The translations under genes were made by a program, and so were the position numbers. DNA of 64,000 nucleotides, from NCBI RefSeq assembly GCF_020551945.1, contig NZ_JAJBZH010000004.1, forward strand, positions 186,001-250,000. The letters run 5' to 3'. This DNA comes from Cellulosimicrobium marinum (GTDB lineage: Bacteria > Actinomycetota > Actinomycetes > Actinomycetales > Cellulomonadaceae). This document shows, piece after piece, positions 1-64,000 of the stretch (its first letter is position 1; the number at the start of each line of letters is the position of its first letter). Below the pieces are notes generated by a model, which was given only the letters and a program-made list of their open reading frames with translations, was not told the DNA's origin and searched no databases.

Positions 1-1260
1 GCGGGCGACACCCCGCTCCTGGACGGCGGCACGCTCGCCCAGCTCCTCGCCGCGCACGTCGCGGACGGCAACGCGGTGACGATGCTCACGACCGAGCTCG
101 CGGACGCGACCGGCTACGGCCGCGTGGTGCGCGACGCCGCCGGGGACGTGCAGCGCATCGTGGAGCACAAGGACGCGTCGGCCGACGAGCGGGCGATCCG
201 CGAGATCAACGCGTCGATCTACGTGTTCGACGCCGCGGTGCTGCGCCGGGGTCTCGGCACCCTGGGGCGCGACAACGCCCAGGGCGAGGTGTACCTCACG
301 GACGTCGTCGCGGCGGCCCGCGCCGAGGGCGACACCGTGCGTGCGCTGCTGTCCGACGACCCGACGGTGGTCGAGGGCGTCAACGACCGCGTCCAGCTCG
401 CGACGCTGCGCGCCGAGCTGAACCGCCGGGTCCTCGAGGACTGGATGCGCGAGGGCGTCACGGTGGTCGACCCGGCCACGACGTGGGTGGACGTCGACGT
501 CGAGCTCGCGCGCGACGTGACCCTCCTGCCGGGCACGCAGCTCCACGGCGCCACGGTCGTCGCCGAGGGCGCGACGATCGGCCCGGACACGACGCTCACG
601 GACACCGAGGTGGGCCCCGGCGCGACGGTGACGCGCACCCACGGCAGCCTCGCGGTGCTCGGCGCGGGGACGAGCGTCGGACCGTTCGCCTACCTGCGCC
701 CGGGCACGGTGCTCGGCGCGCAGGGCAAGATCGGCACGTTCGTGGAGACGAAGAACGCGGAGATCGGCGAGGGGTCGAAGATCCCGCACCTGTCCTACGT
801 GGGGGACGCGACGATCGGCGACCACACGAACGTCGGTGCCGCGTCGGTCACGGTGAACTACGACGGCGTGCACAAGCACCGCACGGTGATCGGCTCGCAC
901 GCGCGCACGGGCGCGGACAACATGTTCGTCGCCCCGGTGACGGTGGGCGACGGCGCGTACACCGCGGCAGGCTCCGTGATCCGGCGCGATGTGCCCGCGG
1001 GCGCGCTCGGCGTGAGCGGCGGCCAGCAGCGCAACATCGACGGCTGGGTGGAGCGCCGCCGGGCCGGGACCGCCGCGGCGCGGGCCGCGGCGGCCGCGCG
1101 CGCGACGGACCCCGAGACCCCGGTCGTGGGCGCGCAGGCGCAGGCCCAGCTCGCCGACCACTCGGCCGCGGCGACCGCCGACCGGCCCAGCCCGCCCCCG
1201 CCCGGCCCGGACCTCGAGAGCACGCTCGACGCGATGCGCAGCGCGCGCACCACGGACTGA
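1..1260 (+). CDS. glmU: Bifunctional UDP-GlcNAc pyrophosphorylase / GlcN-1-P acetyltransferase, 5' truncated
   Basis: The reading frame is open from base 1, so the start lies outside the window; about 419 codons remain. The visible part begins inside the N-terminal nucleotidyltransferase domain (GDTPLL, later GEVYLTD) and continues into the left-handed beta-helix acetyltransferase domain ([10 protein letters not shown]-like and [10 protein letters not shown] segments, the latter matching the acetyl-CoA site of the family). GlmU makes UDP-N-acetylglucosamine in the cytosol for peptidoglycan and other glycans. A C-terminal tail of about 70 residues rich in Ala and Pro follows the helix and is typical of actinobacterial forms. 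It is followed 67 bases later by prs, the usual actinobacterial neighbour. The identification is firm; only the N-terminus is missing. Confidence 0.96.
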
Positions 1261-1327
1261 ACCGGCAGACTGCCCCCTACGACTCCCGACCGACCCGCCC
1301 CGCCCGGACACCGAAGGAAAGCACCGC

Positions 1328-2311
1328 ATGAGCAGCACGATCGCCGGAAACGGGGACAAGTCCCTCGTCCTCGTCTCGGGGCGCGCGCACCCCGAGCTCG
1401 CCACCGACGTCGCCCGCGAGCTGGGCATCGACCTGCTCCCCACCACCGCGTACGACTTCGCGAACGGGGAGATCTACGTCCGGTTCGGGGAGTCGGTCCG
1501 CGGCGCGGACGTCTTCGTCCTGCAGAGCCACACCGCGCCGATCAACCAGTGGATCATGGAGCAGCTGCTCATGGTCGACGCCGCGAAGCGCGCCTCGGCC
1601 CGCACGATCACCGTCGTGCAGCCGTTCTACGGGTACGCCCGCCAGGACAAGAAGCACCGGGGCCGCGAGCCGATCTCGGCCCGCCTCATGACGGACCTGT
1701 TCACCGCCGCCGGCGCGGACCGCCTCATGAGCGTGGACCTGCACGCCGCGCAGACGCAGGGCTTCTTCGACGGCCCGGTGGACCACCTGTGGGCCATGCC
1801 GATCCTCACGGACTACGTGCGCACGCGCGTCGACACGTCGAACGTCACCGTGGTCTCCCCGGACGCGGGCCGCATCCGCGTCGCGGAGCAGTGGGCCGCG
1901 AAGCTCGGTGGCGGGCCGCTCGCCTTCGTCCACAAGACGCGTGACATCACGCGCCCCAACCAGGCCGTCGCGAACCGCGTCGTCGGCGAGGTCGAGGGGC
2001 GCGACTGCGTGCTCGTCGACGACCTCATCGACACCGGCGGCACCATCGCCGAGGCCGTGCGCGTGGTCCTCGCGGCGGGCGCGAAGTCCGTCGTCGTCGC
2101 GGCGACGCACGGCGTGCTGTCCGACCCGGCGGCGCAGCGCCTCTCCGAGTGCGGGGCGAGCGAGGTCGTCATCACCGACACGCTGCCCATCGCCGCGGAG
2201 AAGCGGTTCCCCCAGCTCACCGTGCTGTCCATCGCGCCGCTCGTCGCGCGCGCGATCCGCGAGGTGTTCGACGACGGGTCGGTCACCTCGCTGTTCGACG
2301 GCAACAGCTGA
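1328..2311 (+). CDS. prs: Ribose-phosphate pyrophosphokinase
   Basis: A 327-residue protein of the usual length for PRPP synthetase, which transfers pyrophosphate from ATP to ribose-5-phosphate for nucleotide, histidine and NAD synthesis. The catalytic flexible-loop region GYARQDKKHRGREPIS is near residues 98-113 and the PRPP-binding loop DDLIDTGGT near residue 230. The ATG at 1328 is preceded by a GAAGGAAAG ribosome-binding site. It directly follows glmU on the same strand and ends 45 bases before a convergent gene. No anomalies are visible. Confidence 0.97.
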   Translation: MSSTIAGNGDKSLVLVSGRAHPELATDVARELGIDLLPTTAYDFANGEIYVRFGESVRGADVFVLQSHTAPINQWIMEQLLMVDAAKRASARTITVVQPFYGYARQDKKHRGREPISARLMTDLFTAAGADRLMSVDLHAAQTQGFFDGPVDHLWAMPILTDYVRTRVDTSNVTVVSPDAGRIRVAEQWAAKLGGGPLAFVHKTRDITRPNQAVANRVVGEVEGRDCVLVDDLIDTGGTIAEAVRVVLAAGAKSVVVAATHGVLSDPAAQRLSECGASEVVITDTLPIAAEKRFPQLTVLSIAPLVARAIREVFDDGSVTSLFDGNS

Positions 2312-2325
2312 CCCGCCGCGGCGGG
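2312..2325. terminator. Short GC palindrome between convergent genes
   Basis: A perfect 14-base palindrome (CCCGCCG then CGGCGGG) begins right after the prs stop and lies between the convergent genes prs and 2357-5344. It could contribute to bidirectional termination, but it has no loop and no T-run, so support is weak. Confidence 0.3.
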
Positions 2326-2356
2326 CGGCTCCGCGGAGGCGCGGACGAGGTGCCGC

Positions 2357-5344
2357 TCACGCGTCGTCGTCCCGCACGGTGAGCAGCCACACGCGGGCGA
2401 ACAGGGAGACCTCGTCGGCCGTGAGCGCGCTGTCGACCCGTGCCAGCACGTCCGTCGCGATCGCCCGGGACAGCGCGGCCACCTCGTCGTCCCGCAGAGG
2501 TCCGAGGGTCGCGCGCATGGTACGACCACGGCGCCACAATGCGTCCACGAGCTCGACCGTCAGGACGGCCGTCCCGTCGGGCCAGACGAAGGGTATGGCG
2601 GCCTCGGCCGTCCTGTCGGCCGTCGCGTGCAGCCGTGCGACGTCGCGCAGTGCGAGCGCTCGCGCGCCGGAGACGCCCGCGACGTCGACCAGGGCGGCCG
2701 GTGCCAGCGTCAGCAGACCGACGGCGTCGCGGACCCCGACGGTCCCGAGCCTCTCCCGGAGGCCGTCGAACGCGCCGACGTCGAGCAGGTCGTCGCGCGG
2801 AGGGCGCCGGGACAGTGCCACGTACTCCGGCGTCTTCCGGAACGTGCGCAGCTGGGGGTCGTCGGGCTCCCACTCGGCCAAGTCCGGAGAAGCGACGGCA
2901 AGACGGAGGTGCTCCGCGGCCCGGACAGGGTCCGGCTGCGCCTTGGTCGCGTGGAAGCAGGCGCGGTTGTAGTGCGCCGTCGGGCTGAGCTCCACCGGTG
3001 ACGGCACCCGGAGCACGGGCACGTGTCGCAGGCTCAGCTCGAGCACCCGCAGAACGTCCCGTCGGACGGCGGATCGTCCTGCAGGTCCCCACCCAGCCGC
3101 ACGCCGGGTCACGCTCTCGAGCACGGTCCGCGACAGGGGGTGCAGTGCGGCGAGGTCCGGCCCGGCGGGCAGGTCGGGGCCGACGGCCGTGTGCACCGGG
3201 GCGAGCTCGGAACGGATGCGCCGCGCACAGAGCTCCACCGCATCGGGTGAGAGCCCCGATCGGCGGACGGCGTCCCGGGCGTGCTGGACGGCGTCGGCGG
3301 CCAGCGAGCGGGCGGGGAGCGCCGCGGCACGCAGGGTGTCCAGGAGCAGGGCGTGCCCTGGTTCTCCGACGCCTGTCGGCTGCTGACCGGGTTCCGCGTT
3401 GAGTGCCGTGACGAGCCGGACGACGTCGTCCACCGCGTCGGCCCCGAAGGTCGTGACATCCCGGCCGGCGGCGAACTGCTCGTTGATCGCGAGGCATGCA
3501 CGAGCGTAGAGGGCGCGCAGCCGCAGGGGCGCGAAGGCGGGGTTCCCGGGTCCGAGCACGGGATGCACGTCGTCCAGGTCCTCCGCGCCCTCGTAGGCGG
3601 CCCGCTCACCACCGTCGAGGAGCAGCGTCAGCCACTTCCGGTAGGCACCCAGGACCGCCGGGTCGGTGCTCCGGCGTTCGACGGTGCTGCGGTAGGCGAG
3701 CTGGGCGGGCCAGCTGCCCGGGTCGAGGTCGAGGGCCCGTGCGAGCAGCGCGCACCGGAGCGCAGGGTGGCGCCGACAGTCGGACGTCGCGACGTGGTAC
3801 AGCGCGAGCGCGCGCCAGTCCGTCGTGCCGCACAGGCCGTCGAAACCGGGGTGGTGGCGTGCGAGGGTCGTGACGACCAGCGCGGCCACCGCCTTGTGGA
3901 GGTCGACGGTGTCGAGAACCTCGGCAGACTCCGGCGCAGCCCCGGCGTCCGTCGCGACGCGCAGCAGGACGTCACGCTCCACGACCGCGGTCCCCGCGGT
4001 GCGCCCGTTCCGCGTCACGACGACCGCCACCGACTTCGTGCCGTTCTCGTCGACGAGGACACGCCAGGGGGTGGTGCCGAGGAGACCCTGCACGATCGAG
4101 GTCAAGGTGCGGAGCACCGGGTTGTCGGGCAGGGACGCCAGGGCACCGCCCTTGAGGGCGTCCACATCCGTCCCTCGCGGCACTTCGAGGCCCGCCGGGG
4201 GGTCCGCGGCGAGCTCGCGCAAGTAGGCGAGCACCCGGCCGGACGCCTCGCTGGCCGTGTCGGTCGACCCGACGACGACGGCGACCCGCAGCCCGGTGGC
4301 GAGGGCGGTGGTCGTGAGGAGGATGCCCAGCGGCACGAGCGCCGCGCCGGCGAGCACGAATCCCGACGACAGGTGCCCCGACGTCCGGAACGGGACGACC
4401 AGCAGGATGCCCACCACCGCGAGGGCGGACGTGCCGACGCGGGCGACACGCCACGCACGAGAGGCCCTGCGGACGAAGAAGAGCGCACCCACGGTCGCGA
4501 AGACCAGGACGAGGGCGGTGGCCAGGGTGACCCCGAAGAACCGCGGCGGGACGTCGGTGGGGGTGACGAGGTTGCCCCAGGTGAGCCCGACCGCCGCGAC
4601 GGCGAGAGTGGCTGGTCCGAGGGCAAGGAACAGGACGCGTAGCTGCGGGGTGAGTCGTGGCCAGGACAGGGTCGACGGTGTGAGCGCACGGGCCACGACG
4701 AGCAGCGCGAGGAACGTCGTGAGGAGCGCCACGACCGGTGCGACCGCCGGGGAGAGCGTCGACTCCACGAAGTCGGACCACCGGGCCTGGACACGCTCGG
4801 CACCGGTCTCCAGACCTTCCTCGGCCTCGGAACGCAGCGTGGCGGCGGCACGCGAGTCCGCATCGAGCGCGAGCGCGCGGTCCGCCGCCGAGAGCGCCGC
4901 GTCCCAGGGAGGTTCGCGCCCCGTCGCGACCGCGTGGTCGACCCGCAGGCGGGCCGCCCGCGTGATCGACCGCGCCCCCTCCCGCGCGGATCGTGCGAGC
5001 ACGAGCTGAGGCGCGCACACGTCCGTGCCGATGGTCGTCGTGGTGGTCGTGGTCTGGGGCGACGACCCCGTGGCCGGGGGCGGATCGGTCGTGGTGGTGG
5101 TCGTCGTCGTCGACCGAGAGCCACGTTCCACGACGATCAGACGGATCGCCCGACGAGGGTGGGACTCGTCGATCAGCCGCTGCGCCTCGACGCAGACGTC
5201 GCCGATCGCGGATCGGACGGCCGAGGAGCGGGTCGTCCCCGAGGCGGCGACTGGCGCGGACGCGAGCACCAGCGCGACCAGCACCACGAGGAGCGGTCTG
5301 CGGGCCGGTCGGAGAGGTCTCTCGGCCCCGGTGCGTCGTCGCAT
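2357..5344 (-). CDS. Large membrane protein with Thr-rich linker and C-terminal HhH-like region
   Basis: Function not recognised. The 995-residue product starts with a signal-peptide-like stretch (basic residues, then LLVVLVALVLASAPVAASG near 18-36). Two runs of seven or eight threonines lie near residues 80-110 and form a flexible linker. Then come an alpha-helical stretch, about five membrane segments (roughly residues 225-420), and a long soluble C-terminal half. Near the C-terminus a segment reading LTLAPAALVDVAGVSGARAL resembles a helix-hairpin-helix repeat, and a preceding stretch (HYNRACFHA) looks TPR-like. I chose ATG 5344 because GGGAG lies 5 bases before it; an upstream in-frame ATG at 5401 lies only 4 bases behind a -10-like box and could be a leaderless start instead. 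The promoter carries the CGGGTGAA motif shared with the polysaccharide and lasso operons, which links this unknown protein to them. Confidence 0.75.
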   Translation of the reverse strand: MRRRTGAERPLRPARRPLLVVLVALVLASAPVAASGTTRSSAVRSAIGDVCVEAQRLIDESHPRRAIRLIVVERGSRSTTTTTTTTDPPPATGSSPQTTTTTTTIGTDVCAPQLVLARSAREGARSITRAARLRVDHAVATGREPPWDAALSAADRALALDADSRAAATLRSEAEEGLETGAERVQARWSDFVESTLSPAVAPVVALLTTFLALLVVARALTPSTLSWPRLTPQLRVLFLALGPATLAVAAVGLTWGNLVTPTDVPPRFFGVTLATALVLVFATVGALFFVRRASRAWRVARVGTSALAVVGILLVVPFRTSGHLSSGFVLAGAALVPLGILLTTTALATGLRVAVVVGSTDTASEASGRVLAYLRELAADPPAGLEVPRGTDVDALKGGALASLPDNPVLRTLTSIVQGLLGTTPWRVLVDENGTKSVAVVVTRNGRTAGTAVVERDVLLRVATDAGAAPESAEVLDTVDLHKAVAALVVTTLARHHPGFDGLCGTTDWRALALYHVATSDCRRHPALRCALLARALDLDPGSWPAQLAYRSTVERRSTDPAVLGAYRKWLTLLLDGGERAAYEGAEDLDDVHPVLGPGNPAFAPLRLRALYARACLAINEQFAAGRDVTTFGADAVDDVVRLVTALNAEPGQQPTGVGEPGHALLLDTLRAAALPARSLAADAVQHARDAVRRSGLSPDAVELCARRIRSELAPVHTAVGPDLPAGPDLAALHPLSRTVLESVTRRAAGWGPAGRSAVRRDVLRVLELSLRHVPVLRVPSPVELSPTAHYNRACFHATKAQPDPVRAAEHLRLAVASPDLAEWEPDDPQLRTFRKTPEYVALSRRPPRDDLLDVGAFDGLRERLGTVGVRDAVGLLTLAPAALVDVAGVSGARALALRDVARLHATADRTAEAAIPFVWPDGTAVLTVELVDALWRRGRTMRATLGPLRDDEVAALSRAIATDVLARVDSALTADEVSLFARVWLLTVRDDDA

Positions 5345-5405
5345 GTCGGCTCCCGTCGGGTGAGAGCGGCCCTCGAACCACGTCGTGAGGCGTCGGTCCA
5401 TGTCG

Positions 5406-5451
5406 AGCGTCCCACCGCACGAGGCCCGGCGCCCGCGGTCACGGGGGTGAA
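5406..5451 (-). promoter_or_regulatory. Promoter with CGGGTGAA box for the 2357-5344 gene
   Basis: Plus-strand GGGTGAA at 5445-5451 reads TTCACCC on the minus strand, and a -10-like GACGCT (minus strand, 5411 to 5406) starts 40 bases after it. The same spacing recurs at other reverse-orientation sites in the window. The -10 is weak taken alone. Confidence 0.45.
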
Positions 5452-5526
5452 TTCCGGGTACCCGCGCGAGCCGGGACACGGGCGCGGTCGTGACATACGG
5501 CACGGGTCCGGCGCAGGGGTTCGTCC

Positions 5527-5532
5527 TAGCGT
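5527..5532 (+). promoter_or_regulatory. -10 box giving a leaderless GPP34 transcript
   Basis: TAGCGT ends 7 bases before the ATG at 5540, which places the expected transcription start at or next to the start codon. There is no ribosome-binding site in front of this ATG, which agrees with a leaderless mRNA. No CGGGTGAA box lies at the expected distance. Confidence 0.5.
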
Positions 5533-5539
5533 GGACGGC

Positions 5540-6268
5540 ATGCTCATCCTCGAGGACTACCTCCTGCTGACGCTGGACGACGAGACGGGCAAGGCGGTCG
5601 TCGACGCCTCGTACCGCGAGCAGGTCGCCGCGGGTGCGCTGCTGGTCGAGCTCGCGCTGCTCGGTCGTGCGGACCTCGCGGGTGACGGCGACGGTGGTCG
5701 GGTGGGGCGCATCGTCGTGCGCGACTCGACCTCGACGGGTGACGCCCTGCTCGACGAGACGCTCGACGTCGTGCGGGCGAAGGAGGGTTCGAGGCCGAAG
5801 GCGCTCGTCGCGCCGATCGCCCGGCTGAAGCCCGCGGCGCGCGCGGTGGCGTCGCTCGCGGAGCGCGGGTTCCTGCGGCGCGAGGACGGCCGCGTGCTCG
5901 CCATCTTCCCGACGACGCGGTGGCCCGCCGCGGACTCCCGGCACGAGGACGCCGTCCGGGGCGAGCTCTGGCGCGTGCTGGTCGACGGCGGCGCCCCGGA
6001 CCAGCGGACGGTCGGGCTCGTCGCGGTCCTGTCCGCGACGGGCCAGGCGGGCCGGGTCCTCGCGGCGGGCGGCGTGCGGGGCGCGCCGGACGGCACCGAC
6101 GCCGGGTACGCGTGGACGGCCGCGCGGCGTCGTGCCGTGGACCGCCGGGCGAAGGAGGTCGCGCAGGGCGCGTGGGCGAGCGAGGCGGTGCGCGCGTACG
6201 TGGACGAGATCAGCGCGGCGGTCCTCGTCGGCGCGACGGTCGCGGCCACGGCAGCGGCGACGTCCTGA
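5540..6268 (+). CDS. GPP34 / GOLPH3 family protein
   Basis: A 242-residue soluble protein whose N-terminus (LILEDYLLLTLDDETGK) and the following helices match the bacterial GPP34 family, homologous to eukaryotic GOLPH3/Vps74, which binds phosphatidylinositol-4-phosphate and retains Golgi glycosyltransferases. In actinobacteria its role is not established. The ATG at 5540 was chosen because the strong LILEDYLLL core starts right there and a -10 box sits 7 bases upstream; the longer reading frame before it lacks family features. It stands alone between the divergent membrane-protein gene and rplY. Its proximity to a glycan locus is suggestive but may be coincidental. Confidence 0.85.
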   Translation: MLILEDYLLLTLDDETGKAVVDASYREQVAAGALLVELALLGRADLAGDGDGGRVGRIVVRDSTSTGDALLDETLDVVRAKEGSRPKALVAPIARLKPAARAVASLAERGFLRREDGRVLAIFPTTRWPAADSRHEDAVRGELWRVLVDGGAPDQRTVGLVAVLSATGQAGRVLAAGGVRGAPDGTDAGYAWTAARRRAVDRRAKEVAQGAWASEAVRAYVDEISAAVLVGATVAATAAATS

Positions 6269-6589
6269 GCGCCCCGGCGAGCGTCCCGGCAGGCGGGCGA
6301 GCAGGTTTCGCCCCGGGCCCCGGCCCGGGTACAGTAGTCAGGTTGCCTCGGCGAGGGACGTCTGACGGCCGGTGAACGCGGAACCACGGGAGCACCCGTG
6401 GGCGCGGACCGGGTGGAGTCAGCCAGACCTGTTGGATCTCCGTTATCGACTGGGCGGTCGTCCTCCTGCGCGCGTCCGTCACACGTCCCGCGCCGACGCA
6501 GCCGCCGTCCGGGAGGCCCTCTCACCGTCCGGACAGCCGACCGCTCCCCACTGGCGGCCGGCCCGCAACAGTCTTCAGGAGTGATCCAC
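6269..6589 (+). promoter_or_regulatory. Promoter and about 250-base leader of rplY
   Basis: This 321-base stretch has no convincing gene. A TACAGT -10 box at 6330-6335, with a possible TTTCGC -35 at 6306-6311, predicts a start near 6342 and an unusually long leader. The leader contains a perfect hairpin, CCACGGG AGCA CCCGTGG at 6384-6401, and further self-complementary GC stretches. A reading frame runs through it to rplY, but its translation resembles nothing, so I treat it as untranslated. Autoregulatory leaders are known for ribosomal protein genes; whether this is one is inference. Confidence 0.45.
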
Positions 6590-7195
6590 GTGTCCGAGAT
6601 CAAGCTCGCAGCCGAGGCCCGCACCGAGTTCGGCAAGGGTGCCGCCCGCCGCATCCGCCGCGCCGACAAGATCCCCGCCGTCCTCTACGGGCACGGCAGC
6701 GACCCCGTCCACGTGACGCTCCCGGGCCACGAGACGATGATGGCGCTCAAGCACTCGAACGCGCTGTTCTCCATCCAGCTCGACGGCAAGGGCCAGCTCG
6801 CGATCGCCAAGGACGTCCAGCGCGACCCGGTCCGCGGCATCATCGAGCACGTCGACCTGCTCATCGTGAAGAAGGGCGAGAAGGTCGCCGTCGACGTCCC
6901 CGTGCACGTCGTGGGCGAGTCGGCCCCCGGCACGATCCACCTCGTCGACCTCCAGACCCTCGCCATCGAGGCCGAGGCCACGCACCTGCCGGAGACCGTC
7001 GAGGTCTCCATCGAGGGCCTCGAGGCCGGCTCCTCGGTCACGGCCGGCGAGGTGACGCTGCCGAAGGGCGCGACCCTCACCGCCGACCCGGAGCTCGTCG
7101 TCGTCACCGTCTCGGTGCCGCAGGCGGAGGAGCTGCCCGAGGACGAGGCCGCCGAGGAGGCCGAGGAAGCCCCGGCCGAGGCCGCCGCGGAGTGA
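6590..7195 (+). CDS. rplY: 50S ribosomal protein L25/general stress protein Ctc
   Basis: A 201-residue L25 of the long (CTC/TL5) type: N-terminal 5S rRNA-binding domain (AEARTEFGKGAARRIRR, then IPAVLYGHG) to about residue 93, a C-terminal beta domain, and an acidic Glu/Ala tail. The GTG at 6590 is chosen because CAGGAG lies 8-9 bases upstream and the L25 fold begins at once (VSEIKLAAEART); a much longer open frame upstream is leader. Followed by two strong hairpins and then pth, the standard actinobacterial order. Confidence 0.95.
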   Translation: MSEIKLAAEARTEFGKGAARRIRRADKIPAVLYGHGSDPVHVTLPGHETMMALKHSNALFSIQLDGKGQLAIAKDVQRDPVRGIIEHVDLLIVKKGEKVAVDVPVHVVGESAPGTIHLVDLQTLAIEAEATHLPETVEVSIEGLEAGSSVTAGEVTLPKGATLTADPELVVVTVSVPQAEELPEDEAAEEAEEAPAEAAAE

Positions 7196-7200
7196 TCCTC

Positions 7201-7265
7201 CGCGTCGCGGCGACCGGCCGCGACGCGACCTGCCGGACGCCCGGTACCGTGACGGTGCCGGGCGT
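7201..7265 (+). terminator. Tandem hairpins after rplY
   Basis: Two consecutive stem-loops follow the rplY stop: a perfect 10-bp stem at 7201-7227 (CGCGTCGCGG with its complement, 7-base loop) and a 13-bp stem with one G-T pair at 7237-7265 (ACGCCCGGTACCG, loop TGA). No T-run follows, as is common in high-GC actinobacteria. They probably end or attenuate rplY transcription before pth. Confidence 0.6.
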
Positions 7266-7300
7266 TCGCGCGCCCGAGACCGTGCGAAGGACGAGGTGAC

Positions 7301-7903
7301 ATGACCGACCAGCCCTGGCTCGTCGTCGGGCTCGGCAACCCCGGGGACCGGTATGCCGCGAACCGCCACAACCTGGGCCACATGGTCCTCGACGTCCTCG
7401 CGGGGCGGGCCGGCGTCCGGTTCTCCCGGCACCCGCGCGCCCAGGCGGTCGTCGGCGAGGGGCGGATCGGCACGCTGCCGGGCGGGCGTCCCGGGCCGCG
7501 CGTCGTCCTGGCGAAGCCGAGCACCTACATGAACGTCTCCGGCGGCCCCGTCGCGGGGCTGGCGACGTACTTCGGCGTGGACCCCGACCACGTCGTCGTG
7601 GTGCACGACGAGGTCGACATCCCGTTCGGCGCGGTGAAGCTGAAGATCGGCGGGGGTGAGGGCGGGCACAACGGCCTGCGCGACATCACGAAGGCGCTCG
7701 GGACGCGCGACTACGTCCGCGTGCGCGGCGGCGTCGGCCGCCCGCCCGGCCGCATGGACACCGCCGACTTCGTGCTGAAGAACTTCTCCGGGACCGAGGC
7801 GAAGGAGCTCCCCTTCCTCCTCGACGACGCTGCCGACGCGGTCGAGACGGTCCTCACGGACGGCCTGCTCGCGGCGCAGGGGAAGTTCCACACGCGCGCC
7901 TGA
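7301..7903 (+). CDS. pth: Peptidyl-tRNA hydrolase
   Basis: A 200-residue Pth, the enzyme that frees tRNA from stalled peptidyl-tRNA. The signature [11 protein letters not shown] is at residues 8-18, the catalytic histidine lies in NRHNLGH, and the conserved [13 protein letters not shown] and [10 protein letters not shown] segments are present. A GAAGGACGAGG ribosome-binding site precedes the ATG. It marks the left border of the polysaccharide locus; in related actinobacteria mfd usually follows close by, so the 38 kb in between looks inserted. Confidence 0.96.
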
Positions 7904-7913
7904 CCGTCCGTTT

Positions 7914-7970
7914 TCACCCGGGTGACGTCCCTTCGTCCCCCCGGTCCGGGCCCTGACGGGCGCCTACCCT
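7914..7970 (+). promoter_or_regulatory. Promoter with palindromic CGGGTGAA box for the 8000-12200 operon
   Basis: A perfect 12-base palindrome TCACCCGGGTGA spans 7914-7925, and GGGTGA (from 7920) lies exactly 45 bases before a TACCCT -10 box at 7965-7970. The opposite half reads CCGGGTGAAAACGGAC on the minus strand, nearly identical to the site at 41416-41427. Transcription would start near 7977, 23 bases before the first ATG. Confidence 0.6.
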
Positions 7971-7999
7971 GGAACCTGCTTCGCCAGGGAGGGGCACGC

Positions 8000-9163
8000 A
8001 TGACGGACGGTGTCGCGCTCGCGCACGACTACGCCACCCAGCGGGGCGGGGCGGAGCGTGTCGCGCTCATGCTCGCGCAGGCCTTTCCCGGCTCGCCGAT
8101 GTACACGACCCTGTACGACGCCGCGGGGACCTTCCCGGAGTTCGCGGACCTCGACCTGCGCACGTCCGGGATCGACCGCGTCGACCTGCTGCGGCGCCAC
8201 CACCGGCTCGCGCTGCCGCTCCTCGCCCGGGCCGTCGACCGGCAGCGCGTCGACGCGGACGTGCTGCTCGCGTCGTCGACGGGCTGGGCCCACGGGTACC
8301 GGGGCGCGCGCAGCACGGTGGTGTACTGCCACGCCCCGGCGCGCTGGCTCTACCAGCGCGACCGCTACCTGGGCGCCGACGACGGGCGTGTCGTGGAGCG
8401 TGCCCGACGGCGCGCGGTCGCCACCGCGCTCGGCGTCCTCGCCCCGGGGCTGCGCCGGTGGGACGCCGCCGCTGCCGCGCGGGCCGACGTGTACCTCGCG
8501 AACTCGACCGTGACGCAGCGCGCGGTGCGCGACGCCTACGGCATCGAGGCCGAGGTGCTGCCACCTCCGCCCGCGATGCTCCCCGTGGGCGAGGAGCGCG
8601 CCGTGCCGGGCCTCGAGCCCGGGTTCCTGCTGTGCGTCGCGCGGCTCCTGCCGTACAAGAACGTGGACGCGGTGATCGGCGCCGCCCAGGCCACGGGCCG
8701 CACGCTCGTCGTCGTCGGCGACGGGCCCGACCGCGCCCGGCTCGACGAGCTCGCCACGCGGTCCCGCCCCGGGCTCGTGCGCCTGCTCGGCCGGGTCGAC
8801 GACGCGACCCTGCGCTGGCTGTACGGGCACACCTCCGCGCTCGTCGCGGCGTCGTACGAGGACTACGGCCTCTCCCCGCTCGAGGCGGGCGCGTTCGGGC
8901 GGCCGAGCGTCGTGCTGCGCGACGGCGGCTACCTCGACACGGTCGTCGAGGACCGGACGGGGATCTTCTTCGACGCCCCCCGCGCCGACGCGATCGCGGG
9001 CGCCGTCGAGGCCGCGCACGCGCGTGCGTGGGATGATGGCGCGGTGAGGGCCCACGTCGCCGGATTCGGCCAGGAGCGTTTCGTCGCGCGCCTGCGCGAG
9101 GTGGTGAGCGGACTCCTCGACCCGGTGGTGTCCCGTGAGCCCGACGCAGGCGGTGGTCGATGA
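8000..9163 (+). CDS. GT4-family glycosyltransferase
   Basis: A 387-residue GT-B retaining glycosyltransferase. The N-terminal half has an acceptor-side Gly-rich segment (RGGAERVAL), and the C-terminal half has the family elements RLLPYKNVD, VVGDGPDR and the E-x7-E-type motif SYEDYGLSPLEAG near residue 290. The donor sugar cannot be read from the sequence. The ATG at 8000 has a GGGAGGGG ribosome-binding site; the longer frame upstream covers promoter DNA. First gene of a three-gene operon with 4- and 7-base overlaps, so translation is probably coupled. It acts on the cytosolic side of the membrane in repeat-unit assembly. Confidence 0.88.
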   Translation: MTDGVALAHDYATQRGGAERVALMLAQAFPGSPMYTTLYDAAGTFPEFADLDLRTSGIDRVDLLRRHHRLALPLLARAVDRQRVDADVLLASSTGWAHGYRGARSTVVYCHAPARWLYQRDRYLGADDGRVVERARRRAVATALGVLAPGLRRWDAAAAARADVYLANSTVTQRAVRDAYGIEAEVLPPPPAMLPVGEERAVPGLEPGFLLCVARLLPYKNVDAVIGAAQATGRTLVVVGDGPDRARLDELATRSRPGLVRLLGRVDDATLRWLYGHTSALVAASYEDYGLSPLEAGAFGRPSVVLRDGGYLDTVVEDRTGIFFDAPRADAIAGAVEAAHARAWDDGAVRAHVAGFGQERFVARLREVVSGLLDPVVSREPDAGGGR

Positions 9164-11019
9164 CCCTCAGGGAGTTCCTCCGGACCGTCTGGGAAGGCAA
9201 GTACTACGTGCTCGCCGCGGTGCTCGTCGTCGTCGCGGGCGCGGTGTTCTACGTCGAGCGTCAGGAGACGGTCTACGAGGCCACGGCCGGCGTCCAGGTC
9301 GTCGCGGCGGAGTCGGTGCCGGGAGAGAACCAGCAGGCGTCGTCGGTGACGGTCGACACGGACCCGGAGATCGTGCGCGCCGTTGCCGTCATCGAGCCTG
9401 CTGCCGAGGCGCTCGGAGGCATGGACCCGCGCACCCTCGCGAGCTCCGTGAGCGGCTTCTACGTCGCCGACACCCTGACGATGTCCGTCATCGCCCAGGC
9501 GGGGACGCCCGAGGAGGCCGTGGCGCGGGCGAACGCCGTCGCGCAGTCGTACATCGCCCACCTGCCCACCGTGCTCGACGGCCAGGTCGCCGCGCTCGAC
9601 GAACGGCGCGAGGCGCTGCGGGGCCAGCTCGACGAGATCCAGCGCGTCCTGGCCCGCGACGCCGACGACCCGCTCGCGCTCGCGGAGCGGGACACCATCG
9701 TCGGCCAGTACCAGTCGATCTCCGCGCTGCGGAGCACCTTCGAGTCGATCGTCAGCCCGGCCGTGCTGGTCGATCCGGCGACCTCGGCGGTGCCGCTCGG
9801 CATGCCCGCCCTGCTCGTCCTCGCCATCGCGGTGCTCACCGGCCTGGTGGCGGGTGTCGGGCTCGCGTTCGCGCGCCGCGGCCTGGACCTGCGCGTGCGT
9901 GGTCCGGGCGAGGCGGCGACGCTCGCCGAGACGCCCGTGCTGGCCGAGCTGTACGACGTCCGGGGCGCGGACAAGGACTTCCGCCGGACGGGGAACCTCC
10001 CGGTGTCGAGCCGCCACGCGTCCCCGTTCACGGAGTCCGTGCGCGAGCTGCGCACCGCGGTCCGGGTCTCCCTGGAGGACGCCCCGGACGCCGTGGTCGT
10101 GGTGACCGCCGCGGACCCGCACGCGCCGCGCGCGTTCATCACGGCGAACCTCGCGGCGTCGTTCGCGCTGAGCGGTCGGCCGACCATCGCGGTCTGCGGC
10201 GACCTGCGGCGCCCCCAGCTCGCCGAGCTCCTCCCGGCGCCCGAGTCGTGGAGCGGCGCGCCGGACGCGCTGCGGCCGACGACGATCCCCAACCTGCGGC
10301 TCATGCCCGTCCAGGACGAGGAGATGGACCCCGCGGACTTCCTCGCGACGGCCGGTGTCCGCGCGATGCTCGACGACCTCCGTGCCGAGGGCGCGATCGT
10401 CGTGGTCGACGCGCCGCCCGTGCTCGCGGCCGCCGACGCCACGATCCTCGGCGGGTACGCCAACGGGGTCGTGCTCGTCGCGTCGCTCGAACGGACGGAC
10501 CGCGCCGTGCTGCAGGAGGCCGCCGAGCGGCTCCGCGTGAACCACGTCCCGCTCGCCGGGATCGCGCTGGCGGGCGTCAAGGGCGTCCGCCGGATGCACT
10601 ACGCCACGTCGTACGGCACCGACGCGCCGCTCACCGCCGGCCCGGGGGACGCGGCGGCGCAGGAGCCGGGCACGGACGCTGCGAAGGCCGAGAGCGGGGA
10701 CGCCGAGGCCACGGCGGCGTCCGAGGGCACGGCGGCGACCGAGGGCACGGTGCCGAGCCGGGCGACCCGTGGGGGTGCCCGGGCCAAGCGGCTCGCGAGC
10801 GAACCTGGCGCGCAGCGCCCCGCGTCGGAGAGCTCGACGGAGGCGCGGGCCACGAAGCCGGGCAAGGAGACCTCCGCCGCGGAGCAGGGCTCGTCGGTCG
10901 CCCGGTCCGCGGTCCGCCTCGAGCCCCGCTGGGCGAAGGTCCCCGCCTCGGAGGCCGAGCCCGACGACGAGGCCGAGAACGACGACGCCGGGATCCGCCG
11001 CCGACCCTTCCGATGGTGA
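9160..11019 (+). CDS. Wzz-like polysaccharide co-polymerase fused to a degenerate BY-kinase domain
   Basis: A 619-residue protein with two membrane segments (about residues 17-35 and 213-236) flanking an extracytoplasmic Wzz-type domain that controls chain length. The cytosolic part (about 310-490) has the fold signature of CpsD/BY-kinases, but the motifs are decayed: the Walker A region reads TAADPHAPRAFITANLA without GKS/T, Walker A' reads VCGDLRRP with the first Asp lost, and Walker B is VVVDAPP. No C-terminal tyrosine cluster is present; instead a tail of about 140 residues is Ala/Glu/Ser-rich. It therefore probably cannot phosphorylate or autophosphorylate, and acts structurally. The ATG overlaps the previous stop by 4 bases. 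Confidence 0.82.
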   Translation: MTLREFLRTVWEGKYYVLAAVLVVVAGAVFYVERQETVYEATAGVQVVAAESVPGENQQASSVTVDTDPEIVRAVAVIEPAAEALGGMDPRTLASSVSGFYVADTLTMSVIAQAGTPEEAVARANAVAQSYIAHLPTVLDGQVAALDERREALRGQLDEIQRVLARDADDPLALAERDTIVGQYQSISALRSTFESIVSPAVLVDPATSAVPLGMPALLVLAIAVLTGLVAGVGLAFARRGLDLRVRGPGEAATLAETPVLAELYDVRGADKDFRRTGNLPVSSRHASPFTESVRELRTAVRVSLEDAPDAVVVVTAADPHAPRAFITANLAASFALSGRPTIAVCGDLRRPQLAELLPAPESWSGAPDALRPTTIPNLRLMPVQDEEMDPADFLATAGVRAMLDDLRAEGAIVVVDAPPVLAAADATILGGYANGVVLVASLERTDRAVLQEAAERLRVNHVPLAGIALAGVKGVRRMHYATSYGTDAPLTAGPGDAAAQEPGTDAAKAESGDAEATAASEGTAATEGTVPSRATRGGARAKRLASEPGAQRPASESSTEARATKPGKETSAAEQGSSVARSAVRLEPRWAKVPASEAEPDDEAENDDAGIRRRPFRW

Positions 11020-12200
11020 GCGGGACCGAGACCGGCCCGCTGCGCGTCCTCGTCCTCGACCACACGGCCGAGCCGGGCGGGGCCGAGCTCGCGCTCGAGC
11101 GGCTCTGCGGTGCGCTCGACGCGTCGGTGTCCGTCCGCTGCGTCCTCTTCGCCGACGGCCCGCTCGTCGACCGCCTGCGCGGGCAGGGCGTGCCGACCCG
11201 GGTCGTGCCGCTCGACGCCCGGGTCGCCCGGGCCTCCCGGGCGGAGCTGGGCTCGGCGCGCGGCGGCGTCGTCCGCCGGGTGGTGACGGTCCTGCGGTTC
11301 CAGCGCACGCTTGCCGCCGAGATCCGCGCGGCGCGCCCCGACGTCGTGCACACGACGTCCCTCAAGGCGGACCTCCTCGCGCTGCTGCCGGCGGCCCTCG
11401 CGGGGACGCCGCTCGTGTGGCACGTGCACGACCGCGTGTCCGGCGACTACCTGCCCCGCCCGCTCCTCGTGCTCGTGCGGGCGGCGTCGTGGCTGCCGCG
11501 CGCGCTGGTGACGAACTCGCGCGCCACGGCGGCGACCCTGCCACGGGACTCGGTCGTCGCGTACCCCGGGCTGGGGCCGGAGCAGGTGCGACCACGGCCC
11601 CGACCTCGCCCCGACGGGCCTCCCGTCGTCGTGCTCGTCGGGCGCGTGAGCCCGACGAAGGGCCAGCGCGAGCTCGTGCGTGCCGCACCGCACGTGCTCC
11701 GCCACCACCCGGACGCGACGTTCCGGGTCGTCGGGGCGAGCACGTTCGGCGAGGAGGACTACGAGGCCGCGGTCCGTGCGGAGGCGCACGCGCTCGGCGT
11801 GGCGTCGCGGTTCACGTGGACGGGCCACGTCACCGACCCGGCCGCCGAGCTCGACGGTGCGAGCGTCGCCGTGCACGCCTCGCCGGTGCCCGAGCCGTTC
11901 GGGCAGGTGGTCGTCGAGGCGATGGCCCGGGGCGTGCCCGTCGTCGCGACCGACGCCGGCGGCGTGCCCGAGATCGTCGGGCGCGGACCGGACGCCCACG
12001 GGCTCCTCGTCCCCCCGGGCGACGTGGACGCCCTCGCCGCCGCGGTCGGCCGGCTCTTGGACGACCCCGAGGGCGCCGAGGAGCGGGCCGCGCGCGCGTG
12101 GGCGGACGTCCAGGAGCGCTTCTCCGTGGCGGGCACGGCCCGGACGGTCAGCGCGGTGTGGCGCCGTGCCGCGCGACCCGCGCGACGACGTCGGCCATGA
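11013..12200 (+). CDS. GT4-family glycosyltransferase
   Basis: A 395-residue GT-B glycosyltransferase: N-terminal DHTAEPGGAELALERL acceptor loop, then VLVGRVSPTKGQREL and the E-x7-E motif EPFGQVVVEAMARG near residue 293. The ATG overlaps the preceding gene by 7 bases. Its 3' end overlaps the convergent gene 12148-13290 by 53 bases, which is long for two unrelated coding regions. Sugar specificity unknown. Confidence 0.87.
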   Translation: MVSGTETGPLRVLVLDHTAEPGGAELALERLCGALDASVSVRCVLFADGPLVDRLRGQGVPTRVVPLDARVARASRAELGSARGGVVRRVVTVLRFQRTLAAEIRAARPDVVHTTSLKADLLALLPAALAGTPLVWHVHDRVSGDYLPRPLLVLVRAASWLPRALVTNSRATAATLPRDSVVAYPGLGPEQVRPRPRPRPDGPPVVVLVGRVSPTKGQRELVRAAPHVLRHHPDATFRVVGASTFGEEDYEAAVRAEAHALGVASRFTWTGHVTDPAAELDGASVAVHASPVPEPFGQVVVEAMARGVPVVATDAGGVPEIVGRGPDAHGLLVPPGDVDALAAAVGRLLDDPEGAEERAARAWADVQERFSVAGTARTVSAVWRRAARPARRRRP

Positions 12201-13290
12201 GAGCCGCCTGACCGCGCCAGGTGGGGACGTCGCCCGCGTCCGCCGTGGCGCCGGGGGCGCGGAGCAGGGCGCGGACCGCCGCGGGGAAGTCGTCCGGCGC
12301 GGCCACGTGCACGTGGGACAGGCCGAGGTCCCGGAACCCGGCGACCGGGGTGGAGACGACCGGGCGTCCCACGGCCAGGTACTCGTACGCCTTGATCGGG
12401 TCGAGGCTCTCCGTGAACGGGGTGCGCACGTGCGGCACGAGGAGCACGTCCGCGTGCTGGAGGTACGCGGGCACGACGTCGCGCGGCCGGCTGCCGAGGA
12501 CCGTGACGCCCGCGTCGGCGAACCCTGCGAGCACGGTCCGGTCGACGTCGACGACCGGGCCGACGAGCACCACCGACCCCGCGCCGTCGGCCTCCCGCGC
12601 CGTGCGGTCGAGGAGCGGGAGGTCGAACCGGTCCGGGTGCACCGTCCCCACGTAGACGGCCGTGCGTCCCGCGGGGAGGTCGGCGGGCCGGGGGAGCGGC
12701 GTGCGGTACCGCTCCACGTCCACCCCGTTGGTGACGAGCACGACGTCGCGCACCGCGCCCTTGGTGGTGACGAGCCCGGGCGAGCAGACCACCACCTCGG
12801 CGCAGCGGTCGAGCAGGAGGCCCTCGTCGGCGACGAGGCGGGCGTGCTCGTCCGGGGTGCGCTCGGCGGCGAGCCAGTCGTCGGTGACGTCGTAGAGCGC
12901 GGGCCACCCGGTGGCCGGGAGCATGCGTGCACCCGCCGGGTCGTTCACCCACAGCACCGGGTCGGTCATGCGGAGCCGGCGCGCGGCGGCCCGCGTGGCG
13001 CGGGCGAGCCGCTCGTCGACGCGCGGGTCCAGCCTGCGGGGCAGGCCCTTCGTGGGCTCGAACAGCCACAGCCGGTCCGCGCCCACGCCGTCGAGCGCGG
13101 GTCCTCGCCGCAGGCCACGGCCCGGTCGGGGCGCGCGCCGTCGGCTGGCCTGGAACAACGGGTCCGCGGCGGGCTCGACGAACAGGACGCGCAGGTCCGG
13201 GTCGGCCCGCAGCATCTCGGCGACGAGGTACTGGTTGCGGCGCCAGACGGCGTCCCACGCCTCCAGAGACAGCAGCACGAGGTCGGTCAC
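12148..13290 (-). CDS. Glycosyltransferase (GT-B, GT1/GT4-like)
   Basis: A 380-residue protein with an N-terminus typical of short-chain EPS glycosyltransferases (LEAWDAVWRRNQYL) and the signature LYDVTDDW. The C-terminal half has VYVGTVHPDR and the nucleotide-side motif ESLDPIKAYEYLAVGRPVV in place of a classical E-x7-E motif. GTG 13290 is the start because it overlaps the upstream stop as GTGA and the conserved LVLLSLEAWDAV follows. Last gene of a five-gene minus-strand operon (18836 to 12148). Confidence 0.82.
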   Translation of the reverse strand: MTDLVLLSLEAWDAVWRRNQYLVAEMLRADPDLRVLFVEPAADPLFQASRRRAPRPGRGLRRGPALDGVGADRLWLFEPTKGLPRRLDPRVDERLARATRAAARRLRMTDPVLWVNDPAGARMLPATGWPALYDVTDDWLAAERTPDEHARLVADEGLLLDRCAEVVVCSPGLVTTKGAVRDVVLVTNGVDVERYRTPLPRPADLPAGRTAVYVGTVHPDRFDLPLLDRTAREADGAGSVVLVGPVVDVDRTVLAGFADAGVTVLGSRPRDVVPAYLQHADVLLVPHVRTPFTESLDPIKAYEYLAVGRPVVSTPVAGFRDLGLSHVHVAAPDDFPAAVRALLRAPGATADAGDVPTWRGQAALMADVVARVARHGATPR

Positions 13291-14324
13291 CGGGCCTCCA
13301 GCGCGCGACGGTAGACCGCTGCCGTCCCGGCCACCCACGCGTCCGGCGTGTAGCGGTCGACCTGGCGGCGGCGTGCCGCGTCGGCGAGGGCGTCGCGACG
13401 GTCGGGCGCGGCGGCGAGCGCGGCCAGCGCGGCGGCGGCCGCCGCGGGGTCCGTGGGGTCGTGGAGCGCGGCGTCGTCGAGCCCGTCGAGCAGCTCGACG
13501 TGCCCGCCCGCGCGGGCCGCGACGACGGGCAGGCCGCTCGACATCGCCTCCAGGACGCTCAGGCCCAGCCCCTCGACGGCGCACGGCGCGAGGAGCAGCG
13601 CGGCGCGCGCCATGAGCGCGTCGACGTCGCCGCGACGTCCGAGGAACCGCACGGCCGTCCCGATGCCGAGACCCGCGGCGAGCGCCTCGAGTTCCGTGCG
13701 CAGCGCGCCGTCCCCCGCCACGTCGAGGTGCCACCCGGCGTCGGCCAGGCCGGACGCGGCGAACGCACGCAGGGCGACGTCGGTGCCCTTCTCCGGCTCG
13801 AGCCGCTGCGCGAGGAGCGCGACCCGCTCGCGCTCGGCGGCGCGCGGGGCCGGGCCGCGGTCCTCGACCCCCGGGGGCACGACGACGCTCGGTCCGTCCA
13901 CGGAGTCGGCGACGAACCGGCTGATGGCGACCTGCGCGACGACGGGCCGGCGGGCCACGGCGGCGACGGCGGGGCCGAACCGCCCGGTGCCGCGGGGGCG
14001 GGCGAAGTGCCGGGTGCTCACGACGGGCCCGACGCGCGGACGCAGCACGGTGGCGACCGACGCCGCGACCTCCGCCGCGGTCATGTGCACGTGCACGACG
14101 TCGGCCCCCGGCCCGTGGGAGAGCAGCGCACGCAGGACGTCGGTGGTCGACGCGGCGGGCAGCAGCCGCACCGGCGCGTCGCCGGTGGTGGCCCGCATCC
14201 CGGCCGGGTCGCCGCCCACGACGACGACGCCGTCCCCGTGCGCGGACTGCGCGCGGGCGAGACGCGCGACGTGCCGCTCGACGCCCGCGAACCCGTCCGA
14301 GCGGACGGCGTGGAGGACCCTCAT
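13287..14324 (-). CDS. GT4-family glycosyltransferase
   Basis: A 345-residue GT-B enzyme: FAGVERHVARLA near the N-terminus, AQRLEPEKGTDVAL in the donor domain and the E-x7-E motif VEGLGLSVLEAMSSGLP. The ATG at 14324 overlaps the stop of the upstream gene by 4 bases, indicating coupled translation in the minus-strand operon. Donor and acceptor unknown. Confidence 0.87.
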   Translation of the reverse strand: MRVLHAVRSDGFAGVERHVARLARAQSAHGDGVVVVGGDPAGMRATTGDAPVRLLPAASTTDVLRALLSHGPGADVVHVHMTAAEVAASVATVLRPRVGPVVSTRHFARPRGTGRFGPAVAAVARRPVVAQVAISRFVADSVDGPSVVVPPGVEDRGPAPRAAERERVALLAQRLEPEKGTDVALRAFAASGLADAGWHLDVAGDGALRTELEALAAGLGIGTAVRFLGRRGDVDALMARAALLLAPCAVEGLGLSVLEAMSSGLPVVAARAGGHVELLDGLDDAALHDPTDPAAAAAALAALAAAPDRRDALADAARRRQVDRYTPDAWVAGTAAVYRRALEAR

Positions 14325-15457
14325 GCCGCACGTCCTGTCTGCGGGGCGAGCTCCGCCGCGAGCGCGAGGTAGCGCCGGGCGACGGCGTCCCAGCCGTGGA
14401 CCTCGGCGGTCTCCCGCGCCGCGCGCGCGACGGCGGAACGGGCGTCGGGGTCGAGGGCCGCGACGGCGCGGAGCCCGCGGGCGACCCCCTCGACCGTCCG
14501 TTCGACGATCCATCCGTTCCGGCCGTCGTCGAGCACGTCGGGCACGTAGCCGACCGGTGTCGCGACGACCGGGACGCCGCACGCGAGCGCTTCGAGGACC
14601 ACCAGGGCGTTGGCCTCGTAGGCGCTCGGCAGGGCGAGGGCGTCGGCCGCGTGCAGCCAGGGCAGCGGGTCGTCGACCCGGCCCGCGAGCCGGACGCGGT
14701 CGCCCGTGCCGAGACGGTCGACGTGCGCCCGGACGTCCGCGAGCATGTCGGGCGTCCCCCCGACGACGCCGACGTGGACGGTGGGGACGGTGGCCGCCGC
14801 GTCGAGGAGCAGCCCGAGCCCCTTGCGCGAGAACTCGTGCCCGACGAACACGACGTGCACCGCGTCGTCGGGCACGCCGGCCGCCGCGCGGGCGGCGGCG
14901 CGGTCGACGTCGGAGGGCGGGGCGAACCGTGCGACGTCGACGCCGTTGGCCACGACGACCGCCGGGACGCGCAGGCGCGGGTACGTCGCCCGCAGCGCCT
15001 CGCGCTCGCCCTCGGTGAGGTTGACGACCACACGATGGGTGCGGCCCCGGTAGCGCACCGCGTCGCGGAGCGCCGTGAACAGGTGGAGGGGGTTGCGGAC
15101 CATGCGCCACGCGTAGCCGCCGCGCGCACGCATGGCGACGCGCAGGATCCCGTGGTTGACGTAGACGTCGCCCGCGAGCACGTCGTTGTGGCAGATCGAC
15201 ACCGCGCCGGGCCTCGCGGCGAGGAAGCGGCGTGCCAGGACGGTGCCCACGGTGGAGAACCACACGACGCGCGCGAGGAGGGCGAGGCGGCCGCGCAGGC
15301 CCGCGCCCGGCTCGGGCAGCCAGGTGCCGCGCGCCTCGGCCAGCGTGAAGCGCTCGGTGGCGACACCGGCACGCCGGAACGACTGCTCGAGGTGGTGCGC
15401 GACTCCGCCGACGCCGCTTCCCGCGGCGACCTCCGGGGCGATCTGGACGATCCTCAT
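14321..15457 (-). CDS. GT4-family glycosyltransferase
   Basis: A 378-residue GT-B enzyme beginning MRIVQIAPEVAAGSGVGGVA, with donor-domain FVGHEFSRKGLGLLL and the E-x7-E motif YEANALVVLEALACG. It overlaps both neighbours by 4 bases. A modest hydrophobic patch (ALLARVVWFSTVGTVLARRFL) may be a membrane-association helix. Specificity unknown. Confidence 0.87.
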   Translation of the reverse strand: MRIVQIAPEVAAGSGVGGVAHHLEQSFRRAGVATERFTLAEARGTWLPEPGAGLRGRLALLARVVWFSTVGTVLARRFLAARPGAVSICHNDVLAGDVYVNHGILRVAMRARGGYAWRMVRNPLHLFTALRDAVRYRGRTHRVVVNLTEGEREALRATYPRLRVPAVVVANGVDVARFAPPSDVDRAAARAAAGVPDDAVHVVFVGHEFSRKGLGLLLDAAATVPTVHVGVVGGTPDMLADVRAHVDRLGTGDRVRLAGRVDDPLPWLHAADALALPSAYEANALVVLEALACGVPVVATPVGYVPDVLDDGRNGWIVERTVEGVARGLRAVAALDPDARSAVARAARETAEVHGWDAVARRYLALAAELAPQTGRAA

Positions 15458-16791
15458 CGGCGGGCGGTCTCCATCTCCTGGACGGACGGGAGGGTGCGGT
15501 CCGGGTCGTCGGGGACCAGCCCGGACCGGTACGCCTCGCGGGAGCGGGCGTAGGCCTCGGCCCCGACGCAGACCCCGGCGATCGCGAAGGGCACGGTGAC
15601 GACGATCGCCGACCAGAACAGGTCGAACTGGCCCTGGACGAACCGCGACAGCAGCACGGTGAGGGCGAGGGTGCCGAACCGCGGGTTCATCCGCCAGAGC
15701 ACGACGACGCTGCCGGCGAAGAGGACGAGGAATCCGAGCAGGCCGACGGCGCCCGCCGAGGACAGCACCTCGAGCTCCGCGTTCGGCGGCTGGAACGTGT
15801 ACTCGGTGCGCCCGGCGGTCCACCAGCGCAGCCCGACGCCGAACCACGGGCTCGAGCGCCACACCTCGAGCGCCTGCTGGTACCAGGTGAGGCGCTGGTT
15901 GGCCGAGTTGAACGGGTTGTCGGACGAGAGCTGATCCTGCACGGCGAGCCACACGAACCAGATCGCGGGGATCGCGGCGAGCAGGATGAGCTTGGACCGC
16001 TTGCGGTCGGGGTCGGTGCGCAGCGTGATGAGCATGACGCCGACCGCGAGGCCGACGAGCGCCTGCCGCGCCTCGGACGCCGCGACGCCGACCGTGCAGA
16101 GCGCGAACGACGCGTAGGTGAACCAGCGCGGCCACCCCACCCACCAGGGACGCGCGTACGCGACGAGCGCGGCGATGCCGAGCACGCACCCGATGAGGTT
16201 CTTGTGCATCCCGAAGGGCCACGTGAGGTAGACCGGCCCGTCGTAGCCCGCCGCGAGGTTCTGCGCCCACGCGACGCACGTGAGCAGAGCGATGAGCAGG
16301 CACGGGATCATGAAGAGGGTCAGCCCGACGCGGGCCCGGCCGGAACGACCCACGGCCCACCCCACGACGAGCGCGCCGCCCGTGGACAGCCACGCGTGGA
16401 ACCACTCGACGGTGTTCGCGAGGTAGGGGTTGGCGATGACGGTGAAGAGCGTCGTGACCTGGTAGAAGAAGGTCAGCCACAGCAGGGACCGCATCGCCGC
16501 GGAGTAGGGGCGGGGCGCGAGGACGAGGGACGCCCAGAACGCGGCGAAGGCCGCGAGGTCGCTCAGGGTGAGGTCGACGCCCCCGCCGGCGACGCGCTGC
16601 ACGACGACGAGCGCGGGCATCGCGAGGACGGGCAGGGCGGCCTGGTCGTACGCGGTGAGGCCGACGACGAGGACCGCGGCCGCACCGGCGACGGCGAAGG
16701 GGGTCGAGGCGGGGACGAGGTACCCGAGCAGGGCGAGGGCGCCGGCGACGGCGACCGTGCCGACGACCCAGGCGGCGGACCTGCGGATCAC
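15454..16791 (-). CDS. O-antigen ligase/Wzy-like polysaccharide polymerase
   Basis: A 445-residue polytopic membrane protein with about 11-12 predicted helices. The extracytoplasmic loop before the C-terminal helices contains NQRLTWYQQAL, SSPWFGVGL and PPNAELEVLSSAG, the pattern of the Wzy_C/O-antigen-ligase family (arginine-bearing loop, then a glycine-rich helix pair). Such proteins polymerise or ligate undecaprenyl-linked repeats outside the membrane. GTG 16791 overlaps the upstream stop (GTGA). It pairs logically with the Wzz-like protein at 9160-11019. Confidence 0.8.
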   Translation of the reverse strand: MIRRSAAWVVGTVAVAGALALLGYLVPASTPFAVAGAAAVLVVGLTAYDQAALPVLAMPALVVVQRVAGGGVDLTLSDLAAFAAFWASLVLAPRPYSAAMRSLLWLTFFYQVTTLFTVIANPYLANTVEWFHAWLSTGGALVVGWAVGRSGRARVGLTLFMIPCLLIALLTCVAWAQNLAAGYDGPVYLTWPFGMHKNLIGCVLGIAALVAYARPWWVGWPRWFTYASFALCTVGVAASEARQALVGLAVGVMLITLRTDPDRKRSKLILLAAIPAIWFVWLAVQDQLSSDNPFNSANQRLTWYQQALEVWRSSPWFGVGLRWWTAGRTEYTFQPPNAELEVLSSAGAVGLLGFLVLFAGSVVVLWRMNPRFGTLALTVLLSRFVQGQFDLFWSAIVVTVPFAIAGVCVGAEAYARSREAYRSGLVPDDPDRTLPSVQEMETARR

Positions 16792-18836
16792 GCCGGCTCC
16801 GGCGTGCGGTAGCGGCGCTCGGCCGCCGCGGGTCCGGCGAGGTACAGCCGGAGGCGGCGCCGCGCGCTCGCCCGGGTCTCGCCCCGGGCCAGGACGCCGC
16901 GCGCCGCGGCGCCGGCCACGGCGCCCGCGCGGGCCGCCGCCCAGCCCGCGGCACCGAAGTGCTTGCGCTGGAAGTGCTCCTGGGACGCGTAGAAGTGCGT
17001 GTCGCGCCGCAGCGGGTCGGAGCTGGTCGCGCCGCCCAGGTGCAGCGCGGTAACCTCGGGGTCGACGACGTGGCGCCACCCGCGCAGGTTCGCCCGGTAC
17101 GCCCAGTCGGACTCCTCGGCGTAGAGGAAGAAGCGCTCGTCGAACGTCCCGACGTCGGCGAGCGCCTCGGCGGACAGGAGCAGGACCGAGCCGATGACGA
17201 AGCTGCGGTCGGGCGGGGTGCGGCGCAGGCGTCCGAGGCCGACGGCCTCGACCCACGTGGCGAGGGGAGACGGGTACGGCCAGACGACGCGCGCGGGACG
17301 CCCGTCGCCGTCGACCTGGGCGGGCCCGACGCTCGCGGTGCGCCCCCGGGCGTGGAGGGTGCGGACGAGGCGGCGGACGTCGTCGGCGTCGACCTCGGCG
17401 TCGGGGTTGAGGAGCAGGACGTCGCGGCCGGGAGCCTGCCGGTGCGCGAGCGCCTGGTTGACGCCGGCCGCGAAGCCGCCGTTGCGGCCGGGGTCGAGGT
17501 ACCGCCCGCCCGCGAGCTCGACGATCTCGCGGATCTCGGGCAAGGACGAGTTGTCCACGACGGTGAGCGGGAACTTCCCCGCGAGCGGCGCGACCGCGCG
17601 CTCGACGAGGTGGGGCGACCCGTAGGCGACGAGCACGACCTCGGGGTCCTCGACGGCGTCGGGTGCCGCCGGTCCGTGGCTCGGGGCGCTCCCCGGGCGC
17701 AGGACCTCCTCGTACATCTCCCGGTACTGCCGTGCGACCTGCTCCCAGGAGCACGCCGCGGCACGGCGCAGGCCCGCGGTGCGCAGCCGTCCGGCGAGGG
17801 CGGTGTCCGTGCCGACGCGCACGAGCGCGTCCCGCAGGGCGACCACGTCGTCGGGCGGGACGAGGACCCCGGCGTCCGCGACGACGTCGGGCAGGGCACC
17901 CGTCCGGCTCGCCACGACCGGCACGCCGCACGCCATCGCCTCGACCGCGACCCGGCCGAACTGCTCCACCCAGCCCGGCGTCGCGCGCGACGGCACGGCG
18001 AGCACGTCGAGGCCGCGGTACAGGTCCGCGAGCCCGGCGTCGTCGAGCGACCCCACGAACCGGACCCGGTCGCCGAGCGACCGCGCCCGCTCCCGCAGCG
18101 CCTCGCGGTCCGGGCCGTCCCCGGCCACGACGAGCTCCAGCCGGTCGTCCGCGGCCACCGCGTCCACGACGAGGTCGACGCCCTTGTGCTGCGCGAGCCG
18201 GCCGACGTACCCGACGACGGCGCGGCCCGGCGCACGGGACCCGGCGCCCGACCTCGTGTCCGGCCCGGCGTCGGCCGGGCGGAAGACGCGCGGGTCCACC
18301 CCGAGGGGCACCGTCCGCACGATCCCCCGCGCGCCCTTGCGCCGCACGATCCGCCCCGCCTCGTCGTTGCACACGCTCACCGCCGCGGCACCCCGCAGGG
18401 CGCGGGCCTCGAACGCCCGGAACGGCCACGAGTAGGTCTTGTCGAGGTTCTGCGCCGAGTAGAGCAGGTACGGCGCCGCAGGGCCGACGTCGCGCCCACG
18501 CGCCCGGTCCACGACGCGGCGCAGCCACCGCAGCGCCAGCACCTCGGCCGTCGCGAGCGCGAACGGCTCCTCGTGGAGGTCGAGGACGTCCCAGCGCTCC
18601 CCGAGCGCGCGCCACAGCGGCCGCGGGTCGTAGAGGAACAGGGCCGGGTGGCTCCCGACCGTCGCGACGCCCGCGACGGGCTCGCCAGGCCGCGGCTCCA
18701 GCGGCACCCGCGCACCACCCTCGTCCCAGACGCGCGCCGACAGCAGCCGCACGTCCACGCCGACGCGGCGCAGCTCGCGCTCGCGCTCGCGCCACGGCGT
18801 CACGACGGCGCTGTGGGACACCCGCAGGACCTTCAC
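16788..18836 (-). CDS. Fused glycosyltransferase: N-terminal GT4, C-terminal GT2
   Basis: A 682-residue fusion. Residues 1 to about 400 are a GT-B enzyme (VGYVGRLAQHKGVDLV, VVAGDGPDR, E-x7-E-type EQFGRVAVEAMACG). Residues about 425-660 are a GT-A rhamnosyltransferase-like GT2 domain (VVDNSS, NGGFAAGVNQAL, LNPDAEVD, GTFDERFFLYAEESDW). Two successive sugars may be added by one polypeptide. The GTG at 18836 is chosen because the Rossmann start KVLRVSHSAV follows it and an AAGAAT -10 box ends 7 bases upstream (leaderless); the longer open frame reaches into the promoter. First gene of the minus-strand operon. Confidence 0.88.
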   Translation of the reverse strand: MKVLRVSHSAVVTPWRERERELRRVGVDVRLLSARVWDEGGARVPLEPRPGEPVAGVATVGSHPALFLYDPRPLWRALGERWDVLDLHEEPFALATAEVLALRWLRRVVDRARGRDVGPAAPYLLYSAQNLDKTYSWPFRAFEARALRGAAAVSVCNDEAGRIVRRKGARGIVRTVPLGVDPRVFRPADAGPDTRSGAGSRAPGRAVVGYVGRLAQHKGVDLVVDAVAADDRLELVVAGDGPDREALRERARSLGDRVRFVGSLDDAGLADLYRGLDVLAVPSRATPGWVEQFGRVAVEAMACGVPVVASRTGALPDVVADAGVLVPPDDVVALRDALVRVGTDTALAGRLRTAGLRRAAACSWEQVARQYREMYEEVLRPGSAPSHGPAAPDAVEDPEVVLVAYGSPHLVERAVAPLAGKFPLTVVDNSSLPEIREIVELAGGRYLDPGRNGGFAAGVNQALAHRQAPGRDVLLLNPDAEVDADDVRRLVRTLHARGRTASVGPAQVDGDGRPARVVWPYPSPLATWVEAVGLGRLRRTPPDRSFVIGSVLLLSAEALADVGTFDERFFLYAEESDWAYRANLRGWRHVVDPEVTALHLGGATSSDPLRRDTHFYASQEHFQRKHFGAAGWAAARAGAVAGAAARGVLARGETRASARRRLRLYLAGPAAAERRYRTPEPA

Positions 18837-18843
18837 GCGGCCG

Positions 18844-18894
18844 ATTCTTCCGCAGGGAACCGGCCCGGTGGGTATGTCCGCACGGATATCACCC
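18844..18894 (-). promoter_or_regulatory. Leaderless promoter with CGGGTGA(T) box for the 18836-12148 operon
   Basis: On the minus strand CCGGGTGATATCC has GGGTGAT starting at 18894, exactly 45 bases before the AAGAAT -10 box (18849 to 18844). The GTG start codon at 18836 is 7 bases past the -10 box, so the mRNA is probably leaderless. No -35 resemblance is seen. Confidence 0.6.
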
Positions 18895-18940
18895 GGTCGA
18901 GACGGCACGGATCGTGCCGGTCGGGGGAGATCGCGCGAAT

Positions 18941-18985
18941 TCCACCCGCTCAGCCCCTTCCCGCAGGGCCGAGGGTGAGTAAGTT
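18941..18985 (+). promoter_or_regulatory. Promoter with one-mismatch box for the 19022-22178 operon
   Basis: TCCACCC at 18941-18947 differs by one base from TTCACCC and lies 39 bases before a TAAGTT -10 box at 18980-18985. It shares the intergenic region with the leaderless promoter of the divergent operon, each operon having its own box. Confidence 0.5.
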
Positions 18986-19021
18986 CGGACCCGTCGTAGC
19001 GGACCAGCGGAGGGGACAGGC

Positions 19022-20065
19022 GTGCGCGTGCTCGTGGACGGGGACCGGGGCTACGTGGGAGCGGTGCTCGTACCGTTCCTGCAGGCGGCGGGGCACGAGG
19101 TGGTCGGCCTCGACGTGGGGTGGTACGACGGGTGCGACTTCGGGCCGCCCGTCACGGGGTACGAGCAGCGCACCGGGGACATCCGCGACGTGCGCCCTCA
19201 GGACCTCGAGGGGTTCGACGCCGTCGTGCACCTCGCGGCGATCTCCAACGACCCCCTCGGCCACCTCAACCCCGAGGCGACCTACGCCGTGAACGCCCAC
19301 GGCGCGGTGCACATGGCCCGCGCCGCGAAGGACGCCGGCGTCCCGCGGTTCCTCTTCTCGTCCTCGTGCTCGCTCTACGGCGCGGGCGGCGACGCCCCCG
19401 TCGCCGAGGACGGCGCGTTCCGGCCCGTCACCCCCTACGGGGAGAGCAAGGTCATGGCCGAGCAGGGCATCTCGGCGCTCGCGGACGACACGTTCTCGCC
19501 GACCTACCTGCGCAACGCCACCGCGTACGGGTCCTCCCCGCGGCTGCGGGCGGACATCGTCGTCAACAACCTCACGGGCACCGCGTTCACGCGCGGCGAG
19601 GTGCGGCTCCAGTCCGACGGCACGCCGTGGCGGCCGCTCGTGCACGTCGAGGACATCGCGCGCGCGTTCCTCGCGGCGCTCGAGGCGCCGCGCGACGTCG
19701 TGCACGACGAGGCGTTCAACGTGGGCCGCGACGAGGACGTCGTGCAGATCCGCACGATCGCCGAGCAGGTCAGCGAGATCACCGGCGCTCCCGTGTCGTT
19801 CGCGGCCGGGGCAGGCCCGGACACGCGCGACTACCGGGTCGACTTCACCAAGATCCGTGGGACGCTCCCCGCCGCCGACCCCGCGTGGACCGTCCCGGAC
19901 GGGATCCGTGAGATCTGGACGCACGCCGGCGAGCGCGACCTCACGGCCGCCGACTTCGAGGGACCGCGGTTCGTGCGGCTGCGGCGCATCGAGGAGCTCG
20001 CCGCCTCCGGTCGCCTCGACGTCGCGACGCTGCGGCTCGACGACGCACCGGCGGTGACCGCATGA
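19022..20065 (+). CDS. NAD-dependent epimerase/dehydratase (extended SDR)
   Basis: A 347-residue nucleotide-sugar SDR. The NAD-binding glycines G7-G10-G13 (GDRGYVG) are intact, followed by SSSCSLYG and the catalytic YGESK at residues 139-143. This could be a 4-epimerase or a 4,6-dehydratase; no separate 4,6-dehydratase is visible in the window, so this is the best candidate for that step. GTG at 19022 with GCGGAGGGG upstream. It is translationally coupled (ATGA) to a sugar C-methyltransferase, and a cytidylyltransferase lies nearby, pointing to a C-methylated CDP-sugar. Confidence 0.88.
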   Translation: MRVLVDGDRGYVGAVLVPFLQAAGHEVVGLDVGWYDGCDFGPPVTGYEQRTGDIRDVRPQDLEGFDAVVHLAAISNDPLGHLNPEATYAVNAHGAVHMARAAKDAGVPRFLFSSSCSLYGAGGDAPVAEDGAFRPVTPYGESKVMAEQGISALADDTFSPTYLRNATAYGSSPRLRADIVVNNLTGTAFTRGEVRLQSDGTPWRPLVHVEDIARAFLAALEAPRDVVHDEAFNVGRDEDVVQIRTIAEQVSEITGAPVSFAAGAGPDTRDYRVDFTKIRGTLPAADPAWTVPDGIREIWTHAGERDLTAADFEGPRFVRLRRIEELAASGRLDVATLRLDDAPAVTA

Positions 20066-21306
20066 CCGTGCGCCGCTGCCGGCTCTGCGACGCCGAGCTC
20101 ACGACGACCTTCGTCGACCTCGGGATGAGCCCGCCCGTGCAGAGCTTCGTGCCCGCCGACCGGGTCGACGAGCCCGAGACCTTCTACCCGCTGCACGTGC
20201 GCGTGTGCGACCGCTGCCTGCTCGTCCAGCTGCCCACGTACGTCCCGGCGGAGGACATCTTCACGGACTACGCGTACTTCTCCTCCTACTCGGACTCGTG
20301 GGTGCGGCACGCCGCGACCTTCGTGGACGACGCCGTGGAACGCCTCGGGCTGGACGCGTCCTCGTTCGTCGTCGAGATCGCGAGCAACGACGGGTACCTC
20401 CTGCAGCACGTCGTGGACCGCGGCATCCGCTGCCTCGGCGTCGAGCCCGCGGCGAACGTCGCCCAGGCCGCGGTGGACCGCGGCGTGCCCACGGAGGTCG
20501 AGTTCCTCGGCGCGGCGACGGGCGCGGCGCTCGCGGGGCGCCACGGCGGGGCCGACCTCGTCGTGGCGAACAACGTCATCGGTCACGTCCCGGACCTGCG
20601 CGACTTCGTCGCCGGACTGCGCGCGCTCGTCGCGGACGACGGCTGGGTCTCGATCGAGATCCCGCACCTGCCCCGGCTCATCGCGGGCAACGAGTTCGAC
20701 ACGATCTACCACGAGCACTTCCAGTACTACACGCTCCTGACCATGCAGCGTGCGCTCGCCGTCGCCGGGCTGGAGGTCGTCGACGTCGAGGAGCTGGGGA
20801 CGCACGGCGGGTCGTTCCGCACGTGGGCACGACCCACGGAGGCCGCCGGTCCGCCGTCCGCGGCGGTCGCCCGCGTCCTCGACGCGGAACGGGCCGCGGG
20901 CCTGCACGAGCTCGCCGGGTACGCCGGGTTCGCCGAACGGGTCCGGCAAGTGCGGGACGACCTCGTCCGGTTCCTCCTCGACCGCTCCGCCGAGGGCGCC
21001 ACCGTGGCGGCCTACGGCGCCGCGGCGAAGGGCAACACGCTGCTCAACTACTGCGGGGTGCGGCCCGACCTGCTCGCGTTCTGCGTCGACCGCAACCCCG
21101 TCAAGCAGGGCACGTTACTGCCGGGGACCCGCATCCCGGTGCTCGCCGAGGAGGCGCTGCGCGAGGCCCGGCCGGACTACGTGCTCGTCGTGCCGTGGAA
21201 CCTGCGCGACGAGATCGTCGACCAGCTCGCCTACGTCGCGCAGTGGGGCGGGAGGCTGGTCGTCGCGCTGCCCCGGCTCGAGGTGCTCGACCCCGTCCCC
21301 GCATGA
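20062..21306 (+). CDS. Sugar C-methyltransferase (Zn-binding, class I SAM-dependent)
   Basis: A 414-residue enzyme of the TylC3/NovU type. Zinc ligands C6/C9 (CRLC) and C49/C52 (CDRC) form the N-terminal module; the SAM motif VVEIASNDGYLL is near residues 104-115; EFDTIYHEHFQYYT and the C-terminal domain (AYGAAAKGNTLLNY) complete the three-domain order of this family. These enzymes methylate carbon 3 (or 5) of 4-keto-6-deoxy nucleotide sugars. Overlaps both neighbours by 4 bases. Product likely a branched sugar of the surface polysaccharide. Confidence 0.92.
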   Translation: MTVRRCRLCDAELTTTFVDLGMSPPVQSFVPADRVDEPETFYPLHVRVCDRCLLVQLPTYVPAEDIFTDYAYFSSYSDSWVRHAATFVDDAVERLGLDASSFVVEIASNDGYLLQHVVDRGIRCLGVEPAANVAQAAVDRGVPTEVEFLGAATGAALAGRHGGADLVVANNVIGHVPDLRDFVAGLRALVADDGWVSIEIPHLPRLIAGNEFDTIYHEHFQYYTLLTMQRALAVAGLEVVDVEELGTHGGSFRTWARPTEAAGPPSAAVARVLDAERAAGLHELAGYAGFAERVRQVRDDLVRFLLDRSAEGATVAAYGAAAKGNTLLNYCGVRPDLLAFCVDRNPVKQGTLLPGTRIPVLAEEALREARPDYVLVVPWNLRDEIVDQLAYVAQWGGRLVVALPRLEVLDPVPA

Positions 21307-22178
21307 GCGCCGCGCCGCGCGTCAGCGTCTGCCTCCCCGTGTACAACGGCGAGCGCTACCTCGACGAGACCCTCCGCTCGGTCCGGGAGCAGACGTTCGC
21401 CGACCTGGAGGTGGTGCTGAACGACAACGCCTCGACGGACGGCACGCAGGAGATCTGCCGCGCGCACGCCGCCGAGGACCCGCGCGTCCGGTACGTGCGG
21501 CACGACGTGAACCGCGGCGGCCTGTGGAACTTCAACGACGCGATGCGCCGCGCGCGGGGCGCGACGGTCAAGCTCGCGGCCGCGGACGACGTCCTGCGGC
21601 CGCGGTTCCTCGAGACCTGCGTCGACGCCCTGCACGACGGCGGCGAGGGCGTGGTCCTCGCCTACCCCCGGACGCAGATCATCGACGGGGAGGGGCGCGT
21701 CACCGAGGACCTCCACGACGACGGGCTGCACGGCGACCGGCCGACCCCGCACGAGCGGATCACGGAGTTCCTGCGCGCGCAGGCCGCGCACCTCGTGTTC
21801 GGCCTGTACCGGGCCGACGTGCTGCGCACGACCCGCGGGCTGCGCCCCACCATCGGCAACGACGTGGTCCTGCTCACCGAGATGGCGTGCCGGGGGCGGT
21901 TCGCGCTGGTGCCCGAACAGCTCTTCCTCCAGCGTCGGCACGCCACGCAGTACTCCGCCCAGGGCGCACGGCAGGTGCAGTTCCACGCCCCAGGCAAGGA
22001 CGTCCGTTTCGACTTCCCGCACGCGCGCCTCGCGGGCCAGCTGTGGTCCGCCGTGACCTCGTCGCACCTGCCGCCCGCGGAGACGGGCCGCTCGCTCGCC
22101 GCGGTCACGACGAGCTGGGTGCTCCCGCGCTGGCGCGGCGTGGCGGGCGACGTGCGCCGCGCGGTCACCGGCCGCTGA
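21303..22178 (+). CDS. GT2-family glycosyltransferase
   Basis: A 291-residue GT-A enzyme: VSVCLPVYNGERYLDETL at the start, NDNASTDGT, and the acidic metal-binding segment AAADD near residue 95. No membrane helices. The ATG overlaps the C-methyltransferase stop by 4 bases, so this enzyme may transfer the branched sugar made by its operon partners; that is inference. Confidence 0.88.
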   Translation: MSAAPRVSVCLPVYNGERYLDETLRSVREQTFADLEVVLNDNASTDGTQEICRAHAAEDPRVRYVRHDVNRGGLWNFNDAMRRARGATVKLAAADDVLRPRFLETCVDALHDGGEGVVLAYPRTQIIDGEGRVTEDLHDDGLHGDRPTPHERITEFLRAQAAHLVFGLYRADVLRTTRGLRPTIGNDVVLLTEMACRGRFALVPEQLFLQRRHATQYSAQGARQVQFHAPGKDVRFDFPHARLAGQLWSAVTSSHLPPAETGRSLAAVTTSWVLPRWRGVAGDVRRAVTGR

Positions 22179-22204
22179 CGTCGCCGGTCGCTGATGTCGC
22201 CGGT
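22173..22204. repeat. 16-bp tandem repeat between convergent genes
   Basis: Two copies of CGCTGANGTCGCCGGT in direct tandem with one mismatch, starting inside the stop region of the GT2 gene. The rest of the 57-base convergent gap holds nothing recognisable. Confidence 0.6.
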
Positions 22205-22235
22205 CCCTGACCGCGTCGTCCGGGGCGGGCGGGGA

Positions 22236-23540
22236 TCAGACGGGCGTGGGCAGGGCGTGACGGTCGGCCTGGGCGGCGCGCAGCGCGTCGGCGACCCGTC
22301 CGGGCGGCACGGTGACGTCCGCGTACGTGACCACCTGGTCCCGTGCGACGGGCCGCACGACGGTGCACCCGTGCGCGAGGCCCACCGGCAGGAGCCCGTC
22401 GCGGGCCGTGACGTCCGCCCGCTCGCACTCGCCGAAGTAGTGGTAGCCGCCGAGGTCGTCGAGCACCGTCCCCGGCGCGAGGTCCGTCTTCGCGACCGTG
22501 ACGACGTCGACCGTCGGCGGCCCCGCGGGGTGCAGCGTCGTCTCGCCCAGCAGCACCGCACGCGCGATCGTGTCCGGCACCTCGAAGTGGCACAGGTGGT
22601 ACGGCGTGTAGAACGAGTAGAGCGGCCCCGTGCCGAGCTTGTACAGCTCGAGGTAGTGCTGCTGGCGCGGGTCGTCCATCGCACCGAGCACGTACACGCC
22701 GGGGCCCGGGCGAGCGCCGACGACGTAGTCCACCGCCCCGCCGAGGGCGCGCAGCTCGTCCACGTCGTACATCGTCGTGAGCTCGTCGATGTGCCCGTCG
22801 TGGTCGCGGCCCAGCAGCCCGCGGCGGTGCACCGACATCCCGGTCGCGTTCGCCACGAGCGCCTGCTCCACGTTGACCTTGGTGCCGTCGGCGAAGCTCG
22901 ACACCATGCGCGGGTCCTGGCCCCAGCGCTGTGCGAAGCCCTGCTGCGTCGTCGGGTTGCGGAACCGGTCCTGCAACCCCTTGACGTTCCCGCACACGAG
23001 CGGGGTCAGCCCGATGCGCCGGACGAACCGGTACAGGTTCATCTGGACGCCCGGCTGGTCGCCGTCGCACCCCGTGTAGACCACGCCCGCCTCGGCCGCG
23101 CGGCACGCGAGCTCCCACCCGACCGTCGCGTCGAGCTCGGCGTTCATGAGGACGAGGTGCTTGCCGTGCGCGAACGCGCTCAGCGCCGCGACGGCACCGA
23201 ACTCGACGGCGCCCGTGACGTCGACGACGACGTCCACCTCGTCCGCCGCGGTGACGGCCTCGACGTCCTGCGTGAGCGCCACGCGTCCGGCGCGGGCGGT
23301 GCGGTCCACCTCGGCCGCGGAGCCGACGACGTCGACGTCGTGCACCCCCGCCCACTCGAGCGCCGCGCGCGCCTTGTCGACGTCGCGGCAGTGCACGGCG
23401 GTGACGACCATCCCGGGTGCGGTGCCCATGATCTGCAGGATCAGGGCCTTGCCCATGAACCCGGGCCCGAGCACGCCGACGCGCACGGGCCGTCCCTCGC
23501 GCTCCCGGCCGGCGACGAGGAGGTCGGTGGTGATGGTCAC
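22236..23540 (-). CDS. NAD(P)-binding oxidoreductase with SAF domain (COG4091-like)
   Basis: A 434-residue protein. The N-terminal Rossmann fold has GVLGPGFMGKAL near residues 22-33 and resembles homoserine-dehydrogenase/Gfo-Idh enzymes; the C-terminal part (KTDLAPGTVLD and PVGLAHGCTVV) is a SAF domain. Such proteins are found beside sugar cytidylyltransferase genes, but their reaction is not established to my knowledge. GTG 23540 overlaps the upstream stop (GTGA). Last gene of the operon 25966-22236, so a role in converting the CDP-sugar is likely. Confidence 0.8.
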   Translation of the reverse strand: MTITTDLLVAGREREGRPVRVGVLGPGFMGKALILQIMGTAPGMVVTAVHCRDVDKARAALEWAGVHDVDVVGSAAEVDRTARAGRVALTQDVEAVTAADEVDVVVDVTGAVEFGAVAALSAFAHGKHLVLMNAELDATVGWELACRAAEAGVVYTGCDGDQPGVQMNLYRFVRRIGLTPLVCGNVKGLQDRFRNPTTQQGFAQRWGQDPRMVSSFADGTKVNVEQALVANATGMSVHRRGLLGRDHDGHIDELTTMYDVDELRALGGAVDYVVGARPGPGVYVLGAMDDPRQQHYLELYKLGTGPLYSFYTPYHLCHFEVPDTIARAVLLGETTLHPAGPPTVDVVTVAKTDLAPGTVLDDLGGYHYFGECERADVTARDGLLPVGLAHGCTVVRPVARDQVVTYADVTVPPGRVADALRAAQADRHALPTPV

Positions 23541-24085
23541 GGGGTGGGTCCCTCTCGGTCGGCGAGCAGCGGCCAGGCGGCGTCCTTCGGCGAGACGAGG
23601 CGTACCGGCAGGGGCCACTCGATGCCGAACGCCGGGTCGTCGTGCCGGTAGCCGTCCTCGCCCTCGGGCGCGTACGGGACCGAGCACAGGTAGATCATCT
23701 CGACGTCGTCGGTGAGCGCCTGGTAGCCGTGCGCGACGTGCGGGGGCACGAACAGCGCGCGCCGGTTCGTCGCGGACAGCTCGACCATGACGTGCTCGCC
23801 GAACGTCGGCGAGCCGGGGCGCACGTCGACCGCGACGTCCGCGACGGCGCCTGCGACGCACCGCACGAGCTTGCCCTCGGCGTGCGGGGGCGCGAGCCGG
23901 TGCAGCCCGCGCACGGTGCCCGCGGACCGGTTGTACGACATGCTGGCCTGCGCGACCTGCGAGGTCAGGCCCGCCGCGGCGAACTCGGCGGCGTCGAACG
24001 CGCGCGCGAAGAAGCCGCGGTCGTCGGAGAGCAGGTCGAGGTCGACGACCGTCACGCCCTCGATCGCCGTGGGTGTCAGTCGCAC
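23537..24085 (-). CDS. rfbC: dTDP-4-dehydrorhamnose 3,5-epimerase family protein
   Basis: A 182-residue cupin of RmlC type. The catalytic-histidine segment GTVRGLHRL is near residue 60, DDRGFFAR near residue 21 and EHVMVELSA, VPPHVAHGYQ complete the fold. Genuine RmlC epimerises positions 3 and 5 of 4-keto-6-deoxy hexoses; with a cytidylyltransferase as neighbour the real substrate may be a CDP-sugar. GTG 24085; one base separates it from rfbF. Confidence 0.87.
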   Translation of the reverse strand: MRLTPTAIEGVTVVDLDLLSDDRGFFARAFDAAEFAAAGLTSQVAQASMSYNRSAGTVRGLHRLAPPHAEGKLVRCVAGAVADVAVDVRPGSPTFGEHVMVELSATNRRALFVPPHVAHGYQALTDDVEMIYLCSVPYAPEGEDGYRHDDPAFGIEWPLPVRLVSPKDAAWPLLADREGPTP

Positions 24086-24086
24086 G

Positions 24087-24887
24087 TCAGGCCCACACCT
24101 TCCACGGGGCGTCGCCGGTGTCCCACCGGCGGTTCAGCTCGGTCCAGTCGCGGAACGTGTCCATGCCCATCCAGAACCCGGTGTGCTCGAACACCCCGAG
24201 CTCGCCGTCGCGGGCCAGCTTCTGCAGGGGCCGGTGCTCGAGCATCTCGTCCGGGTCGTCCACGAGGTAGTCGTCGAGGAACGCGCGCTCGAAGAGGAAG
24301 AACCCGCCGTTGACCCAGCCCGTCGCGAGCGTCGGCTTCTCGTTGAACTCCGTCACGGCCTCGCCGGTCACGTGCATCTCGCCGTAGCGGCTGCTCGGGT
24401 GCACCCCGGTGACGGTGCCGACGGTGCCCGCGCGCTCGTGCTGGGCGAGGAGGGCGTCGAGCCGCACGTCCCCGATCCCGTCGCCGTACGTCACCGCGAA
24501 GCGGGGGGCGTCGAGGTAGCGGGCCGCGCGGAAGATGCGCGCCGCGGTCGCGGTCGTGAGGCCCGTCTCCGCGAACGTCACGCACCAGTCCTCCACCTCG
24601 TCCGTGTGGAACACGGCGGGCTCGCCCGTGGAGAGGTCCAGGGTGAAGTCGGCCGTGAGGGTGCGGTAGTTGAGGAAGTACTGCTTGATGAGCTCGGACT
24701 TGTAGCCGAGCAGGAGGACGAACTTGCGGAAGCCGTAGTGGGAGTACGTCTTCATGACGTGCCACAGGATCGGTCGGCCGCCGATGTCCACGAGCGGCTT
24801 CGGGAGGCGTTCGCTCGCCTCGCGCAACCGCGTGCCCATGCCTCCGCAGAGGATGACGACGGGGATGTCTGCCGGGTCGGTGCTCAT
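24087..24887 (-). CDS. rfbF: Glucose-1-phosphate cytidylyltransferase
   Basis: A 266-residue nucleotidyltransferase matching RfbF in length. It has VVILCGGMGTRLRE at residues 10-23, LPKPLVDIGGRPILWH, TYGDGIGDV and FNEKPT; the pattern HYGFRKFVLLLGYKSELIKQYF is characteristic of RfbF rather than RmlA. It makes CDP-glucose, entry point of CDP-deoxyhexose and branched-sugar pathways. The ATG overlaps the acyltransferase stop by 4 bases. A CDP-glucose 4,6-dehydratase (RfbG) is not obvious in the window. Confidence 0.93.
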   Translation of the reverse strand: MSTDPADIPVVILCGGMGTRLREASERLPKPLVDIGGRPILWHVMKTYSHYGFRKFVLLLGYKSELIKQYFLNYRTLTADFTLDLSTGEPAVFHTDEVEDWCVTFAETGLTTATAARIFRAARYLDAPRFAVTYGDGIGDVRLDALLAQHERAGTVGTVTGVHPSSRYGEMHVTGEAVTEFNEKPTLATGWVNGGFFLFERAFLDDYLVDDPDEMLEHRPLQKLARDGELGVFEHTGFWMGMDTFRDWTELNRRWDTGDAPWKVWA

Positions 24888-25966
24888 CTCACGCTCTCTC
24901 CGGGACGGACGTCGCCGGGTTCGGGCGACGGGGACGGGGCGGGCGCCCAGCGGCGCGGGACGGCCCGGGCGGGCCACTCGAACAACCAGCCGACGACGGC
25001 GTACCGGCGCAGCCGGACGAGCGCGTAGCCGACGGCCACGGCGAGCGCGAACGCGCCGAGCACGGTCAGGACGGCGGCACCGGCGGGGAGCACGCCGACG
25101 CCGGCCGCTCCCAGCGCGGCGGCCACCACGACGAACAGGGGGTAATGCGTCACGTACGTGACGACGCTGTGCCGCCCCAGGGTCTCCACGCCGTGCGTGC
25201 GCGGACCGACGACCGCCGTCGTCAGCGCGACGGCACCCAGGACGCCCACGGCGGACGCGAGGGCGAACAGCCCCTCGTGCGTGAACGTGCCCGTCGACAC
25301 CGCGAGGACGCCCGGCAGCGGGGCGAGGCCGATCGCGACCCAGCGTCCGCGACCGGCCGTCACCGCCGCGACGACGCCGGGGGAGCGGGCGAGCGCGTAG
25401 CCGGCGACGAAGAAGGCCCCGAGGTAGAGCAGGGCCTTGGTCCGGCCGTCGGCGGCGGCGTCCATCGGGGTCGAGACCACGACGAGCGCGACCGCGACGA
25501 CGACGAGGAGCCACCGTGGTGCGCGCCGCAGCACCGGCGCCACGGAGAAGTACACGAGGAGGTAGAAGACGAACCACAGGTAGCTCGTCGCGTACCACGT
25601 GCGCGGCTCGAGGAGCGGCCCGGGGGCGCCCCCGACCGCCGCGAGCACCACGACCCACACGACGTACGGCCACAGCAGGGTGCGGGCCTTGCCGAGGTAG
25701 TAGGCCGGGAGCGGCTTGCCGAACGCGCGCGGCAGCAGCATCCCGGACAGCACCATGAGCGCCGGCATGCGGTACGGCGCGAAGAACACGTCGACGGTGT
25801 CCATCCAGCGCGGGGCGCCGACCACGGACCCGACCACCGCCGTGGCGTGGCTCAGCACGACGAGGAGGATGGCCGAGCCCCGCAGGACGTCCATCCACCG
25901 GGCGCGTCCCTGCCCCGTGAGCGGCACGGTTCCCGGCACGACCGTCGCGGGTCGCGTGCTGGTCAT
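24884..25966 (-). CDS. Acyltransferase 3 family membrane protein
   Basis: A 360-residue protein with about 10 membrane helices. It opens with RWMDVLRGSAILLVVLSHA, the conserved N-terminal element of the OafA/YrhL acyltransferase-3 family including the functional histidine. These proteins O-acetylate (or otherwise acylate) lipid-linked sugars. First gene of the minus-strand operon with rfbF, rfbC and the SAF oxidoreductase. ATG 25966 was chosen as the first Met in frame before the family start. Confidence 0.85.
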   Translation of the reverse strand: MTSTRPATVVPGTVPLTGQGRARWMDVLRGSAILLVVLSHATAVVGSVVGAPRWMDTVDVFFAPYRMPALMVLSGMLLPRAFGKPLPAYYLGKARTLLWPYVVWVVVLAAVGGAPGPLLEPRTWYATSYLWFVFYLLVYFSVAPVLRRAPRWLLVVVAVALVVVSTPMDAAADGRTKALLYLGAFFVAGYALARSPGVVAAVTAGRGRWVAIGLAPLPGVLAVSTGTFTHEGLFALASAVGVLGAVALTTAVVGPRTHGVETLGRHSVVTYVTHYPLFVVVAAALGAAGVGVLPAGAAVLTVLGAFALAVAVGYALVRLRRYAVVGWLFEWPARAVPRRWAPAPSPSPEPGDVRPGESVR

Positions 25967-25998
25967 GCCGTCCACCCCCAGTGCCGCGGTCTTCGTGG

Positions 25999-26045
25999 AT
26001 CGTATCGAGGGCCGGACTGCCGCCTGAAGGCCCGCCGCGGGTGAA
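25999..26045 (-). promoter_or_regulatory. Promoter with CGGGTGAA box for the 25966-22236 operon
   Basis: Minus-strand TTCACCC starts at 26045, 41 bases before a TACGAT -10 box (26004 to 25999). A second copy of the box, 41 bases further upstream at 26080-26086, lies in the same orientation and may act on this promoter too. Confidence 0.55.
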
Positions 26046-26079
26046 TCGTGCACGGCCGCGCGCACGCAGCCGGAGCCCC

Positions 26080-26152
26080 GGGTGAAATGTGCGCCGATCG
26101 CCGCTCGCACGTCCACGGTCCCTCGCCCCGGGCCTGGTCCACGGACTACCTT
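26080..26152 (+). promoter_or_regulatory. Promoter of the 26208-29970 operon with distant CGGGTGAA box
   Basis: TACCTT at 26147-26152 is a good -10 box; the nearest forward box (CCGGGTGAAAT, GGGTGAA from 26080) is 67 bases upstream, 22 more than the usual 45, equal to about two helical turns. Assignment to this promoter is therefore less certain. Confidence 0.4.
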
Positions 26153-26207
26153 CGCCCGTAGGCCAGGGAGGCCGGACGACCGCCCAGCGGTCCGGGGAAG
26201 GAGCACC

Positions 26208-26810
26208 GTGGTCGAGGTGGAGCGCGCGCCCGTCGGAACCGGGTCGGGGGACCGCGCGCCGCAGGCGCCGGCGTCGTTCGCCGAGCTGCTGCGGCTCGTC
26301 CGTGAGGACCACCGCATCAACAGCGAGGGTCTGTGGACGCCGGGGTTCTACGCAGTCGCGACGCAGCGCGTCGGTGCCTACGCGGCGTCGCCCGGGTGCC
26401 CGCGACCGCTGCGGGCCGTCCTGCGGCCTGCCGCAGAGCTCGCGTCGATCGTGGTCCGCAACCTCTTCGGCATCCAGCTGCCCCCGACCGTCCGGCTGGG
26501 ACGCCGGGTCCGCATCGCCCACCAGCACGGCATCGTGATCCACCCGCACGCGACCCTCGGGGACGACTGCGTCGTGCGCCAGGGCGTCACCCTGGGCGCG
26601 GGCAGCGACGAGACCGAGGCGTTCCTGCGCCAGGCCCCCGTCGTCGGGGCGCGCGTGTCGCTCGGTGCGGGGTGCGTCGTCGTCGGCGCCGTGCGGATCG
26701 GCGACGACGCGAAGATCGGCCCCAACGCGGTCGTCATGACGCACGTGCCCGCGGGGGCGACGGTGATCGCGCAGCCCCCGCGGGTCATCCGCCCGAGGGC
26801 GTCGTCGTGA
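26208..26810 (+). CDS. Serine-acetyltransferase-like hexapeptide acyltransferase
   Basis: A 200-residue protein with an N-terminal helical domain and a left-handed beta-helix (VRIAHQHGIVIHPHATLGDD, ending in GPNAVVMTHVPAG). The HQHGIVIHPHA segment matches the catalytic region of CysE. Context argues against cysteine synthesis: it is coupled to an FkbH-like protein, an acyl carrier protein and a glycosyltransferase, so it more likely moves an acyl group onto a sugar. GTG 26208 is backed by a GGAAGGAG ribosome-binding site. The upstream open frame is promoter. Confidence 0.82.
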   Translation: MVEVERAPVGTGSGDRAPQAPASFAELLRLVREDHRINSEGLWTPGFYAVATQRVGAYAASPGCPRPLRAVLRPAAELASIVVRNLFGIQLPPTVRLGRRVRIAHQHGIVIHPHATLGDDCVVRQGVTLGAGSDETEAFLRQAPVVGARVSLGAGCVVVGAVRIGDDAKIGPNAVVMTHVPAGATVIAQPPRVIRPRASS

Positions 26811-28732
26811 GCGCCGAGCTGCTCGCCGAGGCCCGCCGGCTCGCCGACGCGGGCGACGCCGCGGGGTGCGCCGCGGTCCTCGCCCGCGTCGCGGCCGACC
26901 CGGGCAGCACGAGCGCGTGGGCCGCGGCCGACCGTCTCGCGGCGCGCCTGCCCCGCTCGGACGACGGGACCGCTCCCTGGGCGCGGCGCACCGTGCGCCT
27001 CGCGCTGCTCGCGTCCCACACGAGCGGCCCGATGGCGTCGGCGCTGCGTGTCGCGGCGCTCGCGCACGGCGTCGCGCTCGACGTCCACGAGGCGCCCTAC
27101 CACGCGTACGAGCAGGAGATCGCGGACCCGACCTCGGGCACCTACGCGTCCCGGCCGGACGTCGTGCTGCTCGCCGTCGACCAGCGCGAGGCGCGGCTGG
27201 CCGAGGTCTCCGGGGCGCCGGACGACGACGTGCGGCGCGAGGTGCAGCGGTGGCGGGCGCACTGGGACCTGCTGCGCGAGCGCAGCCGCGCCCTCGTGCT
27301 CCAGACGTCGTTCGTGCCGCCCGCGCACGACGCGCTGGGCGACGTCGCGCTGCGGACCCCCGGTGCGCGCCGTCGGCTCCTGCGGCGCGTCAACGACGAG
27401 CTCGCGCTCGCGGGAGACGCGGGCGCGGTCCTCGTCGACGCGGAGGCGGTCGCCGCCCAGGTGGGCGCGGCCGTGTGGGAGGAGCCGCGGTACTGGTTCG
27501 CGGGCAAGCAGGCCGTCGGTCCGGGTGCGCTGCCGTTCCTCGCCCGCCGGGTGGCCGACGTCCTGGCCGGCGCCCTCGGGCTCGGGCGCAAGGTCGTCGT
27601 GCTCGACCTCGACAACACGCTGTGGGGCGGGGTCGTCGGCGAGGACGGCGTGGGCGGCCTGGTCCTCGGGGACGGTCCCGCGGGCGAGGCGTTCGCCGCG
27701 TTCCAGGCGTACGCGGCGTCGCTGCGCACGCGCGGGCTGCTGCTCGCCGTCTGCTCGAAGAACAACCCGGCCGACGCGCGGGCCCCGTTCGAGCAGCACC
27801 CCGAGATGCGCCTGCGGCTCGACGACCTCGTCGCGTTCGAGGCCTCCTGGGACACCAAGCCCGAGGCCCTGCGGCGCATCGCCAAGCAGCTCGACGTCGG
27901 CCTCGACGCCCTCGTCCTCGTCGACGACAACCCGGCCGAGCGGGAGATCGTGCGCCAGCTCCTCCCGCAGGTGGGCGTCGTCGAGCTGCCCGCCCAGCCC
28001 AGCGGGTACGTCGCGGCCGTCGCGTCGTACCCCGGGCTGCAGTCGGCGGGGCTGACGGCCGACGACGCGCGCCGCACCGAGCAGTACCACGCCCGCCGGG
28101 AGGCGGCCGAGCTGGAGGGACGTGCCGCGACCCGGGAGGACTTCCTCGCGAGCCTGCGGACCACGGCCCGGGTCGAGCCCCTCGACGACGTGAACCTCGC
28201 CCGCGTGGTGCAGCTCGTCGGCAAGACGAACCAGCTCAACCTCACGGGCCGCCGTCACCAGGCCGCCGACCTGCTCGACCTCGCCGCCCGGCCGGGCGGC
28301 CTCGTATGGGGCCTGCGCGTCGCGGACCGGTTCGACGACCACGGGCTCGTCGGCGTCGTCGCCGCCGTGCCCAGCGGCCACGACCTGCGCGTCGACACGT
28401 TCGTGCTGTCCTGCCGCGTCCTCGGCCGCACCGCCGAGCGTGCGCTCCTCGACGCCCTGCACGCGCGCGCCGCGGTCGACGGCAGGCGGCGGATCCTCGG
28501 CGAGTTCGTCGCGACCGAGCGCAACGCGCCCGCGCGACCGATTCTCGCCGAGGCCGGGTTCCGACCCGTCGAGGCGCCGCCGGGCGGCGACCCGGCGGCC
28601 GAGTGGTGGGCGCTCGACGTCGCGGAGCAGCGGGTCGGGTCGCCGTACGTCGCGTGGACGGGGCCGGACGGCTCCGCCGGAGGAGGGGAGGCCGGAGCGC
28701 CGCCCCCGGACGAGGAGGACGCACGTGGATGA
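26807..28732 (+). CDS. FkbH-like HAD-IIIC protein with C-terminal GNAT-like domain
   Basis: A 641-residue protein. An N-terminal domain of about 250 residues precedes the HAD motif VLDLDNTLWGG (about residues 263-273), with CSKNNP and VDDNPAER as the later HAD motifs; residues about 470-620 form an acetyltransferase-like domain (KTNQLNLTGRR is characteristic of the FkbH family). FkbH proteins take 1,3-bisphosphoglycerate and load a glyceryl unit on an acyl carrier protein in polyketide pathways; related proteins occur in glycan loci. Here the ACP gene follows directly with 8 bases of overlap. GTG 26807 overlaps the previous stop. Confidence 0.9.
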   Translation: MSAELLAEARRLADAGDAAGCAAVLARVAADPGSTSAWAAADRLAARLPRSDDGTAPWARRTVRLALLASHTSGPMASALRVAALAHGVALDVHEAPYHAYEQEIADPTSGTYASRPDVVLLAVDQREARLAEVSGAPDDDVRREVQRWRAHWDLLRERSRALVLQTSFVPPAHDALGDVALRTPGARRRLLRRVNDELALAGDAGAVLVDAEAVAAQVGAAVWEEPRYWFAGKQAVGPGALPFLARRVADVLAGALGLGRKVVVLDLDNTLWGGVVGEDGVGGLVLGDGPAGEAFAAFQAYAASLRTRGLLLAVCSKNNPADARAPFEQHPEMRLRLDDLVAFEASWDTKPEALRRIAKQLDVGLDALVLVDDNPAEREIVRQLLPQVGVVELPAQPSGYVAAVASYPGLQSAGLTADDARRTEQYHARREAAELEGRAATREDFLASLRTTARVEPLDDVNLARVVQLVGKTNQLNLTGRRHQAADLLDLAARPGGLVWGLRVADRFDDHGLVGVVAAVPSGHDLRVDTFVLSCRVLGRTAERALLDALHARAAVDGRRRILGEFVATERNAPARPILAEAGFRPVEAPPGGDPAAEWWALDVAEQRVGSPYVAWTGPDGSAGGGEAGAPPPDEEDARG

Positions 28733-28961
28733 CGTGGAGGCGGGCGTGGTCGAGGTGCTGCGCGAGGTGTTCGCCCGGCCGGACCTGGAGGTGACGCCGG
28801 CGACCACCGCCGCCGACGTCGAGGGCTGGGACTCCCTCGCGCACCTCAGCGTCCTCTTCTCGCTGGAGAGCAGGTTCGGCGTCCAGTTCACCGACACCGA
28901 GATGGGGTCCATCCAGGACGTCGGTGAGCTCACCGAGTCCATCCGGGCCAAGCGCGGCTGA
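28725..28961 (+). CDS. Acyl carrier protein
   Basis: A 78-residue discrete carrier protein. The phosphopantetheine attachment serine is S37 in GWDSLAHL, and the following helix and FTDTEMGSIQDVGEL fit the four-helix fold. The GTG at 28725 has GAGGAGGAC upstream and overlaps the FkbH-like gene by 8 bases, ensuring joint expression. No ketosynthase or other polyketide enzymes are near, so the loaded acyl group is presumably handed to a sugar. Confidence 0.9.
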   Translation: MDDVEAGVVEVLREVFARPDLEVTPATTAADVEGWDSLAHLSVLFSLESRFGVQFTDTEMGSIQDVGELTESIRAKRG

Positions 28962-28971
28962 GGAGCACGCC

Positions 28972-29970
28972 GTGACCGTCACGTCCCCCGTGGTGTCGGT
29001 CGTCATCCCCGCGCGCGACGCCGCGGCGACGCTGGGCGAGCAGCTGCTCGCCCTGTGCCCGCAGGTCGAGGCCGTCCGGGGCGAGGTCGTCGTCGCCGAC
29101 AACGGGTCGCGCGACGCCACCCCCGACGTCGTCGCACGCGCCGCGCGGCGCTGGCCCGTCGTGCGCCTGGTCGACGCGTCCTCCGGGCACGGTCCCGGCG
29201 GGGCGCGCAACGTCGGTGTCGCCGCGGCGCGGGCGCCCGTCGTCGCGTTCTGCGACGCCGACGACGTCGTCTCCGGCGGGTGGCTCGCCGCGCTGCTGAG
29301 CGCCGCGCAGGACGGGCGCCTCGTCGCGGGCCCGCTCGACCGCGAGCGCCTCGGCGGCGGTCAGTCCTGGCAGCAGCAGGTCGACGGGCTCATGCGCAAC
29401 CCGATCATGCCGGGCCTGTACTGCGCGGGGGCGGGCAACCTCGCGCTGCGCCGCGTCGACTTCCTCGCCCTGGGCGGGTTCGTCGCGGAGCTGCGCGCGG
29501 GCGAGGACGTCGACCTGTGCTGGCGCGCCCAGCTCGCCGGCCTGGAGATGGCCCTCGCCGAGAGTGCCGTGGTGCACGTCCGGGCGCGGTCGTCGCTGCG
29601 CGGTCTCTACCGCCAGATGTACGGCTGGGGGACGGGGTCGCGGGTCCTCGAGCAGCGGTACGCGGTGCTGCGGGCCGCGGGCCTCGGCGACGGCCCGGAC
29701 GGAGCCCCCGAGGCGCCTGCCGTCGACGAGGGCAGCGGGGGCGAGGCGCCGCTCCCGGTGTCCGCCCGCAAGACGCTCGTCCGACGCGCCGCACGGCTCC
29801 TCACGACGTCGGGGCGTGCCGACGCGGCGTCGGCGCTCGCGGAACGGCGCGGGCGTGCGCGCGGTGACTTCGGCACCCCGGTCCCCGTCCTCACGCTCGC
29901 CGACGTCGCGGCTGCCCGCGAGCGCGTCCGGCGCGCGCACGCGGAGGACGACGGCGCGCCCCCGGCCTGA
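28972..29970 (+). CDS. GT2-family glycosyltransferase
   Basis: A 332-residue GT-A enzyme: VSVVIPARDAAATLGEQL, ADNGSRDATPD, and the DxD motif FCDADD near residue 98, then GAGNLALRR and GEDVDLCWRAQ. A C-terminal extension of about 90 residues is unassigned. GTG 28972 has TGAGGAGC upstream. It ends the acyl-decoration operon, so its sugar may be the one that receives the ACP-bound group. Confidence 0.87.
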   Translation: MTVTSPVVSVVIPARDAAATLGEQLLALCPQVEAVRGEVVVADNGSRDATPDVVARAARRWPVVRLVDASSGHGPGGARNVGVAAARAPVVAFCDADDVVSGGWLAALLSAAQDGRLVAGPLDRERLGGGQSWQQQVDGLMRNPIMPGLYCAGAGNLALRRVDFLALGGFVAELRAGEDVDLCWRAQLAGLEMALAESAVVHVRARSSLRGLYRQMYGWGTGSRVLEQRYAVLRAAGLGDGPDGAPEAPAVDEGSGGEAPLPVSARKTLVRRAARLLTTSGRADAASALAERRGRARGDFGTPVPVLTLADVAAARERVRRAHAEDDGAPPA

Positions 29971-30007
29971 CCAGGCCGGCCGTCCGGTCGCGTGAGCACG
30001 CGGTGCG

Positions 30008-30793
30008 TCAGCGCACGAGGTCGGGGCCGTAGCTGCGCAGGGCGCCGTCGGCGAGGAGGTCGCCCACCGGGCCGGGGCGCAGGCCCGCCTCGGTGGTCCC
30101 GGCGAGGATCCGGCGCAGGAGGTCGGCCCGGTCGAACCGGGGCAGCTCCGCGGGGTCGTCGGCGAGCTCGGGGTCGGCCCGGTCGTCGTGCAGCAGGAGG
30201 AACGCCCCGGGCCGCAGCGTGCTCAGGGCGTGCGCCGCGAGGTCGGCCTCCGTGCCGTGCACCCAGTCGCGCGCCTCGGCGGTCCACAGGACCACGTCGA
30301 GGCCCCGGGCGCGCAGGAGCGCGTTGACGCGCAGCGTGCTCGCGCCGTACGGCGGGCGGAACAGCCGGACCGGTACCTGCGCGACGTCCTCCACGGCTCG
30401 GCGCGCGTCGAGCACCGACGAGACCGCGGCCCGGGTCGGCAGGTGCGTCAGGCGCCGGTGGTCCGCCCCGTGCAGCGCGACCTCGTGCCCCTCGGCGACC
30501 ATCCGGGCGAGAAGTGCCGGGTTGCGCCGGGCCGGGCCGGCCAGCACGAAGAACGTCGCGCGGACGCCGTGGGCGGCGAGCACGTCGAGGACGCGCGGCG
30601 TGTGCTCGGGGTGGGGGCCGTCGTCGTACGTCAGGGCGACGCGGTCCGTCGCCGGGGCGCCCCGGAACGCGGGCAGCACCGGGCGGAGCAACGCACCCGC
30701 CACCGTCTCCAGCAGCCGGTCCCGCGCACCCACCGGCCGGGGCACGTCGGCGTCCCCGAGCACGCGGCGGCGCACCACCCGGTCGCGGTTCAC
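30008..30793 (-). CDS. NodB-type polysaccharide deacetylase
   Basis: A 261-residue carbohydrate esterase 4 domain. Motif 1 TYDDGPH carries the catalytic base and metal aspartates, motif 2 is HGADHRRLTH, motif 3 RPPYGA, and LLLHDD supplies the late histidine. No signal peptide or membrane helix is obvious, so it may act on cytosolic lipid-linked sugars. GTG 30793 overlaps the upstream stop (GTGA). Last gene of the long minus-strand operon that begins at 38212 or 39113. Confidence 0.88.
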   Translation of the reverse strand: MNRDRVVRRRVLGDADVPRPVGARDRLLETVAGALLRPVLPAFRGAPATDRVALTYDDGPHPEHTPRVLDVLAAHGVRATFFVLAGPARRNPALLARMVAEGHEVALHGADHRRLTHLPTRAAVSSVLDARRAVEDVAQVPVRLFRPPYGASTLRVNALLRARGLDVVLWTAEARDWVHGTEADLAAHALSTLRPGAFLLLHDDRADPELADDPAELPRFDRADLLRRILAGTTEAGLRPGPVGDLLADGALRSYGPDLVR

Positions 30794-31932
30794 GGGACCC
30801 GGTCCAGCACGGCGTCGAGGTCTGCGCGGGACCGACCCCAGGAGCACGCCTCCGCGTGCGTCCTCGCCGCCACCTGCGCCCGCACGAGCGCCGCGCGGTC
30901 GTCCGCGAGGTGCTCGAGGGCCTCGGCCAGCTCACGCTCGTCGTCGGGGCGGACCAGGAGGGCCGCGTCGCCCGCGAGCTCCGGGATGCCGCCGACCGCG
31001 CTCGCGACCACCGCGGCGCCGCTCGCCATGCCCTCCAGGACCGTGAGCCCGCTCGGCTCGGCCCAGACCGACGGCACGACGACGACGTCGGCGTCCTGCA
31101 GGAGGGCCGCGAGCGCCGGCCGGTCCTGGAAGGGCAGGAACGTCACCCGGTCCGCGACGGGCGCGGCGCGCTCGCGCAGCGACCGCTCGTACGCCGAGGG
31201 CGCGGCGGTCGCGTCGAAGCCCTGCGAACCGACCACCGTGGTCCGGACGTCCGGCCGGTCGAGCCGCGCCAGGGCGTCGAGGAGCACGTGGACGCCCTTG
31301 TCCGGGACGACGCGGCCCACGAACAGCACGTGCAGCACCCCGTCGTCGCGTCGAGCGGCCGGGGGGTGGAAGACGTCGGTGTCCACCCCGTTGCGCACGA
31401 CCTCGACCCGTCCCGCGAGCCCGGGACCCACCTGGTCGCGGACCCGGTCCGCGAGGAACGAGCTCACGCACACGATCGCGGCCGCACCGCCGAGCACGCG
31501 GCGGACCTCCGCGGCGCCGTAGCTGCGCAGCAGGTCGTTGTGCGCGTACAGGACCGCCGCGTGCCGCGCGTCGACGAGGGGGACGAGCTGCGGCGCGTTG
31601 TGCGCGACGACGACCGACCGCGGCCACGCGGTCTGGTCGACGAGGGCGGCGCGCAGCGGCCGTCGCGTCCCGGGCCGGGGGAGCCCGACGCGGCCGAGCG
31701 CGGCGTCGGCGTACCGCCACGCGCGGCCTGCGCCCGGGACCGGGGCGTACTCCAGGACGTCGGCGGACGCGTACCGGTCCGGGTAGGTGCCGTGCGCGAC
31801 GAGGACCGCCGGGCGGCGCCGCGCGGCCCCGGCGAGACCGTGGACGACCGTCGGCACCGCCGACCCCGTGCGGGGCGAGAAGTGGTCGCCGGGCGTGAGG
31901 ACGTGCACCTCGCGCGGCCGCTCCCCGGTCAT
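30790..31932 (-). CDS. GT4-family glycosyltransferase
   Basis: A 380-residue GT-B enzyme: HVLTPGDHFSPRTGSAVPTVV at the start (like exopolysaccharide mannosyl/glucosyltransferases), VLFVGRVVPDKGVHVLL, and the E-x7-E-type motif WAEPSGLTVLEGMASG. Overlaps both neighbours by 4 bases. Three consecutive genes here (30790-34261) are similar in layout and may derive from duplication. Confidence 0.87.
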   Translation of the reverse strand: MTGERPREVHVLTPGDHFSPRTGSAVPTVVHGLAGAARRRPAVLVAHGTYPDRYASADVLEYAPVPGAGRAWRYADAALGRVGLPRPGTRRPLRAALVDQTAWPRSVVVAHNAPQLVPLVDARHAAVLYAHNDLLRSYGAAEVRRVLGGAAAIVCVSSFLADRVRDQVGPGLAGRVEVVRNGVDTDVFHPPAARRDDGVLHVLFVGRVVPDKGVHVLLDALARLDRPDVRTTVVGSQGFDATAAPSAYERSLRERAAPVADRVTFLPFQDRPALAALLQDADVVVVPSVWAEPSGLTVLEGMASGAAVVASAVGGIPELAGDAALLVRPDDERELAEALEHLADDRAALVRAQVAARTHAEACSWGRSRADLDAVLDRVP

Positions 31933-33059
31933 GCGGGCCTCGGCGTCGCGTCGAGGACGTCGACCAGCGCCCCGACCGACGCCGACCAGGAGAAGGTCTC
32001 GGCACGTTCGCGCGCACGCCGTGCGAGGTCGGCACGGAGCGCCGGGTCCCGCTCGAGCCCGGCCAGCGCGTCGGCGACCGGTTCGGTACCGAGGTCGACG
32101 AGCCTCGCGCAGTCACCGACGACCTCGGCCAGCCCGCCGGACGGGACGGCGACGACGGCGCACCCCGACGCCATCGCCTCCAGGGCCGCCAGCGAGAACG
32201 GCTCGGGCACGGCGGTCAGCGCGAGGGCGACGTCCTGCTCGCGCAGGAGCCTGGGCATGTCGGCGTGCGGCACCTCGCCGACGTACGTGGCGCCGGCTCG
32301 GTCCAGGGCGGTGCGCAGCTCGTCCTGGTACGCGCGGACGCGGTCGGCGTCCATGCCGAACGTCCGCAGCGCCCCGGCCACGGTGAGCTCGACCGGGACT
32401 CCACGTGCCCGGAGCGCGGCGACGGCGCGGGCCGCGACGACCTGCCCCTTGTTCGGGTCGATCCGGGCGTGCACGACGACGCGGAGCGGCCCCGGGCGTC
32501 GCTCGCCCTCGCGCGGCCGGAAGGCGGCGACGTCGACGCCGTTGGGCACGACGTCGATCCGGTCGAGGGGGACGCCGTGCCGTTCCGCGGTCCAGCGCCG
32601 CACGTAGTCGCTTACGGCGACCATCCGGCACGTGGCTCCGGCGTCGGCGACGGCGTCGTCCACGACGAGGTTGTGGAGCCAGAGGACGACGCGGCGGTCG
32701 TGACGCGCGAGCTTCGCCGCGAGCCGGGCGTCGTTGTGGACCACGACGGTCCCGGCGGGAGCGGACGCGACCACCTGTGCGCGGTAGGTGTCGAAGGGGT
32801 CGGCCGGGCCTCGCCGCGCCAGCCGCCGGAGCCGGCGCGCCGCGCGGGTGACCGGCGACGGCGACGCGCTCCACGGCGTGGTGGTGAGGGCCACGTCGGC
32901 GAGGGGAGCGCCGCGCACGCGGGAGGAGACGACGGCCACCTCGCGGCCGCGCGCGACGAGACCCTGCGCGAGGTGGGCGGTGACCGTCGCGACGGCTCCG
33001 GAGCCGACCCGGCCGAACGGCTCGTCCGCCGGCAGCACGAACGTCGTGGGGGTGCTCAT
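31929..33059 (-). CDS. GT4-family glycosyltransferase
   Basis: A 376-residue GT-B enzyme. N-terminal LPADEPFGRVGSGAVATV, donor-domain VVHARIDPNKGQVVAA and the E-x7-E-type motif VPEPFSLAALEAMASG. Coupled by 4-base overlaps. The adjacent enzymes share the HNDARL/HNDLL-like and NGVD segments, which supports a paralogous origin. Donor unknown. Confidence 0.87.
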   Translation of the reverse strand: MSTPTTFVLPADEPFGRVGSGAVATVTAHLAQGLVARGREVAVVSSRVRGAPLADVALTTTPWSASPSPVTRAARRLRRLARRGPADPFDTYRAQVVASAPAGTVVVHNDARLAAKLARHDRRVVLWLHNLVVDDAVADAGATCRMVAVSDYVRRWTAERHGVPLDRIDVVPNGVDVAAFRPREGERRPGPLRVVVHARIDPNKGQVVAARAVAALRARGVPVELTVAGALRTFGMDADRVRAYQDELRTALDRAGATYVGEVPHADMPRLLREQDVALALTAVPEPFSLAALEAMASGCAVVAVPSGGLAEVVGDCARLVDLGTEPVADALAGLERDPALRADLARRARERAETFSWSASVGALVDVLDATPRPA

Positions 33060-34261
33060 GCCGGGTCCGGGTCGGGGTCCGGGGCCGCCGGGGCCGACGG
33101 CCTCGCGTCGACGAGCGCCGACCACGTGCGCGACCACGTGAACGTCTCGGCACGGCGCCGGGCCGACGCGCCGAGTGCCGCACGGCGACCGGCGTCCGCC
33201 AGCAGGGGCTCGAGCGCCGCCGCCAGCTCCGACGGCGACTCGCGCGGGACGAGGACCCCCGCGTCGCCGACGAGCTCCGGCGTCCCGCCGGTCGCGGACG
33301 CGACGAGAGGCAGGCCCGTGGCGAGCCCTTCGAGGACCGTCAGGGCGCAGGGCTCGTCCCACCGGGACGCGAGGACCTGCACGTCGGCACGTCGCAGCAC
33401 CGGGGGCAGGTCCGCCCGCGGGACGTGGCCGCTCGTCTCGACCTCGAGCCCGGCGGCGCGCAACGCACGCACCCGGTCCGCGACGGCCTCGCCGAACGGG
33501 CCGCCGTCGGAGAAGCCCCAGTTGGTGTCGCCGATGACGAGGACCCGGACCCGGACGCCACGGCGGTGCAGGATCCCGGCCGCGTCGAGGAAGACGTCGA
33601 GGCCCTTCTCGACGGCGACACGGCCCAGGTGGGCGACCGTCGGCACGTCGTCCGCACCGGGGGCGTCGTCGGCGGCCCGCGGCGCGAAGCGGGCCGTGTC
33701 CACCCCGTTGCGCGCGACGTCGACACTGCCCGGGGAGAGGCGGTAGACCTGCTCGACGGCGCGTGCGAGGTAGGCGCTCACTGCCACGGTGCGCACGCGC
33801 GAGCCGTGCACGGAGGCGTACGCGCGCCGCCAGCGGTCGTCGGCCACCTCGAGGTTGTGGAACCAGTGCACGACCCGCACGCCGGGCAGGGCACGGGCGA
33901 GGTGCACCGCGACCTCGGGGTCGTTGCTGCAGACCGCGACCTCGGGCGGGTCGCGACGCAGCTCCGCCGAGACGAGCCGCGCGAACGACGCCTGGTCGGC
34001 GTGGGCCCAGCCGGAGACGCGTCGCAGCGCGCGCCCCGCGCGCCGCCCGGCGAACGGGAGGGGGCGCGGTCGGACCACCCGGACGAGCGGGGTCGGGTAG
34101 GAGGGAGCCGTCGTGCCGCGGGTGACGACCCGGTCGACCCGGCGCGTCCCCTCCGGCGTGCGCAGCAGCTCCCACAGGCACGTCGCGATCGCGCCGCTCA
34201 CCGTCGGGGTGAAGGTCTCCCGGGAGTTGTTGACGAGGGCGACGCGGCTCTCGGGGCTCAT
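33056..34261 (-). CDS. GT4-family glycosyltransferase
   Basis: A 401-residue GT-B enzyme: NNSRETFTPTVSGAIATCL, VAHLGRVAVEKGLDVFL, and E-x7-E-type WDEPCALTVLEGLATG. The sequence GGGTGAA at 34207-34213 encodes part of FTP in the opposite sense and is coding, not a promoter box. Pro/Asp-rich C-terminal end. Coupled to neighbours by 4-base overlaps. Confidence 0.87.
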   Translation of the reverse strand: MSPESRVALVNNSRETFTPTVSGAIATCLWELLRTPEGTRRVDRVVTRGTTAPSYPTPLVRVVRPRPLPFAGRRAGRALRRVSGWAHADQASFARLVSAELRRDPPEVAVCSNDPEVAVHLARALPGVRVVHWFHNLEVADDRWRRAYASVHGSRVRTVAVSAYLARAVEQVYRLSPGSVDVARNGVDTARFAPRAADDAPGADDVPTVAHLGRVAVEKGLDVFLDAAGILHRRGVRVRVLVIGDTNWGFSDGGPFGEAVADRVRALRAAGLEVETSGHVPRADLPPVLRRADVQVLASRWDEPCALTVLEGLATGLPLVASATGGTPELVGDAGVLVPRESPSELAAALEPLLADAGRRAALGASARRRAETFTWSRTWSALVDARPSAPAAPDPDPDPA

Positions 34262-35208
34262 CCGGCGGCCTCCGGGCGCAGCACCAGCCCGCGCTCGTCG
34301 TACCGGGGCGGCACGGGCCGCAGCCGCAGCATCTCCCGGTGGAACGCGAGCTCGCGGCGCGCCTGGAGCAGACGTTCGTCGAACCCGTCCCGGGCGAGGG
34401 CGCGCCGGAGCGCCAGCCGTGCGCCGTGCGCCGCAAGCCGCGCGCGCTGCCACCGCAGCCTCGTGTGCAGCCAGTGGTGGTAGAGGAACGCGTCGCACCG
34501 GCCGTACCCCTCCGCCTGTCGGCCCAGGCGGTCGGCGTCGAGACGGTCCGGCGAGAAGTGGTGCCGCACGACGGCGTCCGCCACCCCCCGGACGCGGAAG
34601 CCCGCCTCGAGCGCCTGGACGTAGAGGACGACGTCCTCGGCACCGGGGTAGCGGGCCGTCCCCAGCATCGGGTCGAAGGACAGCGTGTCGAGCACGGCCC
34701 GGGAGAGCGCCACGTTCGCGCCCATGGGGCACGGGGAGACCGCCGGCGGCTCGGGCACGTGGGCGAAGTAGGACGCGCGCAGCAGGTCGGTCATCCAGGG
34801 TCGCTCGAGGTCGTCCGCCATCCGCACGCCGCCCGCGACGACGTCCGCCTCCCCGGCCCGGACGGGTGCCGTGAGCGCCACGAGCCAGTGGGGCGGGACG
34901 ACCACGTCGTCGTCGGTGTAGGCGATGACCGCTCCGCGCGCCGCCCGGGCGCCGGTCTCGCGGGCGCGTCCGATGCCCGCGACGGGTTCGCCGACCCGCC
35001 GCACCCGGGAGTCCTGCGCGGCGACGTCGTCGACCAGCGAGGCGGTGCCGTCCCGGGAGCCGTTGTCGACGACGACGAGCTCGGTGGTGAGCCCGGCGTC
35101 GGCCGCGACGTCCAGGGCCTCGCGGACGGACGCGACCGACCGCCCGAGCCGCTCGGCCCGGTCCCGCGTGCAGACGACGACGGAGACGTCCACGTGCTCG
35201 CCGCTCAC
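34258..35208 (-). CDS. GT2-family glycosyltransferase
   Basis: A 316-residue GT-A enzyme: VSVVVCTRDRAERLGRSV, VVDNGSRDGT, and the metal-binding YTDDDVVVP near residue 95; MGANVALSR and PGAEDVVLYV are typical later elements. GTG 35208 overlaps the preceding stop (GTGA). The C-terminal 80 residues are helical and basic, perhaps for membrane contact. Confidence 0.87.
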   Translation of the reverse strand: MSGEHVDVSVVVCTRDRAERLGRSVASVREALDVAADAGLTTELVVVDNGSRDGTASLVDDVAAQDSRVRRVGEPVAGIGRARETGARAARGAVIAYTDDDVVVPPHWLVALTAPVRAGEADVVAGGVRMADDLERPWMTDLLRASYFAHVPEPPAVSPCPMGANVALSRAVLDTLSFDPMLGTARYPGAEDVVLYVQALEAGFRVRGVADAVVRHHFSPDRLDADRLGRQAEGYGRCDAFLYHHWLHTRLRWQRARLAAHGARLALRRALARDGFDERLLQARRELAFHREMLRLRPVPPRYDERGLVLRPEAAG

Positions 35209-36170
35209 CCGGCCGCCACGAGCGCGTCGAGGTCGTCGGTGATGGCCGCGAGCGGCCCGTCGCCGACCTTGCGGGCGAACGCGGCGCGCGAGCGACGGGC
35301 GGCGTCGAGGTCCTCGGGCCGCAGGACGAGGTGCGGCAGGCGGTCGAACCTCTCCCACGGCGCGTAGGTGGTGCGGCGGTCGTGCACGACGAGCCCGGGG
35401 GTGTTGTGCAGGACGGACTGGAGGAACGACTCGTCGGGGACGAGGGTCCGGGAGAAGTGCCGCAGCACAGCCGGCGACGCGGCCAGCGCCGCCTCGCGCG
35501 CCGCGCTCCCGAGCGCCATCCACTGGTCGCCCTTGTGCAGGGTCCACCCTGGTTCGGGGAAGGGCGCCCGGCGCAGCGCGACGGCGTACCCACGACCCCA
35601 GAGCTGCATCGCCGCGGGGTACGCGTCGCGGTGGCCGAACCGCTCCTCGAGGCGGCGCGTCACCGCGTCGGCGACCCGGGCGACGGGTGCCGCCGACGGG
35701 CGCGGCACGACGAACCAGCGCGCCCCGTAGCGTCGCGTCTCGTCCCACGCGAGCGGGTGCCGCCCGTCCTCGGCCCGTGCGCGGCGCACCGGGCGGGAGC
35801 GGAGGACCGCGTCGGCGCCCGAGGTGCGGAGCTCGTCCTCGAACCCGGCGAGGTCACGGACCGGCCAGTCCTCGCCCGAGACGAGGACCGACCAGTCCGT
35901 CCCGGCCTCGGCGGCGGCCGCGAGCAGGGCGAGCGTGGCCTCCACGAGCGACCAGTCGCCCCACCGCGTCCGGACGCGACGCTCGATGACGTGCGCGCCG
36001 CGGGGCAGGTCACGGGGCGGCGGCTCCGTCGCGGAGGCGTCCCAGTGCACGAGGACCACGGCGTCCGGGCTGAGGGAGAGCACCCTCCGGGCGAGCCGCG
36101 TGACCTGCTCGGGTCGGCGGTGACCCAGGACGAGGTACGCGCACCGACCACGCCCGCCGTCAGATGACAT
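35205..36170 (-). CDS. GT14-like (core-2/I-branching type) glycosyltransferase
   Basis: A 321-residue protein with the hallmark elements of the branching beta-glycosyltransferase family: AYLVLGHRRPEQVTRL and VHWDASA at the N-terminus, LVSGEDWPVR, then TLHKGDQWMALG and LVPDESFLQSVLHNTP. In bacteria such enzymes add branching xylose or GlcNAc-like residues; the substrate here is unknown. It overlaps the ABC permease gene by 11 bases. Confidence 0.82.
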   Translation of the reverse strand: MSSDGGRGRCAYLVLGHRRPEQVTRLARRVLSLSPDAVVLVHWDASATEPPPRDLPRGAHVIERRVRTRWGDWSLVEATLALLAAAAEAGTDWSVLVSGEDWPVRDLAGFEDELRTSGADAVLRSRPVRRARAEDGRHPLAWDETRRYGARWFVVPRPSAAPVARVADAVTRRLEERFGHRDAYPAAMQLWGRGYAVALRRAPFPEPGWTLHKGDQWMALGSAAREAALAASPAVLRHFSRTLVPDESFLQSVLHNTPGLVVHDRRTTYAPWERFDRLPHLVLRPEDLDAARRSRAAFARKVGDGPLAAITDDLDALVAAG

Positions 36171-36978
36171 CGGCGAACTCTCGCTCGAGGGCCTGGAAGA
36201 CCAGCACGCCACCGAGGAAGACGACGGGGGCGACCACGGCCAGCGCGATCATCTGCCACCCGGGGGGCGCGGGGGTGCCGAGCAGGGACCACCGGAACGT
36301 CTCGAGCACCCAGGTGATCGGGTTGGCGGCGAACAGCGGCTGCAGCCGTGCGGGGACCTCGGACAGCGCGTACGCGACAGGGCTCGCGTAGAGGAGGATC
36401 TGGAAGAGCCAGGGCAGGACGTATCCCACGTCGCGGTACCGCACCATGAGGGCGGACGCCGCGATGCCGATGCCGGCCCCGAGCAGCGCCGCGAGCACGG
36501 CCCACACCGGCAGCGTGAGGACGGCCCACCCCGGGTTGATGCCGAACACGAAGAGCAGGACGACGGCGAGGGCGAGACCCACCAGGAAGTCGACCGCGAC
36601 GGAGAACACCGTGGACAGCGGCACGAGGAGCCGCGGGAAGAAGACCTTGGAGACGAGCGCCTGGTTGCCGACCAGCGACGACGCCGAACGGGTCGCGATG
36701 CCGCTGAACAGCGTCCACGCGAGCATCCCGGCGAGGCTGAAGACGATGTACGGGACGTCCCCGCTGGAGAGGTTCGCGACCTCGCCGAAGACGATCGAGA
36801 AGATCCCGGCGGCCGCGAGCGGCTGGATGATCACCCAGGCCACGCCGAGCGCGGTCTGCCGGTACCGCAGGATGAGGTCGCGCTGCGCGAACCGGTAGAG
36901 CACCTCGCGCGAGGCCCACATCTCTCGCCAGCGCGGCAGGTTCAGGCGCCCCGGCGGGGTGATGACTGTCGTCTGCAT
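36160..36978 (-). CDS. wzm: ABC-2 type polysaccharide export permease
   Basis: A 272-residue integral membrane protein with about six helices and the ABC-2 architecture of Wzm/TagG: a cytosolic amphipathic N-terminus (FAQRDLILRYRQTALGVAW), then paired helices and a conserved LLYASPVAYALSEVP segment. It forms the channel with the Wzt-like ATPase encoded just upstream. AGGAGAG precedes the ATG. It would export a completed, undecaprenyl-linked chain. Confidence 0.92.
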   Translation of the reverse strand: MQTTVITPPGRLNLPRWREMWASREVLYRFAQRDLILRYRQTALGVAWVIIQPLAAAGIFSIVFGEVANLSSGDVPYIVFSLAGMLAWTLFSGIATRSASSLVGNQALVSKVFFPRLLVPLSTVFSVAVDFLVGLALAVVLLFVFGINPGWAVLTLPVWAVLAALLGAGIGIAASALMVRYRDVGYVLPWLFQILLYASPVAYALSEVPARLQPLFAANPITWVLETFRWSLLGTPAPPGWQMIALAVVAPVVFLGGVLVFQALEREFADVI

Positions 36979-36997
36979 CTCTCCTGCTCCGCGCCTC

Positions 36998-38212
36998 TCA
37001 GTACCGTTCGTAGGCGAAGTCCGCGTGGATCACGCCTCGCCCGATCCCGTCCGCCTCGGCCAGCTCCGGGTAGGGGAGGTCGGGCAGGACCTCGATCTGC
37101 GCCGCGCCCTCCCACGCGTCGAGCACGCCCGCCTGGCAGACGAACATGTCGATCGTGTAGCGGCCGGGCTTGAGCCACAGGTTCTTGATGACGAGGCGGC
37201 CGCGCTGGGTCGTGCCCGGGTCGAGCCACATGCCGACCAGGCGGGAGTCGCACTGGGCGATGACCGTGCCGTTCTCGTCGTTGACGTGGCACGACACGTA
37301 GTACTGCCCGGGGACGTCCGCGTTCGGCCCGACCTCGAACTCCACCGACTTGTCGGCGTCCGACGTGGTGTAGAGGTCCTCGACCGTCACGTCGGTGAAC
37401 CGCAGCTGGCCCGACCCTCCGCGGTTCGTGGGGTCCGTCTGGGCGAGCGCGAAGCTCTCGAAGCTCGCCCGGTACTCGTGGAGCGTCGACTCGACGTCGC
37501 CGTGGTGGAGGAGCCGCCCCCGGTCGAGGAGGACGGCCGAGGTGCACAGCGCCTGCACGGTCTGGACCTGGTGGCTGACGTAGAGCACGGTGCGCCCGTG
37601 CTGGGCCGCGTCCCGCATCTTCGCGAGCGACTTGCGCTGGAACTCGGCGTCCCCCACCGCGAGCACCTCGTCGATGGCGAGGATCTCCGTGTCGAGGTGG
37701 GCGGCGACCGCGAACGCGAGCCGGACGTACATGCCGGACGAGTACCGCTTGACCGGCGTCTCCAGGAACTTCTCCACCCCGGAGAACGCCACGATCTCGT
37801 CGAACCGGCGCCGGATCTCCTCGCGCGTCATCCCCAGCAGGGCGCCGTTGAGGTAGATGTTCTCGCGACCCGTCAGCTCCGGGTGGAAGCCCGTCCCGAC
37901 CTCGAGCAGGCTCCCGACCCGCCCGCGCATCTCGATGCGCCCCCGCGTCGGGGCGGTGATGCGGGTGAGGATCTTCAGCAGGGTCGACTTCCCCGCACCG
38001 TTGCGCCCGACGATGCCGAGCGCCTCACCGGGCGCCACGTCGAACGAGACGTCGTCGAGGGCGTCGAACGCGTTCCACGCCCGGGCGGCGCGCGGGTTGC
38101 GCAGACGCCTGAGCGCCGCCTCCGCGGCCGTCGCCGGGCGGTCGCCCGCAGCGCCGATCCGGTAGGTCTTGCCGACCCCGGACAGGCTGATCGCGGGAGG
38201 AGTGGACGTCAC
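36998..38212 (-). CDS. wzt: Polysaccharide ABC transporter ATPase with C-terminal Wzt domain
   Basis: A 404-residue protein. The ATPase part has Walker A GRNGAGKST (69-77), the subfamily signature YSSGMYVRLAFAVAAH and Walker B EILAIDEVLAVGD. A C-terminal beta-sandwich of about 130 residues (from about 270) resembles the Wzt carbohydrate-binding domain that reads the chain end. GTG 38212 is the first codon of a predicted leaderless transcript (TACTGT -10 six bases upstream). Together with the permease this is a second export route beside the Wzy/Wzz-type genes. Confidence 0.92.
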   Translation of the reverse strand: MTSTPPAISLSGVGKTYRIGAAGDRPATAAEAALRRLRNPRAARAWNAFDALDDVSFDVAPGEALGIVGRNGAGKSTLLKILTRITAPTRGRIEMRGRVGSLLEVGTGFHPELTGRENIYLNGALLGMTREEIRRRFDEIVAFSGVEKFLETPVKRYSSGMYVRLAFAVAAHLDTEILAIDEVLAVGDAEFQRKSLAKMRDAAQHGRTVLYVSHQVQTVQALCTSAVLLDRGRLLHHGDVESTLHEYRASFESFALAQTDPTNRGGSGQLRFTDVTVEDLYTTSDADKSVEFEVGPNADVPGQYYVSCHVNDENGTVIAQCDSRLVGMWLDPGTTQRGRLVIKNLWLKPGRYTIDMFVCQAGVLDAWEGAAQIEVLPDLPYPELAEADGIGRGVIHADFAYERY

Positions 38213-38218
38213 GCGAAC

Positions 38219-38264
38219 ACAGTAGGTCGTGCGCGGCGGGCCGAACCACGGACCACGGGGTGAA
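38219..38264 (-). promoter_or_regulatory. Leaderless promoter with CGGGTGAA box for the wzt-led operon
   Basis: Minus-strand TTCACCC starts at 38264, in the near-palindrome GGGATAATTCACCC, 40 bases before TACTGT (38224 to 38219); the GTG start is 6 bases after the -10 box. The region is only 52 bases long, so the box touches the stop codon of the upstream gene. Confidence 0.6.
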
Positions 38265-39113
38265 TTATCCCGGTCCGGGCACGGTCCCGGGCACCACGCG
38301 GCGCTCGGCCTCGCGCGACCCGGTCCGGGCGTCCTGCCACCGTGCGCGCGCGAGGTGGACCTGGTGACGCAGCGCGTCGCGCACGCCGTCGCGCACCGGC
38401 CGCGACGACCTGCGGGGTGCGAGGTAGCCGCGCAGGAGCGCCCTGGCGGCCTGCTCGGCGTCGTCGAGCTGGTCCAGGAAGCGCTCCATCTGCGCCTCGG
38501 CGTCGTCCGTCCGGTACCCCCGCGACGGCGGGTGGCTCACGTGCAACGACGCGTCGACCAGGACCTCCTTGCCGGTCGACCGGGCGAAGCACGCGGCGGC
38601 CCAGTCGATGCCCCACCCCACGTTGTTCGCCCGGTAGTCGTGGCGGGCCAGCCGCTCGACCGTGTCCGGCGAGAGCGCCCACACGATGCCGTCCACGAGG
38701 GCGACGTGGTGGAGGTCGGGGCCCGCGTCGGCGAGACCGGTCAGCCGGAGCGGGAGCGGGGTGAAGCTGACGTCGGGTGCCCACACGGCGACCGCGTCGC
38801 GCGTCGCGAACACCGCGGCGCACCGGGCGGCGAGGCCGGGCCAGTCCTCGCAGGTCGCGTCCGCCTGGACCTGGAGCATGACAGCGCCCGGGTCGCGCTG
38901 CCCGTGGAGGCGGAGCGTGGCCGCGAACTTCGGCCCGTAGAACCACTCGTCCGGGACCTCGACCCACTCGCCGGGGCCGTCCCACGGTTCGCCGTCCTGG
39001 TTCGAGTAGACGACGGTGACGCTGCGGACCGCCGGCTCCAGGGCGGCAGCGATGGCACGGGCGGCCGCCTCGCGCCCCGTCCAGGCGATGATGTACGCGT
39101 CGATCTCGCTCAC
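38265..39113 (-). CDS. Glycosyltransferase-like protein of unknown specificity
   Basis: A 282-residue protein. Its plan suggests a GT-A glycosyltransferase: IDAYIIAWTGRE, VVYSNQDG (a possible substitute for the nucleotide-binding VVDNxS segment), VQADA as a DxD candidate, and NNVGWGIDW near residue 165. I do not recognise a specific family. GTG 39113 has CCGGAGC upstream. Its location among glycosyltransferases supports the class, not a substrate. The GGGTGAA at 38759-38765 is within the coding region. Confidence 0.6.
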   Translation of the reverse strand: MSEIDAYIIAWTGREAAARAIAAALEPAVRSVTVVYSNQDGEPWDGPGEWVEVPDEWFYGPKFAATLRLHGQRDPGAVMLQVQADATCEDWPGLAARCAAVFATRDAVAVWAPDVSFTPLPLRLTGLADAGPDLHHVALVDGIVWALSPDTVERLARHDYRANNVGWGIDWAAACFARSTGKEVLVDASLHVSHPPSRGYRTDDAEAQMERFLDQLDDAEQAARALLRGYLAPRRSSRPVRDGVRDALRHQVHLARARWQDARTGSREAERRVVPGTVPGPG

Positions 39114-39154
39114 GGCCGCTCCGGTCGCCTGAGGGGGTGTGACGTGCCGAGCCG

Positions 39155-39190
39155 AGCGTACTCGCGGGTCCGCGTGCCGCGGCGGGTGAA
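39155..39190 (-). promoter_or_regulatory. Promoter with close-set CGGGTGAA box for the 39113-38265 gene
   Basis: Minus-strand TTCACCC starts at 39190, 30 bases before TACGCT (39160 to 39155); this is one helical turn less than the usual 40, and would place the box over the -35 region. Confidence 0.4.
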
Positions 39191-39220
39191 TCTCGGCCCG
39201 CGCCCGCCGTCGGGGTGTGC

Positions 39221-39271
39221 GGGTGAACTCTGCGACGGGGCTGCTGCCACGCCCCCGTGTGCGGATACCTT
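39221..39271 (+). promoter_or_regulatory. Leaderless promoter with CGGGTGAA box for the 39278 gene
   Basis: GCGGGTGAACTC has GGGTGAA from 39221, exactly 45 bases before TACCTT (39266-39271). The ATG at 39278 follows the -10 box by 6 bases, so the transcript is probably leaderless. Confidence 0.6.
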
Positions 39272-39277
39272 CGGTGC

Positions 39278-40237
39278 ATGCCGAGCCTGACGGTCGCCGT
39301 CGTGATCCCGACGTACAACCGACCGGAGCACCTGCGCACCTGCCTCGACCACCTGGCGAGGCAGGACAGGCGCGCCGACACGGTCGTCGTCGTCGACGCG
39401 TCGGCGGGGGACGAGACCCGCCGGGTGGTCGCCGCCGCGGACGGGGTCGTCTACGCGCGCAACGCGCTCGGCGCGGGGCACACCGCCGGCTCCCGGCGCA
39501 TCGGGGTGGCCGCCACGCAGACGGACGTGGTCGCCTTCCTCGACGACGACGCCTTCGCGAGCCCCGACTGGCTCGCCCGCCTCCTCGCGCCCTACGCGGA
39601 CCCCGAGGTGGTCGCGGTCGGGGGACGGGCGGTGAACGGCGAGCCGGGCGAGGAGTCCGAGGGGGCCGAGGAGATCGGGCTCTTCCGTCGGGACGGGACG
39701 CTGACCGGTCACTTCGCGGCGGACCCCGGGCACGACGTCGACGTCGACCACCTCCTCGGCGCGAACATGTCCGTGCGTCGTCGCGCGCTCGACGCGGTCG
39801 GGGGGATCCGCGACGTCTACCCGGGGACGTGCCTGCGCGAGGAGACGGACCCGGTGCTGCGGATGCGGCTGCGCGGCGGCCGGGTCGTCTACACCCCGTC
39901 CGCGGTGGTGCGGCACGTGGCCGGACCGTACGCGAAGGGGCGGCGGTTCGACCTGCGCTACGCCTACTACGCCCAGCGCAACCACCTCGTGCTGCTCGGC
40001 GCCACCGTGGGCCTGGGCGACGCGCGGCTGCGTCGGTACGTCCTCGTGGGTCTCCGCGCGGCGGGCGGCGAGCTCGCCTACGCCGTGCGTGCCCTGGGAC
40101 GCGTCCGCACGCGGCAGGGGTCGGTGGTGCGCGGGGTCGCGAACGGGGTGCTGCGGTCGGGCGTGACGCTCGTCGGGCTGGTCGCGGGCCTCGCCCGGGC
40201 CGCCACGCTCCCGGCCGGGGCGCGCCCGTCCCGCTAG
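39278..40237 (+). CDS. GT2-family glycosyltransferase
   Basis: A 319-residue GT-A enzyme: VAVVIPTYNRPEHLRTCL, VVVDASAGD, DDDAFASPDW (metal site near residue 90), and LGANMSVRR. The C-terminus (roughly 240-310) has two hydrophobic stretches that may dip into the membrane. The ATG at 39278 is preferred over an upstream in-frame ATG at 39257 because the latter lies inside the promoter. It overlaps the convergent gene by 4 bases (shared CTAG). Confidence 0.87.
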   Translation: MPSLTVAVVIPTYNRPEHLRTCLDHLARQDRRADTVVVVDASAGDETRRVVAAADGVVYARNALGAGHTAGSRRIGVAATQTDVVAFLDDDAFASPDWLARLLAPYADPEVVAVGGRAVNGEPGEESEGAEEIGLFRRDGTLTGHFAADPGHDVDVDHLLGANMSVRRRALDAVGGIRDVYPGTCLREETDPVLRMRLRGGRVVYTPSAVVRHVAGPYAKGRRFDLRYAYYAQRNHLVLLGATVGLGDARLRRYVLVGLRAAGGELAYAVRALGRVRTRQGSVVRGVANGVLRSGVTLVGLVAGLARAATLPAGARPSR

Positions 40238-41286
40238 GTCCCGGCGAGCACCTCGCGCCACACGGCCGCGTGCGCCGCGGCGCAGGCGTCCCACGTGAAG
40301 CGCTGCGACCGGGCCCGGCCCCGCGCGACGCGCTCGGTGACGTCCGTCGTCCCGGACAGGGCGTGCACGAGCCCGTCCGCGAGGCCCGCGCCGTCGGGCT
40401 CCACGAGGATGCCGGCGTCCCCGCACACCTCGGGCAACGATGAGCGGTCCGCGGCCACGACGGGGACCCCGGCGGCCATGGCCTCCAGCGCCGGGAGGCC
40501 GAAGCCCTCGTACAGGGACGGGACGACGACGGCGCGCGCCCCCGCGACGAGGCCCGGCAGCAGCTCGTCAGGGACGAGACCGACCCGCAGGGCGCCGTCG
40601 AGCGGGCCGAACAGCCGGTCGCGCCGCTGCGACGGCGGGCCGCTCAGCACGAGCCGGACGTCGGGGTGCGCGGAGCGCACGCGCGGCCACGCGGCGGCGA
40701 GCCCGTCGAGGTTCTTGCGCAGCGAGGAACCGCCGGCGTGCAGGACGTAGGGGCCGTCGACGCCGAGACCGCGCAGCTGCTCCGCGGCGAGCGGGACCGC
40801 GGCGAAGAAGCGGTCGTCGACCCCGTTGTGGACGACGTGGACGTGGTCGAGCCCCAGCCGCTCGGCGACGTCGTCGGCCGCGAACCGTGACACGGAGATC
40901 ACCGCGCGCGCCCGTCGGGTCTCCTGAGCGGCGAACGGCTCGGGCGCCGACTCGTCGGGGAAGCGCCATGCGACCGTGTCGTGGACGGTGACGATCTCCG
41001 GCACGCGCGCGGGCGGCAGGGAGAGGCCCATGCGGTGGACGACGTCGGCGCGCGGGTACATCACGGCCCCGACCGCGCGCCGCACCGGTGCCGGGGCCTC
41101 GCGCAGCACCCAGTGGGGGAGCCGCACGGTGCCGGGCAGCGGCGAGCGCAGGGAGCGCGTCACCGACCGGTGCACCGTGACGCCGGGCCCGAGCGCCCGC
41201 TCGGCCCGGGCCGACACCTCGCGCTCGTAGACCTGCTGGCCCATCGGCACGCCCACGGCGATGGTCGCCAGCGTCAGTCGGGCCAC
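40234..41286 (-). CDS. GT4-family glycosyltransferase
   Basis: A 350-residue GT-B enzyme: VHDTVAWRFPDES, YVLHAGGSSLRKNLDGL and the E-x7-E-type motif YEGFGLPALEAMAAG, the layout of the mannosyltransferase B-like GT4 subfamily. GTG 41286 has a strong GGAGGTG ribosome-binding site; the longer frame upstream is promoter DNA. Sole gene of its transcript, sharing a divergent promoter region with 41511-42659. Confidence 0.88.
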   Translation of the reverse strand: MARLTLATIAVGVPMGQQVYEREVSARAERALGPGVTVHRSVTRSLRSPLPGTVRLPHWVLREAPAPVRRAVGAVMYPRADVVHRMGLSLPPARVPEIVTVHDTVAWRFPDESAPEPFAAQETRRARAVISVSRFAADDVAERLGLDHVHVVHNGVDDRFFAAVPLAAEQLRGLGVDGPYVLHAGGSSLRKNLDGLAAAWPRVRSAHPDVRLVLSGPPSQRRDRLFGPLDGALRVGLVPDELLPGLVAGARAVVVPSLYEGFGLPALEAMAAGVPVVAADRSSLPEVCGDAGILVEPDGAGLADGLVHALSGTTDVTERVARGRARSQRFTWDACAAAHAAVWREVLAGT

Positions 41287-41341
41287 GCCCGCACCTCCTC
41301 GTCGTCGGTCCGCACCGCGCGGACCTCCGCGCGGACCCCTC

Positions 41342-41392
41342 ATTCTCACGGTCCGGCCCCTCCCGGACGAGGGATCGGCGCCGCCTTCACCC
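41342..41392 (-). promoter_or_regulatory. Promoter with CGGGTGAA box for the 41286-40234 gene
   Basis: On the minus strand CGCCGGGTGAAGG has GGGTGAA starting at 41392, exactly 45 bases before GAGAAT (41347 to 41342). The start codon is about 50 bases downstream with its own ribosome-binding site. Confidence 0.55.
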
Positions 41393-41417
41393 GGCGTCCG
41401 GAGACCGGGCGGCCGTT

Positions 41418-41462
41418 TTCACCCGGGCCCGCCCCCGGTGCGCGGGCGCGAGCGCCTAGGGT
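41418..41462 (+). promoter_or_regulatory. Promoter with CGGGTGAA box for the 41511 gene
   Basis: TTTTCACCCGGG has TTCACCC from 41418, 39 bases before TAGGGT (41457-41462). The neighbouring box at 41386-41392 serves the divergent gene, so each direction has its own copy within 80 bases. Confidence 0.55.
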
Positions 41463-41510
41463 GCCAGCGTCGGCACCGCTCGGGCCGGTCGTGCACGCGG
41501 AGGAGGGACG

Positions 41511-42659
41511 ATGGTCTCGGTCGCGCTCGTCACGAGCTCGTTCCTGCCTCGGGCGGGCGGGGTGGAGGAGCACGTCCTGCACGTCGCCCGGGCGCTGCAC
41601 GCCGCGGGTCACCGCGTCGCGGTGTGGGCCGTCGACCAGGGCGACGAGGACGTCCCGGCCGCGGTGGACGACGTCGTCCCGGTCCGCTACCTGCCCGCCC
41701 CGCTGCCCGCACGGACGGGGTCGTCCCTGGCGTCGTTCGCGCGGACGGCGCCCCGGGCGTGGCGCGCGTGGCGTGCCGCGTGGCGTGCCGACCGTCCGGA
41801 CGTGCTCCACGTGCACTGCTACGGGCCGCAGGGTCCGTGGGCGCACGCGCTCTCCCGCCGCACCCGCACCCCGCTCGTGGTCACGGGGCACGGCGAGACG
41901 TTCATGGACGCGCACGACGTGTTCGGCACGTCCGCCCTGCTGCGCACGGCCCTCACGCGCTCGCTCGCGCACGCCCACGCCGTGACGGCGTGCTCCGGCT
42001 ACGCGCTCGCGGACCTCGAACGACGCTTCGGTCTGCCGGCCGGGACCGGGACGGTCGTCCACAACGGGATCGACCTCGACGAGCCGGGCGGGCCGCGCCC
42101 GCCGTGGCTGCCGGACCGGTACGTCCTGGCCGTCGGGCGGGTCGTGCGGACCAAGGGGTTCGACCTGCTCGTGCGGGCCTTCGCCCGCGCGGACCTGCCC
42201 GCGGACGTCCGGCTCGTCGTCGGCGGGGACGGGCCGGAGCTCGCCGGGCTCCGCGACCTCGCCGCGCGGGAGGGCGTCGAGGACCGCGTGGTCCTCCCGG
42301 GCCGTCTCGCGCGCCCGCAGGTGGTGACGGCGATGGCGTCCTCGCTGGCCCTCGTCGTGCCGAGCCGGGTCGAGGCGTTCGGGATCGTCGTCCTTGAGGG
42401 GTGGCGCGCGGGCGTGCCCGTCGTCGTCACGGAGCGCGGCGGGCCGCCGGAGTTCGTCGACGACGGCCGGACCGGTCTCCTGGTGGACCCGGAGGACGTC
42501 GACGCGCTCGCCCGCGCGGTCGGGAGCGCCGTCACGGACCGCGACGTCGCGGGTCGGCTCGCCGTCGAGGGGCGGGCCGAGGTCGAGCGCTACGGGTGGG
42601 GCGCCGTCGCCGAGCGGTACGCCGGTCTCTACCCGCCCGGGCGGTCCCCGTCGAGGTAG
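41511..42659 (+). CDS. GT4-family glycosyltransferase
   Basis: A 382-residue GT-B enzyme: SSFLPRAGGVEEHVLHVARAL, GHGETFMDAHDVF, AVGRVVRTKGFDLLVRAFARADLP, and E-x7-E-type VEAFGIVVLEGWRAG. It is clearly similar over most of its length to the lower-GC enzyme at 57840-58964 (shared VRYLP, LEGWRAG, TKGFDLLV segments). ATG 41511 with CGGAGGAGG upstream. Its end overlaps the convergent ABC exporter gene by 31 bases. Confidence 0.89.
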   Translation: MVSVALVTSSFLPRAGGVEEHVLHVARALHAAGHRVAVWAVDQGDEDVPAAVDDVVPVRYLPAPLPARTGSSLASFARTAPRAWRAWRAAWRADRPDVLHVHCYGPQGPWAHALSRRTRTPLVVTGHGETFMDAHDVFGTSALLRTALTRSLAHAHAVTACSGYALADLERRFGLPAGTGTVVHNGIDLDEPGGPRPPWLPDRYVLAVGRVVRTKGFDLLVRAFARADLPADVRLVVGGDGPELAGLRDLAAREGVEDRVVLPGRLARPQVVTAMASSLALVVPSRVEAFGIVVLEGWRAGVPVVVTERGGPPEFVDDGRTGLLVDPEDVDALARAVGSAVTDRDVAGRLAVEGRAEVERYGWGAVAERYAGLYPPGRSPSR

Positions 42660-44497
42660 GCGCTCGCCTGGAGCGTGAACAGGTCCGCGTAGAGCCCGCC
42701 GGCCGCCATGAGCTCGTCGTGCGTGCCGTGCTCGGCGACCGCCCCGGCCTCGAGCACGTAGATGTGGTCGGCCGAGCGCACGGTGGAGAAGCGGTGCGAG
42801 ATGAACACGGCCGACCGCCCGGCGAGCACCTCGCGCAGCGACTCGAAGATCTCGTGCTCGGCCCGGGGGTCGAGCGACGCGGTCGGCTCGTCGAGGATGA
42901 TCAGCGGGGCGTCGCGGTAGAAGGCGCGGGCGATCGCGACGCGCTGCCACTGGCCGCCCGACAGGTCCCGCCCGTCGCGGAACATCCGCGAGAGCATGGT
43001 GTCGTACCCGTGGGGGAGCGCGGTGAGGAACCCGTCCGCGCCCGCGCGCGTGGCTGCGGCGCGGAGGCGGTCCTCGTCGCCCGCCGCGGACACGTCGCCC
43101 ACCTCGACGTTGTCCCGTGCCGAGAAGGCGTACCGGACGAAGTCCTGGAAGATGGGAGCGACCCGTTCCCGCAGCGTCGCACGGTCGATCTCGCGCGAGT
43201 CCGTCCCGTCCCAGCGGACCGCGCCCGTGTCGGAGTCGTAGAGCCCGGCGAGGATCTTCGCGAGCGTCGTCTTCCCGGAGCCGTTCTCGCCGACGAGGGC
43301 GACCACCTCGCCGCGCCGGACCGTGACGTCGACGCCGCGCAGGGCCGGGACGTCGCTCCCGGGGTACGTGAAGCCGACGTCCTGCGCCGTGATCGTGTCG
43401 AACGCCCGGGGTGCGGGCCGGCCCGACTCGAGCGAGTCCGCCGAGGGGCCGAGGGCCATGAACGCGTCCACGTCGTCGAGGAAGAGACCGGCCTCGAAGA
43501 TCGCCTGGACGGACCCGAGCAGCGTCTGCACCTGGCCCTGGAGCATGCGGATCGCCACGATCGCCGCACCCGCCTGGGCGACGCTCATGGTGCCCCGGGA
43601 GATCAACCAGACGACGAGGAGGAGCGTGACGGCGATGACGACCGCCGACGCGAGGTTGCCGACGAGGCTGAGCGCCGTCCGGCGGCGCAGGTGCACCGCG
43701 AGGTCGCTCTGGTACCGGGCGTAGAGCCGGTCGAACCGGTCGCGCAGCGCCCGTCCCAGACCGAACGCCCGGATCTCCTTCGCCTCGGAGCGGCCCGTGA
43801 GGGTGTAGGACAGGTAGGCGCGCTCACGCCCCGGGTAGGTCTGCCGCACGGCGAAGTCGAACTCCATCCGGCTCTCTCGCCGGTTGGTGAGGAGCAGCGG
43901 GACCCCGCCCAGGACGAGCAGCCCGAGCAGCGCCGGATGGATCGCGACGAGCGTCAGGCCGACGCTCACCGTGACCGCGGCGCTCCCGAAGGCGCCGAGG
44001 AGGGCGTGGGTCACCTGGAGCGGGCGGCTCGCGGCGTTGGCGGTGACGCGCTGCAGGGAGTCGTAGAAGGCGGGGGACTCGAACTGGCGCAGGCTGACCC
44101 GTGTCGCCACGGACAGGACCTGCTGCCAGGTGCGCCGCGCGACGGACTCCGCGAGGTAGCGCTGGAGGGTGCCCTGCACGGCGCCCACGAGCGCCGCGCC
44201 CCCCATGAGCGCGGCCAGGGCGACGACGGGACCCACGAGGGCGCTCATCCCCCCGGTCCCCGAGAGGTCGACGACGGCCTCGAGGAACCGCTCGACGACG
44301 AGCACCTGCCCCGCGAGCAGGAGCGCCCCGACGACCTGGAGGCCGGCGAGCGCGAGGAGCAGGGTCCGCCCCGCGCCCCACACGAGGGACGTGCTGCGCG
44401 CCACGAGGCGGGCGACGCGGCGCAGGGAGCGCCGCTGGTTGCGCTCCTGCACGCGCAGGTCCAACGGGTCGACGAACGAGTCGCCCTCGCCGCCCAT
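42629..44497 (-). CDS. ABC exporter (fused membrane and ATPase domains)
   Basis: A 622-residue half-transporter of MsbA type. About six membrane helices lie in residues 35-320. The ATPase part has Walker A GENGSGKTT, signature [14 protein letters not shown], Walker B LIILDEPTASLD and the H-loop ISHRFSTV. Substrate unknown: it could move a lipid-linked sugar, or serve as the exporter that the lasso cluster otherwise lacks, because lasso D proteins are of this type and size and because its promoter carries the same box as the lasso operon. ATG 44497 with GAGGAGGAC upstream. Confidence 0.9.
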   Translation of the reverse strand: MGGEGDSFVDPLDLRVQERNQRRSLRRVARLVARSTSLVWGAGRTLLLALAGLQVVGALLLAGQVLVVERFLEAVVDLSGTGGMSALVGPVVALAALMGGAALVGAVQGTLQRYLAESVARRTWQQVLSVATRVSLRQFESPAFYDSLQRVTANAASRPLQVTHALLGAFGSAAVTVSVGLTLVAIHPALLGLLVLGGVPLLLTNRRESRMEFDFAVRQTYPGRERAYLSYTLTGRSEAKEIRAFGLGRALRDRFDRLYARYQSDLAVHLRRRTALSLVGNLASAVVIAVTLLLVVWLISRGTMSVAQAGAAIVAIRMLQGQVQTLLGSVQAIFEAGLFLDDVDAFMALGPSADSLESGRPAPRAFDTITAQDVGFTYPGSDVPALRGVDVTVRRGEVVALVGENGSGKTTLAKILAGLYDSDTGAVRWDGTDSREIDRATLRERVAPIFQDFVRYAFSARDNVEVGDVSAAGDEDRLRAAATRAGADGFLTALPHGYDTMLSRMFRDGRDLSGGQWQRVAIARAFYRDAPLIILDEPTASLDPRAEHEIFESLREVLAGRSAVFISHRFSTVRSADHIYVLEAGAVAEHGTHDELMAAGGLYADLFTLQASAYLDGDRPGG

Positions 44498-44540
44498 GGC
44501 AGTCCTCCTCGTCTCGCACGGTCCGGCGGACCGCCTCGTC

Positions 44541-44586
44541 AGTGTCTCAGCGGACGGGGGCACGGTGGGACGCCCGGCCGGGTGAA
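44541..44586 (-). promoter_or_regulatory. Promoter with CGGGTGAA box for the ABC exporter
   Basis: Minus-strand TTCACCC starts at 44586 (CCGGGTGAAACGG on plus), 40 bases before a weak -10 GACACT (44546 to 44541). The start codon lies about 45 bases further. Confidence 0.5.
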
Positions 44587-44590
44587 ACGG

Positions 44591-45190
44591 TCAGCGGTCG
44601 GTCGGGACGTCGAGCACGGCCACCACGAGCCCGACGACCGCGCCGACCAGCAGCACCGACGCGAGCGTGTCGCTCGGGCGGTGCGCGTGGCCCACCACGG
44701 ACGCGACGCACGCCACGACGACCACGCCGACCGCGACGGCGGCGACGGTCCGGCGCGAGGCGCGGGGCGTCAGGAGGACCATCGCGGCCGCGAGGCCGAC
44801 CGTCGCGCTGACGTGCCCGGAGGGCATGGTGTTGTACGCGTAGCCGAGGTCGCCGAGGTCCGGCCGCACCAGCACCTGGTCGCGCAGCCATCCGGAGACC
44901 GCCAGGGGGAGGACCGCGACGAGGACGGCGGCGACGAGGTCGCGGACCCGGTGCTGCCGCAGCGCGAGCACCCCGAGCACGAGGCAGGTGGCGGCGAGGA
45001 CCACGGGCAGGACGGCCCTGGAGACCGAGGCGACGCCCGAGACCAGCTCGCCGCCTCCCTGGAGCTGGGCGAACCCGCGGACGTCGGCGACCTGCCCGGT
45101 GACCGTGCGGACCGCGACGACGTACACGAGGACGAACGCGACGAGGGCGGTCGCGGCACCGGCGGCTCCCCGCCGTCGTCGCTCGTCCAC
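44591..45190 (-). CDS. PAP2-family phosphatase
   Basis: A 199-residue membrane protein with about six helices. The three phosphatase motifs are visible: RDQVLVRP, PSGHVSA and GHAHRPSD (with histidine and aspartate in place). Such enzymes recycle undecaprenyl pyrophosphate or remove phosphate from prenyl or phosphatidyl lipids, which suits a glycan locus that consumes lipid carrier. GTG 45190 has GGAGGTGG upstream. A second, diverged PAP2 gene lies at 54525-55253. Confidence 0.85.
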   Translation of the reverse strand: MDERRRRGAAGAATALVAFVLVYVVAVRTVTGQVADVRGFAQLQGGGELVSGVASVSRAVLPVVLAATCLVLGVLALRQHRVRDLVAAVLVAVLPLAVSGWLRDQVLVRPDLGDLGYAYNTMPSGHVSATVGLAAAMVLLTPRASRRTVAAVAVGVVVVACVASVVGHAHRPSDTLASVLLVGAVVGLVVAVLDVPTDR

Positions 45191-45280
45191 CGCCCACCTC
45201 CGCGTGCCCGGGACCCGTCCGACGGATCGTGCGCCGAGCCTACGGCGACCGCCGTGGCCCGGGGAAGGTCGGCGTCGGCC

Positions 45281-45286
45281 TAGACT
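45281..45286 (+). promoter_or_regulatory. -10 box of the Dpm1-like gene
   Basis: TAGACT predicts a start near 45293, 35 bases before the ATG, which has its own GGAGGTGG. No CGGGTGAA box is present in this 137-base divergent region. Confidence 0.45.
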
Positions 45287-45327
45287 CGGCCCGCGCACGA
45301 GGACGGACCGTGGACGGAGGTGGCGCC

Positions 45328-46059
45328 ATGCACGACGAGCCGGTGCTCGTCGCCGTCCCGACGTACGACGAGCGCGAGAACGTCGAGGAGATCGTCGCGC
45401 GGGTGCGTGCCGCGGTGCCGGACGTCCACGTCCTCGTCGTGGACGACGCGTCGCCCGACGGGACGGGGGAGGTCGCCGACGCGATCGCGGCGCGCGACGA
45501 CCACGTCCACGTCCTGCACCGCGCGGGCAAGCAGGGTCTGGGTGCGGCGTACGTGGCGGCGTTCGGGTGGGCGCGCGAGCGCGGCTACGGCGTCGTCGTG
45601 GAGATGGACGCCGACGGCTCGCACCTGCCGGAGCAGCTGCCGCGTCTGCTGGCGGCGCTCGCGGACCACGACGTCGTGCTGGGCTCGCGCTGGGTGCCGG
45701 GCGGCTCGGTGGTGAACTGGCCGTTGCACCGGCGGCTGCTGTCGCGCGGCGGGAGCCTGTACACGCGGCTCGCCCTGGGGATCGACGTCCGGGACGCGAC
45801 GGGCGGCTACCGCGCGTACTCGGCCGACGCGCTCGACCGGGTCCTGGGGACGGACGTCGAGAGCCAGGGGTACTGCTTCCAGATCGACATGGTGCGCCGC
45901 GCGCTCGACGCGGGCCTGCGCGTGACCGAGGTGCCGATCACCTTCGTCGAGAGGGTGCGGGGCGAGTCGAAGATGAGCCGTGCCATCGTCGTCGAGGCGG
46001 TGCGGCGCGTGACTCTGTGGGGCGTGGAGCGTCGGCGGGAGCGGTGGCGCCGCCGGTAG
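45328..46059 (+). CDS. Dpm1-like polyprenyl-phosphate mannosyl/glycosyltransferase
   Basis: A 243-residue GT2 enzyme of the dolichyl/polyprenyl-phosphate mannose synthase type: VAVPTYDERENVEEIV, VVDDASPDGTGE, the catalytic VEMDADGSH, then GSRWVPGG and DATGGYRAY. It lacks C-terminal membrane helices, like the catalytic domain of mycobacterial Ppm1. It makes a lipid-linked sugar donor for extracytoplasmic glycosylation (lipoglycans, protein O-mannosylation). It has no CGGGTGAA box and may be a housekeeping gene marking the right border of the locus. Confidence 0.9.
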   Translation: MHDEPVLVAVPTYDERENVEEIVARVRAAVPDVHVLVVDDASPDGTGEVADAIAARDDHVHVLHRAGKQGLGAAYVAAFGWARERGYGVVVEMDADGSHLPEQLPRLLAALADHDVVLGSRWVPGGSVVNWPLHRRLLSRGGSLYTRLALGIDVRDATGGYRAYSADALDRVLGTDVESQGYCFQIDMVRRALDAGLRVTEVPITFVERVRGESKMSRAIVVEAVRRVTLWGVERRRERWRRR

Positions 46060-46100
46060 GTGCCGGGGTGCGTGGCCGGTGCGTCGTCGGTGGCGCGGCG

Positions 46101-46250
46101 TAGTCTGGTGCGGGTCGTCCACGACCCACCCGCCCCCGTGCCCTCTCGGGCCCGGGTGCGGGGTGTTCGTGCTGCCCCGGCCTTCCGCTCCCACCTGCCA
46201 CCGGCCCGTCCGGCCGCCCGTGCCGCGACGTCCCGGAAAGGACCGCACCC
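46101..46250 (+). promoter_or_regulatory. Promoter and leader of mfd
   Basis: TAGTCT at 46101-46106 gives a leader of about 138 bases. It contains a compact hairpin (GGGTCGT, complement ACGACCC) at 46112-46127 and then unstructured C-rich sequence up to the GGAAAGGA ribosome-binding site. Confidence 0.4.
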
Positions 46251-49200
46251 ATGAACCTCACCGGCATCCTGCCCGCGCTGCTCGCCGACCCCGCCGCGGC
46301 GGCGGCGGTCGAGCACGTGCGCGCGCGCGGCGCGGCGGACGTCGTCGGCCCGGCGGGGGTGCGGCCTCCGCTGCTCGCGGCGATGGCGGGCGCTCGGGCG
46401 ACCGGTCCGGTGCCCGACGGCGCGGGGCCGGCCTCCGCGGGGACGGCGGGGTCGCGCCCGCTCGTCGTGGTGACGGCGACGGGTCGCGACGCGGACGAGC
46501 TCGCGGCGAGCGTCCGCGCGTACCTGCCGGACGAGCTGGGCGACCTCGTCGCCGTGCTGCCGAGCTGGGAGACGTTGCCGCACGAGCGGCTGAGCCCGCG
46601 TGCGGACACGGTCGCGAAGCGGATCGCGGTGTTCCGGCGCCTGGCGCACCCGGACGCGGAGGTCGGGCCGTCGGGCCCCGTGCGGGTGCTCGTCATGCCG
46701 GTGCGCGCGCTGCTGCAGCCCGTGGTGGACGGGCTGGGCGAGCTCGTCCCGGTCGAGCTGCACCACGGTGACGTCGCCGACCTCACGGACGTCGCGGAGC
46801 GGCTCGTCGCGGCGGCGTACACGCGCGTCGACATGGTCGAGCGGCGCGGGGAGTTCGCGGTGCGCGGCGGCATCCTCGACGTCTTCCCGCCCACCGAGGA
46901 CCACCCGCTGCGCGTGGAGTTCTGGGGCGACGAGGTGTCGGAGATCCGCTGGTTCGCGGTCGCCGACCAGCGCAGCCTGGAGCTCGCCGAGCACGGCCTG
47001 TGGGCGCCGCCGTGCCGCGAGATCCTCCTCACGGAGTCGGTGCGCGCGCGGGCTGCGGCGCTCGTGGAGCAGCTCCCGGGCGCCGCCGAGATGCTGGACA
47101 GGCTGTCGGCGGGCGTCGCCGTCGAGGGCATGGAGTCGCTGGCACCCGTGCTCGTCGACCGCATGGTGCCCGTGCTCGAGCTCGTGCCGGACGACGCGCT
47201 GCTCGTCGTCGACGACGCCGAGCGGGTGCGGCGCCGTGCCCACGACCTCGTCGCGACGACCGAGGAGTTCCTCGCGGCCGCGTGGGTGGGCGCGGCGGCA
47301 GGGGGGAACCAGCCGATCACCGTGCCGATCGACCTGTCCGCGGCGTCGTTCGCGACGTTCGCCGACGTGCGCGCCGTCGCGCAGCGCCGCGGCCTCGGGT
47401 GGTGGACGCTGTCGTCGTTCGCGCTCGACAACCCGGACCTCGACGCGGCGCCCGACGACGCGCTCCCGCCCGGGGGCGCGTCAGGCCCGGGGGGCGACCG
47501 GGCGGCGTCGGGCACGACCCGCGCCCACGTGGGCGAGAGCGCGGACGGCGTGCCGACGTTCACGATCGGCGCGCGCGACGTCGAGTCGTACCGCGGGGAC
47601 GTCTCGCGTGCGCTCGACGACGTGCGCGGCCTGCAGCACGCGGGCTGGCGCCTGGTGCTCACGACCGAGGGGCACGGGCCGGCCAAGCGCATGGTCGAGC
47701 AGCTCGGCGCGGTCGACACCCCGGCGCGCCTCGTCGCACGGCTCGACGACGAGCCCGAGGGCGGCGTCGTGTCCGTCACCCCGGCGATGGTCGGCAAGGG
47801 CTTCGTCGCGCCGGACCTGCGGCTCGCCGTCTTCTCCGAGGCGGACCTCACGGGGCGCGCCGGGTCGAGCACGCGCGACATGCGGAAGATGCCGTCGCGG
47901 CGGCGCAACGTCGTCGACCCGCTGCAGCTCAAGGCGGGCGACTTCGTCGTGCACGAGCAGCACGGCGTGGGCCGGTTCGTCGAGCTCGTGCAGCGCACGC
48001 TCGGCACGGGCGGCAACGCCGCGACGCGCGAGTACCTCGTCATCGAGTACGCGTCGTCCAAGCGGGGGCAGCCGGGGGACCGGCTCTTCGTCCCGATGGA
48101 CCAGCTCGACCAGGTGACGAAGTACACCGGTGGCGAGTCGCCGAGCCTCAACAAGATGGGCGGCGCGGACTGGGCGAAGACGAAGTCGCGCGCCCGCAAG
48201 CACGTCAAGGAGATCGCGAGCGAGCTCATCCGGCTCTACTCGGCGCGCATGGCGACGCAGGGCCACGCGTTCGGCCCCGACACGCCGTGGCAGCGCGAGC
48301 TCGAGGACGCGTTCGCGTACGTCGAGACGCCCGACCAGCTCGCGACCATCGACGAGGTCAAGGCCGACATGGAGAAGACGGTCCCCATGGACCGGCTCGT
48401 GTGCGGCGACGTCGGCTACGGCAAGACGGAAATCGCGATCCGGGCCGCGTTCAAGGCGGTCCAGGACGGCAAGCAGGTCGCGGTGCTCGTGCCGACGACG
48501 CTGCTCGGCCAGCAGCACTTCGAGACGTTCTCGGAGCGGTACGCGGGGTTCCCCGTCACCGTGAGAGCCCTGTCGCGCTTCCAGACCGCGAAGGAGTCCG
48601 AGGAGGTGATCGAGGGGCTGCGCACCGGCGCGGTCGACGTCGTCATCGGCACGCACCGGCTCATCACCGGGAGCATCCGGTTCAAGGACCTCGGCCTCGT
48701 CATCATCGACGAGGAGCAGCGGTTCGGCGTCGAGCACAAGGAGACGCTCAAGCAGCTGCGCACCAACGTCGACGTGCTCGCCATGTCCGCGACACCGATC
48801 CCACGCACGCTCGAGATGGCGGTCACCGGCATCCGCGAGATGTCGACGCTCGCGACCCCGCCCGAGGAGCGCCACCCCGTCCTCACCTACGTCGGCGCGT
48901 ACGAGGAGAAGCAGATCGCCGCCGCGCTGCGCCGCGAGCTGCTGCGCGAGGGCCAGGTGTTCTACGTGCACAACAAGGTCGAGACCATCGACCGCACCGC
49001 CGCGAAGCTCCGCGAGCTGGTGCCCGAGGCCCGCGTCGGCGTGGCGCACGGCAAGATGAACGAGCACCAGCTCGACCAGGTCATCCGGGCGTTCTGGGAG
49101 AAGGAGCTCGACGTCCTCGTCTGCACGACGATCATCGAGACCGGCCTCGACATCTCCAACGCCAACACCCTCATCCTCGAGCGCGCCGACGTGCTCGGGC

Positions 49201-50003
49201 TCTCCCAGCTCCACCAGCTGCGCGGGCGCGTGGGCCGCGGGCGCGAGCGCGCCTACGCGTACTTCCTCTACCCGCCGGAGCGTCCCCTCACGGAGACCGC
49301 GCACGACCGCCTCGCGACCATCGCGGCGCACACCGACCTGGGCGCCGGCATGCAGGTCGCGATGAAGGACCTCGAGATCCGTGGCGCCGGGAACCTCCTC
49401 GGCGGCGAGCAGTCCGGCCACATCGCGGGCGTCGGGTTCGACCTGTACGTCCGCATGGTCGGCGAGGCGGTCGCGAACTTCCGCGGCGACGGGCCCGAGG
49501 AGCAGCCGGAGGTCTCGATCGAGCTGCCCGTGGACGCCCACCTGCCCGAGTCGTACATCGCGACCGAGCGCCTGCGGCTCGAGGCGTACCGCAAGATCGC
49601 CGCGGCGGCCGACGCCCCCGCGCTGGCCGAGGTGCGCGCCGAGCTCGTCGACCGGTACGGCGCGCTCCCCGAGGTCGCGTCCGCCCTGTTCGACGTCGCC
49701 GACTTCCGCAACCACGCGCGCCGCGCCGGGCTGACCGACGTCACCGCGCAGGGCAAGTTCGTCCGGTTCGCGCCCGTCGACCTGCCCGAGTCGGCGCAGC
49801 TGCGCCTCAAGCGCCTCTACCCGGGCACGATGCTCAAGCCCGCGATCCGCGCGTTCCTCGTCCCCTTCCCCACGACCGCCCGCATCGGCGGGCGTCCCCT
49901 GCGCGGCGCCGAGGTGCTCGACTGGGCACGCCAGCTCATCGACGCCGTGGTCCTCGGCGAGGTGAGCGCCGCCGCGACCGTGGGCACGGCCGGCGCCCGC
50001 TGA
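46251..50003 (+). CDS. mfd: Transcription-repair coupling factor
   Basis: A 1250-residue protein of full Mfd length. It has the N-terminal UvrB-homology region, the CarD-like RNA-polymerase interaction domain after residue 560 (LKAGDFVVHEQHGVGRFVELV), and the RecG-like translocase with Walker A GDVGYGKTEIA, the DEEQRFG box, and TRG-region GRVGRGRERAYAY. It removes stalled RNA polymerase and recruits UvrA. A short Gly/Ser-rich insertion near residues 405-425 is unremarkable. Classic position before mazG/eno, here separated from them by about 9 kb. Confidence 0.97.
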   Translation: MNLTGILPALLADPAAAAAVEHVRARGAADVVGPAGVRPPLLAAMAGARATGPVPDGAGPASAGTAGSRPLVVVTATGRDADELAASVRAYLPDELGDLVAVLPSWETLPHERLSPRADTVAKRIAVFRRLAHPDAEVGPSGPVRVLVMPVRALLQPVVDGLGELVPVELHHGDVADLTDVAERLVAAAYTRVDMVERRGEFAVRGGILDVFPPTEDHPLRVEFWGDEVSEIRWFAVADQRSLELAEHGLWAPPCREILLTESVRARAAALVEQLPGAAEMLDRLSAGVAVEGMESLAPVLVDRMVPVLELVPDDALLVVDDAERVRRRAHDLVATTEEFLAAAWVGAAAGGNQPITVPIDLSAASFATFADVRAVAQRRGLGWWTLSSFALDNPDLDAAPDDALPPGGASGPGGDRAASGTTRAHVGESADGVPTFTIGARDVESYRGDVSRALDDVRGLQHAGWRLVLTTEGHGPAKRMVEQLGAVDTPARLVARLDDEPEGGVVSVTPAMVGKGFVAPDLRLAVFSEADLTGRAGSSTRDMRKMPSRRRNVVDPLQLKAGDFVVHEQHGVGRFVELVQRTLGTGGNAATREYLVIEYASSKRGQPGDRLFVPMDQLDQVTKYTGGESPSLNKMGGADWAKTKSRARKHVKEIASELIRLYSARMATQGHAFGPDTPWQRELEDAFAYVETPDQLATIDEVKADMEKTVPMDRLVCGDVGYGKTEIAIRAAFKAVQDGKQVAVLVPTTLLGQQHFETFSERYAGFPVTVRALSRFQTAKESEEVIEGLRTGAVDVVIGTHRLITGSIRFKDLGLVIIDEEQRFGVEHKETLKQLRTNVDVLAMSATPIPRTLEMAVTGIREMSTLATPPEERHPVLTYVGAYEEKQIAAALRRELLREGQVFYVHNKVETIDRTAAKLRELVPEARVGVAHGKMNEHQLDQVIRAFWEKELDVLVCTTIIETGLDISNANTLILERADVLGLSQLHQLRGRVGRGRERAYAYFLYPPERPLTETAHDRLATIAAHTDLGAGMQVAMKDLEIRGAGNLLGGEQSGHIAGVGFDLYVRMVGEAVANFRGDGPEEQPEVSIELPVDAHLPESYIATERLRLEAYRKIAAAADAPALAEVRAELVDRYGALPEVASALFDVADFRNHARRAGLTDVTAQGKFVRFAPVDLPESAQLRLKRLYPGTMLKPAIRAFLVPFPTTARIGGRPLRGAEVLDWARQLIDAVVLGEVSAAATVGTAGAR

Positions 50004-50075
50004 GGCGTCCGCAGCGGCGGGAATGGTGCCTGGACGGCCGTCCAGGACGGTGTGGGCGAAATGTGTTCCGGCTGT

Positions 50076-50126
50076 GGGTGAAGTTTGTTGCCAGAGCCGT
50101 GGACGGCCTGCCGGCGGCCCTACTGT
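50076..50126 (+). promoter_or_regulatory. Promoter with CGGGTGAA-type box for the lasso operon
   Basis: GTGGGTGAAGTT has GGGTGAA from 50076, exactly 45 bases before a good -10 box TACTGT (50121-50126). A related GGGCGAA lies 22 bases further upstream at 50054-50060. The predicted leader is about 88 bases and ends in a strong GGAGGTGAAG ribosome-binding site. Confidence 0.6.
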
Positions 50127-50219
50127 GGGGCCTGTCGTCAGAGTTCTGAGGACGTCGGTGAGGCCGCGCGCGCCGGTTCGGTCGCACGGCACGCGAGACC
50201 GCCGAGGAGGTGAAGAACG

Positions 50220-50369
50220 ATGAGGTACGAAGCACCCTCGCTGACCGAGGTCGGCTCGGTCCAGGGCCTGACGCTCGGCAAGCTCAAGCCGGGTCCGGAC
50301 CGTGACAACGCCGCGTGGTACGACATCTGGGGCGACCCGGAGACCCCGCAGCCCCAGGGCTCGCGATGA
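50220..50369 (+). CDS. Lasso peptide precursor
   Basis: A 49-residue peptide too short for most gene finders. The leader carries YEAP at residues 3-6 followed by L8, the YxxPxL motif bound by the lasso B1/RRE protein, and ends with Thr at position -2 (LTL before residue 20). The predicted 30-residue core starts GKLKPGPDRD: Gly1 and Asp8 would form an 8-residue macrolactam ring. The tail includes WYDIW as bulky plug candidates and ends QGSR, with a penultimate serine. ATG 50220 is preceded by GGAGGTGAAG. The neighbouring cyclase, B2, kinase and B1 genes strongly support the call; the exact cut site is inferred. Confidence 0.85.
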   Translation: MRYEAPSLTEVGSVQGLTLGKLKPGPDRDNAAWYDIWGDPETPQPQGSR

Positions 50370-50376
50370 GCTCGAC

Positions 50377-50408
50377 CCGGGGCGGGTGGTCGTGACCACC
50401 CGCCCCGG
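50377..50408 (+). terminator. Perfect hairpin between lasso precursor and cyclase genes
   Basis: A 15-base arm CCGGGGCGGGTGGTC is followed by its exact complement with only GT between them, 8 bases after the precursor stop. It can form a 14-bp stem with a 4-base loop. Such hairpins between a precursor and its enzymes often attenuate transcription or protect the precursor mRNA, giving excess precursor. It also covers the alternative GTG starts of the next gene at 50386 and 50392. Confidence 0.65.
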
Positions 50409-50448
50409 ACACGAGCAGGCACTCCGAACGACGAGATCGAGGACGCGT

Positions 50449-51663
50449 GTGGCGGCACCGACGTCGAGCGCGAGCTTCGCGCGACTGACCGAGCAGGAGA
50501 CGATGCTCTCCGCGGTCTTCGTCGAGCGCGCAGCGCCCTCCGTCCCCGCCGACGGCCGCGGCGCCCGCGCGGTGCTCGAGGCGATCCTGCTCGAGGCGCT
50601 GCAGACGCGACCCTGCTACGTGCTCTTCTCCGGTGGGCGGGACTCGTCGGCGCTCCTGGCCGTCGCCGTCCACGTCGCCCGCCGCACCGGGCTCCCCCTG
50701 CCCGTCCCCGTGACGGCACACCATCCCGCGCACTCGCGGTCGCACGAGCAGCAGTGGCAGGACCTCGTGCTCGGCCACCTGGACGTCTCCGAGCGTGTGG
50801 TCGTCGAGCTGGACGGCGAGCAGCGTCTCCTGGGCGACGTCGCGACCGCGGCGATCCGTCGGCACGGGGTCGTCTGGCCCGAGGCGGTCCAGGGTCACGG
50901 CGCGATCTACCGGCACCTCGACGCCGCCGGCGCCGTCGTCCACGGAGAGGGCGGCGACAACGTGATCTCCGGCGGGCGCGCTGCCTGGGTACGGGCCCTG
51001 GGGACGCGACGACCGGACCGTGCGCTCCTGCGCGGCGCGATCCGCGCCGCCGTCCCGGTCACCGCCCGACGAGCCCGCCGCGGGGCCGAGCCCTGGCCGT
51101 GGCTCACGGCTGCCGGAGCGGCGGCACTGGTCGACGCGGAGGTCCGATCGCGCCGCACCCCCTTCCGGTGGGACCGTGCCACGCAGGCGGTCGTGCGGGA
51201 ACCGGCGGCTCGCGTCCTCTTCCCGAACATGGATGCCGGGATCGCCGAGTACGGCCTGCGCCCGTTCACGCCGTTCGCCGACCCTCGGTTCGTCGGCGCC
51301 CTCGCGCGGGAGGGCGGCGTCTGGGGCTTCGGGGGCCGCACGGCCACCTTCGACCACCTCGTGGGGGACCTCCTGCCCGCCGCGGTGATCGGGCGCACCA
51401 CGAAGGCGTCATTCAACGGGACCCGGTGGGGCGAGGGCGAGCGGGAGTTCGCGCGGTCCTGGGACGGGTCCGGGATCTCGTCGGACTGGGTGGACGCCGA
51501 GCGCCTGCGCACGGAGTGGCTCCGCGACGACCCGCACCCGGCCTCGGACTTCCTGCTCCAGGTCGCCTGGAACGCCGCCCGGGGCGGGACCGGGTCCGAT
51601 GCCGAGGGCTCGTCTCACGCCACGGTGCCGCACGGCCTCGTCGCACGGGCGGGGGAGCGATGA
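50449..51663 (+). CDS. Lasso peptide cyclase (asparagine-synthetase-like, no N-terminal amidotransferase domain)
   Basis: A 404-residue member of the asparagine synthetase B fold. The ATP-pyrophosphatase loop FSGGRDSSALL is at residues 60-70 and VHGEGGDNVISGG further on is the second conserved element. It would adenylate the ring Asp of the precursor and close the macrolactam. Lasso C proteins are usually 500-600 residues with a remnant class-II amidotransferase domain at the N-terminus; here the synthetase domain starts almost at once. GTG 50449 is chosen for GAGGAC 6-7 bases upstream; earlier GTGs (50386, 50392) lie in a hairpin and add no recognisable domain. Confidence 0.8.
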   Translation: MAAPTSSASFARLTEQETMLSAVFVERAAPSVPADGRGARAVLEAILLEALQTRPCYVLFSGGRDSSALLAVAVHVARRTGLPLPVPVTAHHPAHSRSHEQQWQDLVLGHLDVSERVVVELDGEQRLLGDVATAAIRRHGVVWPEAVQGHGAIYRHLDAAGAVVHGEGGDNVISGGRAAWVRALGTRRPDRALLRGAIRAAVPVTARRARRGAEPWPWLTAAGAAALVDAEVRSRRTPFRWDRATQAVVREPAARVLFPNMDAGIAEYGLRPFTPFADPRFVGALAREGGVWGFGGRTATFDHLVGDLLPAAVIGRTTKASFNGTRWGEGEREFARSWDGSGISSDWVDAERLRTEWLRDDPHPASDFLLQVAWNAARGGTGSDAEGSSHATVPHGLVARAGER

Positions 51664-52121
51664 GCGTCCTCGCGGCCGTGCGCCACGCGTCGGCCCTCGA
51701 GCTGTGGACGGGGGTGCGGGTCCTCGCCGTCGCCCCCCTCGTCGAGGTGGGCCTGCGCAGGTCCACCCTTCCCCGTGTCGCGCGGCTCCTGGGCGTGCGC
51801 CTGGTGCTCGACGGGACGAGCGGCACGCCCGTCTCCGCGGACCGCCCGGCGCCGCTCGACGCCCGGGAACGCGCGCAGCTGTCGGTCGCGTGGCGCACCC
51901 TCGCCCGACTCCCGTGGAACGGGACGTGCCTGCGCCGGGCGCTCGTCGGGGCGTGGCTGCTCCGGGACCGCGACCACGCCGTGCGGATCGGGGTCAAGCG
52001 CGCCCCCACCGGAATCGCGGCGCACGCCTGGCTGGAGGTCGACGGCGTGTGCCTCGACCCCGACGACGGCGAGCGCTTCCTCCCTCTCGACCGGTCCCCG
52101 ATCGGAGCACGCACCCCATGA
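51660..52121 (+). CDS. Lasso peptide B2 leader peptidase (transglutaminase-like)
   Basis: A 153-residue protein of lasso B2 size. The catalytic cysteine is C90 in NGTCLRRALVGAWLL and the histidine H122 in AAHAWLEVDG, with D128 as the likely third member. The N-terminal 45 residues are hydrophobic-helical. B2 cleaves the leader after it is presented by B1. The ATG overlaps the cyclase stop and the next gene overlaps its stop, each by 4 bases. Confidence 0.88.
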   Translation: MSVLAAVRHASALELWTGVRVLAVAPLVEVGLRRSTLPRVARLLGVRLVLDGTSGTPVSADRPAPLDARERAQLSVAWRTLARLPWNGTCLRRALVGAWLLRDRDHAVRIGVKRAPTGIAAHAWLEVDGVCLDPDDGERFLPLDRSPIGARTP

Positions 52122-53068
52122 CCCTGCACAGCCTGTACGGGCTCGTCGTCGACGTCGACACGGGCCTCCACCTCCCGCCGGCGCGCCTCCACGAGGGCAC
52201 GGTCCCGGACCTGCGGGTCCGGGCGCGCGCGGGTCTCCGGGAGAACGACGCCGTCCCGGAGGGCGACCTGCTCCTCGACTACCGCGAGGAGGACGACCAC
52301 TGGTACTCGGTGGCGCGGCGCGACGACGGTACCGTCCTGTTCCGCGTGTACGGCCTGTGCGACGTGGTCCTCTCCCCGGACCTGCGCGACGCCGAGCTGC
52401 GTCTGCTCGACGGCGTGGACCCCGGCATGGCGTCCGTGATGACCACGGGGGCGCTCTGCTCGCTCGTGCTCTACCTGCGGGGAACGAGCGTGCTGCACGC
52501 CAGCGCGGTCAGCCACGACGGGCGGACGGTGGCGTTCATGGGCCGTTCGGGACAGGGGAAGTCGACGATGGCCGCGCTCCTGTGCGCCGCGGGCGCCGAG
52601 CTGGTCACCGACGACGTCCTGCCCGTCGTGTCGACCGACCCGGTGGAGGTGGCGGTCGGCTCGCCCGAGGTGCGTCTGCGCACCGGGGTGCGCGAGCTCG
52701 CGCAGCAGGCGTCGGCGGGACGCGAGCGGCGCAGCGCCGACGGGCGGGACGTGCTCACGCTGCGGGCCGACGACGCGGGTGACGGCGCGCGCCGCCTCGA
52801 CGCCCTGGTGATCCCCGCGCCGAACCACGACGGCCGGCTCGAGCTCGTGCGCCTCCCGGCGAAGGAGGCGCTGCTCGCCACGATGAGCTTCCCGCGGCTC
52901 ATGGGGTGGCAGGACCCGGGGGTCGTCGCGCGGCAGTTCACGACCGCGGCCGCGATCGCGGAGCAGGTCCCCGTCGTCGTGGCGCACGTCCCGTGGGGGC
53001 CACCGTTCGGTGACGACGTCGTCGAGGCCGTCTGGGACGTCGTCCGGACGACGCGGGTGGCCGGCTGA
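52118..53068 (+). CDS. HPr-kinase-like lasso peptide tailoring kinase
   Basis: A 316-residue protein with the HprK fold core: LHASAV at residues 126-131, P-loop GRSGQGKST at 142-150 and VTDDVLPV as the Walker-B-like segment. Homologues in lasso clusters (paeninodin type) phosphorylate a C-terminal serine of the precursor; this precursor has a serine next to its last residue. No HPr or PTS genes are near, so a role in carbon catabolite control is unlikely. Coupled to B2 by a 4-base overlap. Confidence 0.83.
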   Translation: MTLHSLYGLVVDVDTGLHLPPARLHEGTVPDLRVRARAGLRENDAVPEGDLLLDYREEDDHWYSVARRDDGTVLFRVYGLCDVVLSPDLRDAELRLLDGVDPGMASVMTTGALCSLVLYLRGTSVLHASAVSHDGRTVAFMGRSGQGKSTMAALLCAAGAELVTDDVLPVVSTDPVEVAVGSPEVRLRTGVRELAQQASAGRERRSADGRDVLTLRADDAGDGARRLDALVIPAPNHDGRLELVRLPAKEALLATMSFPRLMGWQDPGVVARQFTTAAAIAEQVPVVVAHVPWGPPFGDDVVEAVWDVVRTTRVAG

Positions 53069-53069
53069 C

Positions 53070-54266
53070 GTGGTGGTCGGGACGACGGGTGCCCGCCCGG
53101 CGGGGCGTGGGACGGGCCGGCCGGTCGAGGCGGACGCGTTGGCGCGGCTGCTCGTCGACGCCGTGCGAGGCGTGACGGACGGGGCGTACGAGGCCCTCCC
53201 GGACGACCCCCGCACCGTGGTCGAGGCGGCGGGGCTGCACCGGGTCACGCCGGCGGTCGCGAGGGTCGCGCGCGCCCGGGACGACCTGCCGTCCGCCTGG
53301 CGCCCGGCGCTCGCCGGTGCGCGGACCGCGCAGATGCTGCGGCACCTGCGCACGACGGCGGACCTGCGGGTGATCGGGGGTGCGCTGGACGCGGCGGGCA
53401 TCGCGTGGGCGGCGTTCAAGGGGCCGGTCCTCACGCACGCCGTGTGGCCGGCGGCCGACATGCGGGAGTACCTCGACCTGGACGTCCTGGTCGACCCGCG
53501 TCGTGCCGAGGACGCGCTGGAGGCGGTGCTCGCGACCGGCGCGGCGATGGTGGACCGCAACTGGCCGCTGCTGCGCGACTCCCGCCGCGCGGAGCTCGCG
53601 CTCACGGGCGTCCACGGCACGGCGGTCGACCTGCACTGGCACGTCCTCGTCCCGCCCGCACAACGCCGACGGTTCACGGTGCCGGTGCTCGACCTGCTGG
53701 AGCGGCGTCGGTGGATCGACCTCGGGCAGGGTGTCGACGTCCCCGTGCTGGACGCGACCGACCAGCTCCACCACCTCGCGCTGCACACCCTCGTCGGGGG
53801 TGCGAACCGGCTGATGTGGCTGGGCGACCTCCACTACGCGGCCCGGGACCCCGAGCTCGACGCCGGTCGGCTGCGGCACGACGCGGAGCGGGCGAGGTCG
53901 GCGCTCGGCGTCGGGATGGTCCTCGCGCGCACGGCCGCGGTCCTCGGCGTGCCGGGCACGCTCCGGGAGGCGTTCCGCGGCGCCGTCCCGCGGCCGTGGG
54001 AGGCCGTCGTGCAGGCGCGCGACGGGCGGACCCCGTTCCCCGGGCTCCCCGGCGACCGGCACCTGGGCGGTGCGCTCTACGCGGGGGCGCGGCGGACCGT
54101 CGCCGGGAGCTCGGTGGGCCTCCTGCGGGACGCCCTCGACGCCCGGCGGTACGCCCGCCGCGGGCACGCCGGCATCTACGAGGTGGAACCGCTCGGGCAC
54201 GACGTGCCCGACGCCCGCGCCCGTGCGGAGTACTTCGCGGCCGCGTCCGCCGCGCCCGACGCGTGA
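53070..54266 (+). CDS. Nucleotidyltransferase-family protein (NTP_transf_5-like) of the lasso cluster
   Basis: A 398-residue protein. The nucleotidyltransferase core shows FKGPVLTH (residues 116-123) and the metal-binding YLDLDVLVDP with D136 and D138; the C-terminal 200 residues are helical. Genes of this family sit beside lasso kinases in other bacteria, suggesting that the phosphorylated peptide is further nucleotidylated or that the protein modifies a partner; this is not proven. GTG 53070 (or 53073) follows the kinase stop after one base. Ends 10 bases before the convergent B1 gene. Confidence 0.8.
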   Translation: MVVGTTGARPAGRGTGRPVEADALARLLVDAVRGVTDGAYEALPDDPRTVVEAAGLHRVTPAVARVARARDDLPSAWRPALAGARTAQMLRHLRTTADLRVIGGALDAAGIAWAAFKGPVLTHAVWPAADMREYLDLDVLVDPRRAEDALEAVLATGAAMVDRNWPLLRDSRRAELALTGVHGTAVDLHWHVLVPPAQRRRFTVPVLDLLERRRWIDLGQGVDVPVLDATDQLHHLALHTLVGGANRLMWLGDLHYAARDPELDAGRLRHDAERARSALGVGMVLARTAAVLGVPGTLREAFRGAVPRPWEAVVQARDGRTPFPGLPGDRHLGGALYAGARRTVAGSSVGLLRDALDARRYARRGHAGIYEVEPLGHDVPDARARAEYFAAASAAPDA

Positions 54267-54276
54267 CGGCGGGTCG

Positions 54277-54528
54277 TCAGGCGAGGAGCTGCTTCTCCCG
54301 GAGGGCGTCGACGAACGCCTGCGCGTCGCGCACGGCCGTCTCGCGGTCGATCTCGTAGACGTCCACCAGGTGGTCCGCGAGGTCGTCGAGCGTGCGGTCC
54401 TCGAGGAGCTGCTTCGCGAGCTCCGCCCCGGCGGCGTTCGTCGTGAGGTACACGGACCGGTCCAGGTCGAGGATGACGAGCTCGCCGTCGAGCTCCTGCC
54501 AGCTGATGCCCTCGGTCTTGATCCTCAT
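54277..54528 (-). CDS. PqqD-like RRE protein, lasso B1
   Basis: An 83-residue PqqD-fold protein: GISWQELDGELVILDLDRSVYLTTNAAG-type beta-strand region in the first 35 residues (only partly quoted: VILDLDRSVYLT), then a three-helix bundle. It should bind the YxxP leader of the precursor and present it to B2 and the cyclase. Unusually it is transcribed towards the rest of the cluster, from its own promoter, rather than standing between cyclase and B2. The ATG overlaps the stop of the upstream PAP2 gene by 4 bases. Confidence 0.87.
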   Translation of the reverse strand: MRIKTEGISWQELDGELVILDLDRSVYLTTNAAGAELAKQLLEDRTLDDLADHLVDVYEIDRETAVRDAQAFVDALREKQLLA

Positions 54529-55253
54529 GCGGTGTCCTCGTCCCGTGTCCCGTCCGGCGCGCTCGCCGGACCCCGTCGGATGCTAGCAACGCCGTCGGGA
54601 CGGCGGGCAGGAACGGCCCCGGGTGAATCCCCCTGCGGGGCAGGGCGCGCGGGCCGGGCCACGACGTCCAGCGCGAGCGCGACCGTGGCGGCGAGCAGGA
54701 GCGCCGCGACCGTGTCGCTCGGCCGGTGCGCCCCGGACGCGACGTTCGCCCAGGCTGCGAGGACCGGCAGGACGGCCAGAACGGTCGCGGACCAGGGGGC
54801 CAGGCGTCGGCCGAGCATCGTCGCCGCTGCTGCGCACAGGGCCGCGGCGGTCGCGACGTGCGCGCTCGGGAGCGTGTTCGTCGGGGACCCGCCCGTCTCG
54901 AGCACGGGACGCGTCAGCAGGTCGTCGCGCAGCACCACGGCGAGGACGTAGGTGATCACGGGCCCGAGGAGCGCGATCAGCGACCGCGGTCGGCGGTCGA
55001 CCAGGCACGTCACCGTGGCGGCCGCCGCGACGAGGAACGCCGGGAGCAGGGCGTTCGCGCGCAGCTGATCCGGCCAGGGGAGCCCCGCGGGCAGGGCCCC
55101 GCGGGCGAGCAGCGCGTCGTCGGCCGTCTGCCCCGGCCGGGTCAGGACCGCGAGGCCGTACGCGAGAGCCAGGAGCCCGACGAGCACGGCGTCCGTGAGC
55201 AGGACCGTGCGCGGGCGGTGCTCGACCACCCCGCGCAGCCACCGCCGGACCAT
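54525..55253 (-). CDS. PAP2-family phosphatase-like membrane protein
   Basis: A 242-residue protein with about six membrane helices and a long charged C-terminal tail. The motifs are partly altered: [16 protein letters not shown] instead of PSGH, and SGAHRPSD. The glycine-to-alanine change may alter activity. It resembles the PAP2 protein at 44591-45190 in plan. ATG 55253 has GGAGGGAG upstream. It could process a lipid phosphate needed by the glycan locus, or merely be a neighbour; its 3' end contains the promoter of the lasso B1 gene. Confidence 0.8.
54580..54627 (-). promoter_or_regulatory. Intragenic promoter with CGGGTGAA box for lasso B1
   Basis: Minus-strand TTCACCC starts at 54627, 42 bases before TAGCAT (54585 to 54580), inside the 3' coding end of the PAP2 gene. 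It would start a transcript near 54573, 45 bases before the B1 ATG, letting B1 be co-regulated with the rest of the lasso operon although it is on the other strand. Confidence 0.55.
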
Positions 55254-55290
55254 CGGCGCTCCCTCCGTCCCGGTTCCGGCCACAGCATGC

Positions 55291-55324
55291 CGGGGCCCGG
55301 CGCCGCTGTCGACACCGGGCCCCG
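55291..55324 (-). terminator. Terminator after the MacB-type ABC operon
   Basis: CGGGGCCCGG (55291-55300) pairs perfectly with CCGGGCCCCG (55315-55324) around a 14-base loop, in the 123-base gap between the ABC ATPase stop and the PAP2 start. Confidence 0.5.
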
Positions 55325-55376
55325 TCCGCTCGCGCCGCGCGTGCACCGGGACCCCGCCCGGCGTCGGCGCCCGCGG

Positions 55377-56051
55377 TCAGCGCCCGAGATCCTTCACCCG
55401 CCCGTCGGCGATGCGTAGCCGCCGCTGCGCGCGCTTCGCCACGACCGAGTCGTGCGTGACCATGACGACGGTCAGCCCCTGCTCCTTCCACAGCCCCTCG
55501 AGCAGGTCGACGATCTCGTCGCGCGTCGCCTCGTCGAGGTTGCCCGTCGGCTCGTCCGCGAGGAGCACGCGCGGCTCCTTGACGAGCGCCCGGGCGATCG
55601 CGACGCGCTGCTGCTGGCCGCCCGACAGCTCGGCCGGGAGGTGTCCCGCCCGCTCCGCGAGCCCGACGGCGGCGAGCGCGTCGGTCGCGCGGGTGCGCCG
55701 CTCGGCCGCCGAGACCTTCAGCGGCACGAGCGCCGTCTCGACGTTCTCGTGCGCCGTGAGCGTGGGGACGAGGTTGAACCCCTGGAACACGAACCCGACG
55801 GTCCGCGCCCGCACGGCGGTGAGCGCGGCGTCGCCCATCGTGGCGAGGTCGGTCCCGTCGAGCGCGATGCGGCCCGACGTCGGGCGGTCCAGCCCGCCCA
55901 GCATCTGCAGCAGCGTGGACTTCCCCCCGCCCGTGGGTCCCTGGACGGCGACCAGCTCGCCGTCGTCGATGTGCAGGTCGACGTCGCGCAGCGCGTGCAC
56001 CGTGCGCTTGCCCTGGGCGTACGTCCTGGTCAGTCCGGTGATCTCGTACAT
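55377..56051 (-). CDS. ABC transporter ATPase, MacB/LolD type
   Basis: A 224-residue ATPase: Walker [28 protein letters not shown], signature [15 protein letters not shown] and Walker [13 protein letters not shown], then the H-loop VTHD. This is the usual partner of MacB/FtsX-type permeases, encoded 55 bases upstream in the same direction. Such pairs act by mechanotransmission: export of peptides, lipoprotein release, or antibiotic resistance. Lying next to a lasso cluster it may give immunity or export, but its promoter lacks the lasso box. Confidence 0.92.
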
Positions 56052-56106
56052 GGCAGTGCCTCTCGGGAGGGCCCCGGTCGGGGCCGGTGTCTCGGGTCGG
56101 GGAGGG

Positions 56107-57633
56107 TCAGGCGACGGAGCGCAGCGCCTCGGCGGGGCGCAGGCGCGCCGCCCGGGCACCGCCCACGACGCCCGCGAGGAGCCCGCCGAGCACGGCGAGC
56201 CCCACCGCCGCGGCGACGACCCAGGGCAGCACCGGCGCGGACAGCACCACGTCGACGGCGCTCGCGGCCTGGGAGAACGGGTCGCCGCCGCCGAAGGGCC
56301 CGCCGCCCTGGCCGGCGAGCTGACCGGCGGCCTGACCGGCCGTCTCGCCGGACGTGCCGGCGCCGCCCGGGCCCCCGCCGGGACCGCCGAAGGAGAAGCC
56401 GCCGGACGCGCCGGACAGGGTGATGCCGGAGAGGTTGACCGCGACGACCGCGACCACGCCGAGCAGGATGCCGAGAACCCCGCCGAGCAGGCCCTGCACG
56501 ACGGACTCGCCCGCGACCTGGCCGACGACGCGGCCGCGCGGCCACCCGATGGCCTTGAGGGTGCCGAGCTCGCGCGTGCGGCGGTTGACGCCGGAGACGG
56601 TGAAGAGGATCGCGAGGCCGAACGCGGCGGCGAGGACCACGGCGGACAGCCACGTCCCGAGGCTCGACACGAGGCTCGACGCCGTGGACAGCGACCCCGT
56701 CACCGACGAGGCGAGGTCGGACTGCGTGGACACCGTCGCCTCGGGCAGGGCGTCTGCGATCGCGTCCGCGACGGCGTCGATCTCGGACGCGGACGCCGCC
56801 TGCACGTACAGGTCGCTGACCTGGCCGTCGAGGTCGGCGAGGGACTGCGCGAGCGCGAGCGGCACGTACACGTCGCTCGCGGTGGCGACGCCGTCGCCCG
56901 TCGTCGACGTCACGGTGCCGACGACCTCCACGTCCGTGCCGCCGACGCTGACGGTGTCGCCGACGGCGAGCCCGGTGCTCTCGGCGTACGTGGCGTCGAC
57001 GACGGCGACCTCCGCGTCGGCGTCGTCGGCGTCGAGCGTGCGGCCGTCGGCGAGCGTGACCGTGGTGAGCGGGCCGACCGCGTCGGCCGTCGGGTCGACG
57101 CCCGTCACGCTGAACGAGTCGATCTCGAAGGCGCTGCCCCCGGCGCCGTCGGCCCCGCCGACCGGCGGCTGCTCGCCCTGGCCGGGGCCACCGCCCTCAC
57201 CCCTCTGCGACGGGTCGGGCATCTCGCCGTCGAACGAGGTGTTGCTCAGCTCGAGCGTCGCCGCGACGCCGCTGACCTGGTCGAGCCCGGCGACGGTGTC
57301 GAGCGTCGACGCGTCGAGCGTCCCGCTGCCGGGCGTGACGGAGAGCCGGTCCTGGGAGAACGTGCGCGAGCCCTCGTCGTCCGTGGCGCCGTCCTCGGCG
57401 CCGACGTCGAACCGGCCGGGCCCGCCGGCGCCGCGCTCGCCCGGCTGGGACACGGTGATGTCGGTCCCGACGCCGTAGACGGACTCGAGGACCGTGGCCT
57501 GGGCCGCCTGCACACCGGCGGACACGGAGCTGACGACGACGACGAGCGCGACGGCGAGCGCGAGCCCGACGGCGACGACCACCGTCTGCTTGCGCCGGTT
57601 GCCGAGCTCGCGGCGGAGATACGTGAGGAACAT
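56107..57633 (-). CDS. MacB/FtsX-type ABC transporter permease
   Basis: A 508-residue permease: one N-terminal membrane helix (about residues 17-40), an extracytoplasmic MacB-like domain of about 290 residues rich in Asp, Gly and Ser, then three C-terminal helices with the conserved [18 protein letters not shown] cytosolic segment, and a Gly-rich loop near 420-450. The ATG at 57633 matches the family start (FLTYLRREL); the longer open frame is promoter. Confidence 0.9.
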
Positions 57634-57675
57634 GGGAAGACCCTTCGCGGGGACGACGGACGCGTGTCGTCCCGG

Positions 57676-57732
57676 AACGTAGGGACGTCCCCTGGGCCCA
57701 CCTGAGCACGTCGCTGTGCGGACGCTGTGCGG
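57676..57732 (-). promoter_or_regulatory. Promoter of the ABC operon with 11-bp-phased direct repeat
   Basis: CGCTGTGCGG occurs twice, at 57712-57721 and 57723-57732 (on the minus strand CCGCACAGCG twice), so repeat units are 11 bases apart. A TACGTT -10 box lies at 57681 to 57676 on the minus strand, 31 bases downstream. One-turn direct repeats upstream of a promoter are the usual target of OmpR-type response regulators, which often control MacB-like transporters; no regulator gene is in the window. Confidence 0.5.
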
Positions 57733-57805
57733 CAAGCGCCGTGGCCGTACAACTCCGCACCCCGAGATCCGGGGGAATCGATGGATGCGTCGCGTCGGAG
57801 GAGCC

Positions 57806-57811
57806 TACGAT
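57806..57811 (+). promoter_or_regulatory. -10 box of the 57840 gene
   Basis: TACGAT predicts transcription from near 57818, about 22 bases before the ATG, which has GAGGGAG as ribosome-binding site. The upstream GGGGGAA at 57771 is a poor match at the wrong distance (35) for the CGGGTGAA-box promoters. Confidence 0.4.
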
Positions 57812-57839
57812 TCTGGAGAACGCCACCGAGGGAGCCCAA

Positions 57840-58964
57840 ATGCGGATAGTGCTCGTCACCACGTCGCTGGCGCCGGACACCAGCGGACTCGGAAGACACG
57901 TATTCGAGGTGGCGCACGGCCTCGCGTACGCGGGACATCATGTTGTGATTTGGGTGGCCGCGCGAAGCGTGGAGGAGCAGAAGGCACCGGACGGCGTGCC
58001 CGTCCGCTACCTGCCGAGCCCTCTTCCCGAGCGGGGCCTTCGTAGTGTCGCTGCGTTCCTTGGGGAGGCGTTGCGCGCGTCGAAGACTTGGCTGCGGGCA
58101 TTCATGGCAGATCGACCAGAAGTCGTTCACGTGCACGGATTTGCCGAGAACGGAGTGTGGGCGTCGGCTTGGGCGCCGTTCGTGCCGGGGCGGCTCGTGG
58201 TCACTTCGCACGGTGAGACCCTTGGAGACCTTCGCGACGTCTTCGATGGGTCGAAGATTTTTCGGGCGTCTCTGCGAGGGGCTCTCGGGCGAGCTTCCGC
58301 TGTCACCGCTCCGTCGCATTATGTCCTAAACGACCTCGTGAACCGCTTTGAGCTTGCGTCGGGTGCAGGACACGTCGTGCCCAACGGCTCGGATGCAGTG
58401 GACACTTCAGCGAAGGCTCCGCCATGGGCGCCGGAGTGCTTCGTGCTCGGAGTCGGCCGCCTTGAGGAAACCAAGGGCTTTGACCTTCTGGTGGCCGCGT
58501 TCGCGCGCGCTCGGCTTCCGGTGAACGTACAGCTCATTGTCGTTGGCGAAGGAGCCGAGCGAACCGCGCTCGAGGAACTCGTCAACGGCTCCGGACTAGT
58601 TGATCGAGTTCACTTCTGTGGCGCGCTGAGGCGCTCGGAGGTCGACTCCCTCATGCGAGCGTCGATTGCCCTTGTCATCCCGAGCAGATCCGACGCGTTT
58701 CCCCTCGTCCTGCTCGAGGGGTGGCGTGCCGGGACCGCGATCATCGTCAGCGTGCACGGCGGAGGTCGCGAGATCGTCGAGCACGGGGCGGACGCGCTGC
58801 TCGTCGACCCGCTCGACGTGGACGCGTTGGCAACAACCCTTCGTTGCGCTGTGCTCGACGACGACCTGCGCGAGATTCTCGCTGCGGGCGGAGTGCGATC
58901 TGTCGAACGATTCTCGTGGTCCGCTGTGGTCCAGCAGTACGAGTCCATATACCGTAATTACTGA
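57840..58964 (+). CDS. GT4-family glycosyltransferase, lower GC than its surroundings
   Basis: A 374-residue GT-B enzyme: TTSLAPDTSGLGRHVFEV, SHGETLGDLRDVF, VGRLEETKGFDLLVAAFARARLP and E-x7-E-type SDAFPLVLLEGWRAG. It is a clear relative of 41511-42659. The DNA has many A/T-ending codons (ttt, gaa, gca, att), visibly lower GC than flanking genes, suggesting later acquisition from a less GC-rich relative. It stands alone between an ABC operon and mazG, away from the main locus. Confidence 0.88.
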   Translation: MRIVLVTTSLAPDTSGLGRHVFEVAHGLAYAGHHVVIWVAARSVEEQKAPDGVPVRYLPSPLPERGLRSVAAFLGEALRASKTWLRAFMADRPEVVHVHGFAENGVWASAWAPFVPGRLVVTSHGETLGDLRDVFDGSKIFRASLRGALGRASAVTAPSHYVLNDLVNRFELASGAGHVVPNGSDAVDTSAKAPPWAPECFVLGVGRLEETKGFDLLVAAFARARLPVNVQLIVVGEGAERTALEELVNGSGLVDRVHFCGALRRSEVDSLMRASIALVIPSRSDAFPLVLLEGWRAGTAIIVSVHGGGREIVEHGADALLVDPLDVDALATTLRCAVLDDDLREILAAGGVRSVERFSWSAVVQQYESIYRNY

Positions 58965-59092
58965 GTTACGGCATCCCGACGTGGCGACGCGCGATCGATG
59001 ACCTTCCCGACCCACCACACGGATCGGAGGATCGGCCCGATCCAGATGACGAGCAGGACCGGTCCGGCCCAGGAAAGTTCCTGCCGTAGCAC
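58958..59092 (-). CDS. Small membrane ORF or gene remnant
   Basis: A 44-codon frame from GTG 59092 with one strong hydrophobic helix (SWAGPVLLVIWIGPILRSVW) and a basic C-terminus. It overlaps the end of the convergent glycosyltransferase by 7 bases. An in-frame stop lies about 20 codons upstream of the GTG, so if it is the end of a larger membrane protein the rest is gone. A GGCGGAC lies upstream of the GTG. I cannot assign a function; it may be non-coding. Confidence 0.35.
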   Translation of the reverse strand: MLRQELSWAGPVLLVIWIGPILRSVWWVGKVIDRASPRRDAVTQ

Positions 59093-59186
59093 GCGTCCGC
59101 CGGATGTCTCATGGCGTCGCGTAACACCTCGTTCGGGTGCTCAAATTCGGCCTGTGATGCGGAAGTCGCGGCTTCTTGGCGCTGCC

Positions 59187-59192
59187 TACGAT
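59187..59192 (+). promoter_or_regulatory. -10 box giving leaderless mazG mRNA
   Basis: TACGAT ends 6 bases before the ATG at 59199, with no ribosome-binding site in front of it. The remaining intergenic DNA (58965-59186) holds only the small ORF noted on the minus strand. Confidence 0.5.
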
Positions 59193-59198
59193 GGGCCG

Positions 59199-59918
59199 AT
59201 GACCGACCCGGCACCCGACCGCGCCCCCACGGACCCGCTGCGCGACGCCGTCGCCGTCATGGACCGCCTGTACTCCCCGGGCGGGTGCCCGTGGGACCGC
59301 GAGCAGACGCACGTCTCCCTCGTGCACTACCTGCTGGAGGAGGCGCACGAGCTCGCCGAGGCCATCGAGACCGACGACCGCGCGGGGATGCGCGAGGAGC
59401 TGGGCGACCTGCTGCTCCAGGTGCTGTTCCACGCGCGCATCGCGAGCGAGGAGCCGGACCCGTTCACCGTCGACGACGTCGCCGCGGACCTCGTCGCGAA
59501 GCTCGTGCGCCGCCACCCGCACGTGTTCGCCGGCGCGGACGCCACGGACCTGCACGGCCAGTGGGACGCGATCAAGAAGGCGGAGAAGCGGCGCGAGTCC
59601 GTCCTCGACGGCATCTCGCACACGCAGGGTGCGCTCGCCCGGGCGCAGAAGGTGCTGTCGCGGACCCGGCGCGGCGGCCTCGGCGACGTCGTGACCGCGG
59701 CGCTCGCCGCGCCGTCGGGCACGGGGCCGGACGTCCCGGGACCGGACCCCGCGGGGGAGCCGGGCCCGACGACGCCCGAGCGGCTCGGGCGCGACCTCCT
59801 CGTCCTCGTGGCGCGCGCCGAGGCGGACGGCCTCGACGCCGAGGCCGCGCTGCGGGCGGAGCTGCGCCGCGTCGAGGCCCGGGTCGTGGCCGCCGAGGAC
59901 GAGGCCCGTCGCGCGTGA
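59199..59918 (+). CDS. mazG: Nucleoside triphosphate pyrophosphohydrolase
   Basis: A 239-residue MazG protein. PGGCPWDREQTHVSL, the metal-binding EEAHELAEAI and EELGDLLLQVLFHA helices, and WDAIKKAEKR with the following SVLDGI are all present. It hydrolyses aberrant or excess NTPs. ATG 59199 is supported by a -10 box at the leaderless distance; the upstream open frame crosses it. A Pro/Gly-rich insertion lies near residues 175-195. Usual neighbour of eno in this group. Confidence 0.93.
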   Translation: MTDPAPDRAPTDPLRDAVAVMDRLYSPGGCPWDREQTHVSLVHYLLEEAHELAEAIETDDRAGMREELGDLLLQVLFHARIASEEPDPFTVDDVAADLVAKLVRRHPHVFAGADATDLHGQWDAIKKAEKRRESVLDGISHTQGALARAQKVLSRTRRGGLGDVVTAALAAPSGTGPDVPGPDPAGEPGPTTPERLGRDLLVLVARAEADGLDAEAALRAELRRVEARVVAAEDEARRA

Positions 59919-60013
59919 CGTCCGGGCGGGACGTCCGTCCCCCGGGGCACGGGCCGAGGTCACCCCGGGGCGACCGAGGGGCGGACCGTGCGGCGCGGCT
60001 CACATCCGGGCAC

Positions 60014-61408
<1,395 letters not shown>

Positions 61409-61447
61409 CGGCGACAGCCTGACGCGGCGGGCACGACCCGCACCGCA

Positions 61448-61490
61448 CGCCGAGGCCCGGCGGACCGACACGGTCCGCCGGGCCTCGGCG
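61448..61490 (+). terminator. Strong terminator after eno
   Basis: A perfect 20-bp stem (CGCCGAGGCCCGGCGGACCG and its complement) with loop ACA, 40 bases after the eno stop. No T-run, which is normal for high-GC actinobacteria. Confidence 0.8.
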
Positions 61491-61566
61491 CGTCCGGGGC
61501 GCCCGAGTGAGGGGTGACGTTCGTCCCGCCCCGTGTGTGCTGCCCGGCCCGGGAGCGGGTCGACGG

Positions 61567-61572
61567 CACAAT
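61567..61572 (+). promoter_or_regulatory. -10 box giving leaderless ftsB mRNA
   Basis: CACAAT ends 6 bases before the ATG at 61579; no ribosome-binding site is visible, consistent with a leaderless transcript. Confidence 0.4.
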
Positions 61573-61578
61573 CGGGGC

Positions 61579-62352
61579 ATGCCGTCCTCGCGCCGCCCAC
61601 CGCGCCCCGGTGCGTCCGCACGCCCGGGCGCAGGGTCGCGCGCAGGGTCGTCCCCGACGTCGTCCGGGTCGCGGCGGGTGAGCCAGGGCGCCTCGAAGAG
61701 CACCTCGAAGAGCGCCTCGAAGAGCACCCCCACGAGTGCGCCGAAGGGCACGTCGGCCTCGAAGGGCGCGACCTCGAAGAGCGGGTCGACGAGCAGCGGG
61801 TCGACGAGCGCGGCCTCCGCGCGCCGCCCCGCGGCACGCCGGACGACGCCGCGCCGACCGCAGGGCCCCGGCCCGGAGGACCGGCGCCGGAGCCGGTACG
61901 GGTTCCTGCTGCCGGAGGTCGTGACGGTCCGGACGCTCGTGGTGTCGGTCGTCGTGCTGCTCGCCGTGGTGCTCCTGCTGCCGACGGTGCGGGCGTACGT
62001 GAGCCAGACGAACGAGCTGCGGGCGCTGCGGGTCGAGCTGGCCGACGCGCAGGCGGAGCACGACGGTCTCGAGTCCGAGCTGGAGCGCTGGGAGGACCGC
62101 GCGTTCGTCGAGCGGGAGGCGCGCGAGCGGTTGAACTTCGTCATGCCGGGGGAGCGGGCGTGGCGGGTCCTCGACCCCGAGTCGGTGGTCGACGACATCG
62201 ACCCGCGCACGGGGCAGGAGATCACCGACGGCCCGGTCGAGGGACCCGGCGACGGGACGCCCTGGTACGAGGCGATGTGGGAGTCCGTGGAGGTGGCGGG
62301 CCGTCAGCCGGTGACGGGCGGTGCGGCGGCCGGGAGCGGGGACAATGGGTGA
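61579..62352 (+). CDS. ftsB: FtsB/DivIC-type septum formation initiator
   Basis: A 257-residue bitopic protein. Residues 1-110 are a cytosolic low-complexity region of Ser, Lys, Pro and Arg; one membrane helix follows (about 117-137), then a coiled coil (ELRALRVELADAQAEHDGLESE-type heptads, about 144-175) and WEDRAFVEREARERLNFVMPGE, the typical DivIC ending. It joins the FtsQ/FtsL/FtsB complex of the divisome. Much longer N-terminus than in proteobacterial FtsB. Position after eno is the actinobacterial norm. Confidence 0.9.
   Translation: MPSSRRPPRPGASARPGAGSRAGSSPTSSGSRRVSQGASKSTSKSASKSTPTSAPKGTSASKGATSKSGSTSSGSTSAASARRPAARRTTPRRPQGPGPEDRRRSRYGFLLPEVVTVRTLVVSVVVLLAVVLLLPTVRAYVSQTNELRALRVELADAQAEHDGLESELERWEDRAFVEREARERLNFVMPGERAWRVLDPESVVDDIDPRTGQEITDGPVEGPGDGTPWYEAMWESVEVAGRQPVTGGAAAGSGDNG
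61690..61725 (+). repeat. 12-bp tandem repeat in ftsB
   Basis: Three tandem copies of (G/A)CCTCGAAGAGC, encoding repeated A/T-S-K-S units in the cytosolic N-terminus; degenerate copies continue to about 61810. Confidence 0.7.
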
Positions 62353-62400
62353 GGCGTCCGCGGACGCCCGGCCCGCCCCCGACCTTCCCGAGGACCACCC

Positions 62401-62928
62401 GTGACCGACGCACGACTCGCCATCCCCGCCGACGACCCCGCCGCCGCGGTGACGTCGCACGACCTCGAGGTGCTGGCGGAACAGCTCGGCAGGACCCCGC
62501 GCGGCGTCGTCGGCATCGCGGCGCGCTGCGCGTGCGGGCGGCCGCTCGTGGTGCGGACGGCTCCGCGGCTGGAGAACGGCACGCCGTTCCCCACGACGTT
62601 CTACCTCACGAGCCCCGGCGCGGTCGCGGCGGCGTCGACGCTCGAGGCGAACGGCGTGATGAAGGAGATGTCGGAGCGGCTCGTGCAGGACGAGGAGCTG
62701 GCGGCCGCGTACCGGCGCGCCCACGAGCACTACCTCGCGCAGCGTGCGGCGCTCGGTCACGTGGAGGAGATCGACGGGATCTCCGCGGGCGGCATGCCCA
62801 CGCGGGTCAAGTGCCTGCACGTGCTCGTCGGTCACGCGCTGGCCGCGGGCCCGGGGGTGAACCCGCTGGGCGACGAGGCCCTCGCCCTCGTGCGCGACGT
62901 GTGGCGCCCCGACCGCTGCTCCTGCTGA
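62401..62928 (+). CDS. DUF501 family protein
   Basis: A 175-residue protein matching the DUF501 family: VLAEQLGRTPRGVVGIAARC near residue 25, CGRPLVVRT, PFPTTFYLTSP, and the C-terminal GMPTRVKCLHVLVGHALAAGPGVNP-type segment with conserved Cys and His. Function unknown; it sits between ftsB and (usually) ppx across actinobacteria. GTG 62401 with GAGGAC upstream. Confidence 0.93.
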   Translation: MTDARLAIPADDPAAAVTSHDLEVLAEQLGRTPRGVVGIAARCACGRPLVVRTAPRLENGTPFPTTFYLTSPGAVAAASTLEANGVMKEMSERLVQDEELAAAYRRAHEHYLAQRAALGHVEEIDGISAGGMPTRVKCLHVLVGHALAAGPGVNPLGDEALALVRDVWRPDRCSC

Positions 62929-62943
62929 CGCCGCGGGAGGCGG

Positions 62944-64000
62944 TCACACGCCCTGGGCGAGACGTTCCGGGAGGACGACGGGGCCCGCTTCGGCCGGGCG
63001 CGGGAGGTCCTCCGGGTGGAACCGCACGGCGAGCAGCGCGACGTCGTCCTCCGCGCCCGCGGCGAGCTCGGCGATGAGCCGGTCGCACAGCGCGTCGAGG
63101 GGCAGGTGCGCGTGCTCCTCCGTGGTGCGCCGCAGCCGCTCCAGACCCACGAGCAGCGACTCGCCGCGTCGCTCGACGAGGCCGTCCGTGTAGAGCAGCA
63201 CGGTCGAACCCGGGGGCAGCGGGTGCTCGTGATCCTGTCGGGGGGCGTCGGCGCGCAGGCCGAGCGGGAGGTCCGCCGGACGACGCAACGTCTCGACGCG
63301 TCCGTCCGCGTGCAGGACCAGCGGCGGCGGGTGCCCGGCGCTCGACCAGCGCAGGCGCCGCAGCCCGAGCTCTGCGTCCGCGCCGGTCTGCTCCACCTTC
63401 GCGAGGATGCACGTGCTCACCGTGCGGATCGCGAGGTCGTGCACGGCACGGTCCAGGGCCCCGAGGATCCCGGCGGGCGACTGCGCGACGGCGTGCGCGC
63501 CGCCACGCAGCACGTTGCGCACCTGGGCCATCGACACGGCCGCGTGCAGGTCGTGCCCCGAGACGTCGCCGATGACGAGGCACGTCGTGCCGTCGCCCAC
63601 GAGGAACGCGTCGTACCAGTCGCCGCCGATCTGGGCGCCGGTGGCGGCAGCGGGCGCGTAGCGCGCGACGAGGTGCAGGTGGTCCGGTTCGGGCAGTGCC
63701 GTGAGGAGGCTGCGTTGCAGCTCCTCGGCGAGCCCTCGCTGAGCGGCGTGCAGGTGCGCGTTGTCGAGCGCGAGACCGACCTGCGCCATGACGTCGCGCA
63801 GGAGCGTGAGCTCGGCCGTCGAGAACTCGCCCCGCCCGGCACCCCGCCCGAGGGTGACGAGGCCGCGGAGGCGGCCGCGCCCCCGGAGCGGGACGACGGC
63901 CAGGGCGTGCGGCTCGAGCCGGACGAGCAGGTCCTGCGCGGGTCCGGGGCGGACGAGGTCGCCCGGCCGTGGCAGTCCCGTGTACTGGACGTGCGCCGCA
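62944..64000 (-). CDS. GAF/SpoIIE (PP2C-type) phosphatase, 5' end outside the window
   Basis: The minus-strand frame is open to the end of the window, so the N-terminus is missing; about 351 codons are visible. A GAF-like C-terminal part (LVRLEPHALAVVPLRGRG through MAQVGLALDNAHLHAAQ) precedes a complete PPM/SpoIIE domain with QIGGDWYDAF, IGDVSGHDLHAA, YTDGLVERRGE and AEDDVALLAVR. Such proteins dephosphorylate anti-sigma-factor antagonists in general stress responses. It replaces ppx, which would normally follow DUF501, and converges on it with 15 bases between. Confidence 0.9.
   Translation of the reverse strand, partial: AAHVQYTGLPRPGDLVRPGPAQDLLVRLEPHALAVVPLRGRGRLRGLVTLGRGAGRGEFSTAELTLLRDVMAQVGLALDNAHLHAAQRGLAEELQRSLLTALPEPDHLHLVARYAPAAATGAQIGGDWYDAFLVGDGTTCLVIGDVSGHDLHAAVSMAQVRNVLRGGAHAVAQSPAGILGALDRAVHDLAIRTVSTCILAKVEQTGADAELGLRRLRWSSAGHPPPLVLHADGRVETLRRPADLPLGLRADAPRQDHEHPLPPGSTVLLYTDGLVERRGESLLVGLERLRRTTEEHAHLPLDALCDRLIAELAAGAEDDVALLAVRFHPEDLPRPAEAGPVVLPERLAQGV

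Follow-up and report, generated by a model that had tools for sequence, protein, structure and literature searches.

To our knowledge, the published rules for lasso peptides are that kinases of the paeninodin kind act on a C-terminal serine and that natural rings contain 7, 8 or 9 residues. For pseudomycoidin, a kinase and a nucleotidyltransferase-like protein are reported together to place a phosphate and one or two hexoses on a serine (PMC9266682, PMC8498205), although the sugar might have come from the host (PMC9266682). BsfK phosphorylates Ser3, and this is a precedent for phosphorylation away from the C-terminus (PMC10368454). Structurally characterised natural lasso rings are given as 7, 8 and 9 residues in a 2026 review (PMC13352647). 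The DNA analysed here, a stretch of 64,000 nucleotides from Cellulosimicrobium marinum (the window), holds a cluster that carries both genes of the pseudomycoidin type, a kinase (K) and a nucleotidyltransferase-like gene (N).

Gene content of the locus

A precursor gene (A), a cyclase (C), a peptidase (B2), the HprK-like kinase K, the NTP_transf_5 protein N and a convergent B1 gene were all found at the site where a sequence-only reading of the window had proposed a lasso peptide cluster. Gene A (50220-50369, forward strand) encodes a lasso precursor of 49 residues with the leader MRYEAPSLTEVGSVQGLTL and the core GKLKPGPDRDNAAWYDIWGDPETPQPQGSR. The leader is of the YxxPxL type and matches the NCBIfam model NF033521 (lasso_leader_L3) at 24.3 bits (cut-off 19); Thr is present at -2, as the sequence-only reading had stated. 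In Georgenia, Oceanitalea, Luteimicrobium and Microbacterium, homologues of A adjoin the same enzymes, and the precursor gene is thus conserved beside its enzymes in relatives. A Georgenia homologue matches about two thirds of the window core residues; the core, earlier described as unrecognised, is not an orphan and has close homologues in Georgenia and Oceanitalea. Absent from that earlier account is a strong RNA hairpin of 14 bp between A and C (50370-50415, forward strand; -41.6 kcal/mol, z -6.2), which starts directly 3' of the A stop codon and has equivalents in five relatives whose precursors share its Gly-Ser-Arg ending (GSR). A hairpin at this position is as would be expected for boosting precursor expression over that of the enzymes.

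The enzymes follow on the forward strand. C (50449-51663) is an Asn-synthase-like lasso cyclase, assigned by PF00733 and its place in the cyclase tree, with the active-site motifs SGGRDSS and GEGGD intact. B2 (51660-52121) is a transglutaminase-like leader peptidase that matches NF033537 and PF13471 above their cut-offs and conserves the catalytic Cys and His. K lies at 52118-53068. N (53070-54266) matches PF14907 at 102.9 bits and is a tailoring protein of nucleotidyltransferase fold, with the invariant residues K117-G118, D136-x-D138 and D187; its model (pLDDT 90.9) has MenT1 as its best fold match, followed by LnuA and ANT(2'')-Ia, and also weakly matches the phospho-ribitol transferase FKRP. 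B1 (54277-54528) is a PqqD-like leader-recognition protein (RRE; PF05402, 7e-15) that is also found beside the clusters of relatives, and its position on the reverse strand agrees with the convergent orientation first reported. ATGA overlaps join C, B2 and K, and N starts one base past the K stop codon, which argues for a single C-B2-K-N transcription unit.

The same enzyme set accompanies homologous precursors in dozens of genomes, and the gene set of the window is therefore beyond chance. B1, B2 and the ATP-dependent C are all present with their active sites intact. The complete gene set, the family matches and the intact catalytic motifs uphold the original proposal of a lasso cluster, and the presence of both K (HprK-like) and N (PF14907) upholds the tailoring genes assigned to it: the locus is genuinely a lasso cluster, of the kind that has a kinase plus a nucleotidyltransferase.

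The Gly-Ser-Arg ending and the kinase

A kinase-alignment scan of 84,980 genomes gave 79 loci, and further loci came from genome searches; the comparison took in the 81 distinct precursors that carry a lasso leader and lie no more than 9 kb from one of these homologous kinases. A single-sequence scan of genome contigs with N as the query found no relative. Precursors ending in Ser numbered 67, those ending in GSR nine and those with other endings five, the last being distant or uncertain loci of which at least one looks spurious. The penultimate serine of the window precursor is accordingly anomalous for a paeninodin-type kinase, as the sequence-only reading had noted, given that 67/81 kinase-linked precursors end in Ser.

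The GSR codons of the window lie at 50358-50366 (forward strand) and include Ser29, the predicted phosphorylation site; the ending is present in 9/9 precursors of the kinase clade, which belong to Cellulosimicrobium (the window), Georgenia, Oceanitalea, Luteimicrobium and Microbacterium. The codons for these three residues differ synonymously among the precursors (GGCTCGCGA, GGCTCCCGC, GGCTCTCGC and GGCAGCCGC). Since nine precursors keep the same ending despite these differences, the idea that a frameshift or read-through converts GSR to a Ser ending was discarded. Far from being peculiar to one sequence, the GSR ending marks a clade whose kinases and cyclases form lineages of their own.

K is HprK-like by a weak sequence match (Pfam 1.7e-4, below the cut-off) and carries an HprK-type P-loop. 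Its catalytic residues H127, K148, D165 and D166 are conserved, and its predicted fold (pLDDT 92.7) matches PEPCK and HprK structures. One clade (support 100/99) unites the eight kinases with GSR precursors, and in it V77, M108 and M262 are fixed; among 71 other kinases these residues are carried by 0, 1 and 0, respectively. Arg169, three residues past the catalytic Asp165-Asp166 pair, is replaced in the GSR kinases (seven Pro, one Val) and is Arg in 53/71 of the others. All GSR kinases belong to a single clade, so that this match between kinase residues and precursor C-terminus counts as one evolutionary event and not as repeated covariation. In kinases for Ser-ending precursors, Arg169 may help to hold the terminal carboxylate.

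When the nine otherwise divergent cores are aligned, GSR is the sole run of three fixed residues, which makes its serine the likely kinase site, and this Ser is the only core Ser or Thr common to all nine precursors. A penultimate serine is also a plausible target given that BsfK modifies Ser3. Judged from these alignments, the penultimate Ser29 is likely the site on which K acts, and the Arg that follows it is likely the hallmark of the subtype. An HprK-like kinase with His-Lys-Asp-Asp, one feature of the paeninodin type, is present in K; a C-terminal Ser is not, as the window precursor and eight further precursors of the clade end in GSR. Without this defining feature the window cluster was not filed as paeninodin type, although it very likely works like one despite its ending.

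It could instead be supposed that a carboxypeptidase trims the C-terminal Arg, so that Ser becomes the true C-terminus and the kinase is an ordinary one of the paeninodin type. The other kinase-linked precursors do end in Ser, bar a few distant ones, and this would suit such trimming; however, no carboxypeptidase gene was recognised beside the window cluster, the GSR kinases stand apart as a clade of their own in which active-site residues are altered, and phosphorylation is reported to take place on the precursor, ahead of maturation (PMC9266682). We regard Arg removal as unlikely, at perhaps a quarter of the weight of belief.

Ring size and the lasso cyclase

With Thr(-2) as the reference, both Asp8 and Asp10 are present in the window core, and the sequence-only reading had drawn the ring from Gly1 to Asp8. 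Across the GSR precursors, Asp10 is present in 9/9, Asp9 in 0/9 and Asp8 in 2/9 (the window and Luteimicrobium), with Q, K, Y or F at position 8 in the other seven; in Ser-ending precursors, Asp9 is present in 57/67. The Georgenia and Oceanitalea cores (GKVPTGPQRD, GKLASGPKKD, GRQTPGPKKD, GKLAWGPQKD and GSQFLAAYTD) have nothing acidic ahead of position 10, and the Microbacterium core has Glu9. Because position 8 is not Asp in seven of nine precursors and Asp10 is invariant, the Gly1-Asp8 ring is unlikely, and Asp10 is the predicted acceptor of a 10-residue ring encoded by the codons of core residues 1 to 10 (50277-50306, forward strand). In the cyclase tree the GSR enzymes group as one clade (99/97); the sole further cyclases on that side come from three Ser-ending clusters, whose precursors have Asp10 as well (86/87). 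A smaller ring is conceivable for the window and Luteimicrobium cores (Asp8) and for the Microbacterium core (Glu9).

A Gly1-Asp8 ring in the window species, with Asp10 conserved for some other purpose such as recognition by the cyclase, would make use of the Asp8 shared with Luteimicrobium and would give the 8-residue ring that is common among known lasso peptides. The acceptor position should, however, be common to homologous cyclases, and the other seven GSR precursors offer no acidic residue at positions 7-9 except for the Glu9 of Microbacterium, so that we consider this arrangement improbable.

A cut by B2 one residue later would put Thr at -3, start the core at Lys2 and give a Lys2-Asp10 ring of 9 residues, and so keep the size of ring that the Ser-ending relatives have; unusual leader ends are known, for example Ile at -2 (PMC10368454). 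Against a later cut, none of the GSR precursors deviates from Gly1, whereas the residue after it varies (K, R, S, G or D). Moreover, Gly6 of the Georgenia-like cores stands at the same distance from Thr as in most Ser-ending relatives; the extra residue therefore falls after Gly6, inside the ring, and not at the core start. The cleavage site has probably not moved in the GSR precursors, and we consider the later cut improbable.

A 10-residue ring is feasible, in that the lasso cyclase tolerated macrocycles of 7-10 residues in engineered fusilassin variants (PMC13352647). No native 10-residue lasso ring was found in the open-access literature searched. Metanodin, described as having an 'unprecedented ring structure', was considered as a larger-ring precedent and set aside; it is Asn at position 1 that makes it novel. 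A Gly1-Asp10 ring, if true, would be one residue above any characterised natural lasso ring.

Exporter, proposed pathway and known systems

A dedicated ABC exporter gene, D (42629-44563, reverse strand), lies outside the interval covered by the sequence-only reading, about 6 kb from the other cluster genes, with mfd, a PAP2 gene and a GT2 gene lying in between. D is intact with an open frame, and shares 60-66% identity with the D adjoining K in the Georgenia, Oceanitalea and Luteimicrobium GSR clusters and 84% with D of C. arenosum; a fused ABC gene of this kind recurs with the clusters (74/104 loci). The MacB/FtsX-type pair of ABC genes at 55377-57735 was dropped as an exporter candidate, as it does not recur with clusters, and nearby PAP2 and glycosyltransferase genes were not counted as cluster members, as they are present in a minority of relatives. 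A lasso cyclase was found in 2/17 Cellulosimicrobium genomes (the window species and C. arenosum), and the same two alone hold D. In C. arenosum, D adjoins K and two glycosyltransferase genes, the same two that flank D in the window; for this reason the window D may descend from a resident C. arenosum-type cluster and A-C-B2-K-N from a different lineage. That the cluster is a relic whose exporter has split off and whose product is no longer made would fit the position of D beyond mfd and the presence of a lasso cyclase or D in just 2/17 genomes of the genus, but all frames are open and the catalytic residues and D are intact, and we think it very improbable.

The genes, their conservation, the intact catalytic motifs, the association of GSR with the kinase clade and the invariance of Asp10 were observed directly. 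We put a probability of roughly 0.68 on the reading that this is a tailored lasso peptide cluster of an undescribed subtype with the whole pathway B1-K-N-B2-C-D proposed here, in which all chemistry, the ring acceptor, the site and order of modification and export by D are predicted. B1 would bind the YxxPxL leader, and K would phosphorylate the precursor, with Ser29 in the terminal Gly-Ser-Arg as its most likely target. By analogy with PsmN of pseudomycoidin, for which a hexose was reported, N might then add a hexose, or else a nucleotide, to the Ser29 phosphate. B2 would cut after Leu(-1), C would join the Gly1 amine to Asp10 with the 20-residue tail threaded through the 10-residue ring, and D would export the matured product of the cluster. 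The fuller proposition, of a natural lasso family that combines a Gly1-Asp10 ring, a kinase clade acting on the penultimate Ser of GSR and an N that glycosylates or nucleotidylates the phosphate, is tentative and falls a little short of even odds.

In sequence, the GSR clade breaks the C-terminal-Ser rule, and it probably breaks the ring-size rule too; mining filters built on such rules, for example Asp at position 8 or 9 (PMC7533575), can therefore miss the clade or misdraw its ring. The clade also gives cyclases with which to probe the determinants of ring size (Asp9 clade versus Asp10 clade) and kinases with which to probe recognition of the C-terminus. A natural paired control comes from Georgenia satyanarayanai, in which a GSR cluster (L044) and a Ser-ending cluster (L104) share one contig.

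In paeninodin and related systems (PadeK, ThcoK and SyanK), the kinase is, as in the window, an HprK homologue with His-Lys-Asp-Asp that takes the precursor as its substrate; however, those kinases modify a C-terminal Ser called extremely conserved, whereas the window precursor ends in Ser-Arg, and their clusters come from Firmicutes and Proteobacteria, whereas the window cluster is actinobacterial. Pseudomycoidin (Bacillus pseudomycoides; psmK, psmN) resembles the window in its split B1/B2, cyclase, HprK-like kinase and nucleotidyltransferase-like protein, but its modified Ser is C-terminal, whereas that of the window is followed by a conserved Arg and accompanied by a predicted Asp10 acceptor. 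The bsf cluster of Bradymonas sediminis (BsfK, BsfN) likewise has a kinase and a nucleotidyltransferase, and BsfK, like the predicted K, does not modify the C-terminal residue (PMC10368454); it differs in that Ser3 in the ring is modified, the leader has Ile at -2 and the kinase is distant. The 10-residue ring of fusilassin was engineered from a native ring of 9, whereas that of the window would be native. The combination of GSR and Asp10 is apparently undescribed in the literature searched. The clusters of Georgenia/Oceanitalea, Luteimicrobium xylanilyticum and Microbacterium ulmi (L041-L045, L053 and L140), with cores of 23-35 residues, are of the same subtype as the window, sharing GSR, Asp10 and the kinase and cyclase clades, and differ from it in that their D adjoins K or precedes A, whereas the window D lies beyond mfd.

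Genes adjoining the cluster

In the window, mfd (46251-50003) directly adjoins the lasso genes, and the gene for N, the nucleotidyltransferase-fold protein, adjoins mfd in at least five relatives (loci L024, L025, L026, L029 and L034); mfd appears to be favoured as a neighbour or as a site of insertion. The window also holds two PAP2-type phosphatase genes, one of which (54525-55346) overlaps the start of the PqqD-like gene B1 by four bases; the other (44591-45298) adjoins the ABC exporter gene D. In C. arenosum, B1 likewise has an adjoining PAP2 gene.

Divergent precursors in relatives

In Oceanitalea stevensii, N is flanked by two unlike precursors ending in Gly-Ser-Arg (L042:5515-5679 and L042:7121-7273). 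The counterpart of the second (L043:7200-7355) reads ..GDPQHVPPAPRRGPR; it appears to have lost the Gly-Ser-Arg ending and is possibly a decayed copy. C. arenosum (L059:13201-13380) and Isoptericola-related genomes (L065:16220-16399 and L034:12247-12432) encode precursors that end in Ser and contain two core Cys residues, exemplified by GYPQNCKYGHGADN and LPIQACKYGYGADN; no Asp occurs in them before position 13 after the leader Thr(-2), where the earliest one stands. Taking the first Cys as the core start would give an 8-residue ring and leave the Thr far upstream.

Loci with no cyclase and with two

The lasso-type precursor MGYEKPSITKVGSVADLTLHGRGKGKGKG..PKPGHGGGIS was observed at L049:6626-10003 and L038 of Actinotalea soli (genome G023) and at L037 (genome G032), accompanied in each case by B1 and N. 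A. soli additionally encodes the leader peptidase B2, with its catalytic Cys/His intact, the HprK-like kinase K and the exporter D. A lasso cyclase was found neither in these three loci nor elsewhere in the two genomes, and the precursor core contains no Asp or Glu. The product is possibly a phosphorylated linear RiPP that does without ring formation. In each of six Pseudonocardiaceae loci (L077, L080, L091, L092, L101 and L110), two cyclases and two dissimilar Ser-ending precursors are encoded around a single kinase, a single exporter and a single B1.
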